This document shows, in pieces, positions 1 through 64,000 of a stretch of 64,000 bases of DNA; within the stretch, counting starts at the first letter, position 1, and every line of letters starts with the position of its first letter. Source of the stretch: Lysinibacter sp. HNR (GTDB lineage: Bacteria; Actinomycetota; Actinomycetes; Actinomycetales; Microbacteriaceae). Both the position numbers and the translations under genes were made by a program. The DNA lies in assembly GCF_029760935.1 (NCBI RefSeq), contig NZ_CP121684.1, positions 248,001 through 312,000 on the forward strand, written 5' to 3'. The notes under the pieces were generated by a model that worked only from the letters and a program-made list of their open reading frames with translations, made no database searches and was not told the DNA's origin.

Positions 1-14
1 TCGAAGGCTTGATG

Positions 15-50
15 GAAGCCAGTGTTATGGCCGGTCATAACACTGGCTTC
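15..50. terminator. Strong hairpin, bidirectional terminator
   Basis: A perfect 15-bp stem (15-29 with 36-50) closes a 6-base loop. It follows the stop codon of the HAD phosphatase at 64, so it probably terminates that minus-strand transcript and possibly a plus-strand gene to the left of the window. Confidence 0.75.
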
Positions 51-63
51 CTGGGGAACTTGT

Positions 64-864
64 TTAGAGAGCGGTTTCCGCGGGTTCGGTGTTGAGGAGG
101 TCTGCAACGGAGCCAAGCGTTTCGTCTGGGCGGAACGGATACTTCTCAATTTCGGCTTTATCGCTAATGCCCGTCATCACCAAGATAGTGTGAAGCCCGG
201 CCTCGATGCCCGCCACGATATCGGTGTCCATGCGGTCACCGATCATGGCGGTATTTTCGGAGTGGGCTCCGATGCGATTGAGCGCCGAGCGGAACATCAT
301 AGGGTTGGGTTTACCCACAACATAGGGTTCCTTACCGGTGGCCTTGGTGATGAGTGCCGCAATGGCACCCGTTGCGGGGAGGGGGCCCTCCTTGCTTGGT
401 CCGGTGGCATCCGGGTTTGTTGATATGAATCGGGCACCGTTATTGATGAGGCGGATGGCTTTGGTGATGGCCTCGAAGGAGTAGTTGCGGGTTTCGCCCA
501 CAACAACAAAATCGGGTTTGGTTTCGGTCATCACAAATCCGGCATCGTGAAGCGCGGTGAGGATTCCTGCCTCGCCGATGACAAATGCGGTCCCCCCGGG
601 TTGCTGCGATTTGAGAAACGCGGCGGTGGCGAGGGCGGAGGTCCAGATGGCTTCTTCGGGAACATCTAGGCCCGAAGCGTTGAGCCGTGCGCTCAGGTCA
701 CGGGCTGTAAAGATGGAGTTATTGGTGAGTACGAGAAACGGGTTCCCCTGGTTTTTCCACTGTTCAATAAGCTCCTTAGCCCCCGGGATAGCGTGATTCT
801 CGTGAACGAGCACCCCGTCCATATCGGTGAGCCAGCACTCAACTTCATTACGACGTTCAATCAC
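64..864 (-). CDS. HAD-IIA family sugar/nucleotide phosphatase (NagD/PGP-like)
   Basis: A 266-residue cytosolic phosphatase of the HAD superfamily, subclass IIA. Motif I is LTDMDGVLVHE near residue 13, with the nucleophile and acid/base aspartates both present. Motif II is VLTNNS near residue 45. The late motifs are VGKPNP near residue 184 and MIGDRMDTDI near residue 207. The cap lies between motifs II and III, as in NagD and p-nitrophenylphosphatase-like enzymes. Length is normal for the family. The substrate cannot be told from sequence; phosphoglycolate, nucleotide or sugar phosphates are all possible. It stands alone, with a terminator hairpin just after its stop. Confidence 0.85.
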   Translation of the reverse strand: MIERRNEVECWLTDMDGVLVHENHAIPGAKELIEQWKNQGNPFLVLTNNSIFTARDLSARLNASGLDVPEEAIWTSALATAAFLKSQQPGGTAFVIGEAGILTALHDAGFVMTETKPDFVVVGETRNYSFEAITKAIRLINNGARFISTNPDATGPSKEGPLPATGAIAALITKATGKEPYVVGKPNPMMFRSALNRIGAHSENTAMIGDRMDTDIVAGIEAGLHTILVMTGISDKAEIEKYPFRPDETLGSVADLLNTEPAETAL

Positions 865-1041
865 GTGCGCCTCCTGTGACTATTTTGTCCTTCCAGATTA
901 GCCCAGATGTATGGGTGTTGGCTCATTGTGATACCGCACCGCAGTCCGGGCTGCAAAGCGAGCCGGGAGCTGCGGTGCACGAGCGTGTGGATTGTGTGGT
1001 GTACGAGCGTTTAGCTGCGAAACGCTGAGACCGGGAGGGAG

Positions 1042-1764
1042 CTAGGCGCTTTGACCGGTGCTCGCCAGAACGATCTCGCGGACGGTGACGTTTGCCGGTT
1101 GTGAGTTGGCAAAGAGGATGGCTTCGGCAACTACCTGAGGGTCGAGCACGCCACCGGCGGATTCCTTCCACGTCTCGTAATCATCTTTGATCTGCTGGTT
1201 GGTGGTGTGTGAAAGTAGTTCGGTTTCGACCGCGCCCGGAGCAATTGTGATGACGCGCACTCCTGACCCGCTTACTTCTTCACGGAGGTTTTCGGACATA
1301 GCGTGTACTGCAAACTTTGTTCCAACGTAGGCGGTGTGGTTGGGGAACGTCTTGCGACCGGCCACCGAACTAATGTTGATAATGGTGCCGCTACCGCGAT
1401 CAACCATTCCGGGGAGTACCGCTTTTATGCCGTTGAGTAGGCCAAGAACATTGACGTTAAACATCGTGTCCCACTCCTCCGCAGCCTGTTCGGCAATGCG
1501 TCCGAGTAGCATGATTCCGGCGTTGTTTACGATGGTTTCAACGGGACCGTAAACCTCCTCTGCCTCGTGAACCGCCGCTGCAAGAGCGTCGCGGTCAGTG
1601 ACGTCAACCGCTCGCGTCATGGTGTGGGGGAGGTTTAGCGCATCGAGGCGATCGGCCCGGCGAGCGAGCAGGAGCAGGGCGTGACCGTTGCGAGAGAATG
1701 TTTGGGCGGTGGCAGCCCCGATTCCCGAGCTGGCACCGGTGATAACAACGAGGGGCTTGAGCAT
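1042..1764 (-). CDS. Short-chain dehydrogenase/reductase (SDR)
   Basis: A 240-residue classical SDR, an NAD(P)-dependent oxidoreductase acting on an alcohol or ketone. The Rossmann glycine motif TGASSGIG is at residues 9-16, followed by NNAG near residue 90. The catalytic Ser lies in the NISSVAG region and the Tyr-Lys pair in YVGTK near residue 155. The RRADR after beta-2 would favour NADPH. Length is usual for the family. It is a single gene with about 620 bp of non-coding DNA upstream that contains a perfect palindrome, a possible operator for an unlinked regulator. The substrate is unknown. Confidence 0.88.
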   Translation of the reverse strand: MLKPLVVITGASSGIGAATAQTFSRNGHALLLLARRADRLDALNLPHTMTRAVDVTDRDALAAAVHEAEEVYGPVETIVNNAGIMLLGRIAEQAAEEWDTMFNVNVLGLLNGIKAVLPGMVDRGSGTIINISSVAGRKTFPNHTAYVGTKFAVHAMSENLREEVSGSGVRVITIAPGAVETELLSHTTNQQIKDDYETWKESAGGVLDPQVVAEAILFANSQPANVTVREIVLASTGQSA

Positions 1765-1886
1765 GGTGATGACCTTTCTAGGTAAAAGAGAGACTGTCGC
1801 GGTCGCAGGGAATTCTGGTGTCGAACCCGGATTACAATCGGGGGAGAGATGATGCTGGCTTTCGAGAAATCGGACCAGATACGGTG

Positions 1887-1900
1887 CCTAGTTTACTAGG
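1887..1900. promoter_or_regulatory. Palindromic operator candidate upstream of the SDR gene
   Basis: CCTAGTTTACTAGG is a perfect 6+6 palindrome with a 2-base centre, about 125 bp before the SDR start. Its size suits a dimeric HTH regulator (TetR, MarR or HxlR type). No regulator gene lies next to it, so the assignment is a guess. Confidence 0.35.
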
Positions 1901-2150
1901 TTCCTGGATTATTGCCCAATTTATAATAGGGAAGATATAAGTTTTTCTCGACGCTTTCTCCTGCGAAGATTTAGTGTCGCTAATAACGTGAATTGAGCAA
2001 AATATTGACGGTCATCTCCCTGCTTCTGATGCCGATTTTTCTTTAGCTGGGGCTCCTTAAAGCTCAGGTAGCCGTTTTGTCAGCCTCTGTATTAGAGGGC
2101 ATGTTTGAGGCAGGGCTTGCGTTTGGATGAGTAGATGAATAGGTGTGTTC

Positions 2151-2186
2151 CGGGTGGGGTGGCACAATCGGGTGGGGTGGCACAAA
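2151..2186 (+). repeat. Two tandem 18-bp units in a 628-bp gene-free stretch
   Basis: The unit CGGGTGGGGTGGCACAA(T/A) occurs twice in succession. It lies in the gene-free stretch 1765-2392. Apart from this repeat, the palindrome at 1887 and an AT-rich promoter-like segment near 2325-2365, I see nothing coding there. One open frame on the minus strand has low-complexity content and no ribosome site. Confidence 0.6.
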
Positions 2187-2392
2187 AGGAGTACGGCCAT
2201 TGTGAGGTTGGCTTTGTCCGGTATCACATCCCTGTGAATCGTGGGATATTTTATGGTTGCAACCTGGCGGTTTGATCCCCATTGCTATAGCGTTTCTTGG
2301 GCCACCCCAAAGGCTATTGCTTAGAAGTATTATAATTAAGGAAAACAAATATTTTTTATTTGGAAAATTACTTGCTCTAAGGAGGAGTGGTG

Positions 2393-3121
2393 TTGACTGA
2401 CACAGAAGAGAAAGCTGGACGATCACCGAATAGAAACATTCCGGGTGCTTTAGCAATTACGTTTGGCGCTGCGTCACTGGTATTTTTCTTTCCCATCGTT
2501 CTGACTTTGTGCCCATCAGGGTGCTTTCCCGGTTCAACTAATGATTTGGGGATGGCCTTTGGGACTGTGGCTTTTCAAGCCGCTCCATATTCGGTGCTTT
2601 TGGGAGTAGCTGGGCTCGCGTGCGGCATCGTTGGGCTTATGATGAGGGAGTATAAAAAAAGAACGGCGGTTATTGGGCTGGGTTTGTCCACCATTGCTCC
2701 CCTGAGCGTTGTGGTGCTGTGGATCTCTATGTTCGTGTCCGCGAGCTCCTATGGATCTGACATAGATTCGAGTTCTTGGGGCGACGAATCGCAGGTAGAG
2801 GAGGAGGCTCCGCAGCCCGTAGAAACTGTAGATTTAAGTGTGCGCTATGAGGTAACGGGTGTTGGCGAAGCGCGACTTGCTTATCGCGACTATACGGATG
2901 GTGATGGTGCTATGGCGGAAGTTTACGGTGAGCTTCCCTGGGTTCTTGACACACGCTCCTCGTGGCCAATTGATAGTGAAATTTTTCTGTATGCGTCTAG
3001 TGAAAATGGTGAGATTGCTCAGTGCACGATTACGGTAGATGGCACTATAGTTTCTCTACAGGCATCAAATGGTACCGATGTCGAGTGCAGTATCGCGACC
3101 GCGAGCCTATTGGGTGACTGA
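2393..3121 (+). CDS. Small membrane protein, DUF4190-like, with extracytoplasmic domain
   Basis: About 242 residues. A charged N-terminus is followed by three predicted membrane helices (about 18-38, 60-83 and 92-115), with a Cys pair in the LCPSGC segment between the first two. Then comes an acidic linker rich in Ser and Glu and a soluble C-terminal domain of about 100 residues that resembles the beta-rich MmpS-like domains of actinobacterial DUF4190 proteins. I chose the TTG start at 2393 because GGAGG at 2381-2385 sits 7 bases upstream; in-frame GTG codons at 2387 and 2390 are alternatives. The 3' end overlaps the convergent symporter gene by 15 bp. Function unknown. Confidence 0.7.
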   Translation: MTDTEEKAGRSPNRNIPGALAITFGAASLVFFFPIVLTLCPSGCFPGSTNDLGMAFGTVAFQAAPYSVLLGVAGLACGIVGLMMREYKKRTAVIGLGLSTIAPLSVVVLWISMFVSASSYGSDIDSSSWGDESQVEEEAPQPVETVDLSVRYEVTGVGEARLAYRDYTDGDGAMAEVYGELPWVLDTRSSWPIDSEIFLYASSENGEIAQCTITVDGTIVSLQASNGTDVECSIATASLLGD

Positions 3122-4528
3122 TTGGGAAATCTCTGAACTTTCTGGAGACAGGTCGTCGCTAAAAGGATTGCCTCGGCGGGGCGCGTTGTATAGCTCCTCA
3201 TCGAGGATGCCCTCGCGTTTAGCCACAATCGTGGGTATGAGTGCCTGGCCCGCGACGTTGACCGCGGTGCGTCCCATGTCAAGAATTGCGTCCACTGCCA
3301 GCAGCAGACCAACACCCTCGAGCGGCAACCCCACCGTGGTGAGGGTGAGGGTGAGCATCACGATTGCACCGGTTGTTCCTGCGGTCGCGGCGGAACCCAC
3401 CACCGAGACCAGCACAATCAGAAGGTACTGCACAATGCTGAGTTCGATGCCGTAGAACTGGGCCACAAATATGGCCGCAATGGCGGGGTAGATAGCCGCG
3501 CAGCCATCCATCTTTGTGGTTGCCCCCAGGGGGACGGCAAACGAGGAATACTCGCGAGGAACCCCCAGGTTGCGCTCGGTGATGCGCTGCGTGAGAGGCA
3601 GAGTACCGATCGAAGACCTGCTCACAAAACCGAGCTGCACGGCGGGCCACACGCCACTAAAGTACTGCTTGATCGAGAGCTTATTGCTACGGATGATCAC
3701 GGGGTAGACCACAAAGAGCACGAGCGCCAGGCCGATGTATACGGCGGCGACAAACCAGGCGAGGGAGCCGATGGTGGTCCAGCCGTAGGTGTTCACGGCG
3801 TTGCCGATGAGAGCAAAAGTGCCAATGGGTGCAATTCTGATGATCCACCACAGCACCTTCTGAATCACCACGAGGGCTGACTCGTTGAGGCGCAGGAAGG
3901 GCGCGGCCTTTTCGCCCACTTTAAGGGCGGCAATTCCCACGGCAACGGCCACAACAATAACCTGCAGAACGTTAAAGCCCACCGTTGAGCTGGCGGTGGC
4001 GGTATCGCCCGTAACCGTCACCGCGGTGTTGACCGTTGCACCCACGAAGTTTGCGGGAATAAGTCCCGTGAGGAAGCCCCACCAGGAGCCCACCGAAGAG
4101 GGGTCGCCCCCGACCAGAGCCCCGTGATCCGCACGATCCCCGGGCTGGATAACCACACCCAGAATAATGCCGATTGTCACCGCGATGAGCGCTGTGATCG
4201 CAAACCACAGGATGGTCTGCCCGGCTAGGCGCGCCGCGTTGGTGACACGCCGCAGATTACTGATGCTCGATACGATGGCGGTGAAGATAAGCGGAACAAC
4301 CGCTGCTCGGAGCAGGGAGACGTAGCTGGTCCCGAGGGTGGACAGGGTGGCGGCCAGTCCGTTGGGGTTGTCTTCGGCATCCGGTCCAATCTCGCGGGCG
4401 ATGATACCCGCGATTACTCCAAGCACAAGGGCCACCGTGATTTGAACACCAAATGACTTTGTCCAGGCGGGTAGGCGTGAGGATAAACTGCTCCGGGGTG
4501 GGGTGGACGTGGGTGTTGTGGAACTCAC
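3107..4528 (-). CDS. Dicarboxylate/amino acid:cation symporter (DAACS family)
   Basis: About 473 residues with many hydrophobic helices, matching the glutamate/C4-dicarboxylate:Na+/H+ symporter family (GltP, DctA, SdcS). The family serine-rich hairpin appears as SRSSIGTLPLT. The transport-core motif TTKMDGCAAIYPA is clear (the family usually has NMDG-type sequences; here KMDG). The long hydrophobic HP2 region GSAATAGTTGAIVM follows. The GTG at 4528, preceded by GAAAGG, is a better start than the upstream ATG at 4573. Imports dicarboxylates or acidic amino acids across the inner membrane; the exact substrate is uncertain. Monocistronic. Confidence 0.87.
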   Translation of the reverse strand: MSSTTPTSTPPRSSLSSRLPAWTKSFGVQITVALVLGVIAGIIAREIGPDAEDNPNGLAATLSTLGTSYVSLLRAAVVPLIFTAIVSSISNLRRVTNAARLAGQTILWFAITALIAVTIGIILGVVIQPGDRADHGALVGGDPSSVGSWWGFLTGLIPANFVGATVNTAVTVTGDTATASSTVGFNVLQVIVVAVAVGIAALKVGEKAAPFLRLNESALVVIQKVLWWIIRIAPIGTFALIGNAVNTYGWTTIGSLAWFVAAVYIGLALVLFVVYPVIIRSNKLSIKQYFSGVWPAVQLGFVSRSSIGTLPLTQRITERNLGVPREYSSFAVPLGATTKMDGCAAIYPAIAAIFVAQFYGIELSIVQYLLIVLVSVVGSAATAGTTGAIVMLTLTLTTVGLPLEGVGLLLAVDAILDMGRTAVNVAGQALIPTIVAKREGILDEELYNAPRRGNPFSDDLSPESSEISQSVTQ

Positions 4529-4662
4529 CGTAAAACCTTTCGCTCTGCGGGGCTGTACGGCCCACTTGACCAATATGGTATGTACCCCGGTGGATAAAAG
4601 CTACAAAAATGACGTGATATTACACGCTGTGGGTAACCAGCTGTCTGTGGAGGAGCGCGCGG

Positions 4663-6285
4663 TTACCGGGAATGCAACGCAGCATCCACAATCTTTTGGG
4701 CTTCCACCTGAACCTCACGCAGGTGCTCGGCACCCGCAAAAGACTCCGCGTAGATTTTATATACGTCTTCGGTTCCTGACGGGCGCGCGGCAAACCAGGC
4801 CCGCTCCGTGGTGACCTTCACTCCGCCTACGGCAGCACCGTTACCCGGGGCCTCGCTCAGCACAGCGGTAATGGGCGAACCCGCAAGGGTGGTTGCCATT
4901 ATTGCGGAGCCCTCAAGTCTGCCTAGGGCAGCCTTCTGTTCCGGGGTGGCTGCGGCATCGACCCGTTCATACACCGGGTTACCAAACTTCTCGGTGAGTT
5001 CCCGATACAGCATTGTGGGGGTTTTACCCGTGACGGCAACGATCTCAGCTGCGAGCAGGGCGAGGATAATGCCGTCTTTGTCCGTGGTCCACACCGAGCC
5101 GTCCGCACGCAGGAAACTGGCCCCTGCGCTCTCCTCCCCACCAAACGCCAACGAACCGTCAAGAAGCCCGGTAACAAACCATTTAAAACCAACCGGCACC
5201 TCAAGAAGCTTGCGTTCCAGGGTGTCGGCGACCCGATCGATCATGCTTGATGAAACCAGGGTTTTACCCACGGCAGAGTCGCTCGGCCACGACTCTCGAT
5301 TGCGGTACAGGTAATCGATACACACGGCTAAATAGTGGTTAGGGTTCATGAGACCGCCGTCGGGCGTCACAATGCCGTGTCGATCCGCGTCGGCATCATT
5401 GCCGGTGATGATGTCATAATCATTGCGGTGCGTAAGAACCGAGGCCATCGCGCTGGGGGAGGAGGGATCCATACGGATCTTGCCGTCCCAATCCAGCGAC
5501 ATGAAGGCCCACTGCGGGTCAACTCCGGGTCCGAGCACCGTGAGATTCAGATCGTAACGCTCTGCAATGGCCGCCCAATAGGACACGGATGCCCCACCCA
5601 GCGGGTCGGCACCAATTCGGACACCCGCCCGTCGGATCGCATCAATGTTGATAACGCTCTCGAGGTCTCCCACATAGTTTTCAAGAAAATCGTAGCGGCC
5701 AACGCTCAGGGGGGCCTCGCGCTTTACGTCCACAAGCCCGTTCTCAATGAGGGCGTTGGCGCGTGCCGCAATCCACGCGGTGACGTCACTATCGGCCGGC
5801 CCCCCGTGTGGCGGATTGTATTTAAAGCCGCCGTCTTGAGGTGGGTTGTGGCTGGGGGTAATGATAATGCCGTCGGCGAGATCGTGTGTGCGGTTACGAT
5901 TATGGGTCAGGATAGCGTGGCTGAGCGCGGGCGTGGGAACATATTCATCGTCGGCGCTTGCGAGTATATCGACGCCGTTAGCCGTGAGAACCTCTAGCGC
6001 GCTTTGCTCGGCGGGGCGGCTGAGGGCGTGGGTGTCTCTGCCGATGAACAGCGGCCCGGTAATGCCCTGGTTTGCCCGGTGCTCCACTATGGCCTGCGTG
6101 ATGGCGAGGATGTGTGTTTCGTTAAACGAGCCGTTGAGCGACGTGCCGCGATGTCCAGATGTACCAAAAACCACACGTTGTGCGGCCTGTGAAGGGTCGG
6201 GGGTGAGGCTGTGGTAGGAGGCGAGTAACGCCTCAACGTCGATTAGATCGGTTGCTGCAGCTGTGGTTCCGGCGCGTTCATGCAT
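4663..6285 (-). CDS. pgm: Phosphoglucomutase, alpha-D-glucose-specific
   Basis: About 540 residues, the length of the bacterial Pgm (E. coli-type) family that interconverts glucose-1-phosphate and glucose-6-phosphate in the cytosol for glycogen, UDP-glucose and wall polysaccharide synthesis. The phospho-serine loop is [17 protein letters not shown], the metal loop is [10 protein letters not shown], and the sugar-binding loop is GGEESAG. The phosphate-binding motif RPSGTE is near the C-terminus. The start is taken at the ATG at 6285; an in-frame start at 6333 would only add a His-rich tail. The order pgm then pheA then serS is typical of Microbacteriaceae. Confidence 0.93.
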
Positions 6286-6483
6286 ACCCCCAGTGTGCCA
6301 GTGACTCTCGTGAGATGCATCTGTGTTGCCCAATTTTTATGAATTCGCGATGAAATTCCTGAGGGTTGCGGAGCGTTGCCGATGGAACGTGCCCCTGGAA
6401 CTCCGCGAGGGAACGGGCGAGGCCAGCCTCACAGAAGCCACAAAACGAATTGTGGGCGGGGCAATATTCGTTATGCTCGAAGC

Positions 6484-7446
6484 ATGGTAAACGACACAAA
6501 TCTTCCTGAGGCCTCCCGCACCTACAGTTATCTGGGTCCGTCGGGGACGTTTACCGAGGCGGCGCTCGCTCAGGTTCCCGAGGCCCAGGGGCAGGTATGG
6601 CGCTCGGTGAACAACGTGGGGGAGGCGCTGCAAGACGTGGTGACCGGTCGTAGCACGGCCGCAATGATCGCGATTGAAAATTCGGTCGAGGGCGGAGTCT
6701 CCGTCACGCAGGACGCTCTCGCCACCACTCCCGGCCTTCAGATCATGGGCGAGTACCTGGTAAACGTGAACTTCGTGCTTGTTGCCCGCCGGGGAACAAC
6801 ACTCGATCGGGTTAAGATTATTAACGCTCACCCGGTTGCCTACGGACAGTGTCAGCGCTGGATTAACACGCACCTGCCCGACCACGAGCACATTCCCGCA
6901 AGCTCAAACGTGGCCGCCGCTGCTACCCTCTTTAACGGTTCAATCGCGGATGCCGCAATCGCCCCGCCCGCCATCGTCCAGCACTACGATGTGGAGCTTT
7001 TGGCGCAGAACATCGGCGATAACGATCGGGCCGTTACCCGCTTTATCCTGGTGGGTCAAAGAATGCCCGCCTCCGAGCCGACGGGGTCGGATAAGACCAG
7101 CCTGATCGCCGAACTGCCCGAGGATGAGGCAGGTTCGCTCAACTCCCTCCTCGATAATTTCTCCACTCGGGGTGTGAACCTGGGCCTTATCCAATCGCGT
7201 CCGATCGGGGATGCCCTGGGACGCTACCGCTTTGTGCTCGACATTGACGGCCATATTCGCGATGAACGCGTTGCGGACGCCCTGCTCGGTATCAAGCGCT
7301 TCAGCCCGCATGTTATCTTCCTCGGTTCATACCCCCGTGCCGACGGGATTGTGAGTTCCCCGGGGCCACGTTACAGCAACGAGGCATTCACGGATGCTCG
7401 AGACTGGTTGCGCGACGTGATCGCGGGGAAACCCCCCGCCGACTAG
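6484..7446 (+). CDS. pheA: Prephenate dehydratase with ACT domain
   Basis: A 320-residue enzyme converting prephenate to phenylpyruvate in phenylalanine synthesis. The catalytic domain (1-190) starts with YSYLGPSGTFTEAAL, has the IENSVEGGV motif and the conserved TRF (RAVTRFILVG). The C-terminal ACT domain (about 205-290) binds phenylalanine; the usual ESRP motif reads QSRP, and GRYRFVLDI follows. The ATG at 6484 sits a few bases after a TATGCT -10-like hexamer, so the mRNA may be leaderless. Monofunctional, with no chorismate mutase domain. Confidence 0.95.
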   Translation: MVNDTNLPEASRTYSYLGPSGTFTEAALAQVPEAQGQVWRSVNNVGEALQDVVTGRSTAAMIAIENSVEGGVSVTQDALATTPGLQIMGEYLVNVNFVLVARRGTTLDRVKIINAHPVAYGQCQRWINTHLPDHEHIPASSNVAAAATLFNGSIADAAIAPPAIVQHYDVELLAQNIGDNDRAVTRFILVGQRMPASEPTGSDKTSLIAELPEDEAGSLNSLLDNFSTRGVNLGLIQSRPIGDALGRYRFVLDIDGHIRDERVADALLGIKRFSPHVIFLGSYPRADGIVSSPGPRYSNEAFTDARDWLRDVIAGKPPAD

Positions 7447-7491
7447 CCACCTCAGTCTCGGGCCGCGTTCACAACCCCGTGGACATCACGG

Positions 7492-8481
7492 TCAGGGCAC
7501 CCGAACCAGTAGCGCCCCCGGATCAACAAAACCGTGCGCGGCTACGGCCTCACCAAACTCGTCCCCGTCGAGTTGCACCGCCTCGGGGCGGTCAAGGGTA
7601 ACCTCAAAAGTGCGCCCGGTGAAATAGGACACTTCCTTGGCATCATTGGTGAGATCAATGATCCTGCGACCCGTCTTGGTTCTGCGCAGCACGCCGTTTT
7701 CCCAACCGATGATGCGCCCGATATTAAACCACGAGAATATGCTGCGTGGGCGCAGCGCAACCAGGTCAAGAATCCCATCATCGGGCTTCGCGTTGGGGAT
7801 TAAAAGGACGCCACCGGGCATCAGTCCACAATTGCCAATCATGACGCTGTAGACAGACATGCTGCTCTTCGCGGAGGAATCAATCTGGTAGCGGATTTTA
7901 ATCGGTTTTTGCACGATGAGGGCGCGGACTCCCCCCTCCACGTAGGCCAGCCACCCCACCCTTTTTTTCAATCCCGATTGGGTAAGCTGAATGGCTTTGG
8001 CGTCGATCCCCAACCCCGCCAAAACCAGAAAAACATGCTCGTCCTGATAGCCGCTCTTGCGGACGATGTTGACGACTCCCAGATCGATCGAGCGGGTTTT
8101 TCCCGTAAAGACTGTTGCTACGGCATCGTTTATGTGGCGCAATTCAATACCGAGGTTGCGGGCAAGAATGTTCCCCGTTCCCTGGGGAACAATACCGAGA
8201 GGAACCCCACTACCTCGCAGTCCCTCCGCAATCGAGCGAACCGTGCCGTCCCCGCCGGACGCAATAACAAGATCTGCCCCGGCCTCAAGCGCCGCAAGTG
8301 CGTGATCTTTCCCCGACTCCGCAATGCTCGTTTCATACCACAGCGTTTCTGACGGCTCCGGCCCGTGCTGTTGTGCTAACACAGCCCTTTTAAGCGCCTG
8401 CACCCCGGTTTTTCGCGGATGATAAATCACCGCAACGCGGGAAAAGGACAACTCGGGAGTATCAATAGGGGTTTCTACCAT
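7492..8481 (-). CDS. Diacylglycerol kinase family lipid kinase
   Basis: A 329-residue DAGK_cat-type lipid kinase (DgkB/YegS/sphingosine kinase fold) that phosphorylates diacylglycerol or a related lipid at the membrane. The ATP-binding motif GGDGTVRSIAEG lies near residue 76, followed by PQGTGNILARNLGI near residue 100. Later conserved parts include PNAKPDDGILDL and DGDEFGE near residue 310. Length is normal. It lies back to back with serS and shares a 57-bp divergent promoter region. Confidence 0.9.
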   Translation of the reverse strand: MVETPIDTPELSFSRVAVIYHPRKTGVQALKRAVLAQQHGPEPSETLWYETSIAESGKDHALAALEAGADLVIASGGDGTVRSIAEGLRGSGVPLGIVPQGTGNILARNLGIELRHINDAVATVFTGKTRSIDLGVVNIVRKSGYQDEHVFLVLAGLGIDAKAIQLTQSGLKKRVGWLAYVEGGVRALIVQKPIKIRYQIDSSAKSSMSVYSVMIGNCGLMPGGVLLIPNAKPDDGILDLVALRPRSIFSWFNIGRIIGWENGVLRRTKTGRRIIDLTNDAKEVSYFTGRTFEVTLDRPEAVQLDGDEFGEAVAAHGFVDPGALLVRVP

Positions 8482-8538
8482 GATAAATACGCTACGTTAT
8501 CAGCGGGGATTACGTATACCACGCACTAGACTGGCAGG

Positions 8539-9804
8539 ATGATCGATCCAGTACTGCTCCGCGAAAATCCCGACGTCATCAAGCTTTCACAGCGCGCTCG
8601 CGGAGCATCGGAGTCCCTTGTCGATGAGGCGCTTCACGCGGATTCTGTTCGGCGCGAGGCCATCACCGAGTACGAGACCCTGCGGGCAGAGCAGAACGCG
8701 TTTGGCAAGACGGTTGCTCAGGCGGCGCCCGAGCAAAAAAAGGCCCTAGTGGCGGAGGCTCAAGACCTGGCCGCCCGAGTGCGTGAGGCAAACCAGAGGG
8801 TATCTGAGGCGGAGACCGCTTTCACCACGCTGGTTCGAGGCATTGATAATCCCGTTATTGAGGGGGTTCCCTCGGGCGGGGAAGAAAACTTTGTGACCCT
8901 CCGCGAGTACGGTGAGCACCCCGATTTTGATTTTGTTCCGCGCGACCACCTCGAATTGGGTGAGCTACTGGGTGCCATCGATATGCCTCGTGGCACCAAG
9001 GTGAGCGGATCGCGTTTTTACTTTTTGCGCGGTATCGGTGCCAGACTTGAGATTGCCCTCATGAACCTGGGTCTCGACCGTGCGCTTGAGGCCGGTTTTA
9101 TCCCCCTCATTACCCCCACCCTGGTGAAGCCCGAGGTAATGGACGGCACGGGTTTTCTGGGTGAGCACGCTAGCGAGGTGTATCGGCTTCGCGACGACGA
9201 CCTCTACCTCACGGGAACCAGCGAGGTTGCGCTCGCCGGATACCACTCCGACGAGATTCTCGACCTGGCAGACGGCCCCCTGCGCTACGCGGGCTGGTCC
9301 ACCTGTTACCGTAAGGAGGCGGGCTCCTATGGTAAAGATACCCGGGGAATTATCCGGGTGCACCAGTTTAACAAGCTTGAAATGTTTGTCTACACCACGC
9401 CCGACCAGGCGGAGGCCGAGCATGATCGTCTCGTGGCCTGGCAGGAGGGTATGTTGCAGGATCTGGGCCTGAGCTATCGCGTGATCGATGTGGCCGCCGG
9501 TGACCTGGGTTCGAGTGCCGCCCGCAAGTTCGATATTGAAGCCTGGATTCCCACGCAGGGTGCCTATCGTGAGCTCACCTCTACCAGCAATTGCACCACT
9601 TTTCAGTCCCGACGCCTGGGCACCCGTTTCCGCGCCGAGGGAGGGAAAACCACGCCGGTTGCCACCCTGAATGGAACGCTCGCTACTACGCGCTGGCTGG
9701 TTGCTCTCCTTGAGACCCATCAGCGAGCCGACGGTTCGGTGGTGGTGCCCGACGCGCTGCGCCCGTATCTGGGGGGCCGTGAACTCATGACCCCGGAGAA
9801 CTAA
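8539..9804 (+). CDS. serS: Seryl-tRNA synthetase
   Basis: A 421-residue class II synthetase. The N-terminal long coiled-coil arm (about 25-105) holds tRNA-Ser. The catalytic core has motif 2 around [21 protein letters not shown] and motif 3 near the C-terminus ([14 protein letters not shown]). TGTSEVAL marks serine recognition. It charges both tRNA-Ser genes found in this window. The Cof-type phosphatase starts 5 bp after its stop, so the two are probably co-transcribed. Confidence 0.97.
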
Positions 9805-9809
9805 CGATT

Positions 9810-10652
9810 ATGGATTCTGAGATAACACCCGTTACCCCGTCTATCGCTGGGCAAAAGTTTATTGCTCTTGACATTGATGGAACAATACTCGACGAGAGCG
9901 GAAATATATCGCAGGCCGTACACGACTCAATCGCGGAGGTGGCTGCGGCTGGACACACGATAACAATCGCAACGGGCCGCTCGGTGGCCGACACCCTCCC
10001 GATAATGCGCAGGCTCGACCTTGAACCCGAGTATGTGGTGTGCGTCAACGGTGCCATTACGCTGCAGCGCGACCCGGCACATCCGGGCGGGTATCGGCGC
10101 GAGTTTGTGGAAACATTTGATCCGCGCGCCGTCCTCACCCAGATTCGCCCCTATTTGGCAAATGCCCACTACGCGGTGGAGGACGAAACCGGATTTTATC
10201 GCTACACCGATAACTTCCCCGAGGGTGTCTTTAACGGTTCCGGTGAGAGGGTGTCCTTTGACGGACTGCTCGCGACGCAGGCCACCCGCGTGGTGGTGAT
10301 CTCACCCGATCACGCGATAGAAGAATTTCTGGCAATCGTTGAGGAAATGGGCCTGCACCGGGTGAGCTACTCTATCGGGTGGACGGCCTGGCTCGACATC
10401 TCTCCCGACGGGGTTAACAAGGCCACCGCCCTGAGGCGGGTTGCCGACCTGCTTGGATTTCCCGATGACGTCCTGGTCTCTGCAGGCGATGGTCGCAATG
10501 ATGTTGAGATGCTCGAGTGGTCCAGCCGACGCGGGATTGGGGCCGCAATGGGTCAGGCACCCGACGAGGTGAAGGCCGCCGCATCACACGTTATCCCCTC
10601 GATCGAAGACGACGGGCTGGCACAGCTGCTCCGCTCGCTCACAACTGAGTAA
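9810..10652 (+). CDS. Cof-type HAD-IIB phosphatase
   Basis: A 280-residue HAD-IIB hydrolase. Motif I is ALDIDGTILDESG near residue 14, motif II is TIATGRS near residue 54, the Lys-bearing motif is GVNKATALRRV near residue 198, and motif III is SAGDGRNDVEML near residue 220. The C2 cap lies between motifs II and III. Such enzymes dephosphorylate sugar phosphates, flavin or pyridoxal phosphates; the substrate is not predictable here. Coupled behind serS. Confidence 0.88.
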   Translation: MDSEITPVTPSIAGQKFIALDIDGTILDESGNISQAVHDSIAEVAAAGHTITIATGRSVADTLPIMRRLDLEPEYVVCVNGAITLQRDPAHPGGYRREFVETFDPRAVLTQIRPYLANAHYAVEDETGFYRYTDNFPEGVFNGSGERVSFDGLLATQATRVVVISPDHAIEEFLAIVEEMGLHRVSYSIGWTAWLDISPDGVNKATALRRVADLLGFPDDVLVSAGDGRNDVEMLEWSSRRGIGAAMGQAPDEVKAAASHVIPSIEDDGLAQLLRSLTTE

Positions 10653-10723
10653 ATACGCCTTAGTTGTGCGTCGCGAGGGTGGACAAAACACGCGCCACCC
10701 ATTTTTACGTTATGCTCTTTCTC

Positions 10724-10811
10724 GGAGGGCTGTCCGAGCGGCCGAAGGAGCTAGTCTTGAAAACTAGTGGGCGGAAACGTCTCGTGGGTTCGAATCCCAC
10801 GCCCTCCGCCA
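10724..10811 (+). tRNA. tRNA-Ser (anticodon UGA)
   Basis: Acceptor stem GGAGGGC (10724-10730) pairs with GCCCTCC (10801-10807). The anticodon stem-loop reads CTAGT-CTTGAAA-ACTAG with anticodon TGA. A long variable arm follows, typical of class II tRNA-Ser, and the T-loop is GTTCGAATC. Discriminator G and an encoded CCA complete the gene. It lies 71 bp after the Cof gene. Confidence 0.96.
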
Positions 10812-11436
10812 TTTTTGAGTCTTATCGCTACCTCTCGAATATGTGAGCGATGAGGCTTGTGATCTTCGTTCGGGTTCCTTGCTCTTGTCCGCGGGATGCG
10901 ACTTTTCGGTGGTTTTGCTTCGCTTAGGGTAGTCCTTGGAAGCTCGTGTGACCCGCCGCCGAGCCCCCGTTAAGATGCAGTGCCAGGTCTGTGCAGGACG
11001 CATGGAGGGGCTAGCGGTGAGGAGCAAGATAAACTCATCAAGATTTTTGCCCTCAAAGAGGGCATCAAGGCGTCTTTGCCTTTATTACTTTTGTTCTCGT
11101 ACACTCACGACTGATCTGTTGTGGAGGGGTTGCTTGCCATCAGGGTCCGGATCGAGAAGGTGGCTGTGAATAACAGTAGGGTGTGAATGCCCAGTGTAGA
11201 TAAATCTGGATCTCCCGGCAGGTGCGATAAAACGTGCTCGATCCCGCATCGGTTACTGATTGACTCCTCACAAAGTGCAAAGATTCTCAGCCTTTTCTCG
11301 ACTCTTTCACTACACTGGAACGAGGTCTCCGTGATGTTCTGTGGGTGACCAGCCTGCTGAGGCTATCTCCACAGATACTCGGGTATACCTCAAGAATTTA
11401 TGGATTATTGCCGAGAACTTAGATTTGGTGGTGTGG
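10812..11436. other. Gene-free stretch between tRNA-Ser and the LCP gene
   Basis: About 625 bp without a gene I can defend. A small hairpin GCCCTC-AAA-GAGGGC lies at 11049-11063, followed by a second short one and a T-rich run (possible terminator). Open frames here have skewed composition and no ribosome sites. It may be degraded coding DNA. Confidence 0.4.
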
Positions 11437-12714
11437 ATGTTGGCTTCTCATAAGCGTGCACCAGAAGATAACGTACGCCCTTCTGTGAGACACGGACGCC
11501 TGAAACGCTCAGCGAGTTGGCGCAACCTCCTCAAGCTGACGGCTACGGGTCTGGCCGTTGTGCTGGTCAGTGGAGCCTCGGTGGGTGCCTACGCTTTTTG
11601 GGATCTGACCAGCAGTCGTAAGAGTGACGTTCAGCTTGTTGCCGGGACCCTTGATCATGGAAATACCGATGTCGTTGAGGCGGGCGCGCTTGATGGTGCG
11701 GTATCCATTCTTCTTGTGGGAACCGACAGCCGTGCGGGACAACAGCTTGACGATGGGGAAACCGGCGAGCTCAACGATGTAAACATGCTCCTCACTATCT
11801 CTGCTGACCACACAAAAGCCAGCGTGACAAGCTTTCCTCGAGACCTGATGCTGCCCATACCCTCGTGTCCGAGCGACACGGGTGAGCTTAACTATTATCC
11901 GGCGATGAGTGAGCAACCGCTTAACTCCGCTCTCCAATATGGTGGGCTTGCCTGCGTAGCCCTTACTATTCAGGAACTTACCAAGGTGCAGATCGATCAC
12001 GCGGTGACCATCGATTTTAACGGGACAATTGCCGTGTCAGAAGCTGTGGGCGGGGTTAACGTGTGTGTTTCTACCCCTATCAACGACCCGATGTCGGGTT
12101 TGCAACTCAGCGCGGGGGAGCACACCCTTGAGGGCGTGGAGGCCCTGCAATTTCTTCGCTCACGCTACGGCGTAGGTGATGGCGGGGACCTCGGCCGAAT
12201 CAGTAACCAGCAGCAGTTTATGTCTAACCTGGTTAAAAAGGTTAAGAGCGAAGAGGTGCTGACCAACCCGGTTCGTCTTTACTCCCTAGCAAAAGCCACC
12301 ATTGAAAACACGAGCACCTCAACCTCGCTCACTCTTCCCACGATTCTTTCAATCGGTGAAACGGTGAAAGACATCGACCTCAATGACATCAACTTCTACC
12401 AGTTCCCGGTGATAACTCACCCATACAACGCTAATAAAGTTGTGCCAGACTACACCACCGCAACCCTTCTCTTTGAGGCGATTCAGAGTGGTACGGCCGT
12501 GCAGGCTGGGCAAACAGGACCGGCAACCCAGGTTGACCCCAATAGCATTCCTGCCGAGCAGCCCGCAGCCCCCGAGACCCAGGCAAACGCTCCGGTAGCG
12601 TCGCAGCCCGGGGAGACAGCTAACCCGTCCGCTAGCCCCAACCCTGGCACTGAGGTCATTGACAATCTGCGTGGTCAGAGCGCTAAAGAAGTTACCTGCA
12701 CAACAGGGCGGTAG
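11437..12714 (+). CDS. LytR-CpsA-Psr (LCP) family cell-wall glycopolymer ligase
   Basis: About 425 residues from the ATG at 11437. A short cytoplasmic basic stretch is followed by one membrane helix (about residues 28-48), then an extracytoplasmic LCP domain. LCP hallmarks seen: ILLVGTDSRAG, the DVNMLLTISAD segment, SFPRDLMLPIPS (catalytic Arg-Asp), and FLRSRYGVGDGGDLGRISNQQ near residue 245. LCP enzymes move lipid-linked teichoic acids, capsule or arabinogalactan-like polymers onto peptidoglycan. The C-terminus is a Pro/Ala/Gln-rich tail without a domain. An upstream in-frame GTG at 11341 would add 32 residues unlike the family. Confidence 0.9.
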   Translation: MLASHKRAPEDNVRPSVRHGRLKRSASWRNLLKLTATGLAVVLVSGASVGAYAFWDLTSSRKSDVQLVAGTLDHGNTDVVEAGALDGAVSILLVGTDSRAGQQLDDGETGELNDVNMLLTISADHTKASVTSFPRDLMLPIPSCPSDTGELNYYPAMSEQPLNSALQYGGLACVALTIQELTKVQIDHAVTIDFNGTIAVSEAVGGVNVCVSTPINDPMSGLQLSAGEHTLEGVEALQFLRSRYGVGDGGDLGRISNQQQFMSNLVKKVKSEEVLTNPVRLYSLAKATIENTSTSTSLTLPTILSIGETVKDIDLNDINFYQFPVITHPYNANKVVPDYTTATLLFEAIQSGTAVQAGQTGPATQVDPNSIPAEQPAAPETQANAPVASQPGETANPSASPNPGTEVIDNLRGQSAKEVTCTTGR

Positions 12715-12732
12715 TGCGCCCTACCTGTGCAG
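12696..12732 (+). terminator. Terminator-like hairpin overlapping the LCP stop codon
   Basis: Outer arms CTGCACA and TGTGCAG enclose inner arms AGGGCG and CGCCCT. The stop codon of the LCP gene is in the loop. A T-run follows at 12741-12745. Confidence 0.55.
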
Positions 12733-12823
12733 TATCGAACTTTTTCTCCCGAAAGTGCTCTTTCAATTCGAGAAGAGGTAGGGGATTGGTTATGATAGTC
12801 GTTGTGCGTTCTATTGAACGTGT

Positions 12824-12912
12824 GGAGACGTCGCATAGTCAGGCCTAGTGCACCACCCTGCTAAGGTGGAGTCCTCGCAAGGGGACCGAGGGTTCAAATC
12901 CCTCCGTCTCCG
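12824..12912 (+). tRNA. tRNA-Ser (anticodon GCU), ICE insertion target
   Basis: Acceptor stem GGAGACG (12824-12830) pairs with CGTCTCC (12905-12911), discriminator G. The anticodon arm CCACC-CTGCTAA-GGTGG gives anticodon GCT. A long variable arm and the T-loop GTTCAAATC follow. CCA is not encoded. The gene is intact: the integrating element brought an identical 3' end, so the tRNA is restored at the left junction, and the displaced original end is found at 51493-51517. Confidence 0.95.
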
Positions 12913-12914
12913 CC
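12890..12914 (+). repeat. attL core (25 bp)
   Basis: The last part of the T-arm and acceptor of tRNA-Ser(GCU) plus two bases. Identical to 51493-51517. Strand exchange by the integrase would take place within it. Confidence 0.92.
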
Positions 12915-12919
12915 CATTT

Positions 12920-12981
12920 AGCCCCGGAAAATCAACGATCTTAAAGCCGGTGGTAGGATAGAATTGCAAAATGGTAGGATA
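12920..12981 (+). promoter_or_regulatory. Left integrase/excisionase arm-type sites
   Basis: The 17-mer AGCCCCGGAAAATCAAC (12920-12936) recurs near attR at 51447-51463. GGTAGGATA occurs twice (12952-12960 and 12973-12981), and the GGTAGGAT core recurs near attR at 51385-51392. Shared short repeats inside both ends of an element are what arm-binding sites of tyrosine integrases look like; the role is inferred. Confidence 0.55.
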
Positions 12982-12998
12982 AAATCTACCATTCTCTT

Positions 12999-14138
12999 AT
13001 GGCTTCTATCAAACAGCGGTTCCTTAAGAGCGGGGAAAGCCGTTTTGATGTGATTTGGCGTGTCAAGGGTGACAGGGTACCGAAGAGCGTAACCCTCAAC
13101 GCCAAAGACTCAGCCATTACTATGAAGACGCTGCTCGAAGCTCATGACCATGACATCAACCGCGTGACGCGCTTGATCGCCCAGAGCAAAGTTTCCGGAC
13201 CTATGGTTGATGAGCTGGCGCAAGAGCATGTGGGGGCGCTTCTCCGTCCACAGGGATCCACTATCCGCGACTACGAAGCATACGTCAAAAACCACATCAG
13301 TAAGCATTTTGCGGGAATCCGTGCCGCATCCATTGTGCATGACGATATCGTGAGGTGGGTACGATACATGCAGGAGAAAGGGATGTCCCCAAAGACCATA
13401 GCCAACGTCCACGGTTTCCTCTCAAGTGTTTTTAAAACAGGGGTTCGTCAAAAGATTATCGAGACGAACCCTTGCCTCGGTATAGCCATGCCAGTGGATG
13501 ATGAGGCGGGCGACGCTGAAATGTTTCTCACCCTCGATGAATATAGGCTCATTCTTGAACACATTCCCGAGCGCTGGGTTCCTATGTATGAATTTTTGAT
13601 CGGCACGGGGGCGCGGTTTGGCGAGGCTTCGGCGCTGTCGGTTGACGATTTTACCCTTGATGCAGAGGTGGCCACCGTCCGGATTTCAAAAGCATGGAAA
13701 ACAGATCGCGACCGTCAGCCCTACATCGGATCACCTAAATACCAATCCCGCCGCACCGTCTCTTTGGAAGCCACGCTGACTCAAATAATCGTGCAGCACA
13801 TTAAGGAAAATAAGCTCGGCAGTGGGGATTATATATTTCAACGCCCCAATGGGCGACCAGTCGATAATCAAGCGTTCTCAAAGCAATGTTGGAAAAAGGC
13901 TGTATTCGCTGCCAGGAGTCATAAAGACGAGACTAGAAGGCTTCGGAAGAGCCCCACGCCTCATGACCTGCGACACACACACATCTCATGGCTACTGAGT
14001 GCAGGTGTGCCGCTTTTCGAGGTTTCGCGAAGGGTCGGGCATCGATCTACTGATTTTACGGCCAAAAAGTATGGTCATTTTATGCCCCAAGCTCAGCGGC
14101 GGGCGGCCGATGCTATGGCAGAGATAATGGGACGGTAG
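12999..14138 (+). CDS. int: Tyrosine recombinase/integrase of the ICE
   Basis: A 379-residue site-specific recombinase. The N-terminal SAM-like core-binding domain (about 65-150) is followed by the catalytic domain. The first catalytic Arg is in GTGARFGEASAL near residue 207; the HxxR box is HDLRHTHISWLL near residue 325; the second His is in RVGHRSTDFTAKKYGH and the nucleophile Tyr is in the same segment near residue 360. It lies 85 bp from attL and reads away from the tRNA, standard for actinobacterial ICEs. It catalyses integration into and excision from tRNA-Ser(GCU). Confidence 0.95.
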   Translation: MASIKQRFLKSGESRFDVIWRVKGDRVPKSVTLNAKDSAITMKTLLEAHDHDINRVTRLIAQSKVSGPMVDELAQEHVGALLRPQGSTIRDYEAYVKNHISKHFAGIRAASIVHDDIVRWVRYMQEKGMSPKTIANVHGFLSSVFKTGVRQKIIETNPCLGIAMPVDDEAGDAEMFLTLDEYRLILEHIPERWVPMYEFLIGTGARFGEASALSVDDFTLDAEVATVRISKAWKTDRDRQPYIGSPKYQSRRTVSLEATLTQIIVQHIKENKLGSGDYIFQRPNGRPVDNQAFSKQCWKKAVFAARSHKDETRRLRKSPTPHDLRHTHISWLLSAGVPLFEVSRRVGHRSTDFTAKKYGHFMPQAQRRAADAMAEIMGR

Positions 14139-14222
14139 ATACCGGTGTAGCTCGGAGAAACATCCGACAGTCGTGCCCAAAGCCAAAACGTTCTTTCCAC
14201 GAACAGGGAAGTCCTTACTGCG

Positions 14223-14846
14223 CTAGAATAATTTTTCTACAACGATAATGACGGCTCCAGCTGCAATTGGAAGCATCGTGGCAGGAATAAGGAGTTTGTC
14301 AAACGCTCGAAATAGTGGGGGTCTATTGTGGAGCACGACTTCAAAAAGGCATCTGACGATTACTGTAAAGATGCCGATAGCCAAGCCCACGCAAAGAACA
14401 ATTTCCCCGGCGGTGGGAGCATGTGCCAGCATACGATAAATGGTTGTAGCTGCTATAAGAGCAGCGTAAATGTTCAGCGTTTGTGTATACCCAATTACTG
14501 CCCACTGCTTGCGATACGGCTCAACGCGCCACGCTGTTTTTGGGGTTTCTGACGCAAGAAAGAAAGTACCAATGAGGGCGGTAGCAGACAGGGCCAAAAA
14601 GATATCAAGGAAATTTAGCGGGAAAAAAGTTGCTTTAAGTAAAAACATTCCAAGAAGGAAAGCGATTTGCACAATAAAGTATGCCCGATTACCGCAACCC
14701 AAGACTCGATCAATGCGAGAGTAAAGCTTTTTGGAGTTCACTAAAAGGCTCAGTGAGAATGCCAGTAAAGATAATCCAAGTGAGAGGTTTCCAAATGCTA
14801 TAGAAGCTGCGGCACCCATCAGCATCAGACTAGCTAATATGAACAT
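14223..14846 (-). CDS. Polytopic membrane protein, paralogue of the next gene
   Basis: A 207-residue protein with six or seven hydrophobic helices and short loops. It shares two long conserved blocks with the adjacent 246-residue protein: NRAY-(F/L)-VVQ-like at about 52-70 and RVE-Y-QWAVIGYTQ at about 110-130. So the two came from a gene duplication. It overlaps the upstream gene by 17 bp and belongs to a three-gene unit with an XRE regulator. Architecture recalls actinobacterial MAB_1171c/DUF6545-type putative transporters found next to HTH proteins, but I could not confirm that. Function unknown. Confidence 0.7.
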   Translation of the reverse strand: MFILASLMLMGAAASIAFGNLSLGLSLLAFSLSLLVNSKKLYSRIDRVLGCGNRAYFIVQIAFLLGMFLLKATFFPLNFLDIFLALSATALIGTFFLASETPKTAWRVEPYRKQWAVIGYTQTLNIYAALIAATTIYRMLAHAPTAGEIVLCVGLAIGIFTVIVRCLFEVVLHNRPPLFRAFDKLLIPATMLPIAAGAVIIVVEKLF

Positions 14847-15570
14847 TTTCTCTTTTATCTGCCGTTGCGGCCGTAAGTACTAATCCAGCACCTGCTAGCA
14901 GGATCATGAAAAGCGTTGTAATTACAAGTGCACCATCAATTTTACTGAAGGTGGCATAGGTGACTGTCCCAGTGGCCTCAAAAATAGTACCTGAAATGCG
15001 AATGACTGATGCTATGCCCCCACTTAGAAAGCCAGTTGCCAGTAGAATCAACGACCCACGCTTCAAGAGATTTGGTGTCTGTTTCAGTGCTGGTGTAACA
15101 TATCGAACCACTTCAGCTGTGGCATAAATTGCGTAAACGTTCAGCGCTTGGGTGTATCCGATTACCGCCCATTGTGTGCGATACATTTCCACGCGGTGAG
15201 AAGTCTCGGGGGTTACTGCAAGCAGCCAGAATATGATAATTGCGGCCGCTGTCGCACCAAGGATTATGAGATCGCGATTCATGGTTTGAACTCGAGCCTC
15301 GGTTGTGACCGCTCCCCTGAATGCAAAGAGCCCGAGGAGGAAGGAAAGCTGCACAACAAGATATGCCCGGTTACCACCTCCCAGTGCACTATCAAAGGCT
15401 GGGTAGAGTTCCGCAGAGTTAACCACGAGACAGGCCCCGAAGCTCATGAAGCCGAGAAAAACCATTCGAATGCGTAAATTTGAAGCGTATAGCAGGCGGA
15501 GAATTGCCACTGCGATGAGAGCAAGGCCGAGAAAGAAAATTATCATTCCCCAGGGGTCATTTACACTCAC
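14830..15570 (-). CDS. Polytopic membrane protein, paralogue pair
   Basis: 246 residues with seven predicted membrane helices. The conserved blocks GGGNRAYLVVQLSFLLGLF and HRVEMYRTQWAVIGYTQ match its smaller neighbour. It starts within the stop codon of the XRE gene (ATGA overlap), so the two are translationally coupled. No enzyme motif is visible. It may be a transporter, a signal receptor, or an effector guarded by the regulator; none is shown by the sequence. Confidence 0.72.
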   Translation of the reverse strand: MSVNDPWGMIIFFLGLALIAVAILRLLYASNLRIRMVFLGFMSFGACLVVNSAELYPAFDSALGGGNRAYLVVQLSFLLGLFAFRGAVTTEARVQTMNRDLIILGATAAAIIIFWLLAVTPETSHRVEMYRTQWAVIGYTQALNVYAIYATAEVVRYVTPALKQTPNLLKRGSLILLATGFLSGGIASVIRISGTIFEATGTVTYATFSKIDGALVITTLFMILLAGAGLVLTAATADKRENVHIS

Positions 15571-16058
15571 AGGTAGTCCTCGGTTTCAGAAAGGGATTTT
15601 CGTGAAAGATCGCCCCGTAAAGACTTAGCTAATCTTTTAGCCGCACTTCTTGCGGTTTCTAGTGATTGAACCAGTTGTTCGCAGTTTGCAACGGCTGCTT
15701 CGAGATCGTTGATGTGTTGTCGAATATCCGCTACAGGCTCTGCCGATTTTATCGGTGAGCCGATAAGCATAGAGGCAAATTCCTCAATGGCATGTTTAGA
15801 CCCATGTCTGACTATAAAATCTGCGGGAGGATCGTCGTCGATAAGGCGGTCTACGGTTCCTGGTGACCATCCCAGGCCAGATTCGATTTTCCCCTTCGAT
15901 ATCTCCGAGATGTTGACTTCATCGCGCTCGTATCTACCGAGGGTGATCGGCTCAACATTCACGATCTCCGCAAACTGTGGGCGCGAAAGACCCATATGTG
16001 CCCGTTTCTGCTTAAGAATGAAGTAAAGAAGAGACCGTCCTCGGGCTTCGATTGTCAT
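15567..16058 (-). CDS. XRE-family helix-turn-helix regulator
   Basis: 163 residues from the ATG at 16058 (171 if started at 16082; neither has a clear ribosome site). The HTH covers about residues 15-70, with LSRPQFAEIVNVEPITLGRYE as recognition region. The C-terminal half is helical and Arg/Leu-rich, likely a dimerisation coiled coil. Leader of the operon with the two paralogous membrane proteins. Confidence 0.75.
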   Translation of the reverse strand: MTIEARGRSLLYFILKQKRAHMGLSRPQFAEIVNVEPITLGRYERDEVNISEISKGKIESGLGWSPGTVDRLIDDDPPADFIVRHGSKHAIEEFASMLIGSPIKSAEPVADIRQHINDLEAAVANCEQLVQSLETARSAAKRLAKSLRGDLSRKSLSETEDYL

Positions 16059-16182
16059 AAAATCAAAAATAGCACATCCCATAACAGAACGTGCCTTTTT
16101 GTAACTTTATGCATCTTTATGTTTCTTGACATATCTTTTCGCATCTGAAAGTATCTTTCCAAGTGCTTTACAAAGGAAAAAA

Positions 16183-16383
16183 ATGGAAAACATTGTAGTT
16201 CCCGAAAGTAAATCTCTCTGTGGAAATACTGGAAAAAAATGCATGTGTTCACGTGGGTTGCGCGATCTGAAGTTTGAGGATGCTATGGGATGCCCTACCA
16301 TGCGTGACCTCCTTATTAGTGCGGCACGTGACAATGTGAGCATAAAGCGCCGACTTGCTATTGCTCTTCGGTCGCCCGAGTAA
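16183..16383 (+). CDS. Small hypothetical protein, 66 residues
   Basis: AAAGGA precedes the ATG at 16183 by 7 bases, and a promoter-like TTGACA-17-AAGTAT pair lies at about 16127-16155. The product has a Cys-containing N-terminal half (CGNTGKKCMC) and a helical C-terminal half. Its last 26 bp overlap the convergent XRE gene. It could be an antirepressor or regulator because of where it sits; nothing in the sequence proves this. Confidence 0.5.
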   Translation: MENIVVPESKSLCGNTGKKCMCSRGLRDLKFEDAMGCPTMRDLLISAARDNVSIKRRLAIALRSPE

Positions 16384-16597
16384 GTACATCGTCTGGGTCT
16401 ACACCGATTGCAGCACAAAGGCTTAGGAAAACCCTGATTGGCATTTCGCGCTCCCCAGCAACATAGCGACGTATTGCAGGATAGCTGAGTCCTGCACGCT
16501 TAGCCACTGCCTTCAGGTTGTCACCACGTTTAGCCATTTCGGCTTTAAGTTGGGAATTTATTGCGAGCACTTTAGTGTCAATGTCTTCTGAGGGCAT
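16358..16597 (-). CDS. Cro/C1-type repressor of the ICE switch
   Basis: 79 residues from the ATG at 16597; an ATG at 16615 lies inside an operator. The HTH is AVAKRAGLSYPAIRRYVAGE. A TATACT hexamer ends 7 bases before the chosen ATG, suggesting a leaderless transcript. It faces the HTH gene at 16762 across a 165-bp region with four operator-like palindromes, the layout of a lysogeny-type switch. Confidence 0.75.
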   Translation of the reverse strand: MPSEDIDTKVLAINSQLKAEMAKRGDNLKAVAKRAGLSYPAIRRYVAGEREMPIRVFLSLCAAIGVDPDDVLTRATEEQ

Positions 16598-16609
16598 GAA
16601 AATGAGTAT

Positions 16610-16767
16610 ACCCATATGGTGCCTTGAGTTTACCGAATGAACCTTTATTCTTCATCTGTACACCCAATTGGGTTTACTAAATATCCAAACAGGTTTTTCA
16701 ATTGCCCAAGCGGACGTTTTTCTGGCTTGCAAATTCCCAAATGGTAAACTAGAGTACCCATATGGTA
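16610..16767. promoter_or_regulatory. Divergent control region with four ACCCATATGGGT-like operators
   Basis: Palindromes: ACCCATATGGT at 16610-16620, ACCCAATTGGGT at 16662-16673, TCCCAAATGGTA at 16735-16746, and TACCCATATGGTA at 16755-16767. The outer two sit at or beside the start regions of both divergent HTH genes, so a bound repressor would cover both promoters. Confidence 0.65.
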
Positions 16768-16977
16768 ATTCGAGAAATGCGTATCAGTGAAGAAATAAAG
16801 GTATCCCTGGAGCGGAATGACCGATCATTGAAGTGGCTTTCAGAGAAAACCGGAATTCCTTATCAAACCCTCACCCGGCGCATTAAACATCCTGCGCAAT
16901 TCACGGTACGCGAGTTGCTTCTTATTGAGGAGCTTTTCGGGGTCAACCTTATGACAGGACTTAGCCGAGATGTCTGA
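16762..16977 (+). CDS. Small HTH DNA-binding protein
   Basis: 71 residues; HTH motif LKWLSEKTGIPYQTLTRRI near the middle. The ATG at 16762 overlaps an operator; a second ATG at 16777 is possible. TAAACT at 16745-16750 is a -10 candidate that would leave almost no leader. As the first gene of the plus-strand early operon it is a likely Cro-like counterpart of the divergent repressor. Confidence 0.7.
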   Translation: MVIREMRISEEIKVSLERNDRSLKWLSEKTGIPYQTLTRRIKHPAQFTVRELLLIEELFGVNLMTGLSRDV

Positions 16978-17278
16978 AATGTTAGAAAATCTGGTTCGGA
17001 AAGAGGACGAAACCACTATCGGTGAACAACACTTCACCGTTAAAGAGGTAGCCACGCATTTCCGCACGTCCTCAAGTTTTGTGCTGAGTCGTATTCACGG
17101 AGAAGGCGGGGAAGTGTGGCCGCACAAACGACTTAGTTCACGTCTTTTTGTTTTCACGCAAAGACATATCGATGCCATTGATCGCCTCACTGATCGGTGG
17201 CCCGACGGTCTTGAGCAAGAGCAACATCAGCATCGATCTGCGGCTCAAAGCATAAGATTCCTACTCAACCAAAAATGA
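16970..17278 (+). CDS. Excisionase/MerR-like DNA-binding protein
   Basis: 102 residues. FTVKEVATHFRTSSSFVLSRI near residue 23 resembles the winged HTH of excisionases and HTH_17 proteins, with a basic wing (HKRLSSRLFVF). It overlaps the preceding gene by 8 bp. In ICEs such a protein normally directs the integrase toward excision; that role is inferred. Confidence 0.6.
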   Translation: MSEMLENLVRKEDETTIGEQHFTVKEVATHFRTSSSFVLSRIHGEGGEVWPHKRLSSRLFVFTQRHIDAIDRLTDRWPDGLEQEQHQHRSAAQSIRFLLNQK

Positions 17279-17290
17279 AGAAAAACTTTT

Positions 17291-17518
17291 ATGACAAACA
17301 TAAGATTTTCCGCTGATAACCCCATTTCAATGGTCATCCGCTACACCCGTCTTGCTGAAAACCTTATTCTCCCCGTTGTAGGGCCTCGCACGCAAGACCA
17401 AGACATCATCCTCAGAAACCTTGCTCACTGGCAGCGCAAACTAGAAATTTCTCTGAACACGGTCAAAGCCGAGACCTCGACGGACACGAAACGATTGGAG
17501 CAGGAACGTGACACGTAA
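17291..17518 (+). CDS. Hypothetical protein, 75 residues
   Basis: A mainly helical small soluble protein without recognised motifs. It lies 12 bp after the excisionase-like gene and overlaps the next gene by 11 bp, so it belongs to the early operon. Confidence 0.55.
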   Translation: MTNIRFSADNPISMVIRYTRLAENLILPVVGPRTQDQDIILRNLAHWQRKLEISLNTVKAETSTDTKRLEQERDT

Positions 17519-17879
17519 TTATGCCCCCGGATCACAACTCCTTGTGACCTTTATGGCGCCCCTCCGAACCGCAACCCTTGCAGTGTATCTCGGCGTGGCC
17601 TGTTCGCTATGCGTGACAGTTATTTTGTCAGTCCTGCTCGGTCTAGTAGGACTGCTTCTATCCGTACCCATGGTGATTGGTGCTGGTTCTGGATTTATTG
17701 TGGTGGGGCGTGATAAAAGCCGAATCATTCTGTCGCTTTCCACCAGGACACTGATTACCGTTCCTCGCTCAGTTCTTGAGCGATTAGATGGTCCTTTCCT
17801 CACAGCGGACGCCAGGGAGCACCTCGCTCAGGCTATGCGTCGTAAACGCTTCGTCAGAACCTCTGAGAAAGTTTCATGA
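17508..17879 (+). CDS. Small membrane protein, two helices
   Basis: 123 residues from a GTG with GGAG upstream. Two hydrophobic helices span about residues 20-70, then a soluble C-terminal tail ends in basic residues. It overlaps the next gene at ATGA. Membrane proteins of this kind are common in actinobacterial conjugative elements, but the role is unknown. Confidence 0.6.
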   Translation: MTRNYAPGSQLLVTFMAPLRTATLAVYLGVACSLCVTVILSVLLGLVGLLLSVPMVIGAGSGFIVVGRDKSRIILSLSTRTLITVPRSVLERLDGPFLTADAREHLAQAMRRKRFVRTSEKVS

Positions 17880-18517
17880 TGGAGAGCCTGAGGGAGTACG
17901 GATCGATGGGTGATCACGTCAACATCGGGGAACTGCGGGCATTGTCGGATGCAGCTACTCCGGGGCCATGGTTCCGCCGACCGGTGCGCGTCTCCTGCCG
18001 GGTAGAGAGCAAAAATCTCCTCTGTCAAAATTTCGACAAACCGCTCATCGAACGCCGATGTGACCCAGATGGCACCGAGTTTCATGAGCATGAGGGGACT
18101 AGCGATCATGACATTGAGCCTGAGGTAGCAGGAAATTATGATCCCGAGGACGGCGGGATTATAAACGCCGCTGATACTGCCTTTATTATTGCGGCGCGGT
18201 CTGCTGTCCCGGCGCTGATCGATCTAGTGGATGAGTTACGGGCTGAACTTAAGGACACACGCCTGTGGGATGAGGTCAGTCGTGCGCGTGCTGCCGCACA
18301 TAAAAAGCACGGGGAAGAGTCCGTCGATGCGCTCCCGCTCAATGATCCGCGCTGGCTATCAATCCTTGTGGAGGAGATAGGCGAGATAGCGACCGAGCTA
18401 CACCGACCCGAGGTCGATTCGTCAGCTCTGCGGGCCGAGTTGGTTGATGTGATGGCTCTGGCGTCTGCGTGGCTAGACGCGATAGATGAGAGGCGGGTAG
18501 GGACTGATGAGAATTGA
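17876..18517 (+). CDS. Ea22-like plus MazG-like two-part protein
   Basis: 213 residues (203 if the ATG at 17906, which has GGGAG upstream, is used). The N-terminal part carries the phage Ead/Ea22-type pattern: LRALSDAATPGPW, then NAADTAFIIAARSAVPALIDL. The C-terminal part (about 140-205) resembles a MazG nucleotide pyrophosphohydrolase: ILVEEIGEIATEL and LRAELVDVMALASAWL provide the acidic metal-binding positions. MazG-like domains hydrolyse non-canonical NTPs. The join of these two parts is phage-like. Confidence 0.6.
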   Translation: MMESLREYGSMGDHVNIGELRALSDAATPGPWFRRPVRVSCRVESKNLLCQNFDKPLIERRCDPDGTEFHEHEGTSDHDIEPEVAGNYDPEDGGIINAADTAFIIAARSAVPALIDLVDELRAELKDTRLWDEVSRARAAAHKKHGEESVDALPLNDPRWLSILVEEIGEIATELHRPEVDSSALRAELVDVMALASAWLDAIDERRVGTDEN

Positions 18518-18776
18518 TCTTGATCTTGATCCGAAGCTGATTTTTCAGCTTGCTGCTGTGGCTGAGCGGGAAAACATCACCGTCGCCCACCTTATTGCAG
18601 ATCAACTCAGCGGCGTCGTGAAAAACGCCACCGGGTCCTCTGTTGCGCGACTGGTGAGGGCTGGACTCGATGACGGGGCGATCAGTGTACGACTCGGAAT
18701 GACTCGCCAAGCGGTCGCAGTATCTCGACGTCACGCCGGTCTGAGCCCGAATCGACCGCAAAGGGAAAGCCAATGA
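18507..18776 (+). CDS. Small HTH protein, 89 residues
   Basis: An N-terminal ribbon-helix-like stretch (DLDPKLIFQLAAVAERENIT) is followed by a homeodomain-like HTH near residues 55-80 (LDDGAISVRLGMTRQAVAVS). It overlaps both neighbours, suggesting translational coupling. Probably DNA-binding; target unknown. Confidence 0.6.
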   Translation: MRIDLDLDPKLIFQLAAVAERENITVAHLIADQLSGVVKNATGSSVARLVRAGLDDGAISVRLGMTRQAVAVSRRHAGLSPNRPQRESQ

Positions 18777-18910
18777 ACTTTGTACACGCTTCCCAAGATG
18801 CAACAGTATGTCTTCGCTGTGACACCCGTGTCCTTTTCCATGACCTGGGGTGGATCTGCCCCGAATGTAGAGCGATATGGTCAATCGGCTTCTGCGACAA
18901 AGAAATTTAG
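18773..18910 (+). CDS. Zinc-ribbon miniprotein, 45 residues
   Basis: Short frame starting at the ATG that overlaps the previous stop (ATGA). The product has two CxxC knuckles, CLRC at 13-16 and CPEC at 33-36, separated by 16 residues, the spacing of a rubredoxin-type zinc ribbon. A longer overlapping frame exists in another phase but has no such pattern, so this one is preferred. Confidence 0.65.
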   Translation: MNFVHASQDATVCLRCDTRVLFHDLGWICPECRAIWSIGFCDKEI

Positions 18911-18930
18911 TCAGAGAAAGGAACCTACAC

Positions 18931-18990
18931 GTGCTGTGGCAGATATTACGAACCCGAGCAGATAGAAGGAACCGAAGTGGAATTAGTTAA
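18931..18990 (+). CDS. Possible 19-residue peptide matching an internal relaxase segment
   Basis: A GTG start with AAAGGA 8 bases upstream opens a 19-codon frame. Its first residues, (M)LWQILRTRAD, match LWQVLRTRAD inside the TrwC relaxase of this same element, in the same reading frame. See the 27-bp DNA repeat entries. It may be a relic or a deliberate copy. Confidence 0.3.
   Translation: MLWQILRTRADRRNRSGIS
18937..18963 (+). repeat. 27-bp repeat, copy 1 (matches the relaxase gene)
   Basis: 26 of 27 bases identical to 31181-31207, same strand, 12 kb apart. Such a match is far above chance in this window. Confidence 0.75.
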
Positions 18991-19249
18991 GTATTTAGGG
19001 CCGTTTGACACGGAAAAAGAGGTGCTGCAAAGCATGCCGACCCAACCTAAAAATCGGCGAGACGAGATTGTAATGAATAAGAGGCTGCTGGATAGCGCTC
19101 TAGTTACCGCACAGGTTACACCAGGCGGCTATGGCATGAGGGTGCTGGACTGGCTCAGCTTAGCGTCTCCACAAACAGTAGTAGTGATCGCGGACATAAT
19201 TCTACGGTCGCATAATTCCTCCACAGAGCACCCGGAACCCAAATCATAA
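18977..19249 (+). CDS. Hypothetical protein, 90 residues
   Basis: GTG start preceded by GAAGGA. The product has a charged N-terminal half and a hydrophobic stretch near 58-75. No known motif. Part of the early operon. Confidence 0.5.
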   Translation: MELVKYLGPFDTEKEVLQSMPTQPKNRRDEIVMNKRLLDSALVTAQVTPGGYGMRVLDWLSLASPQTVVVIADIILRSHNSSTEHPEPKS

Positions 19250-19342
19250 TAGGGCTGCCGCGCAAAACTACGTTTTTTTGGCAGTGAGAATGGGGTCTTT
19301 CTGGATTTTCCTTATCTCACTAAGTCGCGCGAAAGGAATTAA

Positions 19343-19582
19343 ATGTTTTTACTTGATCTTTTGAATAATGTGGCGGTGACTGGGCGTTGGGGGAGTCTGT
19401 ATGTGACGTGGCCAGCGATCCTGGTTGTTATTGCAACGGTTGGGGGAGTGGTTAGGGCGGTTTCGATTAATAAACCCGCCGGCGCAGTGGTGATCGCTGT
19501 GATCGGACTGATCGTGGCTGCTTTTCTGGCCGGGGGTTTGGTTGATCTTCTTATGCAGAATATAGGGAGAAAAATCCAATGA
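19343..19582 (+). CDS. Small membrane protein (Spd-like position)
   Basis: 79 residues with two membrane helices (about 20-38 and 45-70). GAAAGGA lies 7 bases upstream of the ATG. Overlaps the DUF2637 gene at ATGA. In Streptomyces-type elements small membrane proteins next to a DUF2637 protein are spread (Spd) proteins that help intramycelial transfer; here this is by analogy only. Confidence 0.6.
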   Translation: MFLLDLLNNVAVTGRWGSLYVTWPAILVVIATVGGVVRAVSINKPAGAVVIAVIGLIVAAFLAGGLVDLLMQNIGRKIQ

Positions 19583-20289
19583 AGGCTCTTTCTATTTTCC
19601 TCGGGTTAGCCGTCGTGGGGCTGGCCAGTGGCGGATTTGTTTTGTCTTTTGATGCCCTACGGGATCTGGCCATACGATCAGGCACTGACCGGTCACTAGC
19701 CTGGATATGGCCGCTCGTCGTTGATGGTTTTATCGTGATTGCGACGGTATCGGCATTTGCTCTAGCCCAGGCGGGCCGCCGGGTGACATGGTATCCCTGG
19801 GCTGCCCTCGGGCTTTTTTCGTGTGTGTCCGTGATCGGTAACGCCATTCACGCGGTCAACCGTGTAGACACGTTGGGAGTGGCCACCCCGGTGGCGGTGG
19901 CGGTGTCCGCGATCCCTGCTATCGCGCTTCTTGTGGCCAGTCACCTCCTTGTTGTCATGATCGGATACTGGACACAAAAACCAGCCACAACTCCCGTCAC
20001 GGTCACGGACGTGGCTCAGGAAACGCAGGAGGTAGTGTCTGTGGTGACCGGTCACGGTCAGGTGTCTGCTGTGTCCGGTCAGCCATCTTTAGCGGCTGTG
20101 CAACCGGTGGACACGGTACCAGACGGGGTGCTGACGAAAACTGATCGGGTACAGATTATTGCTCAGGATCTCGCCGACGGGGTTGTGTGGACAAGCACAC
20201 AAATCGCACAGCGGTTCGGTTTGAGTGATCGCACCGCACGGCGGGATTTGGGGGCCGCACGAGAGATAGCAGGAGGTACAGCAGCATGA
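19579..20289 (+). CDS. DUF2637 membrane protein with C-terminal HTH
   Basis: 236 residues. The N-terminal 125 residues hold four membrane helices with the DUF2637 signature (FDALRDLA, then WPLVVDGFI and WYPWAALG with NAIHA). After a Val/Thr-rich linker the last 45 residues form an HTH (TSTQIAQRFGLSDRTARRDL). DUF2637 proteins are common on actinobacterial plasmids and ICEs next to replication genes. The HTH suggests a membrane-tethered DNA-binding role, for example in partition or transfer. Confidence 0.75.
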   Translation: MKALSIFLGLAVVGLASGGFVLSFDALRDLAIRSGTDRSLAWIWPLVVDGFIVIATVSAFALAQAGRRVTWYPWAALGLFSCVSVIGNAIHAVNRVDTLGVATPVAVAVSAIPAIALLVASHLLVVMIGYWTQKPATTPVTVTDVAQETQEVVSVVTGHGQVSAVSGQPSLAAVQPVDTVPDGVLTKTDRVQIIAQDLADGVVWTSTQIAQRFGLSDRTARRDLGAAREIAGGTAA

Positions 20290-20984
20290 TTCGTCGGATG
20301 GATCCGTCCCGGGCGCAGGCCGCGTTGATTGTAAAAACGGTGGCGAAATTTACGCCGCTGATTCGAGATCGACTGGCGCAAGTCGGTCTGGGGGCGGATA
20401 CGCCATTAGTGATCGCGGAGGTGCAGTATCGGGCCTGGTGCGCTGCAATCGATGTCACAGTGCCCGAGGTCGAACGGTACGTACAGGGCACTATTGCGCT
20501 TTGGATCCGTGACCATGTGCGGCGCACGGTTCGTGAGAGCATCGCACCGAGTACTGCCGCAGCGGTGGTGTGTGCGGACCCAGCAGATCAGGTAGAGAGT
20601 TCGTGGGAAGCGGAGCGGCTGAGCACGTACATGATTCGGTATATCGGTGGGGAGACGGTACACCGAATCTTTCGTGGTACGTACCGGCCTTCTGCAACCG
20701 GTAGTGTCGCCCGCACCACACGAGTTATTTGCGCAGCGCTTGACCTGGCTGATACTACGCACACCGTCAGCCGAGATGCTCTGGTTGCGTGCCTAGAGGA
20801 ATCTGACTCGCACGCCCTGTACGAATCTGCCTCGGCGCTGGCATCACAGCGAGCAGTCAGCATGAGACACGCGCACTCTCTGAAAAACGTTGCTCGTGAT
20901 CTGTATTTTGTCGCGGCAGGCGTTTACCGAACAGAAAAATCGTCTGCCGCTACAAATTTCCCATCAGATTGGGACACACCATGA
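20286..20984 (+). CDS. Hypothetical protein, 232 residues
   Basis: AGGAGG precedes the ATG at 20286, which overlaps the previous stop. The product is largely helical, rich in Ala, Arg and Thr, with no catalytic motif that I recognise. It sits between the DUF2637 gene and the primase-polymerase, so a replication or partition role is possible. Confidence 0.55.
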   Translation: MIRRMDPSRAQAALIVKTVAKFTPLIRDRLAQVGLGADTPLVIAEVQYRAWCAAIDVTVPEVERYVQGTIALWIRDHVRRTVRESIAPSTAAAVVCADPADQVESSWEAERLSTYMIRYIGGETVHRIFRGTYRPSATGSVARTTRVICAALDLADTTHTVSRDALVACLEESDSHALYESASALASQRAVSMRHAHSLKNVARDLYFVAAGVYRTEKSSAATNFPSDWDTP

Positions 20985-21154
20985 GTAACCCAGATACTTG
21001 CTTGCGTGCGGAGCTGGCCCAGACACTCACAACGAGTGAGGAACGTCGGATCGACGTGATTGACGAGCTGCATAAGCATCTCGCGGTTCAGGTGCGGCGC
21101 GCTGAGCGCGCAGAAGCCGCTCTCACACGCTTGCACAAGGACCGTAATGTCTGA
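20981..21154 (+). CDS. Small helical protein, 57 residues
   Basis: ATGA overlap with the preceding gene and an 8-bp overlap with the primase-polymerase. The sequence is charged and helical, consistent with a short coiled coil. No recognised family. Confidence 0.55.
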   Translation: MSNPDTCLRAELAQTLTTSEERRIDVIDELHKHLAVQVRRAERAEAALTRLHKDRNV

Positions 21155-23060
21155 GGCCTGGCAGCTCACCCGTGCGATCGCGCGTCGATCATCGGTACGG
21201 GTAGCAGTTGTCGATAGCTACGGCACGATCCTCAACGACTACTCCCACCGACACCGGCTGAGTGCGGTCGCGCCCACGGTACCCTGGGCGGTCAACCTCG
21301 CCGACGCGAGCGGCGAGTTCCATTTGCTCGCGTTTGACCTGGACACAACCCATGCCAGCGCCGAGATAGTTCAGCAGGAATCCGACCAGCTCACGGCCTG
21401 GCTGGCTGAGTGGGGTGTGCCGGTGCTGGTATGCCGGTCAGGGCCGACCGGCGGTCGACACGTCTGGGTCGGCATGGCCGAACCCTTACGGACAGAAACC
21501 GTGGCCATGCTCGCCACCGCTCTCAAACGTCGCCTCACCACATTGGATATTGCTCCGTTGATGAACCCCTCGACCGGGGCTGTCCGGCCCCCGGGTGCCC
21601 CACACCGGCAGGGTGGACACTCAGAAATCTTGTCCGGCCACCTGAGGACACTCACCCATCCCATCACCCGATCAGAGCCGATCGAGCGCTGGGTTGGCGT
21701 AATGGCTGCTGCGGACATGGCCGAGGATATGGCCACCATCGGCGAAACTGTGACCACCAGCGCCGCGCGTACAGTGGCGCGTGATGCCACGGGCCGGTCA
21801 CACATCAGCGGTCAACACCGCCCACTACCTGCGGCCAGCCAGACAGCGTTGGCCACCACGATCACCGGGTCCGAGGACGCATCAGCACTCATGATGCGTG
21901 TCCTCGTCGGCGCGGCCGCTGCCTGCTGGACGCTCGACCACGTGCGTCAGCTCGTGACTACGGCCCCCGGGTTAGAGTATGCGCGGACGCGACGCGAGGG
22001 AAAGACCCGCACACCGCGCCCGCCACACGGTCAGCAGTCCACCGAAAGCATTCTGATCCGTCAGTGGGAGCGCGCCGTCAAGTTTGTTGCCGCAGCGCCG
22101 CAACATCGCGGCTGCGATGTTGAATTTGATGCACGTGCATCAGCGATCACGGACCTCGTAGCGCGAGTGCAGGAACGGGCAGACGCTATGCCCGGACGAT
22201 GGGCCACCGGTGCCGGACCCACCATGCGCCGTGTCCTCGACGCGCTCTGTCTATTCGCGCTGCGCGGCGTCACCGCCACCGTCGAGGCCGATCAACGCCG
22301 CCTGGCCCTACTGTGTGGTATCGGCGCTCAAACCGCTCGCCGTAGCCTTGCGCGGCTCACAGAGGACGGCTGGCTCGCTCTTGACTCGGAAGCGGTCGGG
22401 AGCCACGGCCACCGATGGACGCTCGCCCCGACAGACGTTTTCCACACCCCCACAACAGATGGTGGGCCACAAGGAAACCCGCCCCCCGCAGGGGCAACCC
22501 GAATCTCTCTCCTGGCAACCCTCACCGACAGACTGACCCTGGCCGCGCACGATATTTTTACACCTCGCGGACTGGGTCACCACGCAGGAAACCTATACGC
22601 ACGCGCAAACGAACAACCAACTACCAGCACAGAAAACCCCACGTCGCTTCGCGACCTGGTAAAAGCAGGCCTGGTCACGAGTACCCCGTCTGGCTGGATA
22701 CGCACACCCCCACACACTCGTGACATGGTCGCCCTGTGGTACGGCACCACCGGCACCCTCTCAGCACGAGCCCTACGTTTCGCAGATGAACGCGAACTCT
22801 GGGCATGGTGGCGGGCTGAACTCACCTGGATGTGCGCACCACAACCCAAAAGACGCCCCAAGCCCTACACCAGCCTCTTCGTACTCGGGCCAAACGAAAC
22901 CATCCACGGTGCCCATCCGCGCCATGACCGAGGCCGAAGCCGCGGCCGCGCGGACTTCGCCGCAGCACGAAGAATACTCACCCGCCCCGCCCAGACGATC
23001 ACCCGAGCATACGAGGACATATACCGCACAGCCACACGAGAAGCGGAGTTCACACAATGA
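21147..23060 (+). CDS. Primase-polymerase (AEP) replication protein
   Basis: About 637 residues from the ATG at 21147. The N-terminal archaeo-eukaryotic primase core has the metal-binding LLAFDLDTT (D64, D66) and the nucleotide-binding RSGPTGGRHVWVG (S98, H105), then RPPGAPHRQGGHSEIL. The middle has a winged-helix segment (ALLCGIGAQTARRSLARL near residue 395). Prim-pols replace or support RepSA-type initiators in actinobacterial integrative elements, so this is the likely replication protein of the excised circle. No helicase domain was seen within it; the relaxase supplies one. Confidence 0.75.
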   Translation: MSEAWQLTRAIARRSSVRVAVVDSYGTILNDYSHRHRLSAVAPTVPWAVNLADASGEFHLLAFDLDTTHASAEIVQQESDQLTAWLAEWGVPVLVCRSGPTGGRHVWVGMAEPLRTETVAMLATALKRRLTTLDIAPLMNPSTGAVRPPGAPHRQGGHSEILSGHLRTLTHPITRSEPIERWVGVMAAADMAEDMATIGETVTTSAARTVARDATGRSHISGQHRPLPAASQTALATTITGSEDASALMMRVLVGAAAACWTLDHVRQLVTTAPGLEYARTRREGKTRTPRPPHGQQSTESILIRQWERAVKFVAAAPQHRGCDVEFDARASAITDLVARVQERADAMPGRWATGAGPTMRRVLDALCLFALRGVTATVEADQRRLALLCGIGAQTARRSLARLTEDGWLALDSEAVGSHGHRWTLAPTDVFHTPTTDGGPQGNPPPAGATRISLLATLTDRLTLAAHDIFTPRGLGHHAGNLYARANEQPTTSTENPTSLRDLVKAGLVTSTPSGWIRTPPHTRDMVALWYGTTGTLSARALRFADERELWAWWRAELTWMCAPQPKRRPKPYTSLFVLGPNETIHGAHPRHDRGRSRGRADFAAARRILTRPAQTITRAYEDIYRTATREAEFTQ

Positions 23061-23090
23061 CCCCGGATCTCACACACTTTTTCAGCGGGA

Positions 23091-23149
23091 CTGGGTGTTC
23101 CACCCAGGCGAGGGTAACCCCTCGCGCTCCCAAGGAGGCGCTTCGCGCC
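23091..23149. repeat. Triple hairpin module A
   Basis: Three hairpins follow the primase stop: CTGGGTG-TTC-CACCCAG (23091-23107), GCGAGGG-TAAC-CCCTCGC (23108-23125) and GGCGC-TTC-GCGCC (23137-23149). Modules B (26009) and C (26207) repeat the first two hairpins with different stem bases. The stretch 23061-23526 has no convincing gene apart from a truncated nrdH start. Confidence 0.65.
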
Positions 23150-23208
23150 CGTCTCTTTATTTTTGTTTCTTCCTGGCATTCCATTGTCGTTCCTCCGCAC
23201 ACGGGCCA

Positions 23209-23306
23209 CAAGCGCTGCGCGCCAGCTCCACCGAAAATTTTTGCACGCGGTCGCAAGCTCCCTTATTTCGCGCAAAATTTTTCTCCCCGCTGCCCTACGG
23301 GTTGCA
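23209..23306 (+). repeat. 98-bp repeat, copy 1
   Basis: Nearly identical to 26362-26459. It contains an imperfect inverted pair GAAAATTTTTGC and GCAAAATTTTTC around a GC-rich centre. Copies are followed about 80-95 bp later by an nrdH start codon, intact only in copy 2. Confidence 0.8.
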
Positions 23307-23382
23307 CCCCGCGCGCTGCGTCTCGTCAATTTCATTACCAGGAAGCAACAAAAAATATTCAGCACAAGTGAAGGGGGAACAC

Positions 23383-23424
23383 ATGTCTCAGCAGCACGTC
23401 ACGGTTTACACCCAAGACCGATAG
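23383..23424 (+). pseudogene. Truncated NrdH-redoxin start, 13 codons
   Basis: The frame encodes MSQQHVTVYTQDR then a stop. The intact copy at 26555 begins MSHVTVYSKP. A ribosome site (AAGGGGGA) is kept. This is best read as a relic of a segmental duplication including the 98-bp repeat. Confidence 0.6.
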
Positions 23425-23526
23425 TGCTGAGCGACGCCATCGCCGCCGAAATCCGCACCATCGTAAACCAGCTCTACATCGGATACCTAAAAACATCCAC
23501 TAAACAACACACAAGGAGAAGAAACA

Positions 23527-23964
23527 ATGAACACAACAATTATCGGCGCTCTCACCGCAGACCCCGAAGTACGCACCACCACGCAGGGCAAACCCTACGT
23601 AGTATTCACCGTGGCGCAAAACCGGAAGCACCTGAACCGTGACAAAACCACCACCTACGTACGTATCACCGTCTGGGACGAGTGGTCACAAAACATTGTT
23701 CAGTCCCTCACAAAAGGCATGCGAGTAATCTGCGTAGGCACCCTCGACACCCAAACCTGGGAAACCCGAACCGGTGAAAAGCGCTCCACTCTCATCCTCG
23801 ATCCCATCGCCATCGGCCCCGATACGCGCTGGGCCACCATAACCACCACCAAAAACCCACCAGCAGCCCCGGTGCCGCCAGCAACTCCGGCACCAACGGA
23901 TACTCCCGAAAACACCCTCACCGCCTGGCCCACCACCCAACCCGGAACCGACATCACCCACTAA
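23527..23964 (+). CDS. ssb: Single-stranded DNA-binding protein
   Basis: 145 residues. The OB-fold domain (1-100) starts MNTTIIGALTADPEVR and keeps the aromatic and basic ssDNA-contact pattern (YVRITVWDEWSQNIV, KGMRVICVGTL). The C-terminal tail is Pro/Thr-rich and lacks the acidic DDDIPF-type tip of housekeeping SSB. AAGGAGAAG lies just upstream of the ATG. It would protect the single-stranded DNA during conjugative transfer or replication. Confidence 0.9.
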   Translation: MNTTIIGALTADPEVRTTTQGKPYVVFTVAQNRKHLNRDKTTTYVRITVWDEWSQNIVQSLTKGMRVICVGTLDTQTWETRTGEKRSTLILDPIAIGPDTRWATITTTKNPPAAPVPPATPAPTDTPENTLTAWPTTQPGTDITH

Positions 23965-24013
23965 AACACCCGGCGCTGGCAGAATAACCACTCACACCAA
24001 AGGAGATAAAGCA

Positions 24014-24103
24014 ATGAAGGAATATTTCCGGCTTCAAACAGAACTTTTCGGATACTCAAAGCAATCGATTCCGACGAAGGAAGGGCGGCATGAAATCACG
24101 TAA
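24014..24103 (+). CDS. Small hypothetical protein, 29 residues
   Basis: AAAGGAGATAAAGCA precedes the ATG, a strong ribosome site. The frame overlaps the nuclease gene start by 14 bp, so it may serve as a leader peptide that couples translation. Confidence 0.4.
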   Translation: MKEYFRLQTELFGYSKQSIPTKEGRHEIT

Positions 24104-24794
24104 AATAGCTACTGCAGTGCTGGCAATCTCGGTCGGCCTGCTCGCAAGCGGTGTATGGCTTCTCCAAAACGAGCCCACAACTTCAATCTATACTCCACCG
24201 GTGGAGGCCGATATTACTTCGCTCCCGAGTATCCCCGTGGCCGAGGCCCGCGAGCTGCTGGACAAGTTGCCGGTTGCCGAGTGGGACTGGTCCCAGGATT
24301 ACGATAGAGCCGGGCAATTTGGGGACGGGTGGCAAGATCCTGATGGGAACCGCTGCGACGCCCGTAACGACGTTCTGCGTCGGGATCTGAATCAGACTGT
24401 TTTCGACACAGACAATTGTAGAGTGCTCTCGGGCGAACTCACCGACCCCTACACCGGCCAGGTGATTGCGTTCACGCGCGGCACCGAAACCTCGTCCGAG
24501 GTGCAAATAGATCACATCGTACCCCTACATAACGCCTGGCGCACCGGTGCGATGCAGCTCACCCTAGAAGAGCGCATCGCCCTGGCAAACGACCCCATGA
24601 ATCTTGTCGCGGTCCAGGGCCGAGTAAACCAGCAAAAACGTGACAGCGCGGCCGATACATGGCTACCGCCCTCAACCGAGTTTCACTGTACCTATGTGCA
24701 AACCCAAATCACCGTCAAAGCAAAATATGGACTCGCGATCACCCCACCAGAAAAAGCCGTGATGCATAATGTTCTGTCTACCACGTGTGAGTAA
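24090..24794 (+). CDS. Exported HNH nuclease (DUF1524-like)
   Basis: 234 residues. A signal-peptide or N-terminal anchor (about residues 5-26) is followed by an extracytoplasmic domain. The nuclease motif is EVQIDHIVPLHNAW near residue 135, and NLVAVQGRVNQQKRDSAADTW gives the Asn and Lys of the ββα-metal fold. Two Cys residues and the RCDARNDVLRRDL segment fit the actinobacterial secreted GmrSD-C/DUF1524 group. Likely cleaves DNA outside the membrane; possibly helps DNA release or competes with other elements. Role inferred. Confidence 0.8.
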   Translation: MKSRKIATAVLAISVGLLASGVWLLQNEPTTSIYTPPVEADITSLPSIPVAEARELLDKLPVAEWDWSQDYDRAGQFGDGWQDPDGNRCDARNDVLRRDLNQTVFDTDNCRVLSGELTDPYTGQVIAFTRGTETSSEVQIDHIVPLHNAWRTGAMQLTLEERIALANDPMNLVAVQGRVNQQKRDSAADTWLPPSTEFHCTYVQTQITVKAKYGLAITPPEKAVMHNVLSTTCE

Positions 24795-24796
24795 GC

Positions 24797-25123
24797 ATGA
24801 AGATTATGCAAAGAAAGCCATCTGAATTCGATGAAACTGTAGGGGGTATCCGACTTTCAGAACTCGCAGCACTAAAGTCACGGTGGGACGGTAATGCCGC
24901 AGCACAGATCTCATCTGCTGCGCTTGAAACCGCCCGGATATTTCTACAGTCCACCGAGAAAATGAAGATCAAACACCCTGGCGTATTCCCCACCGAAGAA
25001 GGGGGCGTACTCATCGAATGGGCTGATTCTTCTAGCGTCCACAGCATCGAGGTTTTCAACGGCGGCCGCTTCGAGACGTTCTCGCTACGTGCAGGTATTG
25101 ATAGTAAACTAGAAGAAGACTGA
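24797..25123 (+). CDS. Hypothetical protein, 108 residues
   Basis: A small mixed alpha/beta protein (ALKSRWDGNAAAQISSAAL, then EEGGVLIEWAD). It begins 2 bp after the nuclease stop and 13 bp before the Fic antitoxin. No known function. Confidence 0.6.
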   Translation: MKIMQRKPSEFDETVGGIRLSELAALKSRWDGNAAAQISSAALETARIFLQSTEKMKIKHPGVFPTEEGGVLIEWADSSSVHSIEVFNGGRFETFSLRAGIDSKLEED

Positions 25124-25136
25124 AGGAGGCTTGTAG

Positions 25137-25334
25137 ATGGTAATGCGTACAGACACAGCAGTGGTGAATCCTCGCGAGCGTGCCCGCCGCATCGACGAAG
25201 GCATCCATAGCGCAGCTATGGAAGGACTACACCCCAGCACTCAATGGCGCAAAGATGCCGCCGAATACTCAAACGGGCATATTGACACACACGAACTCGT
25301 CGCTCGTACCCGTGCCCGGTACGGTCTTGACTAA
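25137..25334 (+). CDS. VbhA-type antitoxin of a Fic toxin
   Basis: 65 residues. The helix with HSAAMEGLHPS carries the (S/T)xxxE(G/N) inhibition motif (S25, E29, G30) that class I Fic antitoxins insert into the toxin ATP site. AAGGAGG precedes the ATG. The gene overlaps the toxin start, the usual tight coupling. Confidence 0.82.
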   Translation: MVMRTDTAVVNPRERARRIDEGIHSAAMEGLHPSTQWRKDAAEYSNGHIDTHELVARTRARYGLD

Positions 25335-25983
25335 AATTCACGACCCCTACATCGACCCCCACACCGGGCTACTCCGTAACCTGGTAGGAGCGAAAACAAA
25401 GATCGACCTCGACACCGCCGAGGTCGATCTTTCACTGTCACGTCTCGCCGAACTCCTCGAAAACCCACCCCCACCCACCGGGGATCTCGACGAGCTACAA
25501 GCCATCCACTACCACCTATTTCGTGACGTGTATGACTGGGCCGGTGAACTCCGCACCGTAGACATCTGGAAAAACACCATCGGTTCGACCGCTTTTCAAT
25601 CACGCACCGCCATCCCCATCGGAGTCAACTACGTCGCTCAACAGCTGCGCGATGAAAACATGCTACACGGGTTAAACCGCCAACAATTTATTGACCGCCT
25701 GGCGGTGCACTACGACGAACTCAATTACGCCCACCCATTCAGGGAAGGTAATGGCCGCACTCAGCGAATCTTTTGGAGCCGCATCGCGGCTGATGCCGGA
25801 TGGCACCTCGACTGGCGCCGCACCAGCGGAACAGAAAACGATACCGCTTGCAGCCGTGCAATGGAACACGGCGACCTCACACTACTCCAACATATGTTTA
25901 CCCGTGTCGTGCAAGCTCCGATAGAGATCCCCGGGAACGCCACGGTACAGCGCGCTGAGCAGATCTCACGACTATCACTCTAG
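25312..25983 (+). CDS. Fic-domain adenylyltransferase toxin (VbhT-like)
   Basis: About 223 residues if GTG 25312 is the start; TTG 25327 is also possible, and no ribosome site is seen, so reading probably depends on coupling to the antitoxin. The active site HPFREGNGRTQRIFW lies near residues 140-155, with catalytic His and the phosphate-binding GNGR loop intact. Fic toxins of this class AMPylate host proteins such as topoisomerases. A perfect 14-bp hairpin lies close to the start of the gene. It likely stabilises the ICE in its host. Confidence 0.85.
   Translation: MPGTVLTKIHDPYIDPHTGLLRNLVGAKTKIDLDTAEVDLSLSRLAELLENPPPPTGDLDELQAIHYHLFRDVYDWAGELRTVDIWKNTIGSTAFQSRTAIPIGVNYVAQQLRDENMLHGLNRQQFIDRLAVHYDELNYAHPFREGNGRTQRIFWSRIAADAGWHLDWRRTSGTENDTACSRAMEHGDLTLLQHMFTRVVQAPIEIPGNATVQRAEQISRLSL
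25398..25432. promoter_or_regulatory. Perfect 14-bp hairpin inside fic
   Basis: Arms 25398-25411 and 25419-25432 are exact reverse complements with a 7-base loop. It is about 30 codons into the toxin gene and could slow or end translation or transcription of the toxin. Confidence 0.6.
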
Positions 25984-26008
25984 AATCACAACCACACTCA
26001 GCGTGTAC

Positions 26009-26052
26009 GCGTCTGGGCATTGCCGCCCAGACGCGGGCGTTTCCCTCGTGCT
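26009..26052. repeat. Hairpin module B
   Basis: GCGTCTGGGC-ATTGCC-GCCCAGACGC (26009-26034) is a perfect 10-bp stem; a second weaker stem follows with one mismatch. It lies in the gene-free stretch 25984-26554. Confidence 0.65.
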
Positions 26053-26206
26053 CCCCGTTCAATTTGGCAATAAAACCATAAATTACCAACGGTTCATCCC
26101 CGCTGCGCGGAGAACATACGACCTCGAGCTATTTGGGAGGAGTCTACGAAACGGTTTTTCTAGTCCCCACGAGGTTGAATAAATGAGCGGGGGTATTCCT
26201 GTGTGG

Positions 26207-26252
26207 GTCTGGGCATTGCCGCCCAGACGAGGGCGTTGCCCTCGTGCTCTCC
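26207..26252. repeat. Hairpin module C
   Basis: GTCTGGGC-ATTGCC-GCCCAGAC (26207-26228) then CGAGGGC-GTT-GCCCTCG (26228-26244). Nearly the same sequence as module B; the module A stems keep the shape with different bases. Another stem, CTACCCGC-TAC-GCGGGTAG, follows near 26284. Confidence 0.68.
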
Positions 26253-26361
26253 ACATAAACGGACGCTACGCGTCTGTGTTCCCTACCCGCTACGCGGGTA
26301 GAAATAAAGCTCTTTCGCCATGCTGGACCATGTAGAGTACCACCCACTCCACCACTCCACG

Positions 26362-26459
26362 CAAGCGCTGCGCGCCAGCTCCACCGAAAATTTTTGCACG
26401 CGTCGCTTCGCTCCTTATTTCGCGCAAAATTTTTCTCCCCCGCTGCCCTACGGGTTGCA
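26362..26459 (+). repeat. 98-bp repeat, copy 2
   Basis: Partner of 23209-23306. Followed by an intact nrdH-like gene at 26555. Confidence 0.8.
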
Positions 26460-26554
26460 TTCCGGGCTCCGGGGCGGAATGAAGGGTCTTGCCAGCAGGC
26501 AAAAAAAATTGGCTGCTACGCAAACACAAGAACACCCGTAACCAAGGAGCCCCA

Positions 26555-26779
26555 ATGTCACACGTCACCGTTTATAGCAAACCCAATTGTGTTCAATGCA
26601 CTGCCACCTACAGGGCCCTTAAAAACGCTGGTATTGAATACACCGTTGTGGATCTCATCGACGACCCTACCGCTCTCAAAATGGTGACGGATCTTGGACA
26701 CCAACAAGCACCCGTAGTCGTCACCGCCAACGATCACTGGTCAGGATTCCGACCCGACCTTATCAATAACATCCGCTAA
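26555..26779 (+). CDS. NrdH-type glutaredoxin-like protein
   Basis: 74 residues, thioredoxin fold. The redox motif CVQC is at 12-15, with APVVV cis-proline region and WSGFRPDLI at the C-terminus, the typical NrdH ending. It is the electron donor for class Ib ribonucleotide reductase in actinobacteria; on an ICE it may boost dNTP supply during replication or protect against oxidants. AAGGAG precedes the ATG. A truncated copy exists at 23383. Confidence 0.88.
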   Translation: MSHVTVYSKPNCVQCTATYRALKNAGIEYTVVDLIDDPTALKMVTDLGHQQAPVVVTANDHWSGFRPDLINNIR

Positions 26780-26813
26780 ACCAGACCTGTCTAGATGTAA
26801 AGGATAGAGAATA

Positions 26814-27152
26814 ATGGCCCCTCGCATAAGCACCCCCGCTTCCACTACTCTCACTGAGTGGCTAGATCGTCTTATGACCGGTCAAATCGGTCTTCAGGAT
26901 CTCCCGCCCGAAGTTGCCGCGTTTTACTATCTCGGGCACCACCACGGCACCCAGACCCAACAGCCACTCATTGACCACTTGCGCACACACCGCTGGATCA
27001 AATCCGACGAAATTATTAACGTGGCGTACGAGCTTATAGACACAATCAGCAACAGCGAAATCAATGTTGGAGAAATCGACTTTGCAGTACTTGTCCTCGG
27101 TATTCTCTGCCCCCTCGCACGCGGAGAACGCCCCAGCGATTACATCCACTAA
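26814..27152 (+). CDS. Hypothetical protein, 112 residues
   Basis: Soluble, helical protein (LTEWLDRLMTGQIGLQDLP) with a His-rich turn (YLGHHHGTQ). It is in line with nrdH and the next gene. No function recognised. Confidence 0.6.
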   Translation: MAPRISTPASTTLTEWLDRLMTGQIGLQDLPPEVAAFYYLGHHHGTQTQQPLIDHLRTHRWIKSDEIINVAYELIDTISNSEINVGEIDFAVLVLGILCPLARGERPSDYIH

Positions 27153-27179
27153 CCCTAAGAAGAAAGAAAAGAAAAACCA

Positions 27180-27497
27180 ATGATCAACACCAACACCACC
27201 ATTACCCCCGGAACCATCTTCTACAGCTCATGGGGATACGAGCAAACCAATATTGACTTCTACGAGGTGGTGCGCGTCACCACCAAAACGGTCACCCTAC
27301 GCCCTATTGGTGCGAGTAGAACGGAAACGATTAGCGCCATGAGCGGCACTGTCACTCCGAAACCGGGTGAGTTCACCGGGCAGGAGTTCCGCCGTACAAT
27401 AATCAACTACGGCGATGCCCCAATGGTGAGAATTAACGCGATTGCAAACGCTAGCCTGTGGGAAGGCAAACCTCTGTTTACATCCTCCTGGTACTAA
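27180..27497 (+). CDS. Hypothetical protein, 105 residues
   Basis: Beta-rich small protein starting with a Thr/Asn-rich turn; the FYSSWGYEQTNIDFYEVV segment is a recurrent feature of plasmid-borne DUF proteins in actinobacteria. AAGAAAGAAAAGAA upstream may serve as ribosome site. Last gene before a strong terminator. Confidence 0.6.
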   Translation: MINTNTTITPGTIFYSSWGYEQTNIDFYEVVRVTTKTVTLRPIGASRTETISAMSGTVTPKPGEFTGQEFRRTIINYGDAPMVRINAIANASLWEGKPLFTSSWY

Positions 27498-27500
27498 ATA

Positions 27501-27535
27501 CGTGAAGGCCCCCGGCACAACCGGGGTCCTTCACG
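27501..27535. terminator. Rho-independent-type terminator
   Basis: CGTGAAGG(C)CCCCGG-rich arms fold back on CCGGGG and CCTTCACG, followed by TTT. It ends the plus-strand early region and probably also the convergent minus-strand HNH gene. Confidence 0.75.
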
Positions 27536-27536
27536 T

Positions 27537-28025
27537 TTAACCGAAATCGCTTTCAGACCACAAAGGCGTTTGATCTGTTTCAGAAACTCCTGCGGCCAAC
27601 ACCATTTCTAAAGACTCACCGCGCAAGAGCGCATCACGTAACGCTAAGGATCGGCCCCGAGCTCCACGCGTATCCCTCAACGGCCCTGCGGGTCGGTGCC
27701 GACGCTGCGCCCACTGAGCCCGATTCTCTTGCGGCGTGGTCGGCATCATATCGGCCACGTTCTGACACAAAGGATTATCGCACTGATGCGCCAACACCGG
27801 TGTGTCACGTACCGACTGCACACCGTAGGCCAACGCCCACGCAAACCGGTGCGCTATCACAACATTCCCGCTCTCTATCCAAAACCTTCCGTGACCACGG
27901 CCGGAAATCGCACCAACCCACCAGAGACAGGACGACCCCGGAACGAGCCGAATAAACGACTGATAGCGCCGCACGGTCCGTTCAGACCGTATCGCCCGAT
28001 CAAACGGTTCCACCGTCACCCTCAT
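27537..28025 (-). CDS. HNH endonuclease-like protein
   Basis: About 162 residues from the ATG at 28025. The pattern CLWWVGAISGRGHGRFWIE, AHRFAWALAYG and AHQCDNPLCQNVADM with a following N is that of HNH_3-type homing or phage nucleases: the His, the CxxxxC zinc knuckle and the Asn are in place. It overlaps the upstream gene by 26 bp. Probably a small DNA nickase or cutting enzyme; alternative uses are unknown. Confidence 0.68.
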   Translation of the reverse strand: MRVTVEPFDRAIRSERTVRRYQSFIRLVPGSSCLWWVGAISGRGHGRFWIESGNVVIAHRFAWALAYGVQSVRDTPVLAHQCDNPLCQNVADMMPTTPQENRAQWAQRRHRPAGPLRDTRGARGRSLALRDALLRGESLEMVLAAGVSETDQTPLWSESDFG

Positions 28026-28407
28026 AAGCAGCACTAGAAATAGGGAAAGACGCAGCCCCGCTATCGGTGTCCATAGTATGCACCGGTGCTGACACAGACG
28101 ATTCTTCTTCGGAAAGCGATTCATCAACCTTCTTCAACCGACGCAACTCCACCCGTGAAATTTCAAGCAAATCCGCAATCCGAGCATCCGACTCGCCCAA
28201 GACACTTAAATCTAAAATAATTTTCCGTTGCTGCGCAACTATCCCGAGCCGCTCCGCTTCCAATCCAAGAAGTTCTTCCTCCGCGAGAAAGAAACCAGTG
28301 AGGGCATCATCAATTTTCGTCTCGCGTTCGATACGTTCCGCATCCAACGCAAGACGACGTTCTCGGGCGCGTGAACGCGCCCGAGTTTTATCTATATTTC
28401 TTGCCAA
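28000..28407 (-). CDS. Relaxosome accessory-like helical protein
   Basis: 135 residues. A basic N-terminus (RARSRARERRLAL) is followed by a long coiled coil and an HTH-like segment (GESDARIADLLEISRVELRRL). It is divergent from the relaxase across a short AT-rich gap. A DNA-binding partner that opens oriT (TraK/MobC-like in role) fits the place and shape, but I did not recognise a family. Confidence 0.55.
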   Translation of the reverse strand: MARNIDKTRARSRARERRLALDAERIERETKIDDALTGFFLAEEELLGLEAERLGIVAQQRKIILDLSVLGESDARIADLLEISRVELRRLKKVDESLSEEESSVSAPVHTMDTDSGAASFPISSAAYEGDGGTV

Positions 28408-28591
28408 CTTTTTCCTTTCTCTTAACTATTTCTTTTCATCAATACCTAACACCATAACAAACTTTTTCCGTTGCTTTCTTCACATCTTACATATCATCTA
28501 TGTGTATTTTTCTCGCTCTGCTACTTACACACCTCATGCACTACAGTGAGTGGTGGTCGAAAAACACGATTTTCTGCGTCATAATGAGTTC
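28408..28591. other. Possible oriT/promoter region before the relaxase
   Basis: An AT-rich gap between divergent genes, 184 bp. TrwC-family oriT sites are commonly just upstream of the relaxase gene. I see only short imperfect inverted repeats, so this is location-based. Confidence 0.3.
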
Positions 28592-31500
28592 ATGATGACT
28601 GTTCATAAGCTGACCGCCGGTACCGGTTATACGTACCTGACGGATCAGGTTGCGACCGGTGATTATCTCCGTGACCCTAACCGGGAACTTACCGATTATT
28701 ATGTAGTGGACGGTCAGCCTGCGGGACAATGGTTCGGTTCTGGTGCACAGATTCTAGGCCTTAAGGGTGAGGTTACTGAAGAGCAAATGGAAGCTCTTTT
28801 TGGGGAGGGACGTCACCCTAACGCCGATCAGCTCATTGCGGAAGCTATGGAGCAGGGGGCTACTCTGGAAGAAGCTATGCACGCTTCTCAGCTGGGGCGT
28901 GCGTATCCACAGTTAGAACAAACTGAGGATGATGGGTGGAACGACGCTATTAAAAAAGCATATGAAGAGTTCCGGGTAACGAATGATCGTAACCCGGATG
29001 CGGGTGTTGAACGGGATTTATTACGGTGGAATACAGCAGGAAAATTTTTAGCAGAAGGTATTTCTGATGTTGAACGTCACCGTTTTCTTGCGGAACGTGG
29101 CAGGGAACAACGCCAAGCTGTAGCTGGATTTGACCTGGTCTTTACACCGGCTAAAAGTGTTTCTGTTTTGTGGGCGATCGGGGACGAACACACCCAGAAA
29201 GCTATTAAAGAAGCTCATGATGCGGCCTGGCAGAAAACAATAGAGTGGGTAGAAAAAGAAGGATGTGTGACCCGTCGAGGTGCGAAAGGGATTGCTCAAG
29301 AATCTGCAGACGGGTTGACTGCAGCCGCATTTGAACACCATGATTCCCGTGCGGGAGATCCGAACCTGCACACGCATGTGGCTATCTCCGCGAAGGTTCG
29401 TGCGTCTTCTGACGGGCAGTGGAATAGCCTGGATGCGCGGGTGCTGTACTCACTCAATGTGGCTGCATCAGAGCAATACAACGCCCGAATAGAGCAGGAG
29501 ATCAGTAACCGTTTAGGACTGAAATTTGAAGATGTCTCCCGCGGTCGTGGAAAACGTGCGGTCCGCGAAATCGCGGGTGTTTCTTCTGAGTTAGTGCGTT
29601 CTTTTTCATCACGTCGGCAATCTATTGAAGCCGAATATGACCGACGACTGCAGTCCTATAGGGAACGTCACGGAACCTTGCCTTCTAAGAAGGTTCAGTA
29701 CGCAATGCGACAGGAAGCAACCCTGTCTACTCGTCAAGCAAAAGGTGAAATAAAACGGCTTTCTGAACAGCGTATCGGCTGGCAAAAACAGGCTCACAGT
29801 ATTTTAGGAAGCCGTAAAGCTGTTCGGGAAATGCTCGATGCTACCCGCACCGCTGAAAAAACCAGCACCTATTTTTATGAGGTGACTGACGGTCTCAGCG
29901 TTGATTTAGCAACCTGTGATTTGGGCCAGGTTGTCGAACACATTACTACGAGGATTGGAGAATCTCACACCACTTGGACGACGTGGACGGTGCAGGCAGA
30001 GTGCAGCCGTGTCGCACGTGGACTTGTGGCTGTACACGGTGGGAACGTAGCGGATGTCACCCAGGAACTCTCGGCTGCAGTGCATCGTACCGGATTGATT
30101 TCTGTGGAAGCCCCGGCAGCTAACCAGGTGCCGTATGTGATGCGTCGACGCTCCGGGGAGAGCATCTACACGATACAAGGCGGCGGGCGGTTCACCTCTC
30201 AAAAAGTGTTGGATAACGAAGACTATTTATTGAAAGCATCAACAACCGAGCGTTCGGTTGTTGTCGAGAAAACCCATCTGACATCCGCGATTAAACACTT
30301 TGAACATCGTCAGGGTCGAACCCTAAACGACGGGCAACGAGCCTTAGCTGAAAGCTTCGCCTGCAGCCCGAGAGCATTGGTTGCAGGGATTGGACCAGCT
30401 GGATCAGGTAAGACCTCTGCGATGGCTGCGATGGCTGCAGCTGTCACACACAGCGGTGGTAATGTCATTGCGTTGGCACCGTCTGTGGTGGCTGCTGATG
30501 TATTGGGGACTGACATTGGTGCTCCTGCACACACCCTCCATAAATTCTTACTCGTACATAACGAGTGGGAGCATATTCCAGCTGAGTATCGACTCACCCA
30601 GTCGTCGGTGATCCTGGTTGATGAGGCCGGTATGGCTGGCACCGGTCGCCTCGCAGATATCCAACGAGTCGCTGACCAGTATGGTGCCCGGGTGCGGCTG
30701 TTGGGAGATCCTGCCCAGTTATCATCGGTGGATGCTGGGGGAGCGTTACGTATGATTGCTAACCGTACCCCCACTGTCACGTTGACACAGGTTCACCGGT
30801 TCAAAGACCCTGCAGAAGCAAAAGCATCACTGCTGATTCGTGACGGTGTGCCGGAAGGTATCGCCTACTACGCTGACCGTGGACGACTTATCGGGGGAGC
30901 ACGTGCGGGCATGTTGGAAGAGATCTTTGCGAACTGGGAAACCGATACCCGCTACGGGAAAAACTCGCTGATGGTGGCCACCACAAACGAGGAGGTTGCC
31001 CAACTCAACAGCCAAGCTCGTATCGAAAGAATCAGTAATAAGCTCACTCACCCGGGCCGAAACGATATCCAGCTGCACGACGGAACTCTTGCCTCACGCG
31101 GTGATATTGTGGTGACCCGGTTCAACCAGTCCTCCCTGACCAACCCGACACACACAAAAACAGTACGCAACGGAGACCTCTGGCAGGTATTACGAACCCG
31201 AGCAGATGGGTCCATGCTGGTCAAAGATCCGGAGACTAAAGCAAAAATTGTTTTGCCGGCTGAGTACGTGGCTGAGCATGTGGAACTGGGATATGCCACT
31301 ACTGCGCATCGCACGCAGGGCATCACAGTGGACAGCGCACACGTTCTGGTGGACTCATCGATTGCCCGCGAAAACCTGTACGTGGCGCTGACCCGTGGTA
31401 AAGAAATGAACCGAATGTATGCGGTCACAGATTCCCCGGTGGCGTATACCTCCGAGTACGCACCCACCCCAGCATCAGCAGCACAAGACATTATCGAGCT

Positions 31501-32581
31501 TGCTCTACTACGTGAAAACGCAGAGAAAGCCGCTACCGACCATATACAGGACAATCTTAATTATGAGTATTCGCTCGAAAAACTTATTCCTGAGTATAAG
31601 GATGCGTATACCCGTCTGCTGGATCCAGAGCTTCGTGAACGTATGCAGCAGGCCATTCTCGACGGGATGACTCCTGAACGGGGCGCACGGGTGCTGGCGG
31701 ATGAATCCTGGCCCGCACTTGAACAACGACTTATGCTCCACGAAGCAAGCCTCACCACGGATGGGCAGGGAAATGTTGCAGAGCGTCTGGCAGACATAGT
31801 TCGAGAGGCCGAAGCCTCCCGGGACTTTAACGATGCCCGCAGCGCGGCCCAAATTATGCATTACCGTGTGGCGGAGCCCGATGTTACGCATCTGGATCGT
31901 TCGTTACCGCCGGGTATACCCATGCTCAGCGCTGAGCCTCTTCCCGGGCAGCATGCAGAGGTTCACGCGTGGCTGAGCCGACATGTCGACCTCATCCGCT
32001 CCGCTTATGCAGAGTTACGAGGAACGTCCGTTGTAGAGCCTCTCTCCGTCGCATCTGAAACGAAGGCGCACCATCAGGAGCAGCCGCAGCTGAAACCGCG
32101 TCGGCGAGTAGCCTTCGAAGAAGTCGCTACTGAATCCAGAACACGACCGACCATTCAAGCCGAACGGAACCTACCTGACCCAGAGCGTCGTGCACGTATA
32201 CAGCAGGCCATTCTCGACGGGATGACACCCGTACGCGGCGCACGGGTGCTGGCGGATGAATCCTGGCCTGCACTCGAACAACGACTCATCCAGCACGAAG
32301 CACAGCTTGCGAAAGACGGGCACGGAAATGTGGCCGAGCGTTTGGCACGCATGGTTCGTGACGCTGAATCGGCCCGAGACTTTGACGATGCCCGCAGCGC
32401 GGCCCAAATTATGCATTACCGGGTGGGAGACCCCGAACCTCGCATCCAAGAAAAACAACGTGAAGCTGCTGTGAATCGGACTGACCCGAGTCGTGCTGCA
32501 GAGCGTCGTGCACGCGAACAGGCACAAGCTCAGAACGCGCCGCGACAGCAACAACGACCCTCGTTCGGACGTGACCTCTAA
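28592..32581 (+). CDS. TrwC/MobF-family conjugative relaxase-helicase
   Basis: About 1329 residues; ATGs at 28592 and 28595 are both near a weak ribosome site. The N-terminal 300 residues are the HUH relaxase with HHDSRAGDPNLHTH (three metal-binding His). The early GYTYLTDQV segment carries candidate catalytic tyrosines. The helicase part has Walker A GPAGSGKTSAM near residue 600, ILVDEAGMAG (motif II), LLGDPAQLSSV, and YATTAHRTQGITVDSAHV plus LYVALTRG (motifs V and VI). It nicks oriT, stays on the 5' end and unwinds DNA for transfer. The C-terminus has a duplicated 86-residue unit. Confidence 0.93.
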   Translation: MMTVHKLTAGTGYTYLTDQVATGDYLRDPNRELTDYYVVDGQPAGQWFGSGAQILGLKGEVTEEQMEALFGEGRHPNADQLIAEAMEQGATLEEAMHASQLGRAYPQLEQTEDDGWNDAIKKAYEEFRVTNDRNPDAGVERDLLRWNTAGKFLAEGISDVERHRFLAERGREQRQAVAGFDLVFTPAKSVSVLWAIGDEHTQKAIKEAHDAAWQKTIEWVEKEGCVTRRGAKGIAQESADGLTAAAFEHHDSRAGDPNLHTHVAISAKVRASSDGQWNSLDARVLYSLNVAASEQYNARIEQEISNRLGLKFEDVSRGRGKRAVREIAGVSSELVRSFSSRRQSIEAEYDRRLQSYRERHGTLPSKKVQYAMRQEATLSTRQAKGEIKRLSEQRIGWQKQAHSILGSRKAVREMLDATRTAEKTSTYFYEVTDGLSVDLATCDLGQVVEHITTRIGESHTTWTTWTVQAECSRVARGLVAVHGGNVADVTQELSAAVHRTGLISVEAPAANQVPYVMRRRSGESIYTIQGGGRFTSQKVLDNEDYLLKASTTERSVVVEKTHLTSAIKHFEHRQGRTLNDGQRALAESFACSPRALVAGIGPAGSGKTSAMAAMAAAVTHSGGNVIALAPSVVAADVLGTDIGAPAHTLHKFLLVHNEWEHIPAEYRLTQSSVILVDEAGMAGTGRLADIQRVADQYGARVRLLGDPAQLSSVDAGGALRMIANRTPTVTLTQVHRFKDPAEAKASLLIRDGVPEGIAYYADRGRLIGGARAGMLEEIFANWETDTRYGKNSLMVATTNEEVAQLNSQARIERISNKLTHPGRNDIQLHDGTLASRGDIVVTRFNQSSLTNPTHTKTVRNGDLWQVLRTRADGSMLVKDPETKAKIVLPAEYVAEHVELGYATTAHRTQGITVDSAHVLVDSSIARENLYVALTRGKEMNRMYAVTDSPVAYTSEYAPTPASAAQDIIELALLRENAEKAATDHIQDNLNYEYSLEKLIPEYKDAYTRLLDPELRERMQQAILDGMTPERGARVLADESWPALEQRLMLHEASLTTDGQGNVAERLADIVREAEASRDFNDARSAAQIMHYRVAEPDVTHLDRSLPPGIPMLSAEPLPGQHAEVHAWLSRHVDLIRSAYAELRGTSVVEPLSVASETKAHHQEQPQLKPRRRVAFEEVATESRTRPTIQAERNLPDPERRARIQQAILDGMTPVRGARVLADESWPALEQRLIQHEAQLAKDGHGNVAERLARMVRDAESARDFDDARSAAQIMHYRVGDPEPRIQEKQREAAVNRTDPSRAAERRAREQAQAQNAPRQQQRPSFGRDL
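30240..30263. repeat. Perfect 10-bp hairpin inside the relaxase gene
   Basis: CAACAACCGA-GCGT-TCGGTTGTTG. Confidence 0.5.
31181..31207 (+). repeat. 27-bp repeat, copy 2 (within the relaxase)
   Basis: Matches 18937-18963 with one mismatch. Encodes WQVLRTRAD in the helicase part. Confidence 0.75.
31622..31879 (+). repeat. Relaxase C-terminal repeat, unit 1
   Basis: 86 codons, from DPELRERMQQAILDGMTP to QIMHYRVAEP. Highly similar in DNA and protein to 32177-32434. Confidence 0.85.
32177..32434 (+). repeat. Relaxase C-terminal repeat, unit 2
   Basis: 86 codons, from DPERRARIQQAILDGMTP to QIMHYRVGDP. Between the units is a Pro/Glu-rich spacer of about 100 residues. Confidence 0.85.
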
Positions 32582-32587
32582 CCTCGA

Positions 32588-33028
32588 TCAGCTGTGTGAG
32601 TGAAGGTCTTCTGAGCGCAGAGGAAGTTTTTGTTCGGTGGTGGGTTCGTGTTTTTGGTGACGACCGCAGCGCAGAAAGATTCCCAAACGACCAAACAAAA
32701 CTCCGTGGTGTCGGTCCCAGTGGTTGACCCACCATGACGATAATGTGCCTTCGGCTTCATCGGTGAGATACATGAGCCAGAGGGCGTGTAACCGGTCGAC
32801 CGCTTCGGGATGGTCATACCATTGAGGACACCACGCATAGTTATCGGGTACCCACTCCACCCGACTTAACCGTTTCACCACCCACATATAAAACGGTGCC
32901 CAATGAGCCTCCGCCACCCCATCCGGAAGATCAACCGGTGGATGCGGCGGACCCTGGGCGTGAACCGGGACCTCGTCCATATCGAGCGATGCAAAAACAA
33001 GTGGTTGAGAAAGCTCATCATCAGACAT
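32588..33028 (-). CDS. DUF4913-type protein
   Basis: 146 residues. The core NYAWCPQWYDHPEAVDRLHALW, WWVNHWDRHHGVL and CGRHQKH match the pattern of DUF4913 proteins that accompany actinobacterial TraG/VirD4 genes. It overlaps the coupling-protein gene by 8 bp. Function not known; a partner of the coupling protein is likely. (Longer strings here are split motifs.). Confidence 0.75.
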   Translation of the reverse strand: MSDDELSQPLVFASLDMDEVPVHAQGPPHPPVDLPDGVAEAHWAPFYMWVVKRLSRVEWVPDNYAWCPQWYDHPEAVDRLHALWLMYLTDEAEGTLSSWWVNHWDRHHGVLFGRLGIFLRCGRHQKHEPTTEQKLPLRSEDLHSHS

Positions 33029-34715
33029 AATTGATCTCCGGTGCGCGGGAGAGTATTTTCATGAGTTCGGGATCCTCGAACGAGGGAATGATTTTTATCA
33101 TGGTAGATACTCCGTTCGAGGTTCGAACCACAGCGTGCCACTCGGGAAGGTCCGCAAGCTCCGCCACGGTGATGACATCTGTTTCTCGTGTGGAGCTGGA
33201 ATGACTCGTGGTGATACCCCCAGAATGTTGTGACGTCGTGATGGGTTTATCATACTTACCAAAAAGCGCCGCCAACATCCGCAGCCATTCAGTATCATCG
33301 CTGCCACCTCCATACACCTTAACACCCGCAGAGTCCCACAACAGCTTCCAGCGGGACTCCCCGAAGAGGGCTACTCCTTGTGACTTGGACTGCCAATAAG
33401 ACGACACTACAATTCCCATTGACCCAAAGTAGGTGTACCAATCAGGAAGCTTCTTGAGCTTCACGACATTCCCACACTCGTCTAAATCTGCAACCAAGGG
33501 TAAAGGCAGACGCCCTCCACGGCGCTGGGCTTCACGTTTACAGGCGTTCAAGACTGCCTCCACCAGGGCAGATACAAACGCTGTCACGGTGCCCGCACTT
33601 TCCTCGGAGAGCATCAGGAGAGTGTCCTTGCTCGTAATAAAGTGATCAGGCTCAAACTCGGGAATCCCAGGCTGCGGGGTCACCCATTGCATCAGACGAT
33701 CATGTACCATCGGGGAGGCCATACGTTGCGCGGACGCAGCCACAGAACCGCGTGTGCGATCAGGTTGCCGAGACATTCCGAACAAAGATGCCGCTGCTCC
33801 CCGGTGGCGGCCTGTCTGGTGCAAAATGTCATACGGAGTGGTGAAGTCTTCCCCAGAAACCCAATCAAACACGTCACTAAGCGTGCCAGTTGGAGTAATC
33901 GCGGCCGCCAAAATACACCAGGCTAAAAAGTCTCGACCCTGCGAATCAAACTGCTTATCTCCCTTATCACTTTCAACAACGTTTGCCGTTTCAAAAATTA
34001 CTGCTAAATCATGAGCCTCTTCAGAATTCGTAATTCCCGCCAAAAGATTGATAGTAAAGGCAGGCCGGGACGCCTTACGAAAAATGTTTTGCTGATCAAA
34101 AACCCAAATCCGCCCTGCTGGATGAGCCGCTTGTCGTAATGCGATAACTTCTCGGATCCCATCGACCTTATTCATCGTCAACATGTAAGCTCCGGGAGCA
34201 TAGTATGAGTGCCGGACAACCTCACCAAAAGTTTTGCCGCGACCCGGCGCCCACACATGCACACTGCACTGCCGAAACCCCTGATAAACCCAGCCGCGAT
34301 CACCCACAAGAATTTTCCCGAGATGAAGCCCCGGCGCACCGTGCCCCACTAAATCAGGATGGAGCTGAGCGAGTTCGCGTGTGCGGGCTCGCTCTTGTAT
34401 CCGTCGCACATGGGAAGGAGAGGACATTCTGCTCGTGGACTTTTTATGTGCATTACGCGGCCGGGTATTCGCTTGAGGTTTTACCGCCCACAGAACGAGT
34501 CCGACCAGGAAGATGGTGCTTCCCAGAATAAGCAGCCAAGTGGTTGCGGCAGGCCACACCGCACGATCATACATGAACGCAAGAATCATCTCTAAAGGAT
34601 TTACCGGTAGCGGGGCACTGCCCGGTGTCAGGAAATTACCGAGGTGAATAAGCCCCCACAAACAAAAAATAACTAGAGCAAACCCGCACCAGACGACTAC
34701 TTTTCCGGTCCTCAT
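33021..34715 (-). CDS. Type IV secretion coupling protein (VirD4/TraG-like)
   Basis: 564 residues. Two N-terminal membrane helices (about 5-25 and 58-78) are followed by the cytosolic ATPase. The P-loop reads APGRGKTFGE near residue 158, slightly unlike the usual GxGKT/S form. LPLVADLDECGN is the Walker B region and YWQSKSQGVALFG matches the SQ-type motif of TraG proteins. It links the relaxase-DNA complex to the secretion channel in the membrane. First of the large minus-strand transfer operon's distal part, after the VirB4 gene. Confidence 0.88.
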   Translation of the reverse strand: MRTGKVVVWCGFALVIFCLWGLIHLGNFLTPGSAPLPVNPLEMILAFMYDRAVWPAATTWLLILGSTIFLVGLVLWAVKPQANTRPRNAHKKSTSRMSSPSHVRRIQERARTRELAQLHPDLVGHGAPGLHLGKILVGDRGWVYQGFRQCSVHVWAPGRGKTFGEVVRHSYYAPGAYMLTMNKVDGIREVIALRQAAHPAGRIWVFDQQNIFRKASRPAFTINLLAGITNSEEAHDLAVIFETANVVESDKGDKQFDSQGRDFLAWCILAAAITPTGTLSDVFDWVSGEDFTTPYDILHQTGRHRGAAASLFGMSRQPDRTRGSVAASAQRMASPMVHDRLMQWVTPQPGIPEFEPDHFITSKDTLLMLSEESAGTVTAFVSALVEAVLNACKREAQRRGGRLPLPLVADLDECGNVVKLKKLPDWYTYFGSMGIVVSSYWQSKSQGVALFGESRWKLLWDSAGVKVYGGGSDDTEWLRMLAALFGKYDKPITTSQHSGGITTSHSSSTRETDVITVAELADLPEWHAVVRTSNGVSTMIKIIPSFEDPELMKILSRAPEINYV

Positions 34716-34726
34716 GACTTTTCTCC

Positions 34727-36280
34727 TTACGTGGCACGTACCGCTTCAATGGCCCCAGCCCAGGCTTCGTTCGTATCGTGAATTCGCTTCTCTGGCTCCG
34801 TGAGCTTGACAGAAAATGGAATACCGGGGAACTCGCCGGTTTTGAGCATGAATTTTCCACGGCCGGGAGGAGGAGTCACTTCATTTGTACTGGGATTTAC
34901 GGTGCCTTCGGAAGACCAGGATACGAGCCATTCTTTCTCCTGATTAGAAAACCGGCGTACCTTCTCTAATAAAGGCATTTCGTTACGGGCAAGACCACCA
35001 AGGTAGAGCACCGCGGAGCGTTCCACAAATCCAATAGCTATTTTGGTCAGCTCCGGGGTGGACAGCTCCAAGTCTTTCATTGAGTGCGTGATTTGGAGTT
35101 GTCCGAGACCTTCGGTCCGGTTGATACGGGTGATCCCGTCGATCCGGTAGACGCTGCCTTCCCACGCGCGGAGGATCTGCCACAGCTCATCCATAATCAT
35201 CATGTGGTGTACTTCAGGAGCAAGCGGGATCCCAAACATATCTTTTTCATCCGCTAAGATTTTGGCGCAGGATGCTCCGGCTTGACCATATGACCAGCAC
35301 ACCAACTGAATGGCTGCGCGAAGGAGGGTGTCGTTTTCATCGACGCCTGCCACGTTGAAGCAGACGGAAGCATCCAACGGCATTTCTTCTGTCGTATGTC
35401 GACAAAAAACATCCCCGAAAGGGCCGTGTTTCCCGAGACCGTTGAGCCCTGTAAGAAGGTCTCGGACCTGTGCGTCATATTCCTTATCAGTAATTTCAAG
35501 AATCTGGGCGCGAATCTGTGGATGCCGCGACGCCACCACTCCTTGTACGTCAGAGGGCAACGGTTGACGATTCTCGTGAGCTGCATTTTCAGACGCAATT
35601 TTAATAGCAATAGAAAGGATGGTGGTTTCAGAGTTTTTCTCGGTGAGGCTCCGTTGGAGGAGGAACTCGATTAACCCTTGGAGAACGTTGAGGCGTCGCC
35701 CGTGTATTCCAGCTTCGACCGTTTTTCGGGTTTCGGGGGAGAGCTTGTGTAACCAATTTTTCCACGGCCCACAATCCAGGGGATTAATGCCACCGATACT
35801 TCGCCCCAGGTTGATAACTTTGCCACCGTTTTCCAGAGTAAATCCAACATAATCCGGTTTCAGATCTCCTAGAACGAGTACCAGGTGTCCGACGTCAACG
35901 AGGTAGGTTGCAACGCGTACACCCAGTGACGATTTACCGCGCCCGTTCAGGCCCAACATGAACCCAGAGGGAGAGGAGGTAATCCCATTAATGAAATAGC
36001 TGATAGGGTCCCCGCACACGGTGGAATGATTCAGAAGGTTGGTTCCTAATGGGGCACCAATGAGGTGTGATGAGGCACTTAGAATAAACGGAAAGAATCC
36101 GCAGATTTGGGCACTGCTAGCCTCAAATTCAGGCGGTGCTTCTACGTAGAGGTGTGCCCCGTGATTGCGTCCCGCAATCCCGGACGAAGATAGACCCGGC
36201 ACATAGTCACGGGTGGTAGAGGTGTTATTGGTTTCATTACGGAAGATAAATTTATCGATCAGATCATCAAAAAATCCCAT
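34727..36280 (-). CDS. VirB4-like conjugation ATPase
   Basis: 517 residues. Walker A is LNGRGKSSLGVRVA near residue 115 and Walker B is HHMMIMDELWQIL near residue 350. The QITHSMKDLE motif follows. These mark a VirB4/TraC-type ATPase that powers assembly of the channel. The N-terminal domain is short (about 100 residues), as in actinobacterial forms in which the partner SCO6880-like protein supplies another part. 12 bp from that gene. Confidence 0.86.
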   Translation of the reverse strand: MGFFDDLIDKFIFRNETNNTSTTRDYVPGLSSSGIAGRNHGAHLYVEAPPEFEASSAQICGFFPFILSASSHLIGAPLGTNLLNHSTVCGDPISYFINGITSSPSGFMLGLNGRGKSSLGVRVATYLVDVGHLVLVLGDLKPDYVGFTLENGGKVINLGRSIGGINPLDCGPWKNWLHKLSPETRKTVEAGIHGRRLNVLQGLIEFLLQRSLTEKNSETTILSIAIKIASENAAHENRQPLPSDVQGVVASRHPQIRAQILEITDKEYDAQVRDLLTGLNGLGKHGPFGDVFCRHTTEEMPLDASVCFNVAGVDENDTLLRAAIQLVCWSYGQAGASCAKILADEKDMFGIPLAPEVHHMMIMDELWQILRAWEGSVYRIDGITRINRTEGLGQLQITHSMKDLELSTPELTKIAIGFVERSAVLYLGGLARNEMPLLEKVRRFSNQEKEWLVSWSSEGTVNPSTNEVTPPPGRGKFMLKTGEFPGIPFSVKLTEPEKRIHDTNEAWAGAIEAVRAT

Positions 36281-36292
36281 TGTTGGGGCTCC

Positions 36293-37810
36293 TTACAAAG
36301 CTTCTAAAACGGAAGGTTTGATAGTGGCGTGCCGACTGGGGATGCTTCCCAGTCCCAATGCCAGAGCGAACGCGGCGTCCTCGTTACCGAAAGAATCCCG
36401 AATTTGGAGTTGCACCCCGGTATTACACGCCCGACGCGCGGCAGCTTCTGCTCGCGCAAGTTTTTCGTGATCATCGACCGTGATCGTAATCAGAATTGAA
36501 AAACGATACACAGCCGCACCTTTCGCCTGCTCGGCTTCTGCGGCGCGTGCTTTTTGTAGTTTCAGGAGTTGAGCCTGAGTAACAGCGTTACCCTGTTGAT
36601 TGATCTCAAATTGCGCGTTATTGACGGCCGCACCCACTCGAGCGGCACTGGCCTCAGGCGACATGGGACGGTAGATTAATGTCACGCGTTTCTGCTCTGA
36701 TACAGAGTCGGGTTGCAGAAGAGCATGAAGACTATTTTCACGAAAAATACCAGCGGGCGGTTTCCACGCCTGCAACGTTCGCGAAAATCCTGAACCATGA
36801 CGATAATAATCATGGTGGGCGGTTGCGTAGGACGGTCCTACATCATGCCACGTCAAACCTGTACCGGTCTGAGTCATTCGGGCTGTTTCAACAGCTAAGG
36901 CCGTTGACGGATTATATGCGCAGTATGTTTGGTCAATAATGTCTTCAGGTTCAAGTAGAGCAACGGCTCCGGCACCTGACCCCGCGAGATATTCAATCAG
37001 CGAGGGAATGATAACGCTTACATCAGCGGCGAGCTCGTCGGGAGTGCGGCTTTTTAGTCCCTCATCCTTGATTTCGGCGGCGCTGAACGTCACCATGACA
37101 CGCTGTTCAATCCGGGGCACTCCCTTATTGAGAGAATCCACAATAAGATCTACTGTTGAGGTCGCGTTCTCAGGAACTTGGCCGACCCGACTGCGGTGCC
37201 GTGCCGTGTCCACTGCTGCTGGTAGCCGCATTCCCGGATCACGAGTTGATTGTGTGGTGACTATGACCTGAACAATGTCTAATGTGGTAGCAATATTACG
37301 CAGATACGCGGCCCACCCATCAACCAGACCGTCAATATCATCCTGGTCACGAAGCCCGGTGCCACCGCCTTCAGCACCAAAGAAAATAGTGCCAGTGTGG
37401 GCTTTTGGGTCCCATAGAAAAGCAAAACGACGCCCGTAATGGTCGTGATATTGACGCATCTGTGTACTAGCCAAAATACCGGGGGCACGGTATGACGAGT
37501 CTGGCAGCGTCGACGCGGGACCTGCAATATATGTCGTGGCGCCTTTACGTTTCGCTTTGCGAAAAAGATACCGACCCACCCAGGTTTCAGGACGCGATCT
37601 TCCACGACTTTTTCCCGTTTGAAGCACGATAACGCTCGTGATGCCAAGGAGCAAGGAAATCATGCTGTAGAGCACTCCGCCGCTAAACATCAGAATAAGC
37701 GTAATGGCAGCCGCTACGAGTGCGACCGCACTAGCGGCCATGCCTACTCCTAAATAACCTGCCTTCTTTGGGATGGAGATGTTTCCGTATGTATACCCTT
37801 CAGTGCTCAT
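36293..37810 (-). CDS. SCO6880-family conjugation protein (PrgI/VirB3-VirB4 N-like)
   Basis: 505 residues from the ATG at 37810, preceded by GGAGTAAGGA. Two membrane helices (about 23-70) with PrgI/VirB3-like appearance are followed by a cytosolic domain like VirB4 N-termini: WDPKAHTGTIFFGAEGGGTG, QDDIDGLVDGWAAYLR and VIVTTQSTRDPG. In Streptomyces and Bifidobacterium elements SCO6880-type proteins always go with a separate ATPase and a TrbL-like protein, as here. Confidence 0.82.
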   Translation of the reverse strand: MSTEGYTYGNISIPKKAGYLGVGMAASAVALVAAAITLILMFSGGVLYSMISLLLGITSVIVLQTGKSRGRSRPETWVGRYLFRKAKRKGATTYIAGPASTLPDSSYRAPGILASTQMRQYHDHYGRRFAFLWDPKAHTGTIFFGAEGGGTGLRDQDDIDGLVDGWAAYLRNIATTLDIVQVIVTTQSTRDPGMRLPAAVDTARHRSRVGQVPENATSTVDLIVDSLNKGVPRIEQRVMVTFSAAEIKDEGLKSRTPDELAADVSVIIPSLIEYLAGSGAGAVALLEPEDIIDQTYCAYNPSTALAVETARMTQTGTGLTWHDVGPSYATAHHDYYRHGSGFSRTLQAWKPPAGIFRENSLHALLQPDSVSEQKRVTLIYRPMSPEASAARVGAAVNNAQFEINQQGNAVTQAQLLKLQKARAAEAEQAKGAAVYRFSILITITVDDHEKLARAEAAARRACNTGVQLQIRDSFGNEDAAFALALGLGSIPSRHATIKPSVLEAL

Positions 37811-37817
37811 GATTTCC

Positions 37818-39206
37818 TTACTCCTTCGAATCAATGCCCTGGTCAAGTTGGGCAATTGTGGATTGAAATTGGTATAGGGCCTGGTTCCGCATGATCGCGC
37901 CGCGATCCCCGGCACCTGTCGTTGGTTGTGATGCGAGCGGTATCTTTTCGGGCTCAGTCGGGCCAGAAGGCTGTTTCTGTGATGACCCTGCCCCTGATGC
38001 GGTTTGAGCCTGGTCACCGGTGACGGTGTGGGGGGTTTCTTTGTTTTCCTGGTCTTTCACTCCGGACGAGGATGTTTCAGATGGTTTGTTGTCGGGCTGG
38101 TTAATCCCAGACGTAGTATCAGGCGAGCCAGTCGAGCTGCTGCCCATGCCAGGAGTAGCCCCGGCTGCTCCTGAACCGGAGTTGCCCCCAGCAGCCCCTG
38201 TGCTGGCTCCGGCCGCTCTCGTACTGGCACCTCCACCAGCACCAGCCGCCGCACCGGCGGAGGCTCCACCAGTGATTGCTCCAGTAGCGAGAAGTGCCGC
38301 ACCAAGAAGCATGCTTCCAGCGCCACCACCGGATGAACCGGAAGCCATTGAGGGGACGATTACTCGCAAAAGTGCGGGGAGTGCTATTGCCGCAACACAA
38401 ATGATGGTAACCCCGTATAGCATTTGTAGAACGGTTTGCCCACCTGGTTGGTCACCGGAAATTCCTCCGGTGATTCCGCGCATCAGTGCTATGCCGCTCC
38501 CGTAGATCACCCCAGCCACCGGCTTATAGAGAACGAGGGCGAGGATCCACCCGAGCACTTTTTTGAGAGATTTATTACCTTGTTCAATAAAAGACCCGGC
38601 GGCCGCTGCCGGGAGCAATCCTCCCATCACGGTAATAGCGCCGTAGCTGAAGAAGAGGAAAAACATGTTGATGATTGACCCGATAAGCGCGATCGGTATC
38701 AGAACAATCATCAGAACCAGAACGCCAACTGTTTCACTACCAACAACGGCACCGGTTCCTCCGAAGAGTTGCCCCATACCATCCTCAAATGTTCCGCCAG
38801 ATATTTGCTGGACAAGCCACGGCGATACCATGTCAGAAACCTGCAGCAAAATCGTTATTGTAGCTAAACCGGCACCGGAGAAAAAGATCACACGTAGAAT
38901 CGCAAACGCTCCGGTGATTGTTGCCTCTCGGCTCCGGCGAATAAGAATCGTGGGCAGGAAGATGGCCATTGAAATCATTCCAACAAAAGGAACAAACGCC
39001 TTGGTATAAAACATGATGCGTTCGGCCGGGGCAGCTCCACTCTCACCGATCAAGCTTGGTGATGGTACGCTCAACCACCATGCACCTACACCCTTGATCG
39101 CTTCGGTGAGGCCTTGAACCATTGCGCCGACAATGGTAGCAAGGACACTGCCCGCAGCAGCTCCAGCGATATCACCGATCCAATCGAAAAGACCGTAAAT
39201 GACCAC
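37818..39206 (-). CDS. VirB6/TrbL-like multi-spanning channel protein
   Basis: About 462 residues from a GTG at 39206 with GGGAG 5 bases upstream; this start lies 2 bp after the preceding stop. Six or seven membrane helices cover residues 10-340, then a long Gly/Ala/Ser/Pro-rich tail with QKQPSGPTEPEKIPLASQP. Members of this family form the inner-membrane passage for DNA in type IV secretion. The low-complexity tail may lie in the cell wall or cytosol. Confidence 0.82.
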   Translation of the reverse strand: MVIYGLFDWIGDIAGAAAGSVLATIVGAMVQGLTEAIKGVGAWWLSVPSPSLIGESGAAPAERIMFYTKAFVPFVGMISMAIFLPTILIRRSREATITGAFAILRVIFFSGAGLATITILLQVSDMVSPWLVQQISGGTFEDGMGQLFGGTGAVVGSETVGVLVLMIVLIPIALIGSIINMFFLFFSYGAITVMGGLLPAAAAGSFIEQGNKSLKKVLGWILALVLYKPVAGVIYGSGIALMRGITGGISGDQPGGQTVLQMLYGVTIICVAAIALPALLRVIVPSMASGSSGGGAGSMLLGAALLATGAITGGASAGAAAGAGGGASTRAAGASTGAAGGNSGSGAAGATPGMGSSSTGSPDTTSGINQPDNKPSETSSSGVKDQENKETPHTVTGDQAQTASGAGSSQKQPSGPTEPEKIPLASQPTTGAGDRGAIMRNQALYQFQSTIAQLDQGIDSKE

Positions 39207-39208
39207 TA

Positions 39209-40042
39209 TTACTCCCACCCGTCTTGGGCGCTGGGTCCCCATGGAACAAAAGGTGCTCCGGGAGAAAAGACACCGCCGTGCATCCAATCTTCGGATGTGG
39301 CAGGAACGATTCGCCAATCATCCTCTGACCAGGTCAAACGCACACTAACAAAAAAACGGTTATCCATACTTTTATTGAGGACACTTTCATACACCACCTC
39401 GATCACCGCTTCGTCCGGAGAATAGGACGCAACGGTGTAGCCGATTGGTTCTACCGCTTTTGTCGCCTGTGTATCAGTGCCAGGACGCTCATGATTCAAA
39501 ATTGCGGTAACTTTTTTTGCTAACCGATCTGTGAGGTCTCCGGGCACTAACGCGTAGCTGAGTAGAGCAGGAGTACGTGTGGTGGGGGCGTCGACGTTCA
39601 GGTTCGATGTGTAGTGGGATGCTGCAACTAATGCTCCTGTCATGGTGTGGGAAAAACCCACGGTTGATCCTTCGTGGCTGAGGCATGGACCAGCCCCAGC
39701 CACCCGGGGAACAGGGAAAAACCCGATAATCTCCCACCCTGACGTATTCGGAGGATCACTCGAAATATCGGTTGCTGTGTCGTTCCGGCAGGAGGACGAT
39801 ACAGCAGCTGGGGTAGGTGTGGTTGTTTGGTGTGCTGTGGGAGGTGCTGGGATGCTGTGTGACTCCGGAGGAGTACCTGCCACAACACGCACAGTAACCG
39901 CGATCACAGCAAATAATGTAATACCCACGAACATGCCGATGAGTAACCCTTTTGTGCGGTTGCGTTGGGCACCCGTGAGATCTTCAGGATGCTTGACTGC
40001 GTTAATGTTTTGCGACCAAAAGCCTGATTTTTTCTTTGCCAT
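39209..40042 (-). CDS. VirB8/TcpC-like assembly protein
   Basis: 277 residues from ATG 40042 (GAAGGA just upstream). A basic cytosolic start, one membrane helix (about 32-55), a Pro/Thr linker and an extracytoplasmic domain of about 180 residues with NTF2-like features (VIEVVYESVLNKS, FVSVRLTWSEDDWRIV). VirB8/TcpC proteins form the periplasmic or wall-side scaffold of the channel. Confidence 0.72.
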   Translation of the reverse strand: MAKKKSGFWSQNINAVKHPEDLTGAQRNRTKGLLIGMFVGITLFAVIAVTVRVVAGTPPESHSIPAPPTAHQTTTPTPAAVSSSCRNDTATDISSDPPNTSGWEIIGFFPVPRVAGAGPCLSHEGSTVGFSHTMTGALVAASHYTSNLNVDAPTTRTPALLSYALVPGDLTDRLAKKVTAILNHERPGTDTQATKAVEPIGYTVASYSPDEAVIEVVYESVLNKSMDNRFFVSVRLTWSEDDWRIVPATSEDWMHGGVFSPGAPFVPWGPSAQDGWE

Positions 40043-40085
40043 GCTTTCCTTCACAGAAGTGGGAGTCTTAAATGTATGAGGGTCT

Positions 40086-40358
40086 CTAGGGAGCTATTGC
40101 ATTCCAGATTGCGCCAGAAGCCCCCAGAATGATCGCTAAAATAAGTGGCCATGCTGGGGCTTCGGCATCAACTTCTGCATTTTTCTTTCGTGCTCGTGCT
40201 GCTGCAACGAGTCCGCCAATAAAAAATAGAAACAGAATGAATCCGGCGCCCCATAAAGCCCAAGTCACAATGGTGTCGAGGTTTTCTAATCCAGGTGGTC
40301 TCGCTCCTTGGAGGTTGCTGTAGTCAGCTCGAACAATTTTTATGAGAAATGTGGACAA
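40086..40358 (-). CDS. Small two-helix membrane protein (VirB2 pilin-like)
   Basis: 90 residues with helices at about 28-50 and 68-88 separated by a basic loop (ARARKKN). Size and layout match VirB2/TrbC pilins or small T4SS membrane subunits. Place in the operon fits. Identity is inferred. Confidence 0.6.
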   Translation of the reverse strand: MSTFLIKIVRADYSNLQGARPPGLENLDTIVTWALWGAGFILFLFFIGGLVAAARARKKNAEVDAEAPAWPLILAIILGASGAIWNAIAP

Positions 40359-40369
40359 TGTTTTATTCC

Positions 40370-40963
40370 TTATCTTTTCTGGGCGATCTTGTTGATCGCG
40401 GTGATTGTGCGTGTGAGGCGCACAGATCGAACTGTGAGGTCGCTATCGGGTTCTCGCCACGATGGTTCATACGGAATGGAGAATGATCGAGGAAACATTC
40501 GTCCAATACCGGAAGCGAGCCTCACAGTGGCTTTTGAGAGGTCGGGACGATCATGTACAAACACGATTGCAACGGGTTGGTAGTGTGTGCGGGATTGTGC
40601 CAATGCGATCCCTAAGGTTTTGGCGCGCGCTAACCCCAATCCATGAGTAGCTGCAACATAAATGATTCGGCCACCACGTAAGGGTGTGGAAAGCATGCTG
40701 TCCACAATGAGAGGATCAGTGAGCTGTGCGAGAGTGGATACTCCGGCGCCGCCGGACGTTCCCACGAGCCACACGGTTCCGTGGAGACTGACCCGGTGCG
40801 GGGGTGTGGGAACATTCACGGAGGGAGTCTCAATATGTCCCAGGGTCGACGGGTCTAACACTCCGTTGATACTGAGTGCACCTCCCAGAATGGGGTCGTC
40901 TTCAAGGGTCTCGATGGCGACGGGCTCTGGGGGAGGTATTACAAAGGGATTATTGATACTCAT
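40370..40963 (-). CDS. ParA/P-loop-like protein of the transfer operon
   Basis: 197 residues. A Pro-rich N-terminus is followed by VWLVGTSGGAGVSTLAQL near residue 65, a degenerate Walker A of the deviant type. Short for an active ATPase, similar to DUF-type partner proteins next to SCO6880-like genes. It overlaps the beta-propeller gene at ATGA. Confidence 0.6.
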   Translation of the reverse strand: MSINNPFVIPPPEPVAIETLEDDPILGGALSINGVLDPSTLGHIETPSVNVPTPPHRVSLHGTVWLVGTSGGAGVSTLAQLTDPLIVDSMLSTPLRGGRIIYVAATHGLGLARAKTLGIALAQSRTHYQPVAIVFVHDRPDLSKATVRLASGIGRMFPRSFSIPYEPSWREPDSDLTVRSVRLTRTITAINKIAQKR

Positions 40964-42396
40964 GACTGCGTTTCCTCACGTGGTACAAGTGCGTAATATG
41001 CACTTTGAGAACCTTCAGACGAGCCACGAACAAACGCAGCACCATCCGGAAAAATAAGAAGGGGAACTGGTGCGTTAGGTTCCATCGGAACCGTTTCACC
41101 GTCTAAAGAAATCCGCACCCGATTGGATGCACGTTCATTTGAGCTCCACCCAAATCCTCCGGCTAACGCCAGAGGACCAGAGGGCGAGACCACGGTGCGA
41201 ACGGTGGACAGCTCCATGAGAACCCGCCCAGTGGTGACAAGAACCCCGTCAGAAGAAAACTCCGTAAGATTCACCGCATCATTGGGCACACGGTGGGTAC
41301 CAACAAAAGCCAAAGAATCATCAACATGGTGCACGCTAAGAACAGTCGTGGTGGAATCGGTTGGATCTGTCCATGCTGAAAGGACGTAATCATGGCTGAT
41401 ACCCAGGATACCGGTCAAGCTTCCTACCCCCGAGGGGGTAGGAAGCTTGACCGGTTCGGGGAGTTCAGCTTTATCACTTCGAAGGAACCACACGTTCTGC
41501 GTAACAAGGTTTACCGCCACAATATCGCTGCCCCGTGCAGTAACAATGGATGCTCCGGCTGGAATCATGCGCAATTCCCATGTGTTGAGTGTGAATATGT
41601 AGGCTCGTTGGCCAGGGAACTCTACATAAATACCGGAATCGGCTAAAACTACCCGACCTCGGCCTTTGGGTACGTCATGGGCTGTAAAGTTTTTGCCGTC
41701 AGGGTCGATGAGGCCCAATGTGGTGGTACCGTCCGTAGCAGCCACGCGTGGCTCGTGATCAATGGTGGTAACGTGCAGAAACCGAATAGGGAAGGACGTT
41801 GTTTTTTCCCAGAGAGTGAAACCGGTTGCAGGATCTATACCACGTATCTGATCACCTGATGTCATGACGAGAACCGAATCAACTAGTACGGGAGAGGGGC
41901 GTTGATCAGTAGGAGCAGGAGTAGTCCATGTTGCGTAGGTATCCCACCCTGGCGGGGCAAAAACTGGAAGTTGTGTCGCATCGGGAGTCGGTGGCGCTGT
42001 GGCGACCGGAGCCTTAGGAACCCGAGAGTTTTCTGCCCACCAGTATGCACCAGCACCGGTCACACCTAGTGATAGCGCGATGATAGCCCCAACGATAACG
42101 TAACGACGATTCCTGCGTGGTGCTTCTGGCTCTGGAATTGCATCTAGAGTGCCTGCGTCTGCATCAACGACCATATCGTAGGCAGTGTCTGCAAAAATAC
42201 CCTGTACTCGGCACAGGTCCAGACCCAGGTTTTGGCACGCATGGACGGTAGCGTTCGCTATCAGGGTTTGAGTGCTCAAATCACTTCGCGGAATGATGTG
42301 TGAAACTTGGTGCCCATCATCCAGTAATACGGTTCCGTCATCCTGGTATGTCAGGGTGATAACCGGCCAGGCAGGAGGGATCCGTGGTATGGCCAT
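40960..42396 (-). CDS. Membrane-anchored PQQ/beta-propeller-like protein
   Basis: 478 residues. A cytosolic N-terminal part (1-95), a single membrane helix (about 98-118), then an extracytoplasmic beta-propeller with repeats such as GDQIRGIDPATGFTLWEK and DIVAVNLVTQNVWFL. This organisation occurs in actinobacterial transfer operons. A 20-bp perfect hairpin lies inside the gene. The partner or ligand is unknown. Confidence 0.72.
   Translation of the reverse strand: MAIPRIPPAWPVITLTYQDDGTVLLDDGHQVSHIIPRSDLSTQTLIANATVHACQNLGLDLCRVQGIFADTAYDMVVDADAGTLDAIPEPEAPRRNRRYVIVGAIIALSLGVTGAGAYWWAENSRVPKAPVATAPPTPDATQLPVFAPPGWDTYATWTTPAPTDQRPSPVLVDSVLVMTSGDQIRGIDPATGFTLWEKTTSFPIRFLHVTTIDHEPRVAATDGTTTLGLIDPDGKNFTAHDVPKGRGRVVLADSGIYVEFPGQRAYIFTLNTWELRMIPAGASIVTARGSDIVAVNLVTQNVWFLRSDKAELPEPVKLPTPSGVGSLTGILGISHDYVLSAWTDPTDSTTTVLSVHHVDDSLAFVGTHRVPNDAVNLTEFSSDGVLVTTGRVLMELSTVRTVVSPSGPLALAGGFGWSSNERASNRVRISLDGETVPMEPNAPVPLLIFPDGAAFVRGSSEGSQSAYYALVPREETQS
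41411..41454. promoter_or_regulatory. Perfect 20-bp hairpin inside the propeller gene
   Basis: Arms 41411-41430 and 41435-41454 are exact reverse complements around CGAG. It codes for part of the PVKLPTPSGVGSLTG segment. No T-run follows, so it is not a classical terminator. Confidence 0.8.
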
Positions 42397-42399
42397 ATG

Positions 42400-43410
42400 T
42401 CACCACCCACCGTTCGGTGGATACAGATACCCGGTTGGCTGTGACGCCGGGATTGTGCGTGTGTGGTACGAATTATCTACTCGACCAGATGAATCAGGCC
42501 AGTTATACTCCTCAATAAAAACAGTTCCGTCCTCATTGACCGCCTGCACATACGCTACGTGGCCATATCCGGCAATATCAAACCACGCGATCGCGCCTGG
42601 ACGTGGGGTATCTCCCTTTGGCCATCCATGAAATGACCACGCACTGCCCCAAAGCTTGCCGTGCCCGCCGGTGGGGGTGAGATCTTTCCATACCCACTTC
42701 CACGGGGCAGCTGTCACGCCAGCATCACGATTGATCCGCCAAGCTACAAAATCGGTGCAATTTCCGTAGTAATATCCCAGGGGGCTGAGTCCGGCAGACT
42801 CTTTTGTTCCCTTGTATGGGTAATCATCTCCTGGTTCTTGTGTTGTACCCGCACATGAATCCGTAGTTCCTGAAAGAGTGGCAACGATTGACACCGCCGT
42901 ATCCCACGATTTGGCATAGTGTAAGGGATTCGCATTACGCTGCACCCGATGAGCTGCTTCCGTAGGCTCTAGGTTTTGCCACCCGTCGACCCCTTGTAAT
43001 CGCTCAAAGAAGAGCCGGGCACTGGTACGAGGATCCATACGCTCTTCGAGTGTGCCCCAGGAATTGCGCTGCTGAAATAGACCACGTGAATCAGGGCCCA
43101 CCTGGTCACCGTAGCCAAGGACACGCAATGATGACTCACCGATTGCCGTCATCACCCCGATTTTTTGGCCGTGAGATCCCAACCCCATCTCGTGAGCAAC
43201 ATTCATAATGTGTGCAGCGTTTGTTAGCTGCTCTTGGCTATACCCGTGAGCTTCCTCGGGAAGAGAACTCACGGGTATAGCCCGAGTGTCTTCTGTGGAG
43301 CATGCGGCCCCGTCGGCGCTGGAAGAGAAAAAGAGCACGATAATCAGAAATATCGATAGTAAGAGTACGATAACGCCTGCGAGAACACTGCCGAGAGAAG
43401 TAGTTTCCAT
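42400..43410 (-). CDS. CHAP-domain peptidoglycan hydrolase (VirB1-like)
   Basis: About 336 residues from ATG 43410, which overlaps the preceding TAA. An N-terminal membrane helix (about 8-30), a lysozyme-like middle (about 50-150, EEAHGYSQEQLTNAAHIM, GIGESSL-like), then a C-terminal CHAP domain with YYGNCTDFVAWRINRDAG (Cys) and GYGHVAYVQAV (His). It would open the peptidoglycan for the channel. (Motifs quoted in parts.) Contains a 13-bp inverted repeat near its start. Confidence 0.87.
   Translation of the reverse strand: METTSLGSVLAGVIVLLLSIFLIIVLFFSSSADGAACSTEDTRAIPVSSLPEEAHGYSQEQLTNAAHIMNVAHEMGLGSHGQKIGVMTAIGESSLRVLGYGDQVGPDSRGLFQQRNSWGTLEERMDPRTSARLFFERLQGVDGWQNLEPTEAAHRVQRNANPLHYAKSWDTAVSIVATLSGTTDSCAGTTQEPGDDYPYKGTKESAGLSPLGYYYGNCTDFVAWRINRDAGVTAAPWKWVWKDLTPTGGHGKLWGSAWSFHGWPKGDTPRPGAIAWFDIAGYGHVAYVQAVNEDGTVFIEEYNWPDSSGRVDNSYHTRTIPASQPTGYLYPPNGGW
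43238..43280. promoter_or_regulatory. Perfect 13-bp hairpin inside the CHAP gene
   Basis: CTATACCCGTGAG (43238-43250) pairs exactly with CTCACGGGTATAG (43268-43280). The loop holds a further small stem CTTCC-TCG-GGAAG. Confidence 0.75.
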
Positions 43411-43943
43411 TACCACCCCTCCGGTGGGAGTACAGCTGATACCAGCCACGGGTGCTCCGTGCTTTCTCGTAGGAGGTTTACCGTGTACGGTCCAATATTG
43501 GTTGGCACACTCACGATGGCAGTGAGGTCAGTGCCTCCCACTATCTCTACCTGGCCGTCGACCCGTGAAACAGGGATGGTTTCGGTATCGATATAGCTGT
43601 ACGACTCACGAATGCGTGATGTCAAATACGGAGAAATCTCACTAAACCACACGTTTGTGGGAATACCCGGCCGTGCGAAAAGGTGCATGAACCTCTCCGC
43701 AAAATCCATAACTGGGATGATCTCAGACTCAGCCAATGCGACAGGCTCAGCCGCACCAGGACCTGGGCTAAGCTCACCCGGGGGAATGGGAGTGCTGCCA
43801 GATGAAAAGGGAGGTTGCGGGGGAAGAGCGCTAGAGGTCGCGGAAACGTCCGTTACAGGCTCCGGCGCTGAAGCGCACGCAGAAACACACAACAACACAA
43901 CCGCGAGAGGTGCAGATACAAGATGTGCAACACGGGTACTCAT
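43410..43943 (-). CDS. Putative lipoprotein of the transfer operon
   Basis: 177 residues. Signal peptide with lipobox VSAC near residue 20-23, a Pro/Ser-rich linker and a soluble domain (FAERFMHLFARPG, VDGQVEIVGGTDLTAIV) that may be NTF2/VirB8-like. In the operon of type IV secretion genes; likely an outer-face part of the channel. Confidence 0.72.
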   Translation of the reverse strand: MSTRVAHLVSAPLAVVLLCVSACASAPEPVTDVSATSSALPPQPPFSSGSTPIPPGELSPGPGAAEPVALAESEIIPVMDFAERFMHLFARPGIPTNVWFSEISPYLTSRIRESYSYIDTETIPVSRVDGQVEIVGGTDLTAIVSVPTNIGPYTVNLLRESTEHPWLVSAVLPPEGW

Positions 43944-44266
43944 GCCGCATCACCTCCACTTTGAATTGCTAAATGATTTGCGCGCAGGAACCATAAATCA
44001 GCTGATGGTTTAAGCCCCAGGACATGTCCCCGCACAATAACGGGTAAACAGTCTGTAGCCGCTTGCACAGCGATTTCCAACAGATGAGAATCCTCAATCA
44101 TGACCCACCAACAGGTGTTAATCCCGTTCACCCTCATACCCACGGTCAATAACGCAAACGTATCTGTAGGTTCCTGTACAAGGCTGATGGCATCTCCACA
44201 TATTTGTGACTCAGACGACATGAGCTTTTTATCTTCCCCTCGCAGAGGCCTATTGACACGGGTCAC
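43940..44266 (-). CDS. Hypothetical OB-fold-like protein, first gene of the transfer operon
   Basis: 108 residues from a GTG with GGAAAGGA 5-7 bases upstream. The pattern FALLTVGMRVNGINTCWWVM, LPVIVRGHVLGLK hints at an OB fold like SSB, but similarity is weak. It overlaps the lipoprotein gene at ATGA. Confidence 0.55.
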   Translation of the reverse strand: MTRVNRPLRGEDKKLMSSESQICGDAISLVQEPTDTFALLTVGMRVNGINTCWWVMIEDSHLLEIAVQAATDCLPVIVRGHVLGLKPSADLWFLRANHLAIQSGGDAA

Positions 44267-44298
44267 ACACTTTCCTTTCCAGAGCTTTCGTAGGTAAT

Positions 44299-44417
44299 GG
44301 GTTCGAGCGAGCTATCTAAGAGTTCATAAACCACTTCTTTTGTAGAAGTGCACAAAAAATATGAGGAAAGCCACAGAAAAAATGATTTATGAACTGCTCG
44401 CTCTGGTTTCCGAACCC
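44299..44417. promoter_or_regulatory. Long interrupted inverted repeat in the divergent gap
   Basis: Three nested pairs: GGGTTCG/CGAACCC (44299-44305, 44411-44417), AGCGAGC/GCTCGCT (44306-44312, 44396-44402), GTTCATAAA/TTTATGAAC (44322-44330, 44386-44394). A small hairpin ACTTC-TTTTGTA-GAAGT lies within the loop. The gap 44267-44694 has no gene. It likely regulates the divergent transfer operon and surface-protein gene. Confidence 0.65.
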
Positions 44418-44694
44418 GTTATAGGCGAGGGAAAGCCTATTTCCCAGTACCTAGACCCTCCTTAGGTGCTTCCCCAAAGGCCCGACCTGCCTCACTCGCA
44501 GCGGGGCCACAGGAAGGAAGGACAGTGCACAAACAAAACGGAAATTCGTACCCACCAGACAAAGGAACTGTGCGTCTCATGACACACACTCCGCGGAAAA
44601 TTCTTAAAAAAATATTTATACGACCACCCGGCACCCTGCCGATGCGTGGTCATTTTGATCAAATTCGTGCACGGCAGAAAGGTCGCATAACACA

Positions 44695-47472
44695 ATGAAA
44701 CAAAAGCCAAAAGTCCCAAAGATAAAAACTTTGTTCCGGCATAGTACACACGCTGGGAAAAAGAATCTTAAGGACAAGATTAAATCTGTCGCTGCGGCAA
44801 CGGTAATTGGAGCGGTGCTAGCGGGAGGAAGCATCGTGGGAACAAGCATGCCTGCACACGCGGCTACTACGGGCCCCGGCATCGGGTCGCCTCGCGCTGA
44901 CGGGAGCGGCTGGGTTGGGGCCTGGGACGTGAATGGTGTGCTGACGTTGTGTATTGAGGTGGGTGCCCCCTCGCCCCTGGGAGCACAAACCGATGGTGGG
45001 TGGCACGGTACCATTCCTGCGTACAATCTTTCGGGATGGTCAGGCAGCCTGACGTGGACGGTGAATCAGCCCGCTTTATCTGGAAATGATGTGGGCGTGA
45101 TTAACGTGCTCGCTGGGTCTTTGAGCCGTACTGATGGGTATCGCAATGCCGTTCTCCAGGTCGCTGCGTGGCTTGTACGGGGTGGCACAGGAAATCCTGA
45201 CCAGTTGATTAATCAAAAAATTCAGGACGCTGGCGGGTCGCCCGCACAGGTTCGCCAGGATGCACAGAATGAAATTGCTGCTGCTCGAAACGCGGTAGCG
45301 GCTGGTGGAAGCACGACAGCCCCCGCTGCAATCCCTCAGCCTGCTCTCGTGTCCGGTAAGAATGACCCCTGGCATGGCTATATTGATCTGCCCGCCGGAT
45401 ACGATTCTTTCACACTGAATAACGCGGTTTTTGATGCAACCGGCACCGCGACACTGACCGCACCTGGTGGTGGTCGAGTAACCTGGACAGGCACCCCGCC
45501 GGAGGGCCTGAAAGAATACACGGTCACAATTAACGGCACATATAACCGGGCAGTATGGGAAAACCGCATCAGGCTCTTTCCCGCCGCCACCCCGCTTCAA
45601 CAGCTCCTTGTAGCGGGAGAACCTACCCGAGTGCAGGGATCTAACTCTAACTACAACTACGACCCTTTCCCGCTGGTGTTCAAGCCTGCTGCGGAAACAA
45701 ACGTGGTGAATGTCTTTATTGAGAAGGGGCAACAGCTCTGTGACGTAATACGCCCCACTGTGCGGGGAGATGTCCCACACCTGAGAAATATTTTAGGTCA
45801 GTGGGTACCGGTGCCTCATCACCTGCGGGCGTATGGGCCCCTCCTTTCCGAACCTATTTTCAACCAGGCCGGACCCCCTCCAGGCACACCCTTTTTTGAC
45901 GAACTGAAATTTGTGACACGAACAGATTCTGACCCCACACTGACGGATTATCGTGAGTGCTTTAGCAAGCCGGTGGAAGAAACCGGGTACTACACGATCA
46001 CGGATACTATTACGAGAGCTGAAGCTTCCCCCGCCGCGCAGACGATGATTGATCCAGATGATGGCGACTTCTATAGTGGCTACGGCATCAAGGCGGAAAC
46101 ATCGATTGTGCCTACCCGTATTGAGGGTGAATCACAGGTATCAAAAATCACTGCCGAGCTCTTTGAAGAGGTCACTGACTCGTTCCGCATGGTGCTGCTT
46201 GATGGTGGCTGGTTGCGTGACTCAAACGGCGACCGGATCCCGCTTAACCTGCGTCGTGACTCGTATTACGTCCCAGGAGTAACTAGTGCTGATCAGATCG
46301 GTATCCACGACACAGTTCCGGCAGGCACAGAGCTCTATGATACGGAGCTGATATCCGGAGTGACAGACCTGAACGAAGCAAAATCCGCGTTCCGGATGCC
46401 GGTCAAACCCGAGGGCTGCGTGGTGAATGTGTGGCGGATCCAAGACAGTGATCAAGGCCAATACGCCGGGTTTTTCACTCCGTTCTCGGACAAGTTCGGG
46501 TTGCCCTCAGAAACGACGTGTTTGGAGCCGTTCTCAGCCCACACGGTCGCGGAGGCACAGGCCCCGGTACACGGCACCGTGAAAGACCTCTTTATTACGG
46601 AAAACGATCTGCCCGCAGAGGTGAAGGCTGAGCTGACATGGGAGGTTTCGCAAATCCCTGTGGATGGTCATGCCAAGATCGATGCGGAGGGAAACCCGCT
46701 AGTGACCGCTACCGGGGAGGTAGAACGCTTTACATCGGACGAGGTTCAAACCCGCGAATACTGCCAAATCAACCCGCTATTCACCACGGAAGATAACCCC
46801 ATCACGGTGGAAAAAGCTGGAACCTACCCGGGTAGCGAATTTACCTCCCGCACCCCGGCCGCCATCCAATGGGTCGGCGTCCTGACAGTGGCTGACCCAC
46901 GTGACGGAAAGCGAGAGGTCCTGTGGCGAGATGACTGCCGAAATCCTGCTGAGCAATCACGGTTTGATAATCCTGTGATTACTACTGAAGCTCGGCAAGA
47001 CGTTTGGGCGGGTGATCCGCTGATTGATGCTGCTATTGCGTCAGGAATCCTAACCGGTATCCAGTATGACATTGGCTTTGACCTCTACCGTGTCCCGAAA
47101 GACACCATCGAGCTTGCTCAAGCGTGTGTCCCAGAAAATAAGGTTTGGTCGCTCGACCAGCCCATCAGGGTGGACCGAGACGGGCGATACGAATTTACTG
47201 AGGAAAAAGCACACATCGCGGAAGCCGGGTGGACCTACATGTTTACTCATACCGGTACACATGTAGAAACTGGTGACGTGATCTCCACAGGTGAGTGCGG
47301 TATCGCATCCGAAACAGTAAAAGACGTCAAAGCACGGCCCGAGCCCCCGGCTGAGCCGCTAGCCATGACCGGTGCCGCGGGGACGCCGGTCATTTGGGTA
47401 GCGGTCAGTCTTCTCCTCCTGGGAGGAGGTGGTATAGCACTAGCAGCAGTACGCCGACGTAACACAATATAA
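44695..47472 (+). CDS. Sortase-anchored surface protein, 925 residues
   Basis: A long basic start and signal peptide (cleavage near PAHAATTG, about residue 56) are followed by about 820 extracellular residues and a C-terminal sorting signal: LAMTG, a hydrophobic helix (PVIWVAVSLLLLGGGGIALAA) and a basic RRRN tail. The ectodomain is rich in Thr, Asp and Glu with few Cys. No known domain is certain; parts (DGSGWVGAWDVNG, LQVAAWLVRGG) recall thioester or pilin-type surface proteins. On an ICE it may help donor-recipient contact. (The helix is quoted in part.). Confidence 0.8.
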   Translation: MKQKPKVPKIKTLFRHSTHAGKKNLKDKIKSVAAATVIGAVLAGGSIVGTSMPAHAATTGPGIGSPRADGSGWVGAWDVNGVLTLCIEVGAPSPLGAQTDGGWHGTIPAYNLSGWSGSLTWTVNQPALSGNDVGVINVLAGSLSRTDGYRNAVLQVAAWLVRGGTGNPDQLINQKIQDAGGSPAQVRQDAQNEIAAARNAVAAGGSTTAPAAIPQPALVSGKNDPWHGYIDLPAGYDSFTLNNAVFDATGTATLTAPGGGRVTWTGTPPEGLKEYTVTINGTYNRAVWENRIRLFPAATPLQQLLVAGEPTRVQGSNSNYNYDPFPLVFKPAAETNVVNVFIEKGQQLCDVIRPTVRGDVPHLRNILGQWVPVPHHLRAYGPLLSEPIFNQAGPPPGTPFFDELKFVTRTDSDPTLTDYRECFSKPVEETGYYTITDTITRAEASPAAQTMIDPDDGDFYSGYGIKAETSIVPTRIEGESQVSKITAELFEEVTDSFRMVLLDGGWLRDSNGDRIPLNLRRDSYYVPGVTSADQIGIHDTVPAGTELYDTELISGVTDLNEAKSAFRMPVKPEGCVVNVWRIQDSDQGQYAGFFTPFSDKFGLPSETTCLEPFSAHTVAEAQAPVHGTVKDLFITENDLPAEVKAELTWEVSQIPVDGHAKIDAEGNPLVTATGEVERFTSDEVQTREYCQINPLFTTEDNPITVEKAGTYPGSEFTSRTPAAIQWVGVLTVADPRDGKREVLWRDDCRNPAEQSRFDNPVITTEARQDVWAGDPLIDAAIASGILTGIQYDIGFDLYRVPKDTIELAQACVPENKVWSLDQPIRVDRDGRYEFTEEKAHIAEAGWTYMFTHTGTHVETGDVISTGECGIASETVKDVKARPEPPAEPLAMTGAAGTPVIWVAVSLLLLGGGGIALAAVRRRNTI

Positions 47473-47489
47473 ACCCCTTCACAGGTAAG

Positions 47490-47525
47490 GTGGGTGTCAA
47501 GAAATAATCTTGACACCCACTTTTT
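47490..47525 (+). terminator. Rho-independent terminator
   Basis: A perfect 13-bp stem (47490-47502 with 47508-47520), AATAA loop and TTTTT. Ends the surface-protein transcript. Confidence 0.92.
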
Positions 47526-47542
47526 GTTTCTAAAGCTCCGGG

Positions 47543-47965
47543 CTAGTCTTTTTCTTCAACTTGCAGGAATCGTGCATTCGAACAGAAATGACCCGCGTAG
47601 TTGTCGGCGGCTATAGTAAGCACATCGCTCTCGCCAGAGCCGTCACACCCTTTCATGGGGCATGCCCAGAGGTAGACCTTGTTATGATGCTTGATCACGC
47701 CGTTAGATACATATTTACTGGCATCCCAGACCAGCCAGACGTGATCGTTGTATTGGTTTGTAGTGGTGATGCCGTGTGCGCCGTCAACAGTACGTGTGAG
47801 AGAGGATGTGGTTGAGAACGGTTCATACCGCCTGACCCAGAGATCTAGCAGCTGGTTGGCGTAGATCGCATCGCCTGCTAGGTGCGCCTCCCATATAACG
47901 TGTGCAGCTGTTTCAGCAGCTAGTTTTTTCGATGTTCTTGGATGAGGGAGGTGATACACAGGCAT
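47543..47965 (-). CDS. Hypothetical protein, 140 residues
   Basis: Start ATG 47965 after GAGGAC. The protein has a helical N-terminus and a C-terminal part with two Cys and His (LWACPMKGCDGSGES, AGHFCSN) that could bind zinc. Overlaps the next gene upstream by 46 bp. Function unknown. Confidence 0.6.
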   Translation of the reverse strand: MPVYHLPHPRTSKKLAAETAAHVIWEAHLAGDAIYANQLLDLWVRRYEPFSTTSSLTRTVDGAHGITTTNQYNDHVWLVWDASKYVSNGVIKHHNKVYLWACPMKGCDGSGESDVLTIAADNYAGHFCSNARFLQVEEKD

Positions 47966-48123
47966 TTTTCCCAGTCCTCGTGATGGTAACCGCTGCATCG
48001 ATTATCGGGACAGCCACACACATCACCAAACCACTGGGAACCGTGGCCGTGGATCTTCGCCCAGTCTTTGGGTGTAAGACCATGGTTGGCGAGTTCTGCC
48101 TGGGCAGCAAGGCTGAGGTTCAT
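47920..48123 (-). CDS. Cys/His-rich small protein, 67 residues
   Basis: A very good ribosome site, GGAGGAGAAGG, precedes the ATG. CGCPDNRCSGYHHEDWEKC is a likely zinc site. Translationally coupled to the downstream gene. Confidence 0.62.
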   Translation of the reverse strand: MNLSLAAQAELANHGLTPKDWAKIHGHGSQWFGDVCGCPDNRCSGYHHEDWEKCLCITSLIQEHRKN

Positions 48124-48170
48124 CAGCCTTCTCCTCCACTATTTCGTGTGATTGACATCATAATTTGTCT

Positions 48171-49457
48171 CTACCAGGGCTCGGAGCAGCCTAACTGCTG
48201 GTAGGTCCATGCGCCGGGGCCGCCGCTAATTGTGACGATGTACGGGATTCCCATGGCCTGGAAGTGGACGGTTCCGCCTCCTCCTCCTTGTTGATACTGT
48301 CCTCTAATTGTGGGGGAGGTTCCAGCAGGGCATGCACCGACAAGTCCGGGCCCTACCGGTGTGCTTGCGGGAAGGCTAGCAGGCCCGCCTCCGCCGCCTG
48401 TGCCCGGAGTGGAAGAACCTCCACCGCTTCCGCCTGAGCTGCCCCCAGGGGTGGGTGCGGTTCCGCCGCCGCCGTTTCCACTAGATGAGCCTCCTGATCT
48501 CGGCTTCGGCGCTGTCGGAGTGCCACCTGTACTAGGGCGTTGGGGGTTAAATCGCGGGTTTGGTTTTTGTGTTCCGTCTGGTGCGGTGTAAGCTGGCGCA
48601 TTTTGAGCTGCGGCCGCTGCTGCGGCTGCTCGCTCAACTTCTGCGGTATGAGCTGCGACGCGGGCGGTAATCGTTTCAACGTACGCCGTGTATGCATCTA
48701 AAAGCGCCGTGACGTTTTCGGGATTTGGGTCTGTGTCGGCAGTGATCAGCTCGGTTGATTCAATACTGCTCAGTGCAGCAAGAATGGCTTCATGCGTTGC
48801 TGCATCGGCAGAGGTAGTAGCCTCCAATGTTTGCTGGGCTACTGCTCTTATATTACCGGTGGCGGTCACCAGAACTGGGCCGACTGCGGTCCATGCATCC
48901 CGGGTGGAATTAGTTCGTGAGTGAAGGTTTGCCCGATTCTCTTCCGTGGCCTTGATCTGATCTGAAACCTTTTGTGAGCGGGATTGCAGCGATTCAATTT
49001 CGGAGTCACTTATCTTATCGTCTACTACTGGTTTTATGAGTTCCGGGGCGGTTTCTTCCGCCATGCGTAGAGGATCATTTGTTGCGGTGAGTGCAGCCAG
49101 CTCGGCTTCCGTGCCGAGAGATTCAGTGAGTGGAGGAAGAAGAGCAGTGAGTGCCTCACGATCACTCTGAGCCACAGCGGCCTCCGCTGCTGCGATCACG
49201 GTTATGGCTGCTGCTTTGCCTCGTCCGTCAGCGAGTGCTTGCTCCAACGCGAGATTCGCCGTATTGACATCGTCCACACTTTTGGCTTCCGATGTGAGTT
49301 TTTGATTCAGGGTGTGGAGGGTTGACCTGTACAGGGCTGTGCGATTTGCATCAGCAATCGCGACCCCTGCCGCGGTTCCTGTGCCCGCAAGAACGACACT
49401 TCCTGCAATGAGTATTGCTATCACGCGTCCACGCGTAAAAAATCTATTTTTATCCAC
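48171..49457 (-). CDS. Exported coiled-coil protein with Gly/Ser/Pro tail
   Basis: About 428 residues from GTG 49457 with AAAGGA upstream. Membrane helix or signal at about 10-32, then a long Ala/Glu/Thr-rich helical region (40-270) and a Pro/Gly/Ser-rich linker ending in a Gly-rich C-terminal piece with two Cys. Likely cell-surface; similar to wall-attached proteins of unknown role. Confidence 0.65.
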   Translation of the reverse strand: MDKNRFFTRGRVIAILIAGSVVLAGTGTAAGVAIADANRTALYRSTLHTLNQKLTSEAKSVDDVNTANLALEQALADGRGKAAAITVIAAAEAAVAQSDREALTALLPPLTESLGTEAELAALTATNDPLRMAEETAPELIKPVVDDKISDSEIESLQSRSQKVSDQIKATEENRANLHSRTNSTRDAWTAVGPVLVTATGNIRAVAQQTLEATTSADAATHEAILAALSSIESTELITADTDPNPENVTALLDAYTAYVETITARVAAHTAEVERAAAAAAAAQNAPAYTAPDGTQKPNPRFNPQRPSTGGTPTAPKPRSGGSSSGNGGGGTAPTPGGSSGGSGGGSSTPGTGGGGGPASLPASTPVGPGLVGACPAGTSPTIRGQYQQGGGGGTVHFQAMGIPYIVTISGGPGAWTYQQLGCSEPW

Positions 49458-49539
49458 AATGATTCCTTTGATTGTCTTTCTACTAATAAATACTACTAGC
49501 AGCATTACTGATGACTTAAAGGACACAGTAGCAACATAA

Positions 49540-49554
49540 TTGACAATTAGTCAA
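49540..49554. promoter_or_regulatory. Operator candidate TTGAC-AATTA-GTCAA
   Basis: A perfect palindrome 30-45 bp before the XRE gene; TTGACA may double as a -35 box. Confidence 0.5.
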
Positions 49555-49585
49555 CAATATGGATATGTGCTCTAGTCTGGTTGTT

Positions 49586-49852
49586 ATGGATGACGTCGTA
49601 GAGATAGTGCGCGCTCATGTGCATGAACGGATGTATGGGAGGTTTCGGTCAAAAGCTGCTGTCGCGCGGGCTATGGATCTGGATCCAACAGAGTTTCATC
49701 GCAAACTCAATGGTCAGCGAGCTTGGTACTTACGAGATGTGATTGTTCTAGCGCGGGTGCTCGACACCACGGTGGGATGGTTGATCGGGGAAAATGAGAG
49801 TGGTCGGGGTGGTGAAGGTCTCGGCGGAGTGAATAAAGCTTCGCCCCGTTAA
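49586..49852 (+). CDS. XRE-type HTH protein, 88 residues
   Basis: HTH SKAAVARAMDLDPTEFHRKL. Starts at 49586 (97 residues if 49559). C-terminal tail Gly-rich. Divergent from the surface protein gene, which it may regulate through the palindrome at 49540. Confidence 0.72.
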   Translation: MDDVVEIVRAHVHERMYGRFRSKAAVARAMDLDPTEFHRKLNGQRAWYLRDVIVLARVLDTTVGWLIGENESGRGGEGLGGVNKASPR

Positions 49853-49931
49853 CGTGGTGGGAGAAATTAGGAAGGCCCTGGGATAACTCTCGATAAAGTA
49901 CTTAATTCCAGGGCCGCACAAGAGCTCCATA

Positions 49932-50303
49932 CTAGGTAAGAGTCTCCGCCTCTTCTTGAGTTTCGACGTTGGTTTTACGTAGAACGTGTGCGTGCATAAC
50001 CCACAGGCCGACACGTTTCCAGTACCCCGCATCAGCAAGAAGTGGATGATTCTTCCAGCGCTGTGCCCCGGCAAGAGCTAGGGCAATCACGGATGAAAGC
50101 CCAATCAAGATACCGTAAAAGGGTGATGACTCAGGACCCCAAATCGTAATACTCACACCGATGACGAGTACCACGCAGGTGGCAATAGCGGGCACAGTTT
50201 GCGTAGTTGGTAACGTGAGGTAAGCAATCAGCACTCCCACGCTGAGACCAAATAGGCTAGCAATAATGCACAGCAGCACAGTGTTCCTCCCTGTTAGCGA
50301 CAA
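49932..50303 (-). CDS. Small polytopic membrane protein (possible immunity partner)
   Basis: 123 residues with three or four helices (8-30, 36-56, 60-80), then a basic tail. Overlaps the 3' end of the secreted-protein gene by 10 bp. The pairing of a small membrane protein with a secreted product recalls bacteriocin immunity, without proof. Confidence 0.6.
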   Translation of the reverse strand: MSLTGRNTVLLCIIASLFGLSVGVLIAYLTLPTTQTVPAIATCVVLVIGVSITIWGPESSPFYGILIGLSSVIALALAGAQRWKNHPLLADAGYWKRVGLWVMHAHVLRKTNVETQEEAETLT

Positions 50304-51220
50304 TCACCGTCTTTATAAACCATTGCGAGGGGCACAGGTACAATAGAGATAAACAGACATTTCTTGGCTGACTGGGCAATGTTAGCCTGAGTGAAAAAGT
50401 AAGCACCGGCTGCGCCGCATGCGCCAGCAAGGGGCGGCGAAAACTTCGCCAACGCGCCACATATTCCGGTTGCGCCGCCTGCCGCAGCAAGACCTTTAGT
50501 TTCAGCTCGGTTGAATTTTGCACCCCATGCCGCCGCATACCAGTTCCACTGAGGATCCGCTACTACGGGATAAACCGTATCACGGGTGGGAATCACTACT
50601 TGCACAAGAGCGTCACCGCGTATCTCATAGCGTGTTTCAACCTCTCTTCCGTTTGCGTCACGAGCCCACGCATCTCCTACGCTGAAGGCGGTGAAGTCTC
50701 CAGCAGCGTTGAGGCCAACAGCCCACAGTGAGCCGTCTTCAGAAAATACCAATTGAAATTCCTCTCCAATCGCATAACTGAATTCATGTGCCGCTGAGGG
50801 AGTATTGATAACTGTCTGAACTCTCACTGATCCGTTATGCATAGCTTGAATAGCAGCGTCTACCTGGCTGTCAGACGACTTGTACACGACAGTTCCATCA
50901 GAGGCAACCTGCCCACTCTGTAAACCCAGATTCTGCGGCAGGATAATATTTAGCTTTGTTTCGTCACCTCCCGTAAGTTGCAGGGGATCAGTAGGATCTG
51001 ACGGGATATTCACCTCGCTGCCATTATTCGCTTCCCAGGTTTGACCATCTATTTCTTTTACCTGCACCACATCACCCTGATGAGGGGCAACCTGATCAAT
51101 AAGTTGAGCGATATCATCGCTAAACGGTGAACTAGCTGTGGCGGAACTCGTAGTAGCTACAATAAGCATAAAAGATGCGGCCAACGCAGTAACGCATGGG
51201 AACATGATCAACTTCTTCAT
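50294..51220 (-). CDS. Secreted protein with hydrophobic Gly/Ala-rich C-terminus
   Basis: About 308 residues from ATG 51220, with AAGGAG 9 bases upstream. Signal peptide (about 1-30), a soluble beta-rich region with YEIRGDALVQVVIPTRDTVYP, then the VVADPQWNW motif seen in many actinobacterial exported proteins. After this comes a 60-residue hydrophobic Gly/Ala stretch with three Cys (GICGALAKFSPPLAGACGAA). The C-terminus could be a released membrane-active peptide. Confidence 0.65.
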   Translation of the reverse strand: MKKLIMFPCVTALAASFMLIVATTSSATASSPFSDDIAQLIDQVAPHQGDVVQVKEIDGQTWEANNGSEVNIPSDPTDPLQLTGGDETKLNIILPQNLGLQSGQVASDGTVVYKSSDSQVDAAIQAMHNGSVRVQTVINTPSAAHEFSYAIGEEFQLVFSEDGSLWAVGLNAAGDFTAFSVGDAWARDANGREVETRYEIRGDALVQVVIPTRDTVYPVVADPQWNWYAAAWGAKFNRAETKGLAAAGGATGICGALAKFSPPLAGACGAAGAYFFTQANIAQSAKKCLFISIVPVPLAMVYKDGDCR

Positions 51221-51384
51221 CAAACAAAACTCCTTCAAAATATCAACATCGATTTTCGGGGGTTACTAAAACTTAGCAGACGCGAAAGAAAGATTAAAGG
51301 GTAGCTGCTCTGAGCGCATCACTCCGAGTCGGTGAGGCTGACGAAAATGTAGTTTCTTACTCAGCTTTTTCTTCGTAGTGCGTT

Positions 51385-51463
51385 GGTAGGATCATCCTAC
51401 GTTTTGGGCGGTTAGAACGTTTAGAACGGCCAAAAAAGAGGACAGAGCCCCGGAAAATCAACA
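51385..51463 (+). promoter_or_regulatory. Right-end arm sites of the ICE
   Basis: The palindrome GTAGGATCATCCTAC at 51386-51400, TTAGAACG twice near 51412-51428, and the 17-mer AGCCCCGGAAAATCAAC at 51447-51463. The last and GGTAGGAT are shared with the left end. No gene lies in 51221-51535. Confidence 0.55.
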
Positions 51464-51492
51464 TTCCCTAGTTGAGCCAGGGAGTAAATAGG

Positions 51493-51517
51493 GGTTCAAA
51501 TCCCTCCGTCTCCGCCA
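51493..51517 (+). repeat. attR core (25 bp), tRNA-Ser 3' fragment
   Basis: Identical to 12890-12914. Only the tRNA 3' end is present, so it is the displaced fragment. Confidence 0.92.
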
Positions 51518-51571
51518 CTGTGATGAGTCGCGACTGAAGCGTACTGGGTTTTGTTCCGTCATTGGGTTTCG

Positions 51572-52484
51572 TCATACCCGTGTTCTCACGGGCTGATATG
51601 TTTCAGCATAGTACGCTGTTTCGACCTCGACCGGGGTACGGTAATCGAGCGCTTCATGGAGACGTTGGTTGTTCCACCACCACACGTATTCCAGGGTAGC
51701 GAGTTCAACTTCCTCGACCGTTTTCCAGGGTCCTTGCCTGCGAATCAGTTCAGCCTTGTAGAGCCCGTTCACGGTCTCTGCGAGGGGCGTTATCGTAGCT
51801 GTCGCCAACGCTCCCTGTCGAGGGTATCGCGCCGAGCTCACGTACTCGTTCGGTGTAGACCACAGACATGTAATTCGACCCGTGACCCGAGTGCTGCCTG
51901 ACCCCACCTAAATCACCGCCAGTATTCCAAGCAGCCATATCGAGTGCCTGTAACGGGAGTTCTTCTGTCTTCAAGGTCGAGGCGACACTCCAACCAACGA
52001 TCTTGCGGGCGAACACGTCAGTGATGAACGCAACATACGCAAACCCAGACCACGTCGCGACATAGGTGATATCCGCAACCCACAGGCACCGTGGCGCGGC
52101 CGCAGCGAACGCACGATTCACCAGATCTCTAGGAAGGCCTTGTGCACGGTCGCTTCTCGTTGTGAATGCTTTAGCGCGGCGAGTAACGCCCTGAACTCCA
52201 GCAAGGCGCATGAGTCTGTTCGTCTGATCACGACCAATCTCCCAGCCCTCACGCTTCATCAATGCGTGCATCTTCCGTGCCCCGTAGACGCCATAGTTCA
52301 CGGTGTGGAGCCGACGAATTTCAGGTACCAGCAGTTCATCGCGTAACTGCCGCGCTGACGGTATTCGTTGTTTCGCTGCCCGATACCCGCGGGAAGTAAT
52401 AAATCCACGAACTGCCGCACGCAGGGTGCGACAGAGGAACTCAACCCCGAAATGATCACGGTATTGATCAATGAACCGGATCAT
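51572..52484 (-). pseudogene. IS3 OrfB transposase, broken by a +1 frameshift
   Basis: The DDE integrase domain is seen as WVADITYV (first Asp), FITDVFARKIVG and SVGDSYDNA. Then the frame is lost at an extra C (plus-strand run of four G at 51784-51787), and LAETVNGLYKAELI with the catalytic Glu continues in the next frame to 51572. Restoring one base gives a full-length OrfB of about 303 residues. Inactive unless programmed slippage occurs or the extra base is a read error. Confidence 0.88.
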
Positions 52485-52795
52485 TTCGTTCGTGGCTGAT
52501 CGAGTTCCTTCGCGAAAAATATGCTCGCAGCTTTGAGTACTTCATTCGCTTTCTTCAACTCCGCAACCTCACGCCGTAAACGCCGGTTTTCTTCAGCGAC
52601 ATCGGTCGTGATGCCAGGTCTGCTGCCGGTATCGATCTGGGTTTGGCGATACCACCTCCGAAGAGTGTCCGGGGCTACACCCAAAAGCCCACCGATATGC
52701 CCAGTTACCGCGTGAAGACTCGTATACTCAGGCATCGCCTCCACGATCATACGCAACGCCCGCTCACGGAACTGCGCATCATATTGTTTAGTCAT
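52481..52795 (-). CDS. IS3 OrfA (HTH part)
   Basis: 104 residues from ATG 52795. HTH with APDTLRRWYRQ and a leucine-zipper-like C-terminus (ENRRLRREVAELKKANEVLK). The 3' end overlaps orfB for the usual -1 frameshift fusion. Confidence 0.9.
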   Translation of the reverse strand: MTKQYDAQFRERALRMIVEAMPEYTSLHAVTGHIGGLLGVAPDTLRRWYRQTQIDTGSRPGITTDVAEENRRLRREVAELKKANEVLKAASIFFAKELDQPRTK

Positions 52796-52844
52796 AGTAT
52801 TCCTATCCTTATACAAAGACCGGAACAAAACCCAGTACGCTTCA

Positions 52845-53202
52845 CCTGCCGACAGTAGTGATAACTACTCGCCCCGATCTTCAGCAGTTGCAACAGAATC
52901 TTCAACGGAAACGTGAGGCGAAGAGTTTCAATGATCTGGGTCTTGTGAAGGTTTGACAGTTGTCCCGGGATGACGCCCTCGTCTTTTTTTACGAGTCCGA
53001 GTTCTCGTTCGAGCACCGCTTTCTCAACCAGGAGTTCAGCCGTTAGTCTCCTCAACTCAGTGATGTCATCGGGCAGGGATCGTTCAAGACTAGCGCGGGT
53101 GGGAAGCCCGTCAGCCTGTTTCTGTTCGCGTCTACTCATGAGCCCCCGGTCTCCGTGCTCTCGCCAGCGTTTCAATTTCCCGACCGAGCAGGCTGCGCTC
53201 AA
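52845..53202 (-). pseudogene. Truncated second IS3-type transposase
   Basis: N-terminal part only: a WREHGDRGLMSRREQKQ linker, coiled coil (ELRRLTAELLVEKAVLEREL), then QLSNLHKTQIIETLR and a GASSYHYCRQ segment, the start of an IS150-like transposase. It is cut by the IS3 end at 52844; no C-terminal half is found on the other side. Confidence 0.75.
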
Positions 53203-53335
53203 AACCCTCTACCTGATAACCCGGTCACTTGACCCTACCGGGGATGGTAGGGCACGCAGGGTACAGTTGTGGAAGCCTGCGTTAAACGTGTTCGCGATTA
53301 CCTTCGCTAACCGTTTCGAGCAGACCATTAACTAA
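53180..53335 (+). pseudogene. IS256-family transposase C-terminal remnant
   Basis: The plus-strand frame ending at 53335 gives EQAALKTLYLITRSLDPTG and WKPALNVFAITFANRF, the conserved end of IS256/mutator transposases. The N-terminus is missing; the left junction with the IS3-type remnant is near 53180. Confidence 0.75.
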
Positions 53336-53390
53336 CAACGAACGACCGGCCTCACACACCGATAATCAGACACTCCCATCTCAGGGTGTT

Positions 53391-55190
53391 TCAGCGTGCA
53401 ATACGGTAACGGTTGATCGTGAAACCTTGAGGGGAAACGACGAGAATTCGTAGTGTGTGTAGATCAAAACTGAGGCTTTGGGTGGTTTCGAACGATCCGT
53501 GTATATTGCTTACAGGCAGTGGGCCGTGTGAGAGTGCGTTAGAGCCGGTGGCTTTATCCTGTAGTGAGAGAGCCGCATATATGTTCTCAGTGGAGCCTTG
53601 TGGGAGGATCTCTATTTTTCCATCGGTCGTCACTGACTCTACATAGAACTTTACATTTGGTGGTGTTCCAACGGAAATATACCGTGGGCCGCAAGTGACA
53701 CAATTCCCAGCGACTACTGTTGGGCCTCCTGTATATGAAATTGTTCCCGCACTAACTGATAGAAGTGACCCGCATCGAACGCAGGTCTCGCCTGTTTTTA
53801 TTGGCTCAAGCATCGCCATTCCCTCGATAATGTCTTCTAGCCTGTAGTCAAGGAAAGGATGAAATGCTGACACAATTCGTGCGCTAGCAAGTTTGTTGAG
53901 TCGAGCAGCAAGTCTAAGCTGTTGCTGTCCCGTGCTATCTCCAGAAAGGACTCTTGCTCTGCGCCAGGAATGAAATAAGAGAAGCAAGTTGCGAAGTCCA
54001 TTACGAACTTCCTTCAGGAGGTGCTGTGCTCCATCGGTTTCTCGTGAGCGCTCATTCAGCGAATCTAGTATAAGAGAATATGTCTGAGACAGAGCCAGTG
54101 CGTCACCAAGAATCTTTTCTGCGTTTAACGCATCTTCTGTGATGTCTTTGAGGATGAGCTGGGAAGGAACTGCCTGCTCGATGAATACCGTTTTTTCCGT
54201 GGCTGCAACACTTCCTTGAGTGTGACCTTCAATCTCGTAGAATCTCCCCGGAACTGTGCTTTCTGGTAGTCGTCTTACATTATGGCGGTGAGTTCTCAGG
54301 TTTGCAGTGACGGGATCCCCGAGCAATAACCAGGGGCGCGCACCGCGAAAACGCGGTGCGGAAAGCGTGTTCAAAAAATTGCACGCGGCTATCAAACCTT
54401 CTTCGGAAGCGATCAGAAACGCTAAACGTACTTCGTCACTCGTCAGGGGGACGGTACGGTCGTTGCATATAACTGTACGTACGGAACTGCTCGCAATCAT
54501 AGACAGAGCGGCACTTGCCTGATTTGAATAGTGCTCCCTTCCTGCCGAAAAGCCGCTGCAAGAAAGAAAAAGTATTTCTTCAGCAGCAAGATCGCTAAAA
54601 TTTCTAAAGCGACCCCCTGCGTGTCCTGCACGCTTGCAGTAGTTCTGATTACAGTCAGGGAAAGTAGTAACTTCCGATTTTACCTGACCGCAAAGTACGG
54701 TATTTCGTAAGTTTGCATGAGCACCTTCGCCGTGTGCATGCAAGCAGAGAATGCGCCAAGCGCGAGTCAAATCTGAGTGGTTGATCTGTTGTGGGTAGGG
54801 TAGGGTCTGAGTTTGATAACCCTTTATCTGCACGATAGAGCCATAGAGTTCATCAAGCAGAAGATCGCCGGAGGAAGAGCTTTTTGGACTGACCTGACGA
54901 GCGAGAAAGGCTTTGAGCTCTTGGGGAGACTGTGCCGTAGCTATGCCGCAACTGCCTGTGAATGATGTTGTAAGGTGATTGAGAAAGGGTCTTTTAAATA
55001 AATCGGGTTTACCAATAATAAAGGCGTTATTTGTCTGATGTGAGGTTAGCTCGCTGAGTCTATATAATTTCCGTTCCTCAAAATTTTCTAAATATTTAAT
55101 AGCAATTTCCCAATAGTCTTTATCAGAATAGATTGGAACGTCGCGAGACTGGAGTGGCTTTGCTGCTTGAAGAGGAGAAGAGTTAGTCAT
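53391..55190 (-). CDS. Caspase/CHAT-like protein with zinc-binding Cys pairs
   Basis: 599 residues from ATG 55190, which overlaps the preceding stop by 8 bp. A candidate catalytic His is in LCLHAHGEGAH (H153) and a candidate Cys in LFLSCSGFSAG (C211), the His-Gly then Cys-Ser/Gly order of the caspase-fold clan CD (CHAT, gingipain, caspase). Between them is a Cys group (C168, C180, C185). A helical middle follows (about 320-450), then CVRCG and CVTCG near 475-505 (zinc ribbon), and a beta-rich C-terminus. As the last gene of the biosynthetic operon it could mature, guard or respond to the product. It could also be a defence-type protease. The role is unknown; fold assignment is from motifs only. 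Confidence 0.6.
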   Translation of the reverse strand: MTNSSPLQAAKPLQSRDVPIYSDKDYWEIAIKYLENFEERKLYRLSELTSHQTNNAFIIGKPDLFKRPFLNHLTTSFTGSCGIATAQSPQELKAFLARQVSPKSSSSGDLLLDELYGSIVQIKGYQTQTLPYPQQINHSDLTRAWRILCLHAHGEGAHANLRNTVLCGQVKSEVTTFPDCNQNYCKRAGHAGGRFRNFSDLAAEEILFLSCSGFSAGREHYSNQASAALSMIASSSVRTVICNDRTVPLTSDEVRLAFLIASEEGLIAACNFLNTLSAPRFRGARPWLLLGDPVTANLRTHRHNVRRLPESTVPGRFYEIEGHTQGSVAATEKTVFIEQAVPSQLILKDITEDALNAEKILGDALALSQTYSLILDSLNERSRETDGAQHLLKEVRNGLRNLLLLFHSWRRARVLSGDSTGQQQLRLAARLNKLASARIVSAFHPFLDYRLEDIIEGMAMLEPIKTGETCVRCGSLLSVSAGTISYTGGPTVVAGNCVTCGPRYISVGTPPNVKFYVESVTTDGKIEILPQGSTENIYAALSLQDKATGSNALSHGPLPVSNIHGSFETTQSLSFDLHTLRILVVSPQGFTINRYRIAR

Positions 55191-55824
55191 GATCGTCTGA
55201 GCTGAGGTAGGTGATGGTAATAGACTTCCTACGAAATTGTCCTGTTCCTGGTGGCTCCACAGCGTGCCACGAATTCTCGGTCGGAGCGAAAAGTACTGAA
55301 CTTCGGTAGGTCGGTTCAATTCGTTTGACAGTCGTAGCAGCATCGGCTGACCGGAGCAACGCGAGATGCCCACCATGTTCAGGAACCCAGTCAGGCGACA
55401 GGTACAAAATTTGAGTGAGCTTCTTTTCGGGTTTGTCAACATGGGGTGAGAGCCAATCACCCTCACCATAACTCCACGCATCCACCCGCACCACAAGTGA
55501 TTTCACATCAGCGTCAAAAGCTGTAGATAACGCAGAGCGATAGTGAGGGGAATCGACCGCATCAAGAAGCGCGGATGTCGCTGGAGCATCGGCTGTTTCG
55601 TTCCGTTGTAAACGTGTAGTTCGGAAGCTATAAGTCTTATCACCGTTGTCGCGTCGAGCGCGTTCCAAGCGGCTGTCGAATACTTCGCGAACTAGTTGTG
55701 ATGCGAATTGATCGGGGAGCACTTCCATAACCTGTCTGTGTGGCCACGGATCCCGAGAAAGGTTCGTGTTTTGGATCTGTGTAACCATCCAGTCAACGAG
55801 GGAATCAAAAGCGGTTGTAGACAT
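55183..55824 (-). CDS. 2-oxoglutarate/Fe(II) oxygenase A
   Basis: 213 residues. The jelly-roll iron site is H128-x-D130 (LSPHVDKPEKK) and H187 (ENSWHAVEP), with an Arg/Lys around residue 197 (QFRRKSITI) for 2-oxoglutarate. The middle YLSPDWVPEHGGHLALL matches its operon paralogue. Resembles prolyl-4-hydroxylase-like enzymes. In nikkomycin/polyoxin two such enzymes (NikI and NikM type) oxidise the octosyl acid and related intermediates, so a similar task on a C-nucleoside is inferred. Confidence 0.8.
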   Translation of the reverse strand: MSTTAFDSLVDWMVTQIQNTNLSRDPWPHRQVMEVLPDQFASQLVREVFDSRLERARRDNGDKTYSFRTTRLQRNETADAPATSALLDAVDSPHYRSALSTAFDADVKSLVVRVDAWSYGEGDWLSPHVDKPEKKLTQILYLSPDWVPEHGGHLALLRSADAATTVKRIEPTYRSSVLFAPTENSWHAVEPPGTGQFRRKSITITYLSSDDHD

Positions 55825-56588
55825 TATGTGCCGTTCCTCCTTGGCTCGTTAGAAAACTCACATACTTCAAGAACTCGTGCAAGCAGGGTATCGGCGTTGT
55901 TAACCTGCCCTAAAAAGTAAGGGTGCTCAGGAGCAACCGCGCGGGGGATGTCATCGTGTCTGATCATCTGTAACGCCCAGTAACCGTGGCGAAGTGGACC
56001 AAGTATGTCTGGTTCGATCCTGTCTCCAACAAACAAGGTTTGATTTGGTTCGGCACCTATTTGCTTAAGTTCACGATACATGCGCTCGTTAGGTTTGAGT
56101 GCTCCAACTCTTGAGGAAGAAATGATGCCGATGGGAGCCGGAATAGAAGTGCCAATTTTATTTACAAACTTTTCGATCACGTCTGGTGAGGAATTTGAGC
56201 ATACCGCCCATTTAAATCCAAGCTGTGTAAGCGTGTAAATCATTGGTATTACATCGTTATAGAGGGTAACGTTGCGATGTCGTTCGGCTTTTTCACATAG
56301 CTTTAGTATGGAACGTTGGTTTTCAATTTTTGCAATATTCATTGTTGTAATTATGCGGTTGCGTCGTAAGGTCCAAAAAGTCTCATCGTTGAGAGCTTGT
56401 GGTGCGAGTTCTTCGCCATCGGTTCCATCAATAAGTGCGATGAGCTCAGCCAGGCATAGTTTTTCTTGAATTGGTGATCGAGCCCAGACCACGTGTGCAG
56501 CACTGGGAACTGAATTCGAAGACCAATGACACAGAGTCTGGAACAGATCAAAAACAATCACTTCAAAGGCTGGCATGCGCACTCTCAT
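55824..56588 (-). CDS. HAD-superfamily hydrolase-like protein
   Basis: 254 residues. Motif I is VFDLFQTLCHW: nucleophile D14, but Phe in place of the second Asp that serves as acid/base in phosphatases. Motif II CSNSS near residue 131; Lys in KPNERMYREL; motif III FVGDRIEPDI near residue 195. An alpha-helical C1 cap lies between I and II. Members of the FDLFGTL type include phosphatases and dehalogenases. Coupled to both neighbours by overlapping stop/start codons. May remove a phosphate or act on an unusual bond. Confidence 0.8.
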   Translation of the reverse strand: MRVRMPAFEVIVFDLFQTLCHWSSNSVPSAAHVVWARSPIQEKLCLAELIALIDGTDGEELAPQALNDETFWTLRRNRIITTMNIAKIENQRSILKLCEKAERHRNVTLYNDVIPMIYTLTQLGFKWAVCSNSSPDVIEKFVNKIGTSIPAPIGIISSSRVGALKPNERMYRELKQIGAEPNQTLFVGDRIEPDILGPLRHGYWALQMIRHDDIPRAVAPEHPYFLGQVNNADTLLARVLEVCEFSNEPRRNGT

Positions 56589-57178
56589 CCCACATCACGG
56601 TAAGCATGTACTAAAACGGTGGTGCGATAGGACGGGCACAAATCAGTGATCGGAGCCACCTCATGCCAGGAGTCTAGGGAACGTGCAAAAGCAACCCCTG
56701 TTCCTTGAAAGGGGTAAGCTTTGCAGGTTGGCTTCACTGTGTCTGCTGACTCGTATAGACGAAGATCTCCACCCCAACTCTCTCGCCAGTCAGGGCTGAA
56801 ATAGTAGATAGCTGAAAATACTTTATCGGGACCGTCTGTGTGGCGAGACATCCAGTTTGATGCGCCGTATGCGGCCAAGCGAACTTCAACCTCGGTGATC
56901 TCGTTCGAGTCCACTCCAAGGTCATTTGCTATGCGTTGGGTATTGGTGTCGTCCCCTAAAATACGTACAAGAGATGCCCAATCTTCCGGTAGTTGGGTAG
57001 ATAAGCCTGACGATTTTCGATACGCTTCGAGCATCCGTGTGCTGTACGTCTTGTCGCTTCCATTGTTCCTTGATGTGTGATCGAGCAGGTCTACTGGAAA
57101 AGACGAGAGTGAGCTTGGCGGCTCGAAAGCTATATGTATGTGGGCGAATGGGTCGGTGTGTAGGGTATGTGAGATCAT
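56585..57178 (-). CDS. 2-oxoglutarate/Fe(II) oxygenase B
   Basis: 197 residues from ATG 57178, which overlaps the aminotransferase stop (ATGA); an upstream ATG at 57268 would lie inside that gene. Iron site H113-x-D115 (SRHTDGPDK) and H172 (LDSWHEVAP); R185 for 2-oxoglutarate. Shares YYFSPDWRESWGGDLRL with oxygenase A, so the two are related. Predicted to hydroxylate or further oxidise the sugar-derived part of the nucleoside. Confidence 0.8.
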   Translation of the reverse strand: MISHTLHTDPFAHIHIAFEPPSSLSSFPVDLLDHTSRNNGSDKTYSTRMLEAYRKSSGLSTQLPEDWASLVRILGDDTNTQRIANDLGVDSNEITEVEVRLAAYGASNWMSRHTDGPDKVFSAIYYFSPDWRESWGGDLRLYESADTVKPTCKAYPFQGTGVAFARSLDSWHEVAPITDLCPSYRTTVLVHAYRDVG

Positions 57179-58242
57179 TTTTGTTCCTTCCACGCTCCTG
57201 TCAGCTCTGAGATAAGCTGTCCCATGATCTGATCTAAAGCAATTGAAAACCGAATGCTTGTGTGCCAATTGAGTGCAGTATTGACTTTTGTTCGAATGCC
57301 TAGTTGTAATAGGTGTTGTGCGATACGTTCGGCCTTTTCTTGTGTAAGAAATACGTGAAGGAAATTAGCTTCGGACGTGGGAACTTCCATACCGATACTG
57401 AGGAGTTCTTGGCGGACCTTGTCGCGTTCTTGTGTGATGTCATTCCAGATTGGCTCGTATTGCGAGTAAGACGCGAAACACTGCCTCATCAAATCCAGTG
57501 CATGCTGACTCACTCCATTTTCGATACCCGCCACAGCTAAGTGCGATATGTTTTCGGGTGCTCCCGTCACTATTGCAGCACGTGCTGCTGCAAGGCCAAA
57601 AGCTTTCGAGGATGTAAATACTGTATTCAGTGACGACATAATCTGCTTGAGATCGTGTCGAGGAGCAAAGAACGGAGCATAACAAAGGTCGACGACAAGT
57701 TCTGAACCTTGCTCCCGACACCGTGCGTCTAGTGCAAAGAGTTCGTCGACTGAGAAGCTCCCGTGCGCTACAGGAGCATTCGGCCAGGTCACCGCTACGA
57801 TTGTTTGAGCTCCTATTCGCGAGACAAGATGCTCAAAGTCCTTTTCGCGTTCACCAGAAATCACAACCGTGTCAAAAGGAAGGTTGTAGAGGGTTGCGGC
57901 TTGTTTCCAGGCTGGATACGCAGGGGATAGGTACAGTAACTTTTTAAAACCACGTGACTGTGCAACCCCGACGATTGCCCGTATGGCCGCATCGGATCCG
58001 GGTGAGAAGATTAACTGCTCCTCGGGTCTGCCGATAAAAGCTGCAATCTCAGTGGCGGCCTGGGAGTGAACGGGATAAAAGTTAAGGGGAGTAACTCGGG
58101 GGTTAAAGAGCGTGTGTAAATTTGAAAGCTGTGGATGTTGAAGCTCGTTAGAGCCAAGATTTATGCCCGACCTCACACCGCGGCGTTCAAAAGATAAAAG
58201 CTCGAAATCTGGAATGGTGTAAGAGGGTGAGTGTGGATTCAA
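57175..58242 (-). CDS. PLP-dependent aminotransferase (HisC/NikK-like)
   Basis: 355 residues, fold type I, class I/II. The PLP lysine is K213 in FTSSKAFGLAAARA, the ring-contact Asp is in LVVDLCYAPF (D185), Asn in WPNAPVAHG (N155), and the carboxylate-binding Arg in SIRFSIA near the C-terminus. Length matches histidinol-phosphate aminotransferase relatives. In the nikkomycin/polyoxin pathway NikK/PolI, of this family, adds the amino group that gives aminohexuronic acid. The same reaction on a C-nucleoside aldehyde is my inference. Confidence 0.85.
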   Translation of the reverse strand: MNPHSPSYTIPDFELLSFERRGVRSGINLGSNELQHPQLSNLHTLFNPRVTPLNFYPVHSQAATEIAAFIGRPEEQLIFSPGSDAAIRAIVGVAQSRGFKKLLYLSPAYPAWKQAATLYNLPFDTVVISGEREKDFEHLVSRIGAQTIVAVTWPNAPVAHGSFSVDELFALDARCREQGSELVVDLCYAPFFAPRHDLKQIMSSLNTVFTSSKAFGLAAARAAIVTGAPENISHLAVAGIENGVSQHALDLMRQCFASYSQYEPIWNDITQERDKVRQELLSIGMEVPTSEANFLHVFLTQEKAERIAQHLLQLGIRTKVNTALNWHTSIRFSIALDQIMGQLISELTGAWKEQK

Positions 58243-59567
58243 ACTCGTTCCATCACATTCTGAGGGATTTTATTCATGACGGAAGTGACGTGGGGATCTA
58301 CACCGAAGAAAAACTCGTACCACGGGTATTGTTTATTACTACGCTCATTGCTGGAGAAACCCAAAAGCTGTCGATTAAATCGCCATAGATCCTCTTTGTG
58401 CTGACATCTTCGTAACTCATCCAGGTCGGCATATACAGTAGGGCGTACTCGTGCGCCCACTTCTTGTGCTGCTTTGACTGTCGCACGGGTTCCTTCAAGT
58501 GTGGTTCCAGGGAGCCCCACCATGATAAAAAAGTTTAGCTCGATGCCAAACTCATGAGCGTTGTTATTGAGCTCTTCGAAGCGCATAATCTCAGTCCGTT
58601 TTTTCCTGGGAAGAGTTTCCAAGCCGCCGGGTTCAAGAGTCTCTAACCCTACGCTTATCCTGACGCAGCCTGACTCAGCCATTCTTTTCATAAGCTCCGC
58701 ATCCAGATGGGGGATGGCGGTGGCGCACTTCCAGGGAAGATTACAGGATGAGCGTTCCATCTCCGCACAGAACTCCAGCGTCCATTTCCTATCAAAGGTG
58801 AAAGTGGGTGCATAGAACGAGACGTAGTCGAACGGTCTAGTTTCTACGGCTGTTTCGATGTAGTCAACTATTCTTTTGGCGCTCAAGCGGCGATCACGCA
58901 AACCCTGTACGGTTGGTACTTCACAAAAAGAGCAGTTGATGGGGCAACCTCGCCCCACGGGGACAACTAATTCGCGTCGCTCGGGGATTCCGCAAAACTT
59001 ATTTTGATCCCTTGAATACAATCGATCATAGTCATGATATGGAATTTCAGACACATCAGGTAGCGGCCAGGTTCCGGGCAAAAACCTACGTCCCGCAGAA
59101 GCCTTGATCCAATGAGTGCCGTCTCGAACATCTATACCGACTAATTGTGTGGGTGATTGCTCACTCAGCATCCAAGAGACATACTCGTAAAACCCTAGCT
59201 CAACATCGCCACCAGTGACGATACCGTCAAGGTCGAACTGTCGAAATACGAGGGGAGCTTCCATGCTGAGCCGACCTCCCGTGATGACGTGGCAACCGGG
59301 CGCGAGCGAGCGAATATACTCAATAAAACGATCCAGATTATCGACCGTGTCAAAATCATTAATGATAATTACGAGATCGGGAGAGCTTTGATAGATCTGT
59401 TCTCCGATCTCTTTCCACGTCAGATTAAGCAAGCCAAACTCTGCGGAAGTAAGATCAATTTCTGGAAATTCTGATCGAAGCATTTCGGATGTCGTGTAAA
59501 CAGTCAAGTGGTGACCCGCATTAAAGTAGCTTGGTACGTGTGGAGGCCAGACGACCAGGACTTTCAT
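58239..59567 (-). CDS. Radical SAM enzyme with B12-binding-type N-domain (NikJ/PolH-like)
   Basis: 442 residues. The N-terminal 150 residues look like a B12-binding Rossmann domain (VVWPPHVPSYF, VITGGRLSMEAP) but lack a clear DxHxxG cobalamin motif. The radical SAM cluster is CPINCSFC (C208, C212, C215), followed by YAPTFTFDRKW and ISVGLETLEPG. In octosyl acid synthesis NikJ/PolH uses a 5'-deoxyadenosyl radical to close the second ring of 3'-enolpyruvyl-UMP. Together with the enolpyruvyl transferase in this cluster the same bicyclic closure is expected here. Confidence 0.82.
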   Translation of the reverse strand: MKVLVVWPPHVPSYFNAGHHLTVYTTSEMLRSEFPEIDLTSAEFGLLNLTWKEIGEQIYQSSPDLVIIINDFDTVDNLDRFIEYIRSLAPGCHVITGGRLSMEAPLVFRQFDLDGIVTGGDVELGFYEYVSWMLSEQSPTQLVGIDVRDGTHWIKASAGRRFLPGTWPLPDVSEIPYHDYDRLYSRDQNKFCGIPERRELVVPVGRGCPINCSFCEVPTVQGLRDRRLSAKRIVDYIETAVETRPFDYVSFYAPTFTFDRKWTLEFCAEMERSSCNLPWKCATAIPHLDAELMKRMAESGCVRISVGLETLEPGGLETLPRKKRTEIMRFEELNNNAHEFGIELNFFIMVGLPGTTLEGTRATVKAAQEVGARVRPTVYADLDELRRCQHKEDLWRFNRQLLGFSSNERSNKQYPWYEFFFGVDPHVTSVMNKIPQNVMERV

Positions 59568-60160
59568 ATTTTGTCCTCCAATATATATGTAATAAATGCT
59601 TTTTTAGCTAGGTTATTTCGGGCCTGGAAGTCTAGATAGGTTTCATCGCGCCTGGTAAGGATTTCTTCGAGCCAATCTGGCCTCGTGTCGAGCAGGGAAA
59701 ACGTTTCTTGTGCTTCTCGTACCCGCACGGATAGAGGCGCCCCAAAGCCTTTGAGTAGATTGTCTATGACTATGCCTGTGCGGTCTCTTCCAAGCTGGCA
59801 CATAATAACAAGATCGAAACCCTCAAGAAGGAGTTCCCGAGCCTTTAAGTAAACCGGTTCAGAAAGAACTTTTAACTGTTGGTAGTGAGATAAAAACACA
59901 TTTTCATCTCGATGAATCCTTGGAATTGCAGCGAAATCAGGGTCGTTTAGAGAGTACCGAAGTGTTTGACAGTTTGTTCGCTTGTGTCTGATTTCGTTTG
60001 ATTTTCGTAGGTCGATAATATAGCCAAGAAACGGCAGTGGAAGCGTAGGCAAGCTATCAGTTCCTGCAGCTGCGCGGTACAGGACCCCTTGGTGATCGTT
60101 TGCTCTGGTTCCGCTTATGGGTATTTTTCTAGCGAATTTCAAAGTATCTAAAGTTTTCAC
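59564..60160 (-). CDS. Tyrosine-phosphatase-fold phosphatase (NikL/PolJ-like)
   Basis: 198 residues. Active-site loop CQLGRDRTG (C121, R127) is the CX5R signature of the cysteine-based phosphatase family, of the Y_phosphatase3 type. A conserved N-terminal GVLYRAAAGTDSL segment also fits. In nikkomycin and polyoxin clusters a phosphatase of this fold removes the 5'-phosphate after ring closure. Coupled to the radical SAM and TruD-like genes by ATGA overlaps. Confidence 0.82.
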   Translation of the reverse strand: MKTLDTLKFARKIPISGTRANDHQGVLYRAAAGTDSLPTLPLPFLGYIIDLRKSNEIRHKRTNCQTLRYSLNDPDFAAIPRIHRDENVFLSHYQQLKVLSEPVYLKARELLLEGFDLVIMCQLGRDRTGIVIDNLLKGFGAPLSVRVREAQETFSLLDTRPDWLEEILTRRDETYLDFQARNNLAKKAFITYILEDKI

Positions 60161-61245
60161 TGCGCTTTAGCCCCAATGACGCGAAGAAACTGTGCAATTG
60201 CCATAGTTGCGTATGAGCCAGAGGGCAAAAAGAAACTTATCGTTGCGCAGTATTTTCCAGGATGCAGGGAATCTTCTTTGGGGGCTTCAAGATGGAAAAG
60301 CGTGTTTACACGTACGGCTCGTTCTTGATGAAGCGCAGTTGGTGAACTATTGACTAAACGTACGGTTGTGTAGGGGGAGGCCAGGGGTAAAGACGCAAAA
60401 TTATCTTCCTGTGGGAAGCTGTATTCAATACCGTCCCTGTATACTTTTTCAACAGGTGATATCTCCCGTAATCTGTCTGCGACTGATGAGTTCCAGAGGA
60501 AAGAATAATGTGCAGACCGATAGAAACTAGTAATACGTTGGTCCAGGGAGTCAAAAAAGTCAACAGCAGTTCCTGTATGCTGCTGTGCCGCCAGAGCTTC
60601 CGCTGATCCCGAGGCTGCTACTAACGGGAGAGCATTATCAAACTCTTTGTCTTGAAGATATTTTCCGATTAAATGTGTTTGTGATGGTCCCGTTGGAACA
60701 CCAAATCTTTGAGTATCGTAATAATTAATAAATTCAAAATGACGCTTTGATTCTGTTGGCCAGTAGGCCAAGTCGCTCTCGGCGATGTTTCGAACCGTAA
60801 TGTTAAAACTGTTGCCAAAGAGGTCTCCTACGCTAATTGGCTCGCGGCTCGTTCCTATAAAGGTCACCCGAAGATACTTATCCTGGTCAGTGAAAAGCTC
60901 ATCTTTGTGTAGTGTGGAGGTCTCGGGAATACTGAAATACTGATGGGTGATTGCGTTTTCATCTTTGAGTCCGGCATACCCAATTTTTTCACGACCTATA
61001 TTGAGGGCATCGGCGATAAACCCTATCGCCTGGAAGGTGGTCAAATTACGTTTTGATACAAGGAAAATGTTGTAGCGAGAATCAAGGCTGCTGATTTGTT
61101 TGTTGGCGCTTGTTCTAGATTCCAGATGAAACCGTGGCGTTTCATGCACAACAAAATCTTCAGGTGTTGTTTTCAGTGCGGCGTCTGCAAGGGGTGGAGT
61201 GAATTCTGGTGGTATTCCAATAATTGAATCAGGAGTAGGACTCAC
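60157..61245 (-). CDS. TruD-like pseudouridine synthase (MalD/PumJ-like)
   Basis: 362 residues from a GTG. The start has PEDFVVHE; the catalytic motif GYAGLKDENAITHQ contains Asp95; and NYYDTQRFG is the second TruD signature. These are uncommon in actinobacterial core genomes, where tRNA uses other pseudouridine synthases. In malayamycin MalD makes 5'-pseudouridine monophosphate from UMP, and PumJ does so for pseudouridimycin. It would provide the C-C glycosidic bond here. First gene of the minus-strand operon. Confidence 0.88.
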   Translation of the reverse strand: MSPTPDSIIGIPPEFTPPLADAALKTTPEDFVVHETPRFHLESRTSANKQISSLDSRYNIFLVSKRNLTTFQAIGFIADALNIGREKIGYAGLKDENAITHQYFSIPETSTLHKDELFTDQDKYLRVTFIGTSREPISVGDLFGNSFNITVRNIAESDLAYWPTESKRHFEFINYYDTQRFGVPTGPSQTHLIGKYLQDKEFDNALPLVAASGSAEALAAQQHTGTAVDFFDSLDQRITSFYRSAHYSFLWNSSVADRLREISPVEKVYRDGIEYSFPQEDNFASLPLASPYTTVRLVNSSPTALHQERAVRVNTLFHLEAPKEDSLHPGKYCATISFFLPSGSYATMAIAQFLRVIGAKAQ

Positions 61246-61343
61246 GTTATATACCTATCGTCGTTGATGGTTCTGGCTTAGGAACTCACCTTAATCTGGT
61301 TAAGATTTTGCACACGTATGCCCAGAGGTTTTAGACTTACACA
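61246..61343. promoter_or_regulatory. Divergent promoter of the biosynthetic cluster
   Basis: Plus side: TTGCAC (61308-61313), 18-base spacer, TAGACT (61332-61337), and ATG at 61344, so a leaderless mRNA is likely. A palindrome CTTAA-TCTGG-TTAAG lies at 61290-61304. Minus side: TATATAA just before the GTG of the truD-like gene. One operator could control both operons. Confidence 0.6.
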
Positions 61344-62678
61344 ATGCCATCATATAATATCAAAGGGGGAAAACCTTTGATAGGGGCTGTCCAACCAGAA
61401 GGCTTTAAACATGCTTTTGTAACCGTTCTTGCGGCTTCGTTCCTTGGTCAGCATGACGTTACAATCGCTGGGGCTCCAACGACACAGCTAGAAGCAAGTA
61501 CTCTTTTAACGTTGCTCGAGGCTGTTGGGGCATCTGTTTCAGTAAAAGATGATAAGGTCTCGCTTGGAATTAATCAGGTCTCAGGGAGTTTCCCTCAACC
61601 CTTATACCAATCAATCCACGGTAGTCTCTATCTCGTCCCTGGTCTGCTCGCACACACGGGAGAAGTGACAATGCACCCCGCAGGTGGGTGCGCCATAGGT
61701 AATGGTGTTGCCGGAGGGCGTCCAATGAGTCACTATTTTGAAGTGTTAAGGCGATATGGTGCAATAGTGGACGTAACGACTGGCTCAGTCCGGATGCCTG
61801 TCGGAGGTCTTCGTGGCACCGTAATTGACCTGGTTGATTTCGTAGACGATCCCCAACTTATGACCGGGCCTTTGTATTCAGGTGCAACTAAGTTTGCGAT
61901 CCTTTGCGCAGCGATCTCTAGTGGTGTTTCAATAATTCGGAGCGCGTATCCTAAAGCTGACGTGACAGAGATGGTTCGAACGCTTCAACTTTTAGGGGCA
62001 GATATCGAAATAGATAGTGAGCAGGATATCATGCGCATCCAATCAGGCAGTCTGCTTTCCGAGCGCCGTAATGTTGTCCATCATCTCATTTCAGATCCGA
62101 TGCAGACGCTTACTTGGCTAGTAGCTGGTGTTATGACGGGAGGGGATGTTCATATTGATGCTCATGATGTCCGCATTCTCAGACAGAGCATGCAGGCAGA
62201 ATGTGAAGCTCTCACGAGAATGGGCTTTGAGATCCACGAGTCAGCTAGAAGTCTCTCGATTGCCAATGGTGCTCGACCCATTAAAGGGATTGACCTTAAG
62301 ATTCACTCACGTGGCGTGTTTAGTGATGCGCAACCAATTTTTGCGTTACTTATGACAAAACTGTCTGGCTTTTCGACCATTATCGACACAGTTTGGCGGC
62401 GACGTTATGAGTATGTGCAAGGCCTTAACGCATTGGGGGGTAGTATACGAAAGACTTCATCCGGCATTCGTATTGCTGGAGGGTACCCTCCGTCCATATC
62501 AGATGTTAGGGTCACTGGAACTGATTTGAGAGCTGCTGTCTCATTGGTTCTTGCTGGAACAGCTATTAACGGTACTACTATGGTTTATGGAGTTGAGCAT
62601 CTTGATCGGGGTTTTACGAATTTTGCATCGGTCCTTGAATCTTTAGGTGGTTCGGTGACTCGAGAGGGCTTTGAGTGA
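61344..62678 (+). CDS. MurA/NikO/MalO-like enolpyruvyl transferase
   Basis: 444 residues. Two-domain inside-out barrel with six repeats as in MurA/EPSP synthase. The Cys loop AGGCAIGNGVAGGRP has C116, the counterpart of MurA Cys115. The N-terminal GGKPLIGAVQPEGFKH fits the family start, with Gly/Gln in place of MurA SGAKN. NikO/MalO add phosphoenolpyruvate to the 3'-OH of UMP or pseudouridine-MP rather than UDP-GlcNAc. Context rather than motif decides the substrate; a second genomic MurA is to be expected elsewhere. ATGA overlap with the kinase gene. Confidence 0.82.
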   Translation: MPSYNIKGGKPLIGAVQPEGFKHAFVTVLAASFLGQHDVTIAGAPTTQLEASTLLTLLEAVGASVSVKDDKVSLGINQVSGSFPQPLYQSIHGSLYLVPGLLAHTGEVTMHPAGGCAIGNGVAGGRPMSHYFEVLRRYGAIVDVTTGSVRMPVGGLRGTVIDLVDFVDDPQLMTGPLYSGATKFAILCAAISSGVSIIRSAYPKADVTEMVRTLQLLGADIEIDSEQDIMRIQSGSLLSERRNVVHHLISDPMQTLTWLVAGVMTGGDVHIDAHDVRILRQSMQAECEALTRMGFEIHESARSLSIANGARPIKGIDLKIHSRGVFSDAQPIFALLMTKLSGFSTIIDTVWRRRYEYVQGLNALGGSIRKTSSGIRIAGGYPPSISDVRVTGTDLRAAVSLVLAGTAINGTTMVYGVEHLDRGFTNFASVLESLGGSVTREGFE

Positions 62679-63217
62679 AAGTTCGAAGAATTCTTGTACT
62701 CGGCTCTCCAGGGGTTGGGAAAACTACTATCTCCCGCCTGCTATCAAATAGATTAAGAATTCCGTACATTTCCCTTGATGATGAGTATTGGCAAGCTGAT
62801 TGGGAGCGTCCATCATGCCAGGAGTGGAGCAAAACGCTTAAGGCCATTACAGAGCGTTCGTCGTGGGTTATAGATGGAAATCATGCACGAACCCTTACAG
62901 TACGTGCAAGCAGGGCGGAAGTCGCAGTAATTGTTTCAGCACCGGCGCTGCTTTGCTGTTACCGAATATTGTATCGAGTAGTCCGTATACGCCGAGGGGA
63001 ATATAGCTTGGCACCCAAACGTGTCGCTGCTCAATTAGAGGTCGGTGTAAAAACCTCAGCAAGTAAAGACCTTTTTGAGCTCCTTGTGCTTGCTTTGCGT
63101 TTCCAGAAGAAGACTCTTCCGGAGGTTCTTGGTGTGCTTGCTGACAGTGGAGTTCGAATTGTGCGGGTAACTTATAAGACTAGTGATCAGGAGATAGAGC
63201 GTTTATTACGGGGATAA
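62675..63217 (+). CDS. P-loop nucleotide/nucleoside kinase-like protein
   Basis: 180 residues. Walker A VLGSPGVGKTTIS at 8-20, then DDEYW and WVIDGNHART, the pattern of adenylate-kinase-like 'topology modulation' (FlaR) proteins. Pseudouridimycin clusters also have an adenylate kinase-like gene. It might phosphorylate pseudouridine or a pathway nucleoside; also possible is a self-protection role by phosphorylating the product. Confidence 0.75.
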   Translation: MKVRRILVLGSPGVGKTTISRLLSNRLRIPYISLDDEYWQADWERPSCQEWSKTLKAITERSSWVIDGNHARTLTVRASRAEVAVIVSAPALLCCYRILYRVVRIRRGEYSLAPKRVAAQLEVGVKTSASKDLFELLVLALRFQKKTLPEVLGVLADSGVRIVRVTYKTSDQEIERLLRG

Positions 63218-63218
63218 T

Positions 63219-64000
63219 CTACAGGGTTTTGGGCCGCATTCGTAGAAGAGCTGATCCTAGAGTGCAGAGAACTGCAACTTCTCCGATTGCAGCAACCCAT
63301 AGCGCTGCTGGAATACCAAGCTTTTCCCCGATAAAAGAGATAATCAGGGCGCCGAGCGGCAGGCTGCTCATTATTGCGACTCGGGCGCTTGCGTTTACCT
63401 TTCCCAGAGCTCCCGGAGGCGTGAGTTTTTGTCGAAGGGTTACGAGGGCAATGTTGATGATCGGGGTTCCATAGCCGATCAAAACTTGTGCGGCAAGCAG
63501 AGTAGCCAGTGGGATGCTGGTCCAAGCTGAGAGTGCCAGCAGAATCGTTCCCAAAGCCATTGATGTAAGCCCGAGAGCGACACACTGACCCTCGTGAAAT
63601 TTTTTAGACCAATATGGGTAGGTTGCTGCTCCACAGAATGCACCAACACCTAAAAGTGCGACGCTAATACCAAGTATTGTGGGATTATAACCCAGCGTGC
63701 GTGTCACAAAAAGCACAAAGAGCGCGCTTGCTCCTGCTACAAAAATATTCAAGAATGCCCCGGATGTCACAACTAGTCGAATCTGGCGTGATTGCCAGAC
63801 GAGTCGAAGTCCGGATAGTACGTCTTCAAAGATTTTTGGATTAGGTGAGTCTTTTTCCGTAGGAGGTTGGGGGAGGATCCTGTAGCGCCCCGGTAAAAAG
63901 AGCAGTGCGACAAGGGCGATCAAAAAGGTGACTGAATTTATTGAAATGAGGTATTCAGGTTTGTAGGCGGTGGCGAGTACTCCTCCAAGAAGTGGGCCTG
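63219..64000 (-). CDS. MFS exporter, 5' part beyond the window
   Basis: The visible 260 residues hold six or more helices with the loop patterns of the DHA3/MefA-type major facilitator family (LGYNPTILGISVALLGVGAF, YGTPIINIALVTLRQ). The reading frame continues through 64000 on the minus strand, so the N-terminal half lies outside. It ends 1 bp from the convergent kinase gene. Likely exports the nucleoside product or gives self-resistance. Confidence 0.8.
   Translation of the reverse strand, partial: GPLLGGVLATAYKPEYLISINSVTFLIALVALLFLPGRYRILPQPPTEKDSPNPKIFEDVLSGLRLVWQSRQIRLVVTSGAFLNIFVAGASALFVLFVTRTLGYNPTILGISVALLGVGAFCGAATYPYWSKKFHEGQCVALGLTSMALGTILLALSAWTSIPLATLLAAQVLIGYGTPIINIALVTLRQKLTPPGALGKVNASARVAIMSSLPLGALIISFIGEKLGIPAALWVAAIGEVAVLCTLGSALLRMRPKTL

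Follow-up and report, generated by a model that had tools for sequence, protein, structure and literature searches.

A probable malayamycin-type C-nucleoside gene cluster of horizontal origin

Results

The window, a stretch of 64,000 nucleotides of genomic DNA, ends within a gene cluster that reaches 1.2 kb beyond its edge, to ~65245, where the MFS gene is completed and a DUF6065 gene follows (Table 1). The whole cluster spans ~12 kb and contains 12 genes, which are intact and arranged as three transcription units. All ten functions that the first-pass annotation had named in 10.6 kb of this DNA are encoded by open frames at the positions assigned to them, each matching its own family (2OG-FeII_Oxy_3 twice, HAD, Aminotran_1_2, Radical_SAM, Y_phosphatase3, TruD, EPSP_synthase, P-loop kinase, and MFS). 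By inspection, the catalytic motifs are unbroken: both oxygenases retain HxD...H...R, the radical SAM enzyme CxxxCxxC, the phosphatase CX5R, TruD GLKDE, the NikO-like protein its GGC loop, and the kinase Walker A. The start of oxygenase 1, previously placed at 57268, was corrected to 57178. The orphan ORF and the DUF6065 gene had been omitted from that annotation.

Table 1. Genes and other features of the cluster
Feature	Position	Strand	Evidence or remark
Orphan protein, ~598 aa, last gene of TruD operon	53391..55187	-	~5 bp overlap with oxygenase 2
Fe(II)/2OG oxygenase 2 (NikI/NikM-like)	55183..55824	-	PF13640 2e-12; 31% to NikM-position enzyme; HxD..H..R intact
HAD-superfamily protein	55824..56588	-	PF00702 4e-15; nearest named type haloacid dehalogenase II
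Fe(II)/2OG oxygenase 1 (NikM-like)	56585..57178	-	PF13640 5e-11; 33% to NikM-position enzyme; ATGA overlap; corrected start
PLP aminotransferase (NikK/HisC-like)	57175..58242	-	PF00155 3e-22; 25-28% to NikK and M. loti homologues
Radical SAM cyclase, NikJ/PolH family	58239..59567	-	identity to NikJ
CX5R phosphatase (NikL/PolJ-like)	59564..60160	-	PF13350 3e-7; 27% to NikL
TruD-type pseudouridine synthase, C-nucleoside clade	60157..61245	-	PF01142; clade; GLKDE/NYYDxQRFG motifs; TruD fold in model
Divergent intergenic region	61246..61343	.	98-bp gap between divergent genes; presumed shared promoter region
3'-enolpyruvyl transferase, NikO type	61344..62678	+	PDB match, NikO-type motifs, tree apart from MurA
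P-loop kinase, PumH/PolQ2/MalE-type (presumed 2'-kinase)	62675..63217	+	identities to M. loti, G546, PUM-type clusters
MFS exporter	63219..64000 in window, on to 64511	-	PF07690 4e-39
DUF6065 gene	64508-65245, beyond window		PF19541 2e-12

The TruD-like gene is the first of its operon and is translationally coupled. Each junction among the seven genes from TruD to oxygenase 2 is an overlap of 1 to 4 bp, which, together with the overlap of the orphan ORF, indicates an operon rather than a chance grouping. The GC content is 48% in the cluster versus 54% around it, and related IS relics flank the cluster on both sides. Judged from its sequence, the cluster is horizontally acquired.

In the phylogenetic tree, the TruD-like protein falls into one clade with TruDs of pseudouridimycin-type (PUM-type) clusters, Mesorhizobium loti, and Gloeothece. 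This C-nucleoside clade is supported by SH-aLRT of 100 against 54 other TruDs and by bootstrap/SH-aLRT of 100/99 against 25 others. Specifically, GLKDE[DN] and NYYD[TL]QRFG[VL]PxG are common to seven of seven clade TruDs. In each of five C-type proteins that were scanned, the match to the Pfam TruD profile runs to about position 200, and in the cluster TruD to position 195 of 412; the five other TruDs scanned all give full-length, longer, or two-part matches. On sequence grounds, assignment as a tRNA pseudouridine(13) synthase was rejected because the protein lies in a clade separate from tRNA-type TruDs and matches the profile only in part. The predicted structure keeps the overall TruD fold. 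Hardly any other Actinomycetes have a TruD: this genome is the only one of 395 genomes of the class to contain it, and the three occurrences in 393 Streptomyces genomes are all in PUM-type loci. No TruD relatives were found in viral contigs. The genome encodes two other pseudouridine synthases, both of the RsuA/RluA type. The name MalD, previously given to the TruD-like enzyme of malayamycin, conflicts with the malayamycin review, in which MalD is a carbamoyltransferase (PMC8724604).

The best PDB match of the transferase is NikO (4fqd, 224 bits), 86 bits ahead of the best MurA (138 bits). NikO-type motifs are present, and the tree splits NikO-type proteins from MurA. The transferase scores 213 bits, below the murA cut-off of 392.7 bits, and the genome encodes its own housekeeping MurA elsewhere. 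Where the first-pass annotation had offered MurA/NikO, the 4fqd match, the tree, and the separate MurA therefore favour the NikO side, and sequence comparison indicates that the transferase is of the NikO type, not MurA. The kinase has homologues in PUM-type, nikkomycin, and M. loti clusters, with identities of 37% (M. loti), 42% (G546), and 29-31% (PUM-type). PumH, a member of this family, shares 42% identity with PolQ2 and MalE, and the presumed role of the family follows that study (PMC7955054).

Over 436-439 aa, the radical SAM enzyme shares 43% identity with NikJ of the nikkomycin clusters; the identity is 45% with its counterpart in G546 and 43% with that in M. loti, versus 22% with other Streptomyces radical SAM enzymes. 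Two Streptomyces matches (G278 and G398) were rejected as NikJ, with only 22% identity and no other core gene found nearby. The aminotransferase and the phosphatase resemble their nikkomycin counterparts at low identity (25-27%).

The set was compared with four kinds of cluster. Homologues of the radical SAM enzyme, aminotransferase, phosphatase, both oxygenases, NikO-like protein, and kinase all occur in two nikkomycin clusters (G625 and G614, identified by a NikO nearly identical to PDB 4fqd) and in G546. The nikkomycin clusters thus share NikI/J/K/L/M/O-type genes and a kinase with the present cluster, but have no TruD, carry the kinase and NikO fused to an MFS part, and act on uridine. A nikkomycin/polyoxin N-nucleoside cluster type was rejected on the presence of TruD and on the lack of a peptide ligase among the Pfam matches. 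The pseudouridimycin clusters (S. eurocidicus ATCC 27428, S. albus NRRL B-1811, and S. albireticuli) have a TruD of the same clade (35-37% identity) and a PumH-type kinase, but are without NikO, radical SAM enzyme, phosphatase, and 2OG oxygenases, and contain an amidinotransferase-like gene (by eye, in one locus, L016). Conversely, no GMC oxidase, ATP-grasp ligase, or amidinotransferase is among the Pfam matches of the present cluster, which was accordingly not assigned to the pseudouridimycin type.

The malayamycin route combines a TruD-type synthase with MalO, MalJ, MalL, MalM, MalI, and MalK (PMC8724604). Compared through the gene list of the review and the M. loti relative, the malayamycin A clusters (KJ493330, MH537786) of Streptomyces malaysiensis and S. 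chromofuscus share the TruD-type synthase, MalO, MalJ, MalL, MalM/MalI, MalK, and MalE with the present one (PMC8724604, PMC7955054). The present cluster differs in having 12 genes versus ~20 ORFs and a host inferred to be Micrococcales-type versus Streptomyces, in lacking a linked carbamoyltransferase or O-methyltransferase, and in the extra HAD protein, orphan 598-aa protein, and DUF6065. A malayamycin cluster, sought via TruD in 393 Streptomyces genomes and genome contigs, was absent from the sample. The cluster on M. loti plasmid p_2 (CP050294.1, L005) is similar in TruD (35%), radical SAM enzyme (43%), kinase (37%), NikO (35-38%), aminotransferase (28%), oxygenase (31%), and a tyrosine-phosphatase-type gene. 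It differs in having its own carbamoyltransferase, methyltransferase, and DUF6071, a single oxygenase seen, and a NikO in two frames. By these sequence comparisons, the M. loti relative is more malayamycin-like than the present cluster.

Three genes are truly additional to the known pathways, namely those for the HAD protein, the orphan, and DUF6065. Motif I of the HAD protein, DLFQT, is without the second Asp of HAD phosphatases. For the orphan, the most likely start of the 701-aa ORF at 53391 is 55187, giving 598 aa with CxxC pairs close to the C-terminus. It has no match in Pfam, NCBIfam, PADLOC, PDB, plasmids, or viral contigs, and no homologue in 246 genomes of the phylum. Two weak matches were judged chance, and the one checked (G128) sits in an unrelated GC-rich ORF. 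A CHAT/caspase-like identity, suggested by HGEGAH and LSCSG, was rejected, with no Pfam match even at E 10, and hhalign probability of 0.1% and hmmsearch score of -1.9 bits against 20 Streptomyces CHAT domains. The AlphaFold model of the orphan, made without an alignment, has pLDDT of 34, too low to be of use. DUF6065 is missing from the genomes of strains with PUM-type or nikkomycin clusters and from that of G546, and thus is no shared pathway gene. The three proteins are candidate tailoring or protection factors. The first-pass annotation had claimed genes absent from both the malayamycin and nikkomycin pathways; this holds for these three, but not for the MFS gene or the kinase, because the kinase family is common to pseudouridimycin, polyoxin, and malayamycin (PMC7955054). 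MFS export is ordinary for such clusters.

Discussion

The locus is likely a malayamycin-type C-nucleoside cluster that was horizontally acquired. It contains a C-clade TruD, a NikO/MalO-type transferase apart from MurA, a NikJ/PolH/MalJ-type radical SAM enzyme, a phosphatase, two 2OG oxygenases, an aminotransferase, and a presumed 2'-kinase. Very probably, it encodes an antibiotic-like molecule made from pseudouridine by the malayamycin/nikkomycin route with different finishing genes. The proposal of a pseudouridine-based product of the octosyl or aminohexuronic-acid type gains support from the TruD clade, the NikO type, and the nikkomycin counterparts. The claim that the set combines two logics is not supported, because the malayamycin review already lists TruD together with NikO/NikJ-type enzymes (PMC8724604); the cluster varies a type of pathway that is already known, and embodies no new principle.

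In the proposed pathway, the TruD-like enzyme, placed by its clade, would isomerise uridine or UMP to pseudouridine; the substrate of such enzymes is debated even in pseudouridimycin clusters. The NikO-like enzyme would then transfer enolpyruvyl from PEP to the 3'-OH of 5'-pseudouridine monophosphate, by analogy to MalO, and the NikJ/PolH-like radical SAM enzyme would take H-5' and close the second ring, giving octosyl-acid 5'-phosphate. The kinase may add a cryptic 2'-phosphate and the CX5R phosphatase take phosphate off, while the two Fe(II)/2OG oxygenases and the aminotransferase would oxidise and aminate the high-carbon sugar, and the MFS protein would export the product. PolH/PolJ chemistry follows the same core.

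Probably, the product is related to malayamycin but carries fewer or other decorations, or it corresponds to the aminohexuronic acid of polyoxin/nikkomycin, built on pseudouridine. A tentative further possibility is an unreported C-nucleoside class, such as a "pseudo-uracil polyoxin C" or an octosyl C-nucleoside whose last steps fall to the orphan, HAD protein, and DUF6065 instead of carbamoyl, methyl, or peptide tailoring; if so, the orphan protein would be a novel enzyme of tailoring or self-protection. The cluster may be silent.

It is unlikely that the octosyl pathway here acts on uridine, as in nikkomycin and polyoxin, with the TruD-like protein acting on RNA or late and the product being an N-nucleoside. 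As that reading would have it, the nikkomycin clusters and G546 possess the full seven-gene core but no TruD, and the modelled TruD fold is retained overall. However, the coupled TruD gene heads the operon, its product lies in the C-nucleoside clade and has diverged beyond Pfam position 200, and TruD accompanies the same core in M. loti. Production of malayamycin A itself is very improbable. The core enzymes are the same as reported for malayamycin, but malayamycin A needs carbamoyltransferase and O-methyltransferase steps (PMC8724604), and Pfam searches of the 12-kb cluster and its flanks found no carbamoyltransferase, methyltransferase, or peptide-ligase genes, so the product is probably not malayamycin; the M. 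loti relative has both of the former types. A spare housekeeping role for the TruD-like protein (tRNA Psi13) and the MurA-like protein (peptidoglycan), with no dedicated pathway, as their broad family names might suggest, is largely refuted by the genome's own MurA and two RsuA/RluA type synthases, by the proximity of the transferase to NikO at a score well under the murA cut-off, and by the near absence of TruD from the class.

What is new here are the accessory genes (HAD, ~598 aa orphan, and DUF6065) and the absent carbamoyltransferase, methyltransferase, and peptide-ligase genes. The cluster itself is less of a surprise, because the occurrence of PumJ-like genes in diverse taxa had earlier been read as pointing to C-nucleosides still to be discovered (PMC7955054). 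As a compact, apparently intact, putative octosyl C-nucleoside cluster outside Streptomyces, it is a practical target for heterologous expression. Combined with the loci of M. loti and of the PUM type, it yields a signature, GLKDE[DN] and NYYDxQRFGxPxG, by which C-nucleoside TruDs are told apart from the rest of the TruDs sampled. With this signature, the substrate question (tRNA, UMP, or uridine) becomes testable by swapping the acidic residue beside the catalytic Asp.

Organization of the cluster

The source genome is complete, with a single contig of 2.92 Mb, and the window covers its positions 248001–312000. All ten gene functions listed in the first-pass annotation are encoded there in open frames, and profile comparison matches them to the expected families. 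The genes for the TruD-like protein, phosphatase, radical SAM enzyme, aminotransferase, oxygenase 1, HAD protein, oxygenase 2 and an orphan ORF of ~598 aa form a minus-strand series with overlapping stop and start codons. The transferase and kinase genes, which overlap each other, form a divergent plus-strand pair 98 bp from this series.

Positions of cluster genes and neighboring features (window coordinates unless indicated)
Feature	Position	Strand	Remark
TruD-like gene	60157–61245	−	First in overlapping minus-strand series
Orphan ORF	53391–55187	−	Last in overlapping minus-strand series
MFS gene	Past window edge, to 64511		Overlaps DUF6065 gene
DUF6065 gene	64508–65245		Beyond window edge
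Decayed insertion sequences (IS3-like and others)	49500–53200 and genome 313600–317800 (L002 13612–17774)		On both sides of cluster, related to each other
Leucine-rich-repeat surface proteins encoded in tandem, including one that contains a highly repetitive 22-residue unit; beta-propeller protein with cell-wall anchor-like tail	L003 2500–7918		Just downstream of island

The cluster was probably acquired horizontally, because its G+C content is 48% versus 54% on either side and mutually related insertion-sequence remnants flank it on both sides. Their presence on both flanks suggests transposition or repeated insertion around the island.

The TruD-like protein belongs to a C-nucleoside clade

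TruD is present in 1/395 genomes of the class, namely the window's own, and a search of 58 relatives in the organism's family and order found no TruD. It occurs in three of 393 Streptomyces genomes, and a genome scan gave S. eurocidicus ATCC 27428, S. albus NRRL B-1811 and S. albireticuli as the named counterparts. Each of these three loci has a kinase homologue, and at least one (L016) has an amidinotransferase-like gene recognized by eye, which fits pseudouridimycin clusters.

In two trees, the window protein forms one clade with TruDs of the three Streptomyces, Mesorhizobium loti and Gloeothece (C-type), with SH-aLRT of 100 against 54 other TruDs and bootstrap/SH-aLRT of 100/99 against 25 others, from diverse bacteria and archaea. 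All seven C-type proteins have D or N directly after a GLKDE motif and also share NYYD[TL]QRFG[VL]PxG; the residue after the catalytic Asp, Glu in C-type proteins, is R, K, A or T in almost all other TruDs. The Pfam TruD match stops at about position 200 in 5/5 C-type proteins scanned, whereas it reaches further in five other TruDs (full-length, longer or two-part matches). An alignment-based structure model of the window protein is good (pLDDT 79), with confident matches to TruD/PUS7-type structures only. We infer that fold and catalysis are conserved and that the outer region, RNA-contacting in tRNA enzymes, has diverged. The genome's remaining pseudouridine synthases are separate RsuA/RluA types.

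The transferase and the rest of the core

The best PDB relative of the transferase is NikO (4fqd; 224 bits versus 138 for the best MurA). The motifs GFKH, IHGSLYL, GP.YSGA.K and SRGVFSD.QP are common to both proteins, and MurA differs at these sites. In a tree, the transferase groups with NikO-type proteins, split from MurA. An ordinary MurA is encoded elsewhere in the genome, at 1273067.

Two Streptomyces genomes (G625 and G614) encode a NikO nearly identical to PDB NikO, and by this sequence match their loci are assigned as nikkomycin clusters. Their gene order is oxygenase, radical SAM, aminotransferase, phosphatase, oxygenase and fused MFS-kinase-NikO. The window radical SAM enzyme shares 43% identity with its counterparts in these clusters, against 22% with radical SAM proteins from elsewhere in Streptomyces; identities are 31–33% for the oxygenases, 33% for NikO, ~28–30% for the kinase, 27% for the phosphatase and 25% for the aminotransferase. 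A further N-nucleoside cluster, in genome G546, has this core as well (45% identity for the radical SAM enzyme, 42% for the kinase) but, unlike the window cluster, lacks TruD.

The window kinase falls into the family of PumH, a protein that shares 42% identity with PolQ2 and MalE (PMC7955054); that paper, citing Draelos et al., assigns to members of this family the 2'-phosphorylation of nikkomycin and polyoxin intermediates. In polyoxin biosynthesis, PolH cyclizes 3'-enolpyruvyl-UMP to octosyl acid 5'-phosphate in vitro, and PolJ dephosphorylates next (PMC5365060).

Proposed route and relation to malayamycin

A core pathway of malayamycin type, leading to a C-nucleoside, is very probable. Most likely, uridine or UMP would be converted to pseudouridine (nucleotide), then 3'-enolpyruvylated and cyclized by radical chemistry, yielding the phosphate of an octosyl C-nucleoside; a cryptic phosphorylation at the 2' position would follow, then oxidation and amination, and finally dephosphorylation and export. 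Here the families are read from sequence and each reaction is predicted. The genes do not reveal the structure of the end product, because in known pathways the same oxygenases and aminotransferase serve both aminohexuronic (nikkomycin) and malayamycin outcomes.

The first-pass annotation saw the main novelty in the combination of TruD with nikkomycin-type logic. This central claim falls, because the coupling of a TruD-type synthase to MalO, MalJ, MalL, MalM, MalI and MalK is already known from malayamycin (PMC8724604). Its claim of added genes absent from either system fails for the kinase (PumH/PolQ2/MalE family). The genes that are additional are those for the HAD protein, the orphan and DUF6065; the cluster differs in its periphery, not its core. 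Malayamycin requires both a carbamoyltransferase and a methyltransferase, neither of which is in the window cluster, and the ATP-grasp or peptide-ligase genes typical of nikkomycin, polyoxin and pseudouridimycin are likewise missing from it.

The HAD protein lacks the second Asp of motif I typical of phosphatases and has L-2-haloacid dehalogenase among its closest named types. The orphan gene is coupled to the biosynthetic operon; its product has paired Cys close to the C-terminus and no detected relative in any collection searched. Comparison with CHAT domains gave no support for a CHAT-type protease.

Related loci

The cluster on M. loti 582 plasmid p_2 (CP050294.1 350000–363000) encodes TruD, NikJ-type radical SAM enzyme, PumH-type kinase, NikO, aminotransferase, oxygenase, phosphatase, carbamoyltransferase, methyltransferase and DUF6071, and is nearer to the malayamycin inventory than the window cluster is. 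Its NikO gene, split between two frames that overlap, is possibly broken. This malayamycin-like cluster sits on the plasmid of a root-nodule symbiont; one is also present in M. huakuii (NZ_CP050298.1).

In Gloeothece verrucosa PCC 7822 (plasmid Cy782202, NC_014534.1), the TruD of the C-nucleoside clade has as neighbors a glycosyltransferase, a sulfotransferase-like protein, a histidine phosphatase and an ABC exporter. The locus has neither NikO nor a radical SAM enzyme and may represent another kind of C-nucleoside pathway, here in a cyanobacterium.

A NikO-type transferase gene on Rhizobium rhizogenes K84 pAtK84c (CP000631.1; L020 11944–18727) adjoins genes for an asparagine-synthase-like protein, Cof-type hydrolase, ATP-binding protein and MATE-type pump. 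K84 makes agrocin 434, a nucleoside whose production is encoded on a plasmid about as large as pAtK84c, so these genes are candidates for its biosynthesis.

Follow-up and report, generated by a model that had tools for sequence, protein, structure and literature searches.

A BlsK/Pur6-type protein with a gingipain-like fold in a C-nucleoside gene cluster of Lysinibacter sp. HNR, a predicted tRNA-dependent aminoacyltransferase

The nearest characterised relatives of the protein described here come from nucleoside antibiotic pathways. In the biosynthesis of blasticidin S, leucine is added and later removed again as a cryptic group, and BlsK is named as a [3Fe-4S], tRNA-dependent aminoacyltransferase of this pathway in a title cited in PMC10691278 (Wang et al. 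2021, PNAS e2102318118). Pur6, the puromycin aminonucleoside synthetase, was reported to be without known domains, and an AlphaFold 3 model of it resembles gingipain R, with Cys326 lying near the gingipain Cys244 (PMC11641026). Aminoacyl-tRNA was proposed as the probable donor of Pur6 in the same paper, since cystocin-type clusters carry tRNA-Cys genes. Malayamycin is a C-nucleoside, and carbamoylation and methylation are the last steps of its pathway.

A gene for a 599-aa protein was analysed in a malayamycin-type cluster of Lysinibacter sp. HNR, within a window (the whole stretch of DNA that was analysed) of 64,000 nucleotides, positions 248,001 to 312,000 of NZ_CP121684.1. As judged from sequence comparison, the protein represents a new subfamily of the BlsK/Pur6 kind from C-nucleoside clusters. 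In members of the BlsK/Pur6 family, about 600-700 aa long, a double caspase domain of the gingipain type is followed by a helical middle part, a ribbon with four cysteines and an Ig-like end. It is probable that the 599-aa protein is a tRNA-dependent aminoacyltransferase that acylates an amino-C-nucleoside and forms one family with BlsK and Pur6.

The host cluster and its 599-aa gene

The malayamycin-type set of scaffold genes is present in Lysinibacter (Table 1), and the malayamycin A (mal) cluster likewise has TruD, an enolpyruvyl transferase, a radical SAM enzyme, a phosphatase, an aminotransferase and two 2OG oxygenases. From TruD to the 599-aa gene, all genes run on one strand and overlap by 1-8 bp, bar one uncertain start. 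Past the window edge, genes for an MFS transporter and a DUF6065 protein follow. Pieces of an IS3-like transposase, read from ORF translations only, lie at window positions 51551-53202 at the downstream edge of the cluster and suggest a mobile border.

The open reading frame was confirmed on the minus strand, starting from ATG, at the coordinates given in an earlier reading of the letters and their translations (the sequence-only reading). The ATG at 55190-55188 and the oxygenase stop at 55183 yield the 8-base overlap that this reading had pointed out, and its proposal of translational coupling to the biosynthetic operon is borne out by this overlap. HAHGEG contains H153, LSCSGF contains C211, and CVRCG/CVTCG contain C470/C473 and C497/C500.

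Table 1. Features of the 599-aa gene and its host cluster in window coordinates
Feature	Position	Strand	Remark
BlsK/Pur6-type protein with gingipain fold, predicted tRNA-dependent aminoacyltransferase	53391..55190	(-)	599 aa
Gingipain/CHAT-like domain, residues 13-300	54291..55154	(-)	AF2 model and VIA-align matches
H153, clan CD histidine position	54732..54734	(-)	His in 23/29 family members
C167, C180, C185, candidate Fe-S or other metal ligands	54636..54692	(-)	invariant 29/29
C211, clan CD nucleophile position	54558..54560	(-)	invariant 29/29
Four-cysteine ribbon C470/C473/C497/C500	53691..53783	(-)	invariant 29/29
C-terminal beta-sandwich, Ig-like, residues 501-599	53394..53690	(-)	weak match, Z about 7
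2OG-Fe(II) oxygenase	55183..55824	(-)	stop overlaps start of 599-aa gene by 8 bp
HAD-family phosphatase	55824..56588	(-)	
Second 2OG-Fe(II) oxygenase	56585..57268	(-)	start codon uncertain
Class I/II aminotransferase	57175..58242	(-)	
NikJ/MalJ-type radical SAM enzyme	58239..59567	(-)	
Tyrosine-phosphatase-like phosphatase	59564..60160	(-)	
TruD-like pseudouridine synthase	60157..61245	(-)	
NikO/MalO-type enolpyruvyl transferase	61344..62678	(+)	
Small P-loop kinase	62675..63217	(+)	conserved in most related clusters

The mal cluster differs by tailoring with a carbamoyltransferase and an O-methyltransferase, whereas neither was found in the Lysinibacter cluster, which has the 599-aa protein. 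For the carbamoyltransferase, no match was obtained in the window from 44 to 64 kb, and no such ORF was recognised in the next 18 kb. Carbamoyltransferase genes are present in six related clusters, of which none (0/6) carries a gene of the 599-aa family. A replacement of the carbamoyltransferase by the 599-aa gene was therefore considered but not retained: the two were never found together, but a comparison of six versus five lineages is not significant. One malayamycin-type cluster with the carbamoyltransferase gene and without the family gene lies on a plasmid of a Mesorhizobium root-nodule isolate (L004:5419-17395), and its enolpyruvyl transferase appears truncated.

Gingipain-like fold and invariant cysteines

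With the 599-aa protein as sole query, nothing was found in Pfam, NCBIfam, PADLOC, PDB, plasmids, phages and several hundred actinobacterial genomes. Neither a peptidase family nor a family of any other kind was assigned in Pfam, NCBIfam or PADLOC, peptide-pattern scans from this protein alone retrieved nothing in genomes or viral contigs, and nothing was obtained by tblastn against plasmids and phages or by a profile scan of viral contigs. When PDB sequences were searched with a 27-member profile, RNA polymerase zinc ribbons were matched (E 0.0016 or worse), but not a clan CD peptidase.

AlphaFold2 reached a pLDDT of 34 on the single sequence and a pTM of 0.61 with an alignment of 20 relatives, none of them from plasmid records; the pLDDT of 10-residue blocks in residues 11-296 was mostly 64-92, with one dip to 55. 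The model was matched by VIA-align 2 to the gingipains RgpB and Kgp (Z 17.1 over 241-259 residues), to Craspase TPR-CHAT (Z about 11) and to separase (Z 9.5), and the best Foldseek match was TPR-CHAT (E 2.7e-4). Because the model matches gingipains, TPR-CHAT and separase, the caspase/CHAT/gingipain fold claimed in the sequence-only reading, which had named structure prediction as the way to check it, was right.

Gingipains (peptidase family C25) share with the 599-aa protein a double caspase-like fold over about 240-260 residues, the same order of His and Cys motifs, and an Ig-like domain on the same chain. However, no sequence match between them was found, and the 599-aa protein differs by extra invariant cysteines, a His that is not universal in its family and the setting in a biosynthetic operon. 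Craspase TPR-CHAT/Csx29 and other CHAT proteins have the clan CD domain in common with it, whereas no TPR part was seen in the 599-aa protein, no CRISPR genes lie nearby and no Pfam CHAT match was obtained.

Eight cysteines (C167, C180, C185, C211, C470, C473, C497 and C500) are invariant in 29/29 sequences from three phyla. Three of them, C167, C180 and C185, are located between the His and Cys motifs and were absent from the sequence-only reading. At about 22-23% identity, relatives keep H153-G-(E/D)-G, C167, C180, C185-KRA, C211-x-GF, GDP at 291-293 and both Cys pairs. The motifs of the reading frame are not due to chance, because they persist in relatives of this low identity, and because the modelled part, residues 13-304, resembles clan CD structures. 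The assignment of the Cys pairs as zinc-ribbon-type also held, as both pairs are kept in relatives and the PDB profile matches were RNA polymerase zinc ribbons.

H153 is replaced in 6/29 sequences and kept in all nine close relatives. Since C211 is kept there as well, the His-Cys dyad is intact in the C-nucleoside subfamily, but it is not conserved across the 29 sequences of the family. This bears on whether H153 and C211 make the protein an active cysteine protease of clan CD, with a peptide partner as its substrate or with a role as damage sensor or self-destruct device, as the sequence-only reading had suggested. Such a role would fit the gingipain and CHAT fold and the intact dyad of the nine close relatives, but it is improbable and was not upheld: no peptide or substrate gene for a protease was recognised in the operon, PADLOC gave no match, and members of the wider family lie mostly in biosynthetic loci, mainly antibiotic-type clusters at blsK and pur6 positions. 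Moreover, the dyad His is lost in some members while the four cysteines of the same domain (C167/C180/C185/C211) never vary, and a protease role is disfavoured because a His-Cys protease family would not be expected to lose its His and to keep three extra cysteines.

Fast sequence change, and the fact that some members lack the dyad His, might also point to a non-catalytic pseudo-enzyme, for example a scaffold of the pathway or a protein for self-resistance. This is very improbable, as the eight cysteines are strictly invariant over three phyla, and both BlsK (by its title in PMC10691278) and Pur6 (PMC11641026) are described as enzymes. In a phylogenetic tree, the nine C-nucleoside members group with four others with good support; the Lysinibacter sequence sits on a very long branch, so that its exact place in the tree is unsure.

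Close relatives and the wider BlsK/Pur6 family

An alignment of the radical SAM enzyme served as bait and retrieved 23 related clusters, and tblastn with the 599-aa protein gave matches in 6 of these 23 loci. With a three-row profile, relatives were found in 8/22 genomes with a NikJ-type enzyme, namely in Streptomyces WZ.A104, Amycolatopsis GM8, five Xenorhabdus species and Staphylococcus gallinarum (on a separate small contig). In the actinomycete and Xenorhabdus relatives, a 2OG oxygenase gene lies immediately upstream of the gene. Outside of NikJ-type genomes, no member of the close subfamily turned up in the samples taken, which comprised 246 Streptomyces, 99 Xenorhabdus family, 200 Bacilli and 396 actinobacterial genomes. 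The co-occurrence with TruD/NikO-like genes that the sequence-only reading proposed to look for was thus found. A lineage-collapsed Fisher test for the link with the NikJ-type enzyme gave p about 1e-7; this value is rough, since the bait had selected the positives, and the same positives had gone into the profile. Some homologous clusters lack the gene, such as the one in Mesorhizobium and the malayamycin-like cluster of S. samsunensis, and therefore the gene is not core to the C-nucleoside scaffold. NikJ-type clusters themselves extend far outside Streptomyces, to Candidatus Aquirickettsiella, Legionella MAGs and Staphylococcus gallinarum (L014, L022, L024, L011).

Divergent members of the family were detected in 12/246 Streptomyces genomes, mostly with about 600-700 aa. 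Among the genes around them are those for condensation domains, L-amino acid ligases, LysW, aminotransferases, oxygenases and transporters, and none of the other host-cluster proteins had a match in these loci. In one cluster, which also holds amino acid kinase and transketolase genes, a gene for a LysW-type amino-group carrier lies directly upstream of the family member (L068:9628-9801). In two Streptomyces genomes (L064:7986-12972 and L069:6668-11712), the members have about 705-711 aa and adjoin genes for a solute-binding protein, a TPR-type protein and an ABC transporter.

The connection to blasticidin-type clusters came from Kitasatospora NBC_00039 (an annotated plasmid record), where a homologue lies between an MFS transporter and a blsL-like methyltransferase gene, in a cluster that also has CGA synthase, blsE, blsF, blsG, aminotransferase and ATP-grasp genes. 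The BlsL-like protein of this cluster ends with CFLKD, compared with CFYKD encoded by the published blsL primer. From this J-K-L gene order, the homologue appears to occupy the blsK position. A second plasmid member lies among blsE/blsF and beta-methylarginine genes (L077:5551-19177); by its genes for CGA synthase, 2-ketoarginine methyltransferase and beta-methylarginine aminotransferase, the cluster appears to be one for arginomycin.

When the blsK-position group, assigned by gene order, was compared with the C-nucleoside subfamily, hhalign gave 97.7% (E 1.6e-12, 570 columns), and 0.3% in a negative control against the radical SAM profile. The BlsK-group profile had no match in six NikJ-type genomes without the gene, but it missed the Lysinibacter protein too. 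BlsK and the 599-aa protein are thus alike in the full-length profile homology, in the eight cysteines, which are the same in the blsK-position proteins as assigned by gene order, and in the setting of a nucleoside antibiotic cluster with an aminotransferase. Identity to the blsK-position proteins is about 14-15%, the pathway is of the C-nucleoside TruD/NikJ type in Lysinibacter, and an iron-sulfur cluster is only a candidate feature of the 599-aa protein. The iron-sulfur cluster of BlsK would be consistent with a metal site formed by C167, C180 and C185, either alone or together with C211, and the ribbon cysteines may be alternative ligands.

A family profile that contained no Pur6-like sequence retrieved Pur6-like proteins from three Xenorhabdus genomes (E about 1e-10 to 1e-11). 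They have 707-708 aa in two genomes, with a shorter ORF call in the third, and aminotransferase, methyltransferase, monophosphatase and acetyltransferase genes adjoin the Pur6-like gene in two of the loci. A combined profile against the Pur6-like group, assigned by gene order, gave 98.3% in hhalign (E 1.1e-14, 393 columns); the blsK-position and Pur6-like sequences share only about 14-16% identity with the 599-aa protein. One puromycin/cystocin-type cluster of Xenorhabdus has three tRNA-Cys (GCA) genes in tandem, about 0.6 kb from its Pur6-like gene (L096:997-1465). Pur6/CstB of the puromycin and cystocin pathways and the 599-aa protein have in common a gingipain-like model and a Cys at the nucleophile position, and the Pur6-like Xenorhabdus proteins carry the same eight cysteines. 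Pur6 is longer, however (84 kDa), it belongs to a purine N-nucleoside pathway, and some of its clusters have tRNA-Cys neighbours, whereas no tRNA or synthetase gene is present in the Lysinibacter cluster. The sequence-only reading knew of no such protein in described C-nucleoside pathways; this agrees with the description of malayamycin, although pathways for other nucleosides do have known relatives.

A predicted aminoacyl transfer in C-nucleoside biosynthesis

The activity, acceptor, amino acid, cofactor ligands and product of the 599-aa protein are predictions. TruD would make pseudouridine, NikO/NikJ-type enzymes would extend the sugar, and the oxygenases and the aminotransferase would place an amine, the aminotransferase thereby supplying the amine acceptor. 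The 599-aa protein would then transfer an aminoacyl group from a charged tRNA to form an amide on the amino-C-nucleoside of the operon, the pocket of the protease active site serving acyl transfer and not hydrolysis. C211 might carry a transient aminoacyl thioester or be a ligand of an iron-sulfur cluster together with C167, C180 and C185, and the four-cysteine ribbon may bind tRNA.

It is also conceivable that an aminoacyl or acyl transferase draws on another donor in place of charged tRNA, for instance on a carrier-protein thioester or on an acyl phosphate activated by an ATP-grasp enzyme. Some relatives lie beside LysW, condensation domains or L-amino acid ligases, and Xenorhabdus relatives precede two ATP-grasp-type genes, so that the donor might be made otherwise there. 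For the 599-aa protein this is rather unlikely, because neither carrier and adenylation genes nor, including the flank past the window, NRPS and ATP-grasp genes were seen in the host cluster, BlsK is named tRNA-dependent by its cited title, and a Pur6-like gene lies beside three tRNA-Cys genes. The first of the two ATP-grasp-type genes overlaps the Xenorhabdus family member (L039:5876-8607), only this first one has a Pfam match, and both genes possibly stand for further amide-forming steps.

Returning to tRNA-dependent aminoacyl transfer, a more far-reaching idea can be put forward tentatively for the whole gingipain-fold family (BlsK, Pur6 and the C-nucleoside group): the active site of a clan CD protease may have been converted to tRNA-dependent amide synthesis, with an iron-sulfur cluster bound by the former nucleophile Cys and by three additional cysteines.

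Regarded so far as unrelated peculiarities, the leucylation step of blasticidin S, the coupling of an amino acid in puromycin and an unassigned gene of C-nucleoside clusters are joined here in one protease-fold family with eight invariant cysteines. C-nucleoside pathways thus probably share the aminoacylation trick of blasticidin S and, as proposed, of puromycin. For the unstudied antibiotic of Lysinibacter sp. HNR, the prediction is that the product carries an amino acid, probably on the amine that is otherwise tailored in malayamycin-type pathways. The family can serve as a query to find other clusters, and in it a protease fold was possibly reused for amide synthesis.

Follow-up and report, generated by a model that had tools for sequence, protein, structure and literature searches.

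In malayamycin biosynthesis, 5'-PsiMP is reportedly supplied chiefly by MalD, a TruD-like enzyme named as such in the original malayamycin abstract. Malayamycin combines the octosyl core of polyoxin with a TruD-like step (PMC8724604, PMC5365060), and MalO acts almost exclusively on 5'-PsiMP according to a review that gives the name MalD to a carbamoyltransferase (PMC8724604). In the pseudouridimycin pathway, deletion of pumJ lowers production to about a tenth, and feeding of pseudouridine rescues it (PMC7955054). Where the PumJ substrate comes from, and in what phosphorylation state, is described as an open question (PMC10127198); PumH has been proposed to supply PumJ with an unusual phosphorylated uridine (PMC7835738), and several orders of steps are allowed, with the phosphorylated intermediate left open (PMC7955054). 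Earlier mining found PumJ-type enzymes in unrelated microbes (cited in PMC7955054). Enzymes of this type are already known from two antibiotic pathways; what is new here is the host and a sequence signature.

The window that we analyzed is a 64,000-nucleotide stretch of the Lysinibacter sp. HNR chromosome. Its minus-strand open reading frame (ORF) at 60157 to 61245 is intact, starts with GTG, and encodes a 362-amino-acid protein that matches the Pfam TruD family with 159.5 bits (1.5e-46; cut-off, 27 bits). Catalytic residues Lys94 and Asp95 lie within GLKDENAITHQ and align with Lys79 and Asp80 of Escherichia coli TruD, while residues 174 to 182 read NYYDTQRFG; a preliminary description of this DNA had pointed to both motifs, and both are present in the intact frame. 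Asn145, Phe147, Gln179, and Arg180 are kept together with Lys94 and Asp95, and the catalytic alignment columns are invariant. An AlphaFold model of the protein has the TruD fold (pLDDT, 85.5; pTM, 0.83), with Z scores of 22.3 against E. coli TruD and 22.0 against human PUS7. By its fold and its Lys-Asp, Asn-x-Phe, and NY..QRFG motifs, the product belongs to the TruD pseudouridine synthase superfamily.

The TruD-like gene heads a seven-gene operon that runs leftward, with overlaps of 1 to 4 bases between the ends of successive genes when plausible start codons are used. It is followed on the minus strand by genes for a MalL/NikL/PolJ-like phosphatase of the tyrosine phosphatase type (CX5R; 59564 to 60160; motif CQLGRDR), a NikJ/PolH/MalJ-like radical SAM enzyme (58239 to 59567; motif CPINCSFC; 43 to 47% identical to the enzymes of octosyl-type clusters), a MalK/NikK-like class I/II PLP aminotransferase (57175 to 58242), a 2-oxoglutarate (2OG)/Fe(II) oxygenase (A; 56585 to 57178; HxD...H), a HAD-family phosphatase (55824 to 56588), and a second 2OG/Fe(II) oxygenase (B; 55183 to 55824; HxD...H). 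Translation of the TruD-like gene is coupled to that of the phosphatase and radical SAM genes, and no RNA genes were seen adjoining the TruD-like gene. The layout thus bears out the earlier claim that this gene heads a biosynthetic operon and does not stand with RNA genes. At the end of the operon lies a minus-strand candidate ORF of about 600 amino acids (53391 to 55190), possibly a novel tailoring enzyme, for which no Pfam, NCBIfam, PADLOC, or plasmid match was found and whose single-sequence structure model (pLDDT, 34.5) was too low in confidence to use. HG and SC motifs and an LLGDP stretch give this ORF a CHAT/caspase-like resemblance by eye only.

On the other side of the TruD-like gene, a 98-bp divergent intergenic region (61246 to 61343) leads to a plus-strand gene for a MurA/EPSP-type enolpyruvyl transferase (61344 to 62678; MalO/NikO-like; catalytic-Cys motif PAGGCAIG). 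The transferase is 28% identical to the one other MurA relative in the genome; since the latter is presumably the housekeeping enzyme, the transferase of the cluster would be an extra, divergent copy. An adenylate-kinase-like P-loop kinase of the PolQ2/MalE/PumH kind is encoded next (62675 to 63217, plus strand; motif GSPGVGKT), with 36 to 42% identity to the kinases of other octosyl-type clusters and about 30% identity to pseudouridimycin-type kinases. A predicted MFS exporter gene on the minus strand (63219 to 64000) is cut by the end of the window and is complete as L009:11220-12512; a gene for a DUF6065 protein (PF19541; L009:12509-13246, minus strand) adjoins it and still falls within the att-flanked segment. 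The cluster therefore holds a complete octosyl core—enolpyruvyl transferase, radical SAM enzyme, phosphatase, two 2OG oxygenases, and aminotransferase—along with the TruD-like enzyme, and it probably makes a malayamycin-like C-nucleoside antibiotic.

Compared by published description, the malayamycin A cluster (mal; Streptomyces malaysiensis/S. chromofuscus) resembles this one in its TruD-like synthase and in MalO, MalJ, MalL, MalM, MalI, and MalK (PMC8724604), and its kinase MalE (PMC7955054) is likewise matched by the kinase found here. However, the matched genes of the 15.2-kb segment carrying the cluster include neither a carbamoyltransferase nor an O-methyltransferase gene, which suggests a product other than malayamycin A. 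Pseudouridimycin clusters of Streptomyces (PumJ/SapC) share a TruD-like enzyme of the same clade with KDE and NYYDTQRFG motifs, a PumH-type kinase, and an MFS exporter, but their TruDs are only 35 to 37% identical to the Lysinibacter protein, and their GMC oxidase, class III aminotransferase, ATP-grasp ligases, and amidinotransferase have no counterparts in this cluster.

TruD was described beforehand as rare in actinobacterial core genomes, and this holds in every sample that we searched. Searches for TruD gave one positive genome each among 296 of the phylum, 287 of the order (profile A1), and 299 of the family; these samples overlap, so that the counts are not to be added, and the sole match in each was the genome studied here. 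In a large-genome genus that is probably Streptomyces, 3 of 392 genomes had a TruD, in all cases within a pseudouridimycin-type cluster with a GMC oxidase, a class III aminotransferase, an ATP-grasp ligase, a guanidino-group enzyme, and an acyl-CoA-dehydrogenase-like flavoenzyme nearby. A kinase related to that of the Lysinibacter cluster was also found near these TruDs. A search of GTDB contigs for close relatives of the TruD-like protein returned distant TruDs only.

The preliminary description named grouping with tRNA TruDs as an outcome that would count against its reading; the phylogeny was run, and the protein did not group with them. Against TIGR00094, the curated NCBI equivalog model for tRNA TruD, the protein scored 126.1 bits, under the cut-off of 172.2 bits; other members of its clade scored 103 to 131 bits, compared to 357 bits for E. 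coli TruD and 325 and 286 bits for the TruDs of loci L064 and L002. We built an unrooted maximum likelihood tree of 47 TruD/Pus7 proteins, consisting of nine pathway-clade sequences and 38 others, in which the Pus7 sequences were partial and stitched from PDB alignment blocks. The pathway clade separated from bacterial, archaeal, and eukaryotic TruD/Pus7 proteins, with its nine members on one side of a branch with support of 97/95 (100/99 without three long sequences); pseudouridimycin TruDs, the TruD of a Mesorhizobium plasmid, and other cluster TruDs were the partners of the Lysinibacter protein. Placement of the protein among bacterial tRNA TruDs was rejected by the AU test (p-AU = 0.0004). 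Grouping it with all nonpathway TruDs was not rejected (P = 0.157); because the tree has no root, this result says only that the protein could be the earliest branch of the pathway clade, and it lends no support to membership among tRNA enzymes. Judged by its TIGR00094 score and its position outside the bacterial clade, the protein does not appear to be an orthologue of tRNA TruD; its grouping and its operon linkage to octosyl genes indicate that it belongs to the PumJ-type pathway clade. In 249 pseudomonadote genomes, a profile built from six clade members gave three full-length matches that ranked far above 58 further ones, nearly all of which covered mostly the N-terminal half. One genome (G1223) had both a pathway-clade TruD and a TruD of the other kind, the second of which is ordinary looking.

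Related gene sets recur elsewhere. On a Mesorhizobium loti plasmid, identities to the Lysinibacter proteins were 35% for TruD, 43% for the radical SAM enzyme, 28% for the aminotransferase, 31% for an oxygenase, 37% for the kinase, and 35 to 38% for the enolpyruvyl transferase, which is split over two frames. This transferase (L011:16166-17580) is annotated as two hypothetical proteins, which may reflect a frameshift or a sequencing error. The same gene set was found in a pseudomonadote genome (G998; TruD, 30%; radical SAM, 43%; kinase, 39%), and a TruD with an oxygenase lay at a contig end in another genome (G1010). The association of TruD with octosyl genes was thus found in three separate lineages. 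Loci in 4 of the 392 Streptomyces-type genomes (L036 to L039) encode a radical SAM enzyme with 43 to 47% identity together with a transferase, an aminotransferase, and oxygenases; their transferase, radical SAM enzyme, phosphatase, oxygenases, and aminotransferase are homologous to those of the nikkomycin/polyoxin octosyl pathway (NikO, NikJ/PolH, NikL/PolJ, NikI, and NikK). Unlike the Lysinibacter genome, these four have no TruD anywhere, which is consistent with N-nucleoside pathways of the nikkomycin/polyoxin kind. Two of these loci, L036 and L037 (genomes G679 and G399), are octosyl-type clusters with a PolQ2-like kinase and without TruD and are distinct from the nikkomycin-like L038 and L039. 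In trees of the enolpyruvyl transferase and the radical SAM enzyme, TruD-bearing clusters did not form one clade and a PsiMP-specific transferase clade was not resolved; given this topology, we set these trees aside as a test of coevolution with TruD.

E. coli TruD, archaeal TruD, and eukaryotic Pus7 share with the pathway clade a common fold, the catalytic Asp/Lys pair, and the Asn-Phe and QRFG motifs. They differ at two positions that we read as a possible acidic switch: the Lys or Arg after the catalytic Asp is Glu in the clade, and YFG is YYD, with Gly replaced by Asp. KD-E after the catalytic Asp plus NYYD was found in 9 of 9 clade members and in 0 of the 38 other TruD/Pus7 proteins; NFFD or NYFD occurred in 2 of the 38, but with a basic residue after KD. 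The position of E. coli Lys81, typically Lys or Arg in bacterial TruDs, is Glu in all nine. Other basic residues that are conserved elsewhere have disappeared from the clade, as has part of the TRUD insertion. Among positions retained in 31 to 34 of 35 bacterial TruDs, a set to which Lys/Arg81 also belongs, Arg116, Lys120, and Arg298 (E. coli numbering) were each kept in one of the nine clade members and Arg199 in none, and the TRUD insertion domain segment with invariant Gly261 was absent from all nine. The pathway clade may therefore have given up contacts with RNA, and the two new acids may hold the free ribose hydroxyls. Net charge and basic content were considered as a mark of RNA versus nucleotide substrates and rejected, since the clade mean of -2.7 and a mean of about 0 for the others came with wide overlap.

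Hosts of the pathway clade include actinobacteria, rhizobia, other pseudomonadotes, a cyanobacterium, and a gammaproteobacterium-like genome that also has its own TruD. Two of the nine members, on a Gloeothece plasmid (L012) and in G1223 (L072), had no recognized C-nucleoside pathway alongside. The Gloeothece gene (L012:7974-9032) lies near genes for an ABC transporter, a glycosyltransferase, a histidine phosphatase, and a sulfotransferase, and it is possible that this locus represents a new C-nucleoside pathway. The G1223 gene (L072:9893-10846) is a solo pathway-clade TruD beside an FMN reductase and an AAA_33 kinase, with no antibiotic genes seen. We tentatively suggest, with a little less than even confidence, that this cross-phylum clade shifted from RNA modification to the isomerization of free uridine nucleotides, a shift that would be marked by the acidic switch and the lost RNA-backbone contacts, and that the signature might be used to find C-nucleoside pathways.

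Directly repeated copies of a tRNA 3' end flank the cluster and indicate that it is cargo of an integrative element. The tRNA-Ser(GCT) gene lies at 12823 to 12916, and its 3' end is repeated at two further sites: an att-like copy at 51492 to 51516 (plus strand; exact match, 51493 to 51515) at the left edge of the 15.2-kb cluster segment and a right copy at chromosome positions 314702 to 314724 (L009:14703-14725), 2.7 kb past the window. The 23-mer has three exact copies in 2.9 Mb, compared to 0 for a reversed control pattern. A tyrosine integrase gene (12999 to 14138) follows the tRNA-Ser gene, and a TrwC-type relaxase gene (28550 to 32581) lies further in; together with the att-like repeats, these make the stretch from 12.9 to 51.5 kb look like an integrative conjugative element (ICE). 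The cluster segment, in which no integrase was seen, has a GC content of 0.486 versus 0.575 in the chromosome to its left and resembles a cis-mobilizable element in tandem with the ICE. Sequence to the right of the third tRNA-Ser copy resembles the left arm of the ICE. Farther right of the island, L009:18747-19406 has eight overlapping 198-nt reference matches at 66-nt spacing within a leucine-rich-repeat-like surface protein.

In the explanation that we consider probable, the TruD-like protein is a pseudouridine synthase of the PumJ/malayamycin type, dedicated to its pathway, and opens octosyl-type C-nucleoside synthesis. Recruitment to the pathway is well supported because the octosyl core adjoins the gene, TruDs of the same clade recur in such clusters, and TruD is nearly absent from the phylum. 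The fold, catalytic residues, clade, signature, operon, and gene content were observed, whereas every reaction of the pathway, and above all the use of free UMP, is inferred. The enzyme would cleave the N-C glycosidic bond in a free uridine nucleotide (UMP being the most likely), turn the uracil, and rejoin it through C5 by the usual Asp95 chemistry, giving 5'-PsiMP. In the next steps, the divergent enolpyruvyl transferase would attach an enolpyruvyl group at the 3'-OH, and the radical SAM enzyme would form the octosyl ring. Completion of a malayamycin-like nucleoside would fall to the kinase, phosphatases, oxygenases, and aminotransferase, and its export to the MFS protein. The neighboring genes and the clade both speak for a small-molecule pathway; as to the substrate, conversion of free UMP to 5'-PsiMP as the first step is the best inference, and on balance we favor it.

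An ordinary tRNA Psi13 synthase that lies beside the cluster by chance is strongly disfavored. Relatives are automatically annotated as "tRNA pseudouridine(13) synthase TruD," and host tRNA-Glu carries U13; a missing target was considered as an argument against a tRNA role and rejected on that account, and such a role is not to be dismissed for lack of a target. Nevertheless, the protein scores below the tRNA TruD cut-off and falls outside the bacterial tRNA clade with the p-AU value given above, its gene is coupled to phosphatase and radical SAM genes in an association that spans three lineages, and TruD is absent from the sampled relatives. Every TruD/Pus7 enzyme known to us acts on RNA, and the protein studied here retains the fold and most of the core, so that a dedicated pathway enzyme might instead make pseudouridine in tRNA or other RNA, with turnover releasing PsiMP for the pathway. 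The U13 of host tRNA-Glu would again be available, and the approximately 10% of product still made by producers without PumJ (PMC7955054) implies that RNA-derived pseudouridine can feed such a pathway. The loss across the clade of basic residues found in RNA-acting TruDs and the missing Gly261 segment argue against an RNA substrate, which we regard as quite improbable.

It is also unlikely that the enzyme isomerizes another small molecule, such as uridine, UDP/UTP, a 2'-phosphorylated uridine, 3'-enolpyruvyl-UMP, or octosyl acid. The PolQ2/PumH-type kinase in the cluster would suit such a substrate, given the idea that PumH supplies PumJ (PMC7835738) and the freedom left in step order and phosphorylated intermediate (PMC7955054). 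However, the preference of MalO for 5'-PsiMP (PMC8724604) places isomerization before enolpyruvyl transfer, at least in malayamycin, and the presence of a PolQ2-type kinase in the TruD-less clusters L036 and L037 indicates that the kinase need not serve TruD.

Formation of a free pseudouridine nucleotide by a TruD relative is an unsettled point of C-nucleoside biosynthesis, and the Lysinibacter cluster offers a divergent pathway TruD outside Streptomyces lineages, whose next step, enolpyruvyl transfer, can be coupled in one tube. The att repeats suggest a route by which such clusters move between bacteria. KDE plus NYYD splits pathway enzymes from the RNA enzymes that are given the same name by automatic annotation; with this signature, the free-nucleotide question can be tested by swapping residues, and genomes can be mined for C-nucleosides with greater precision.
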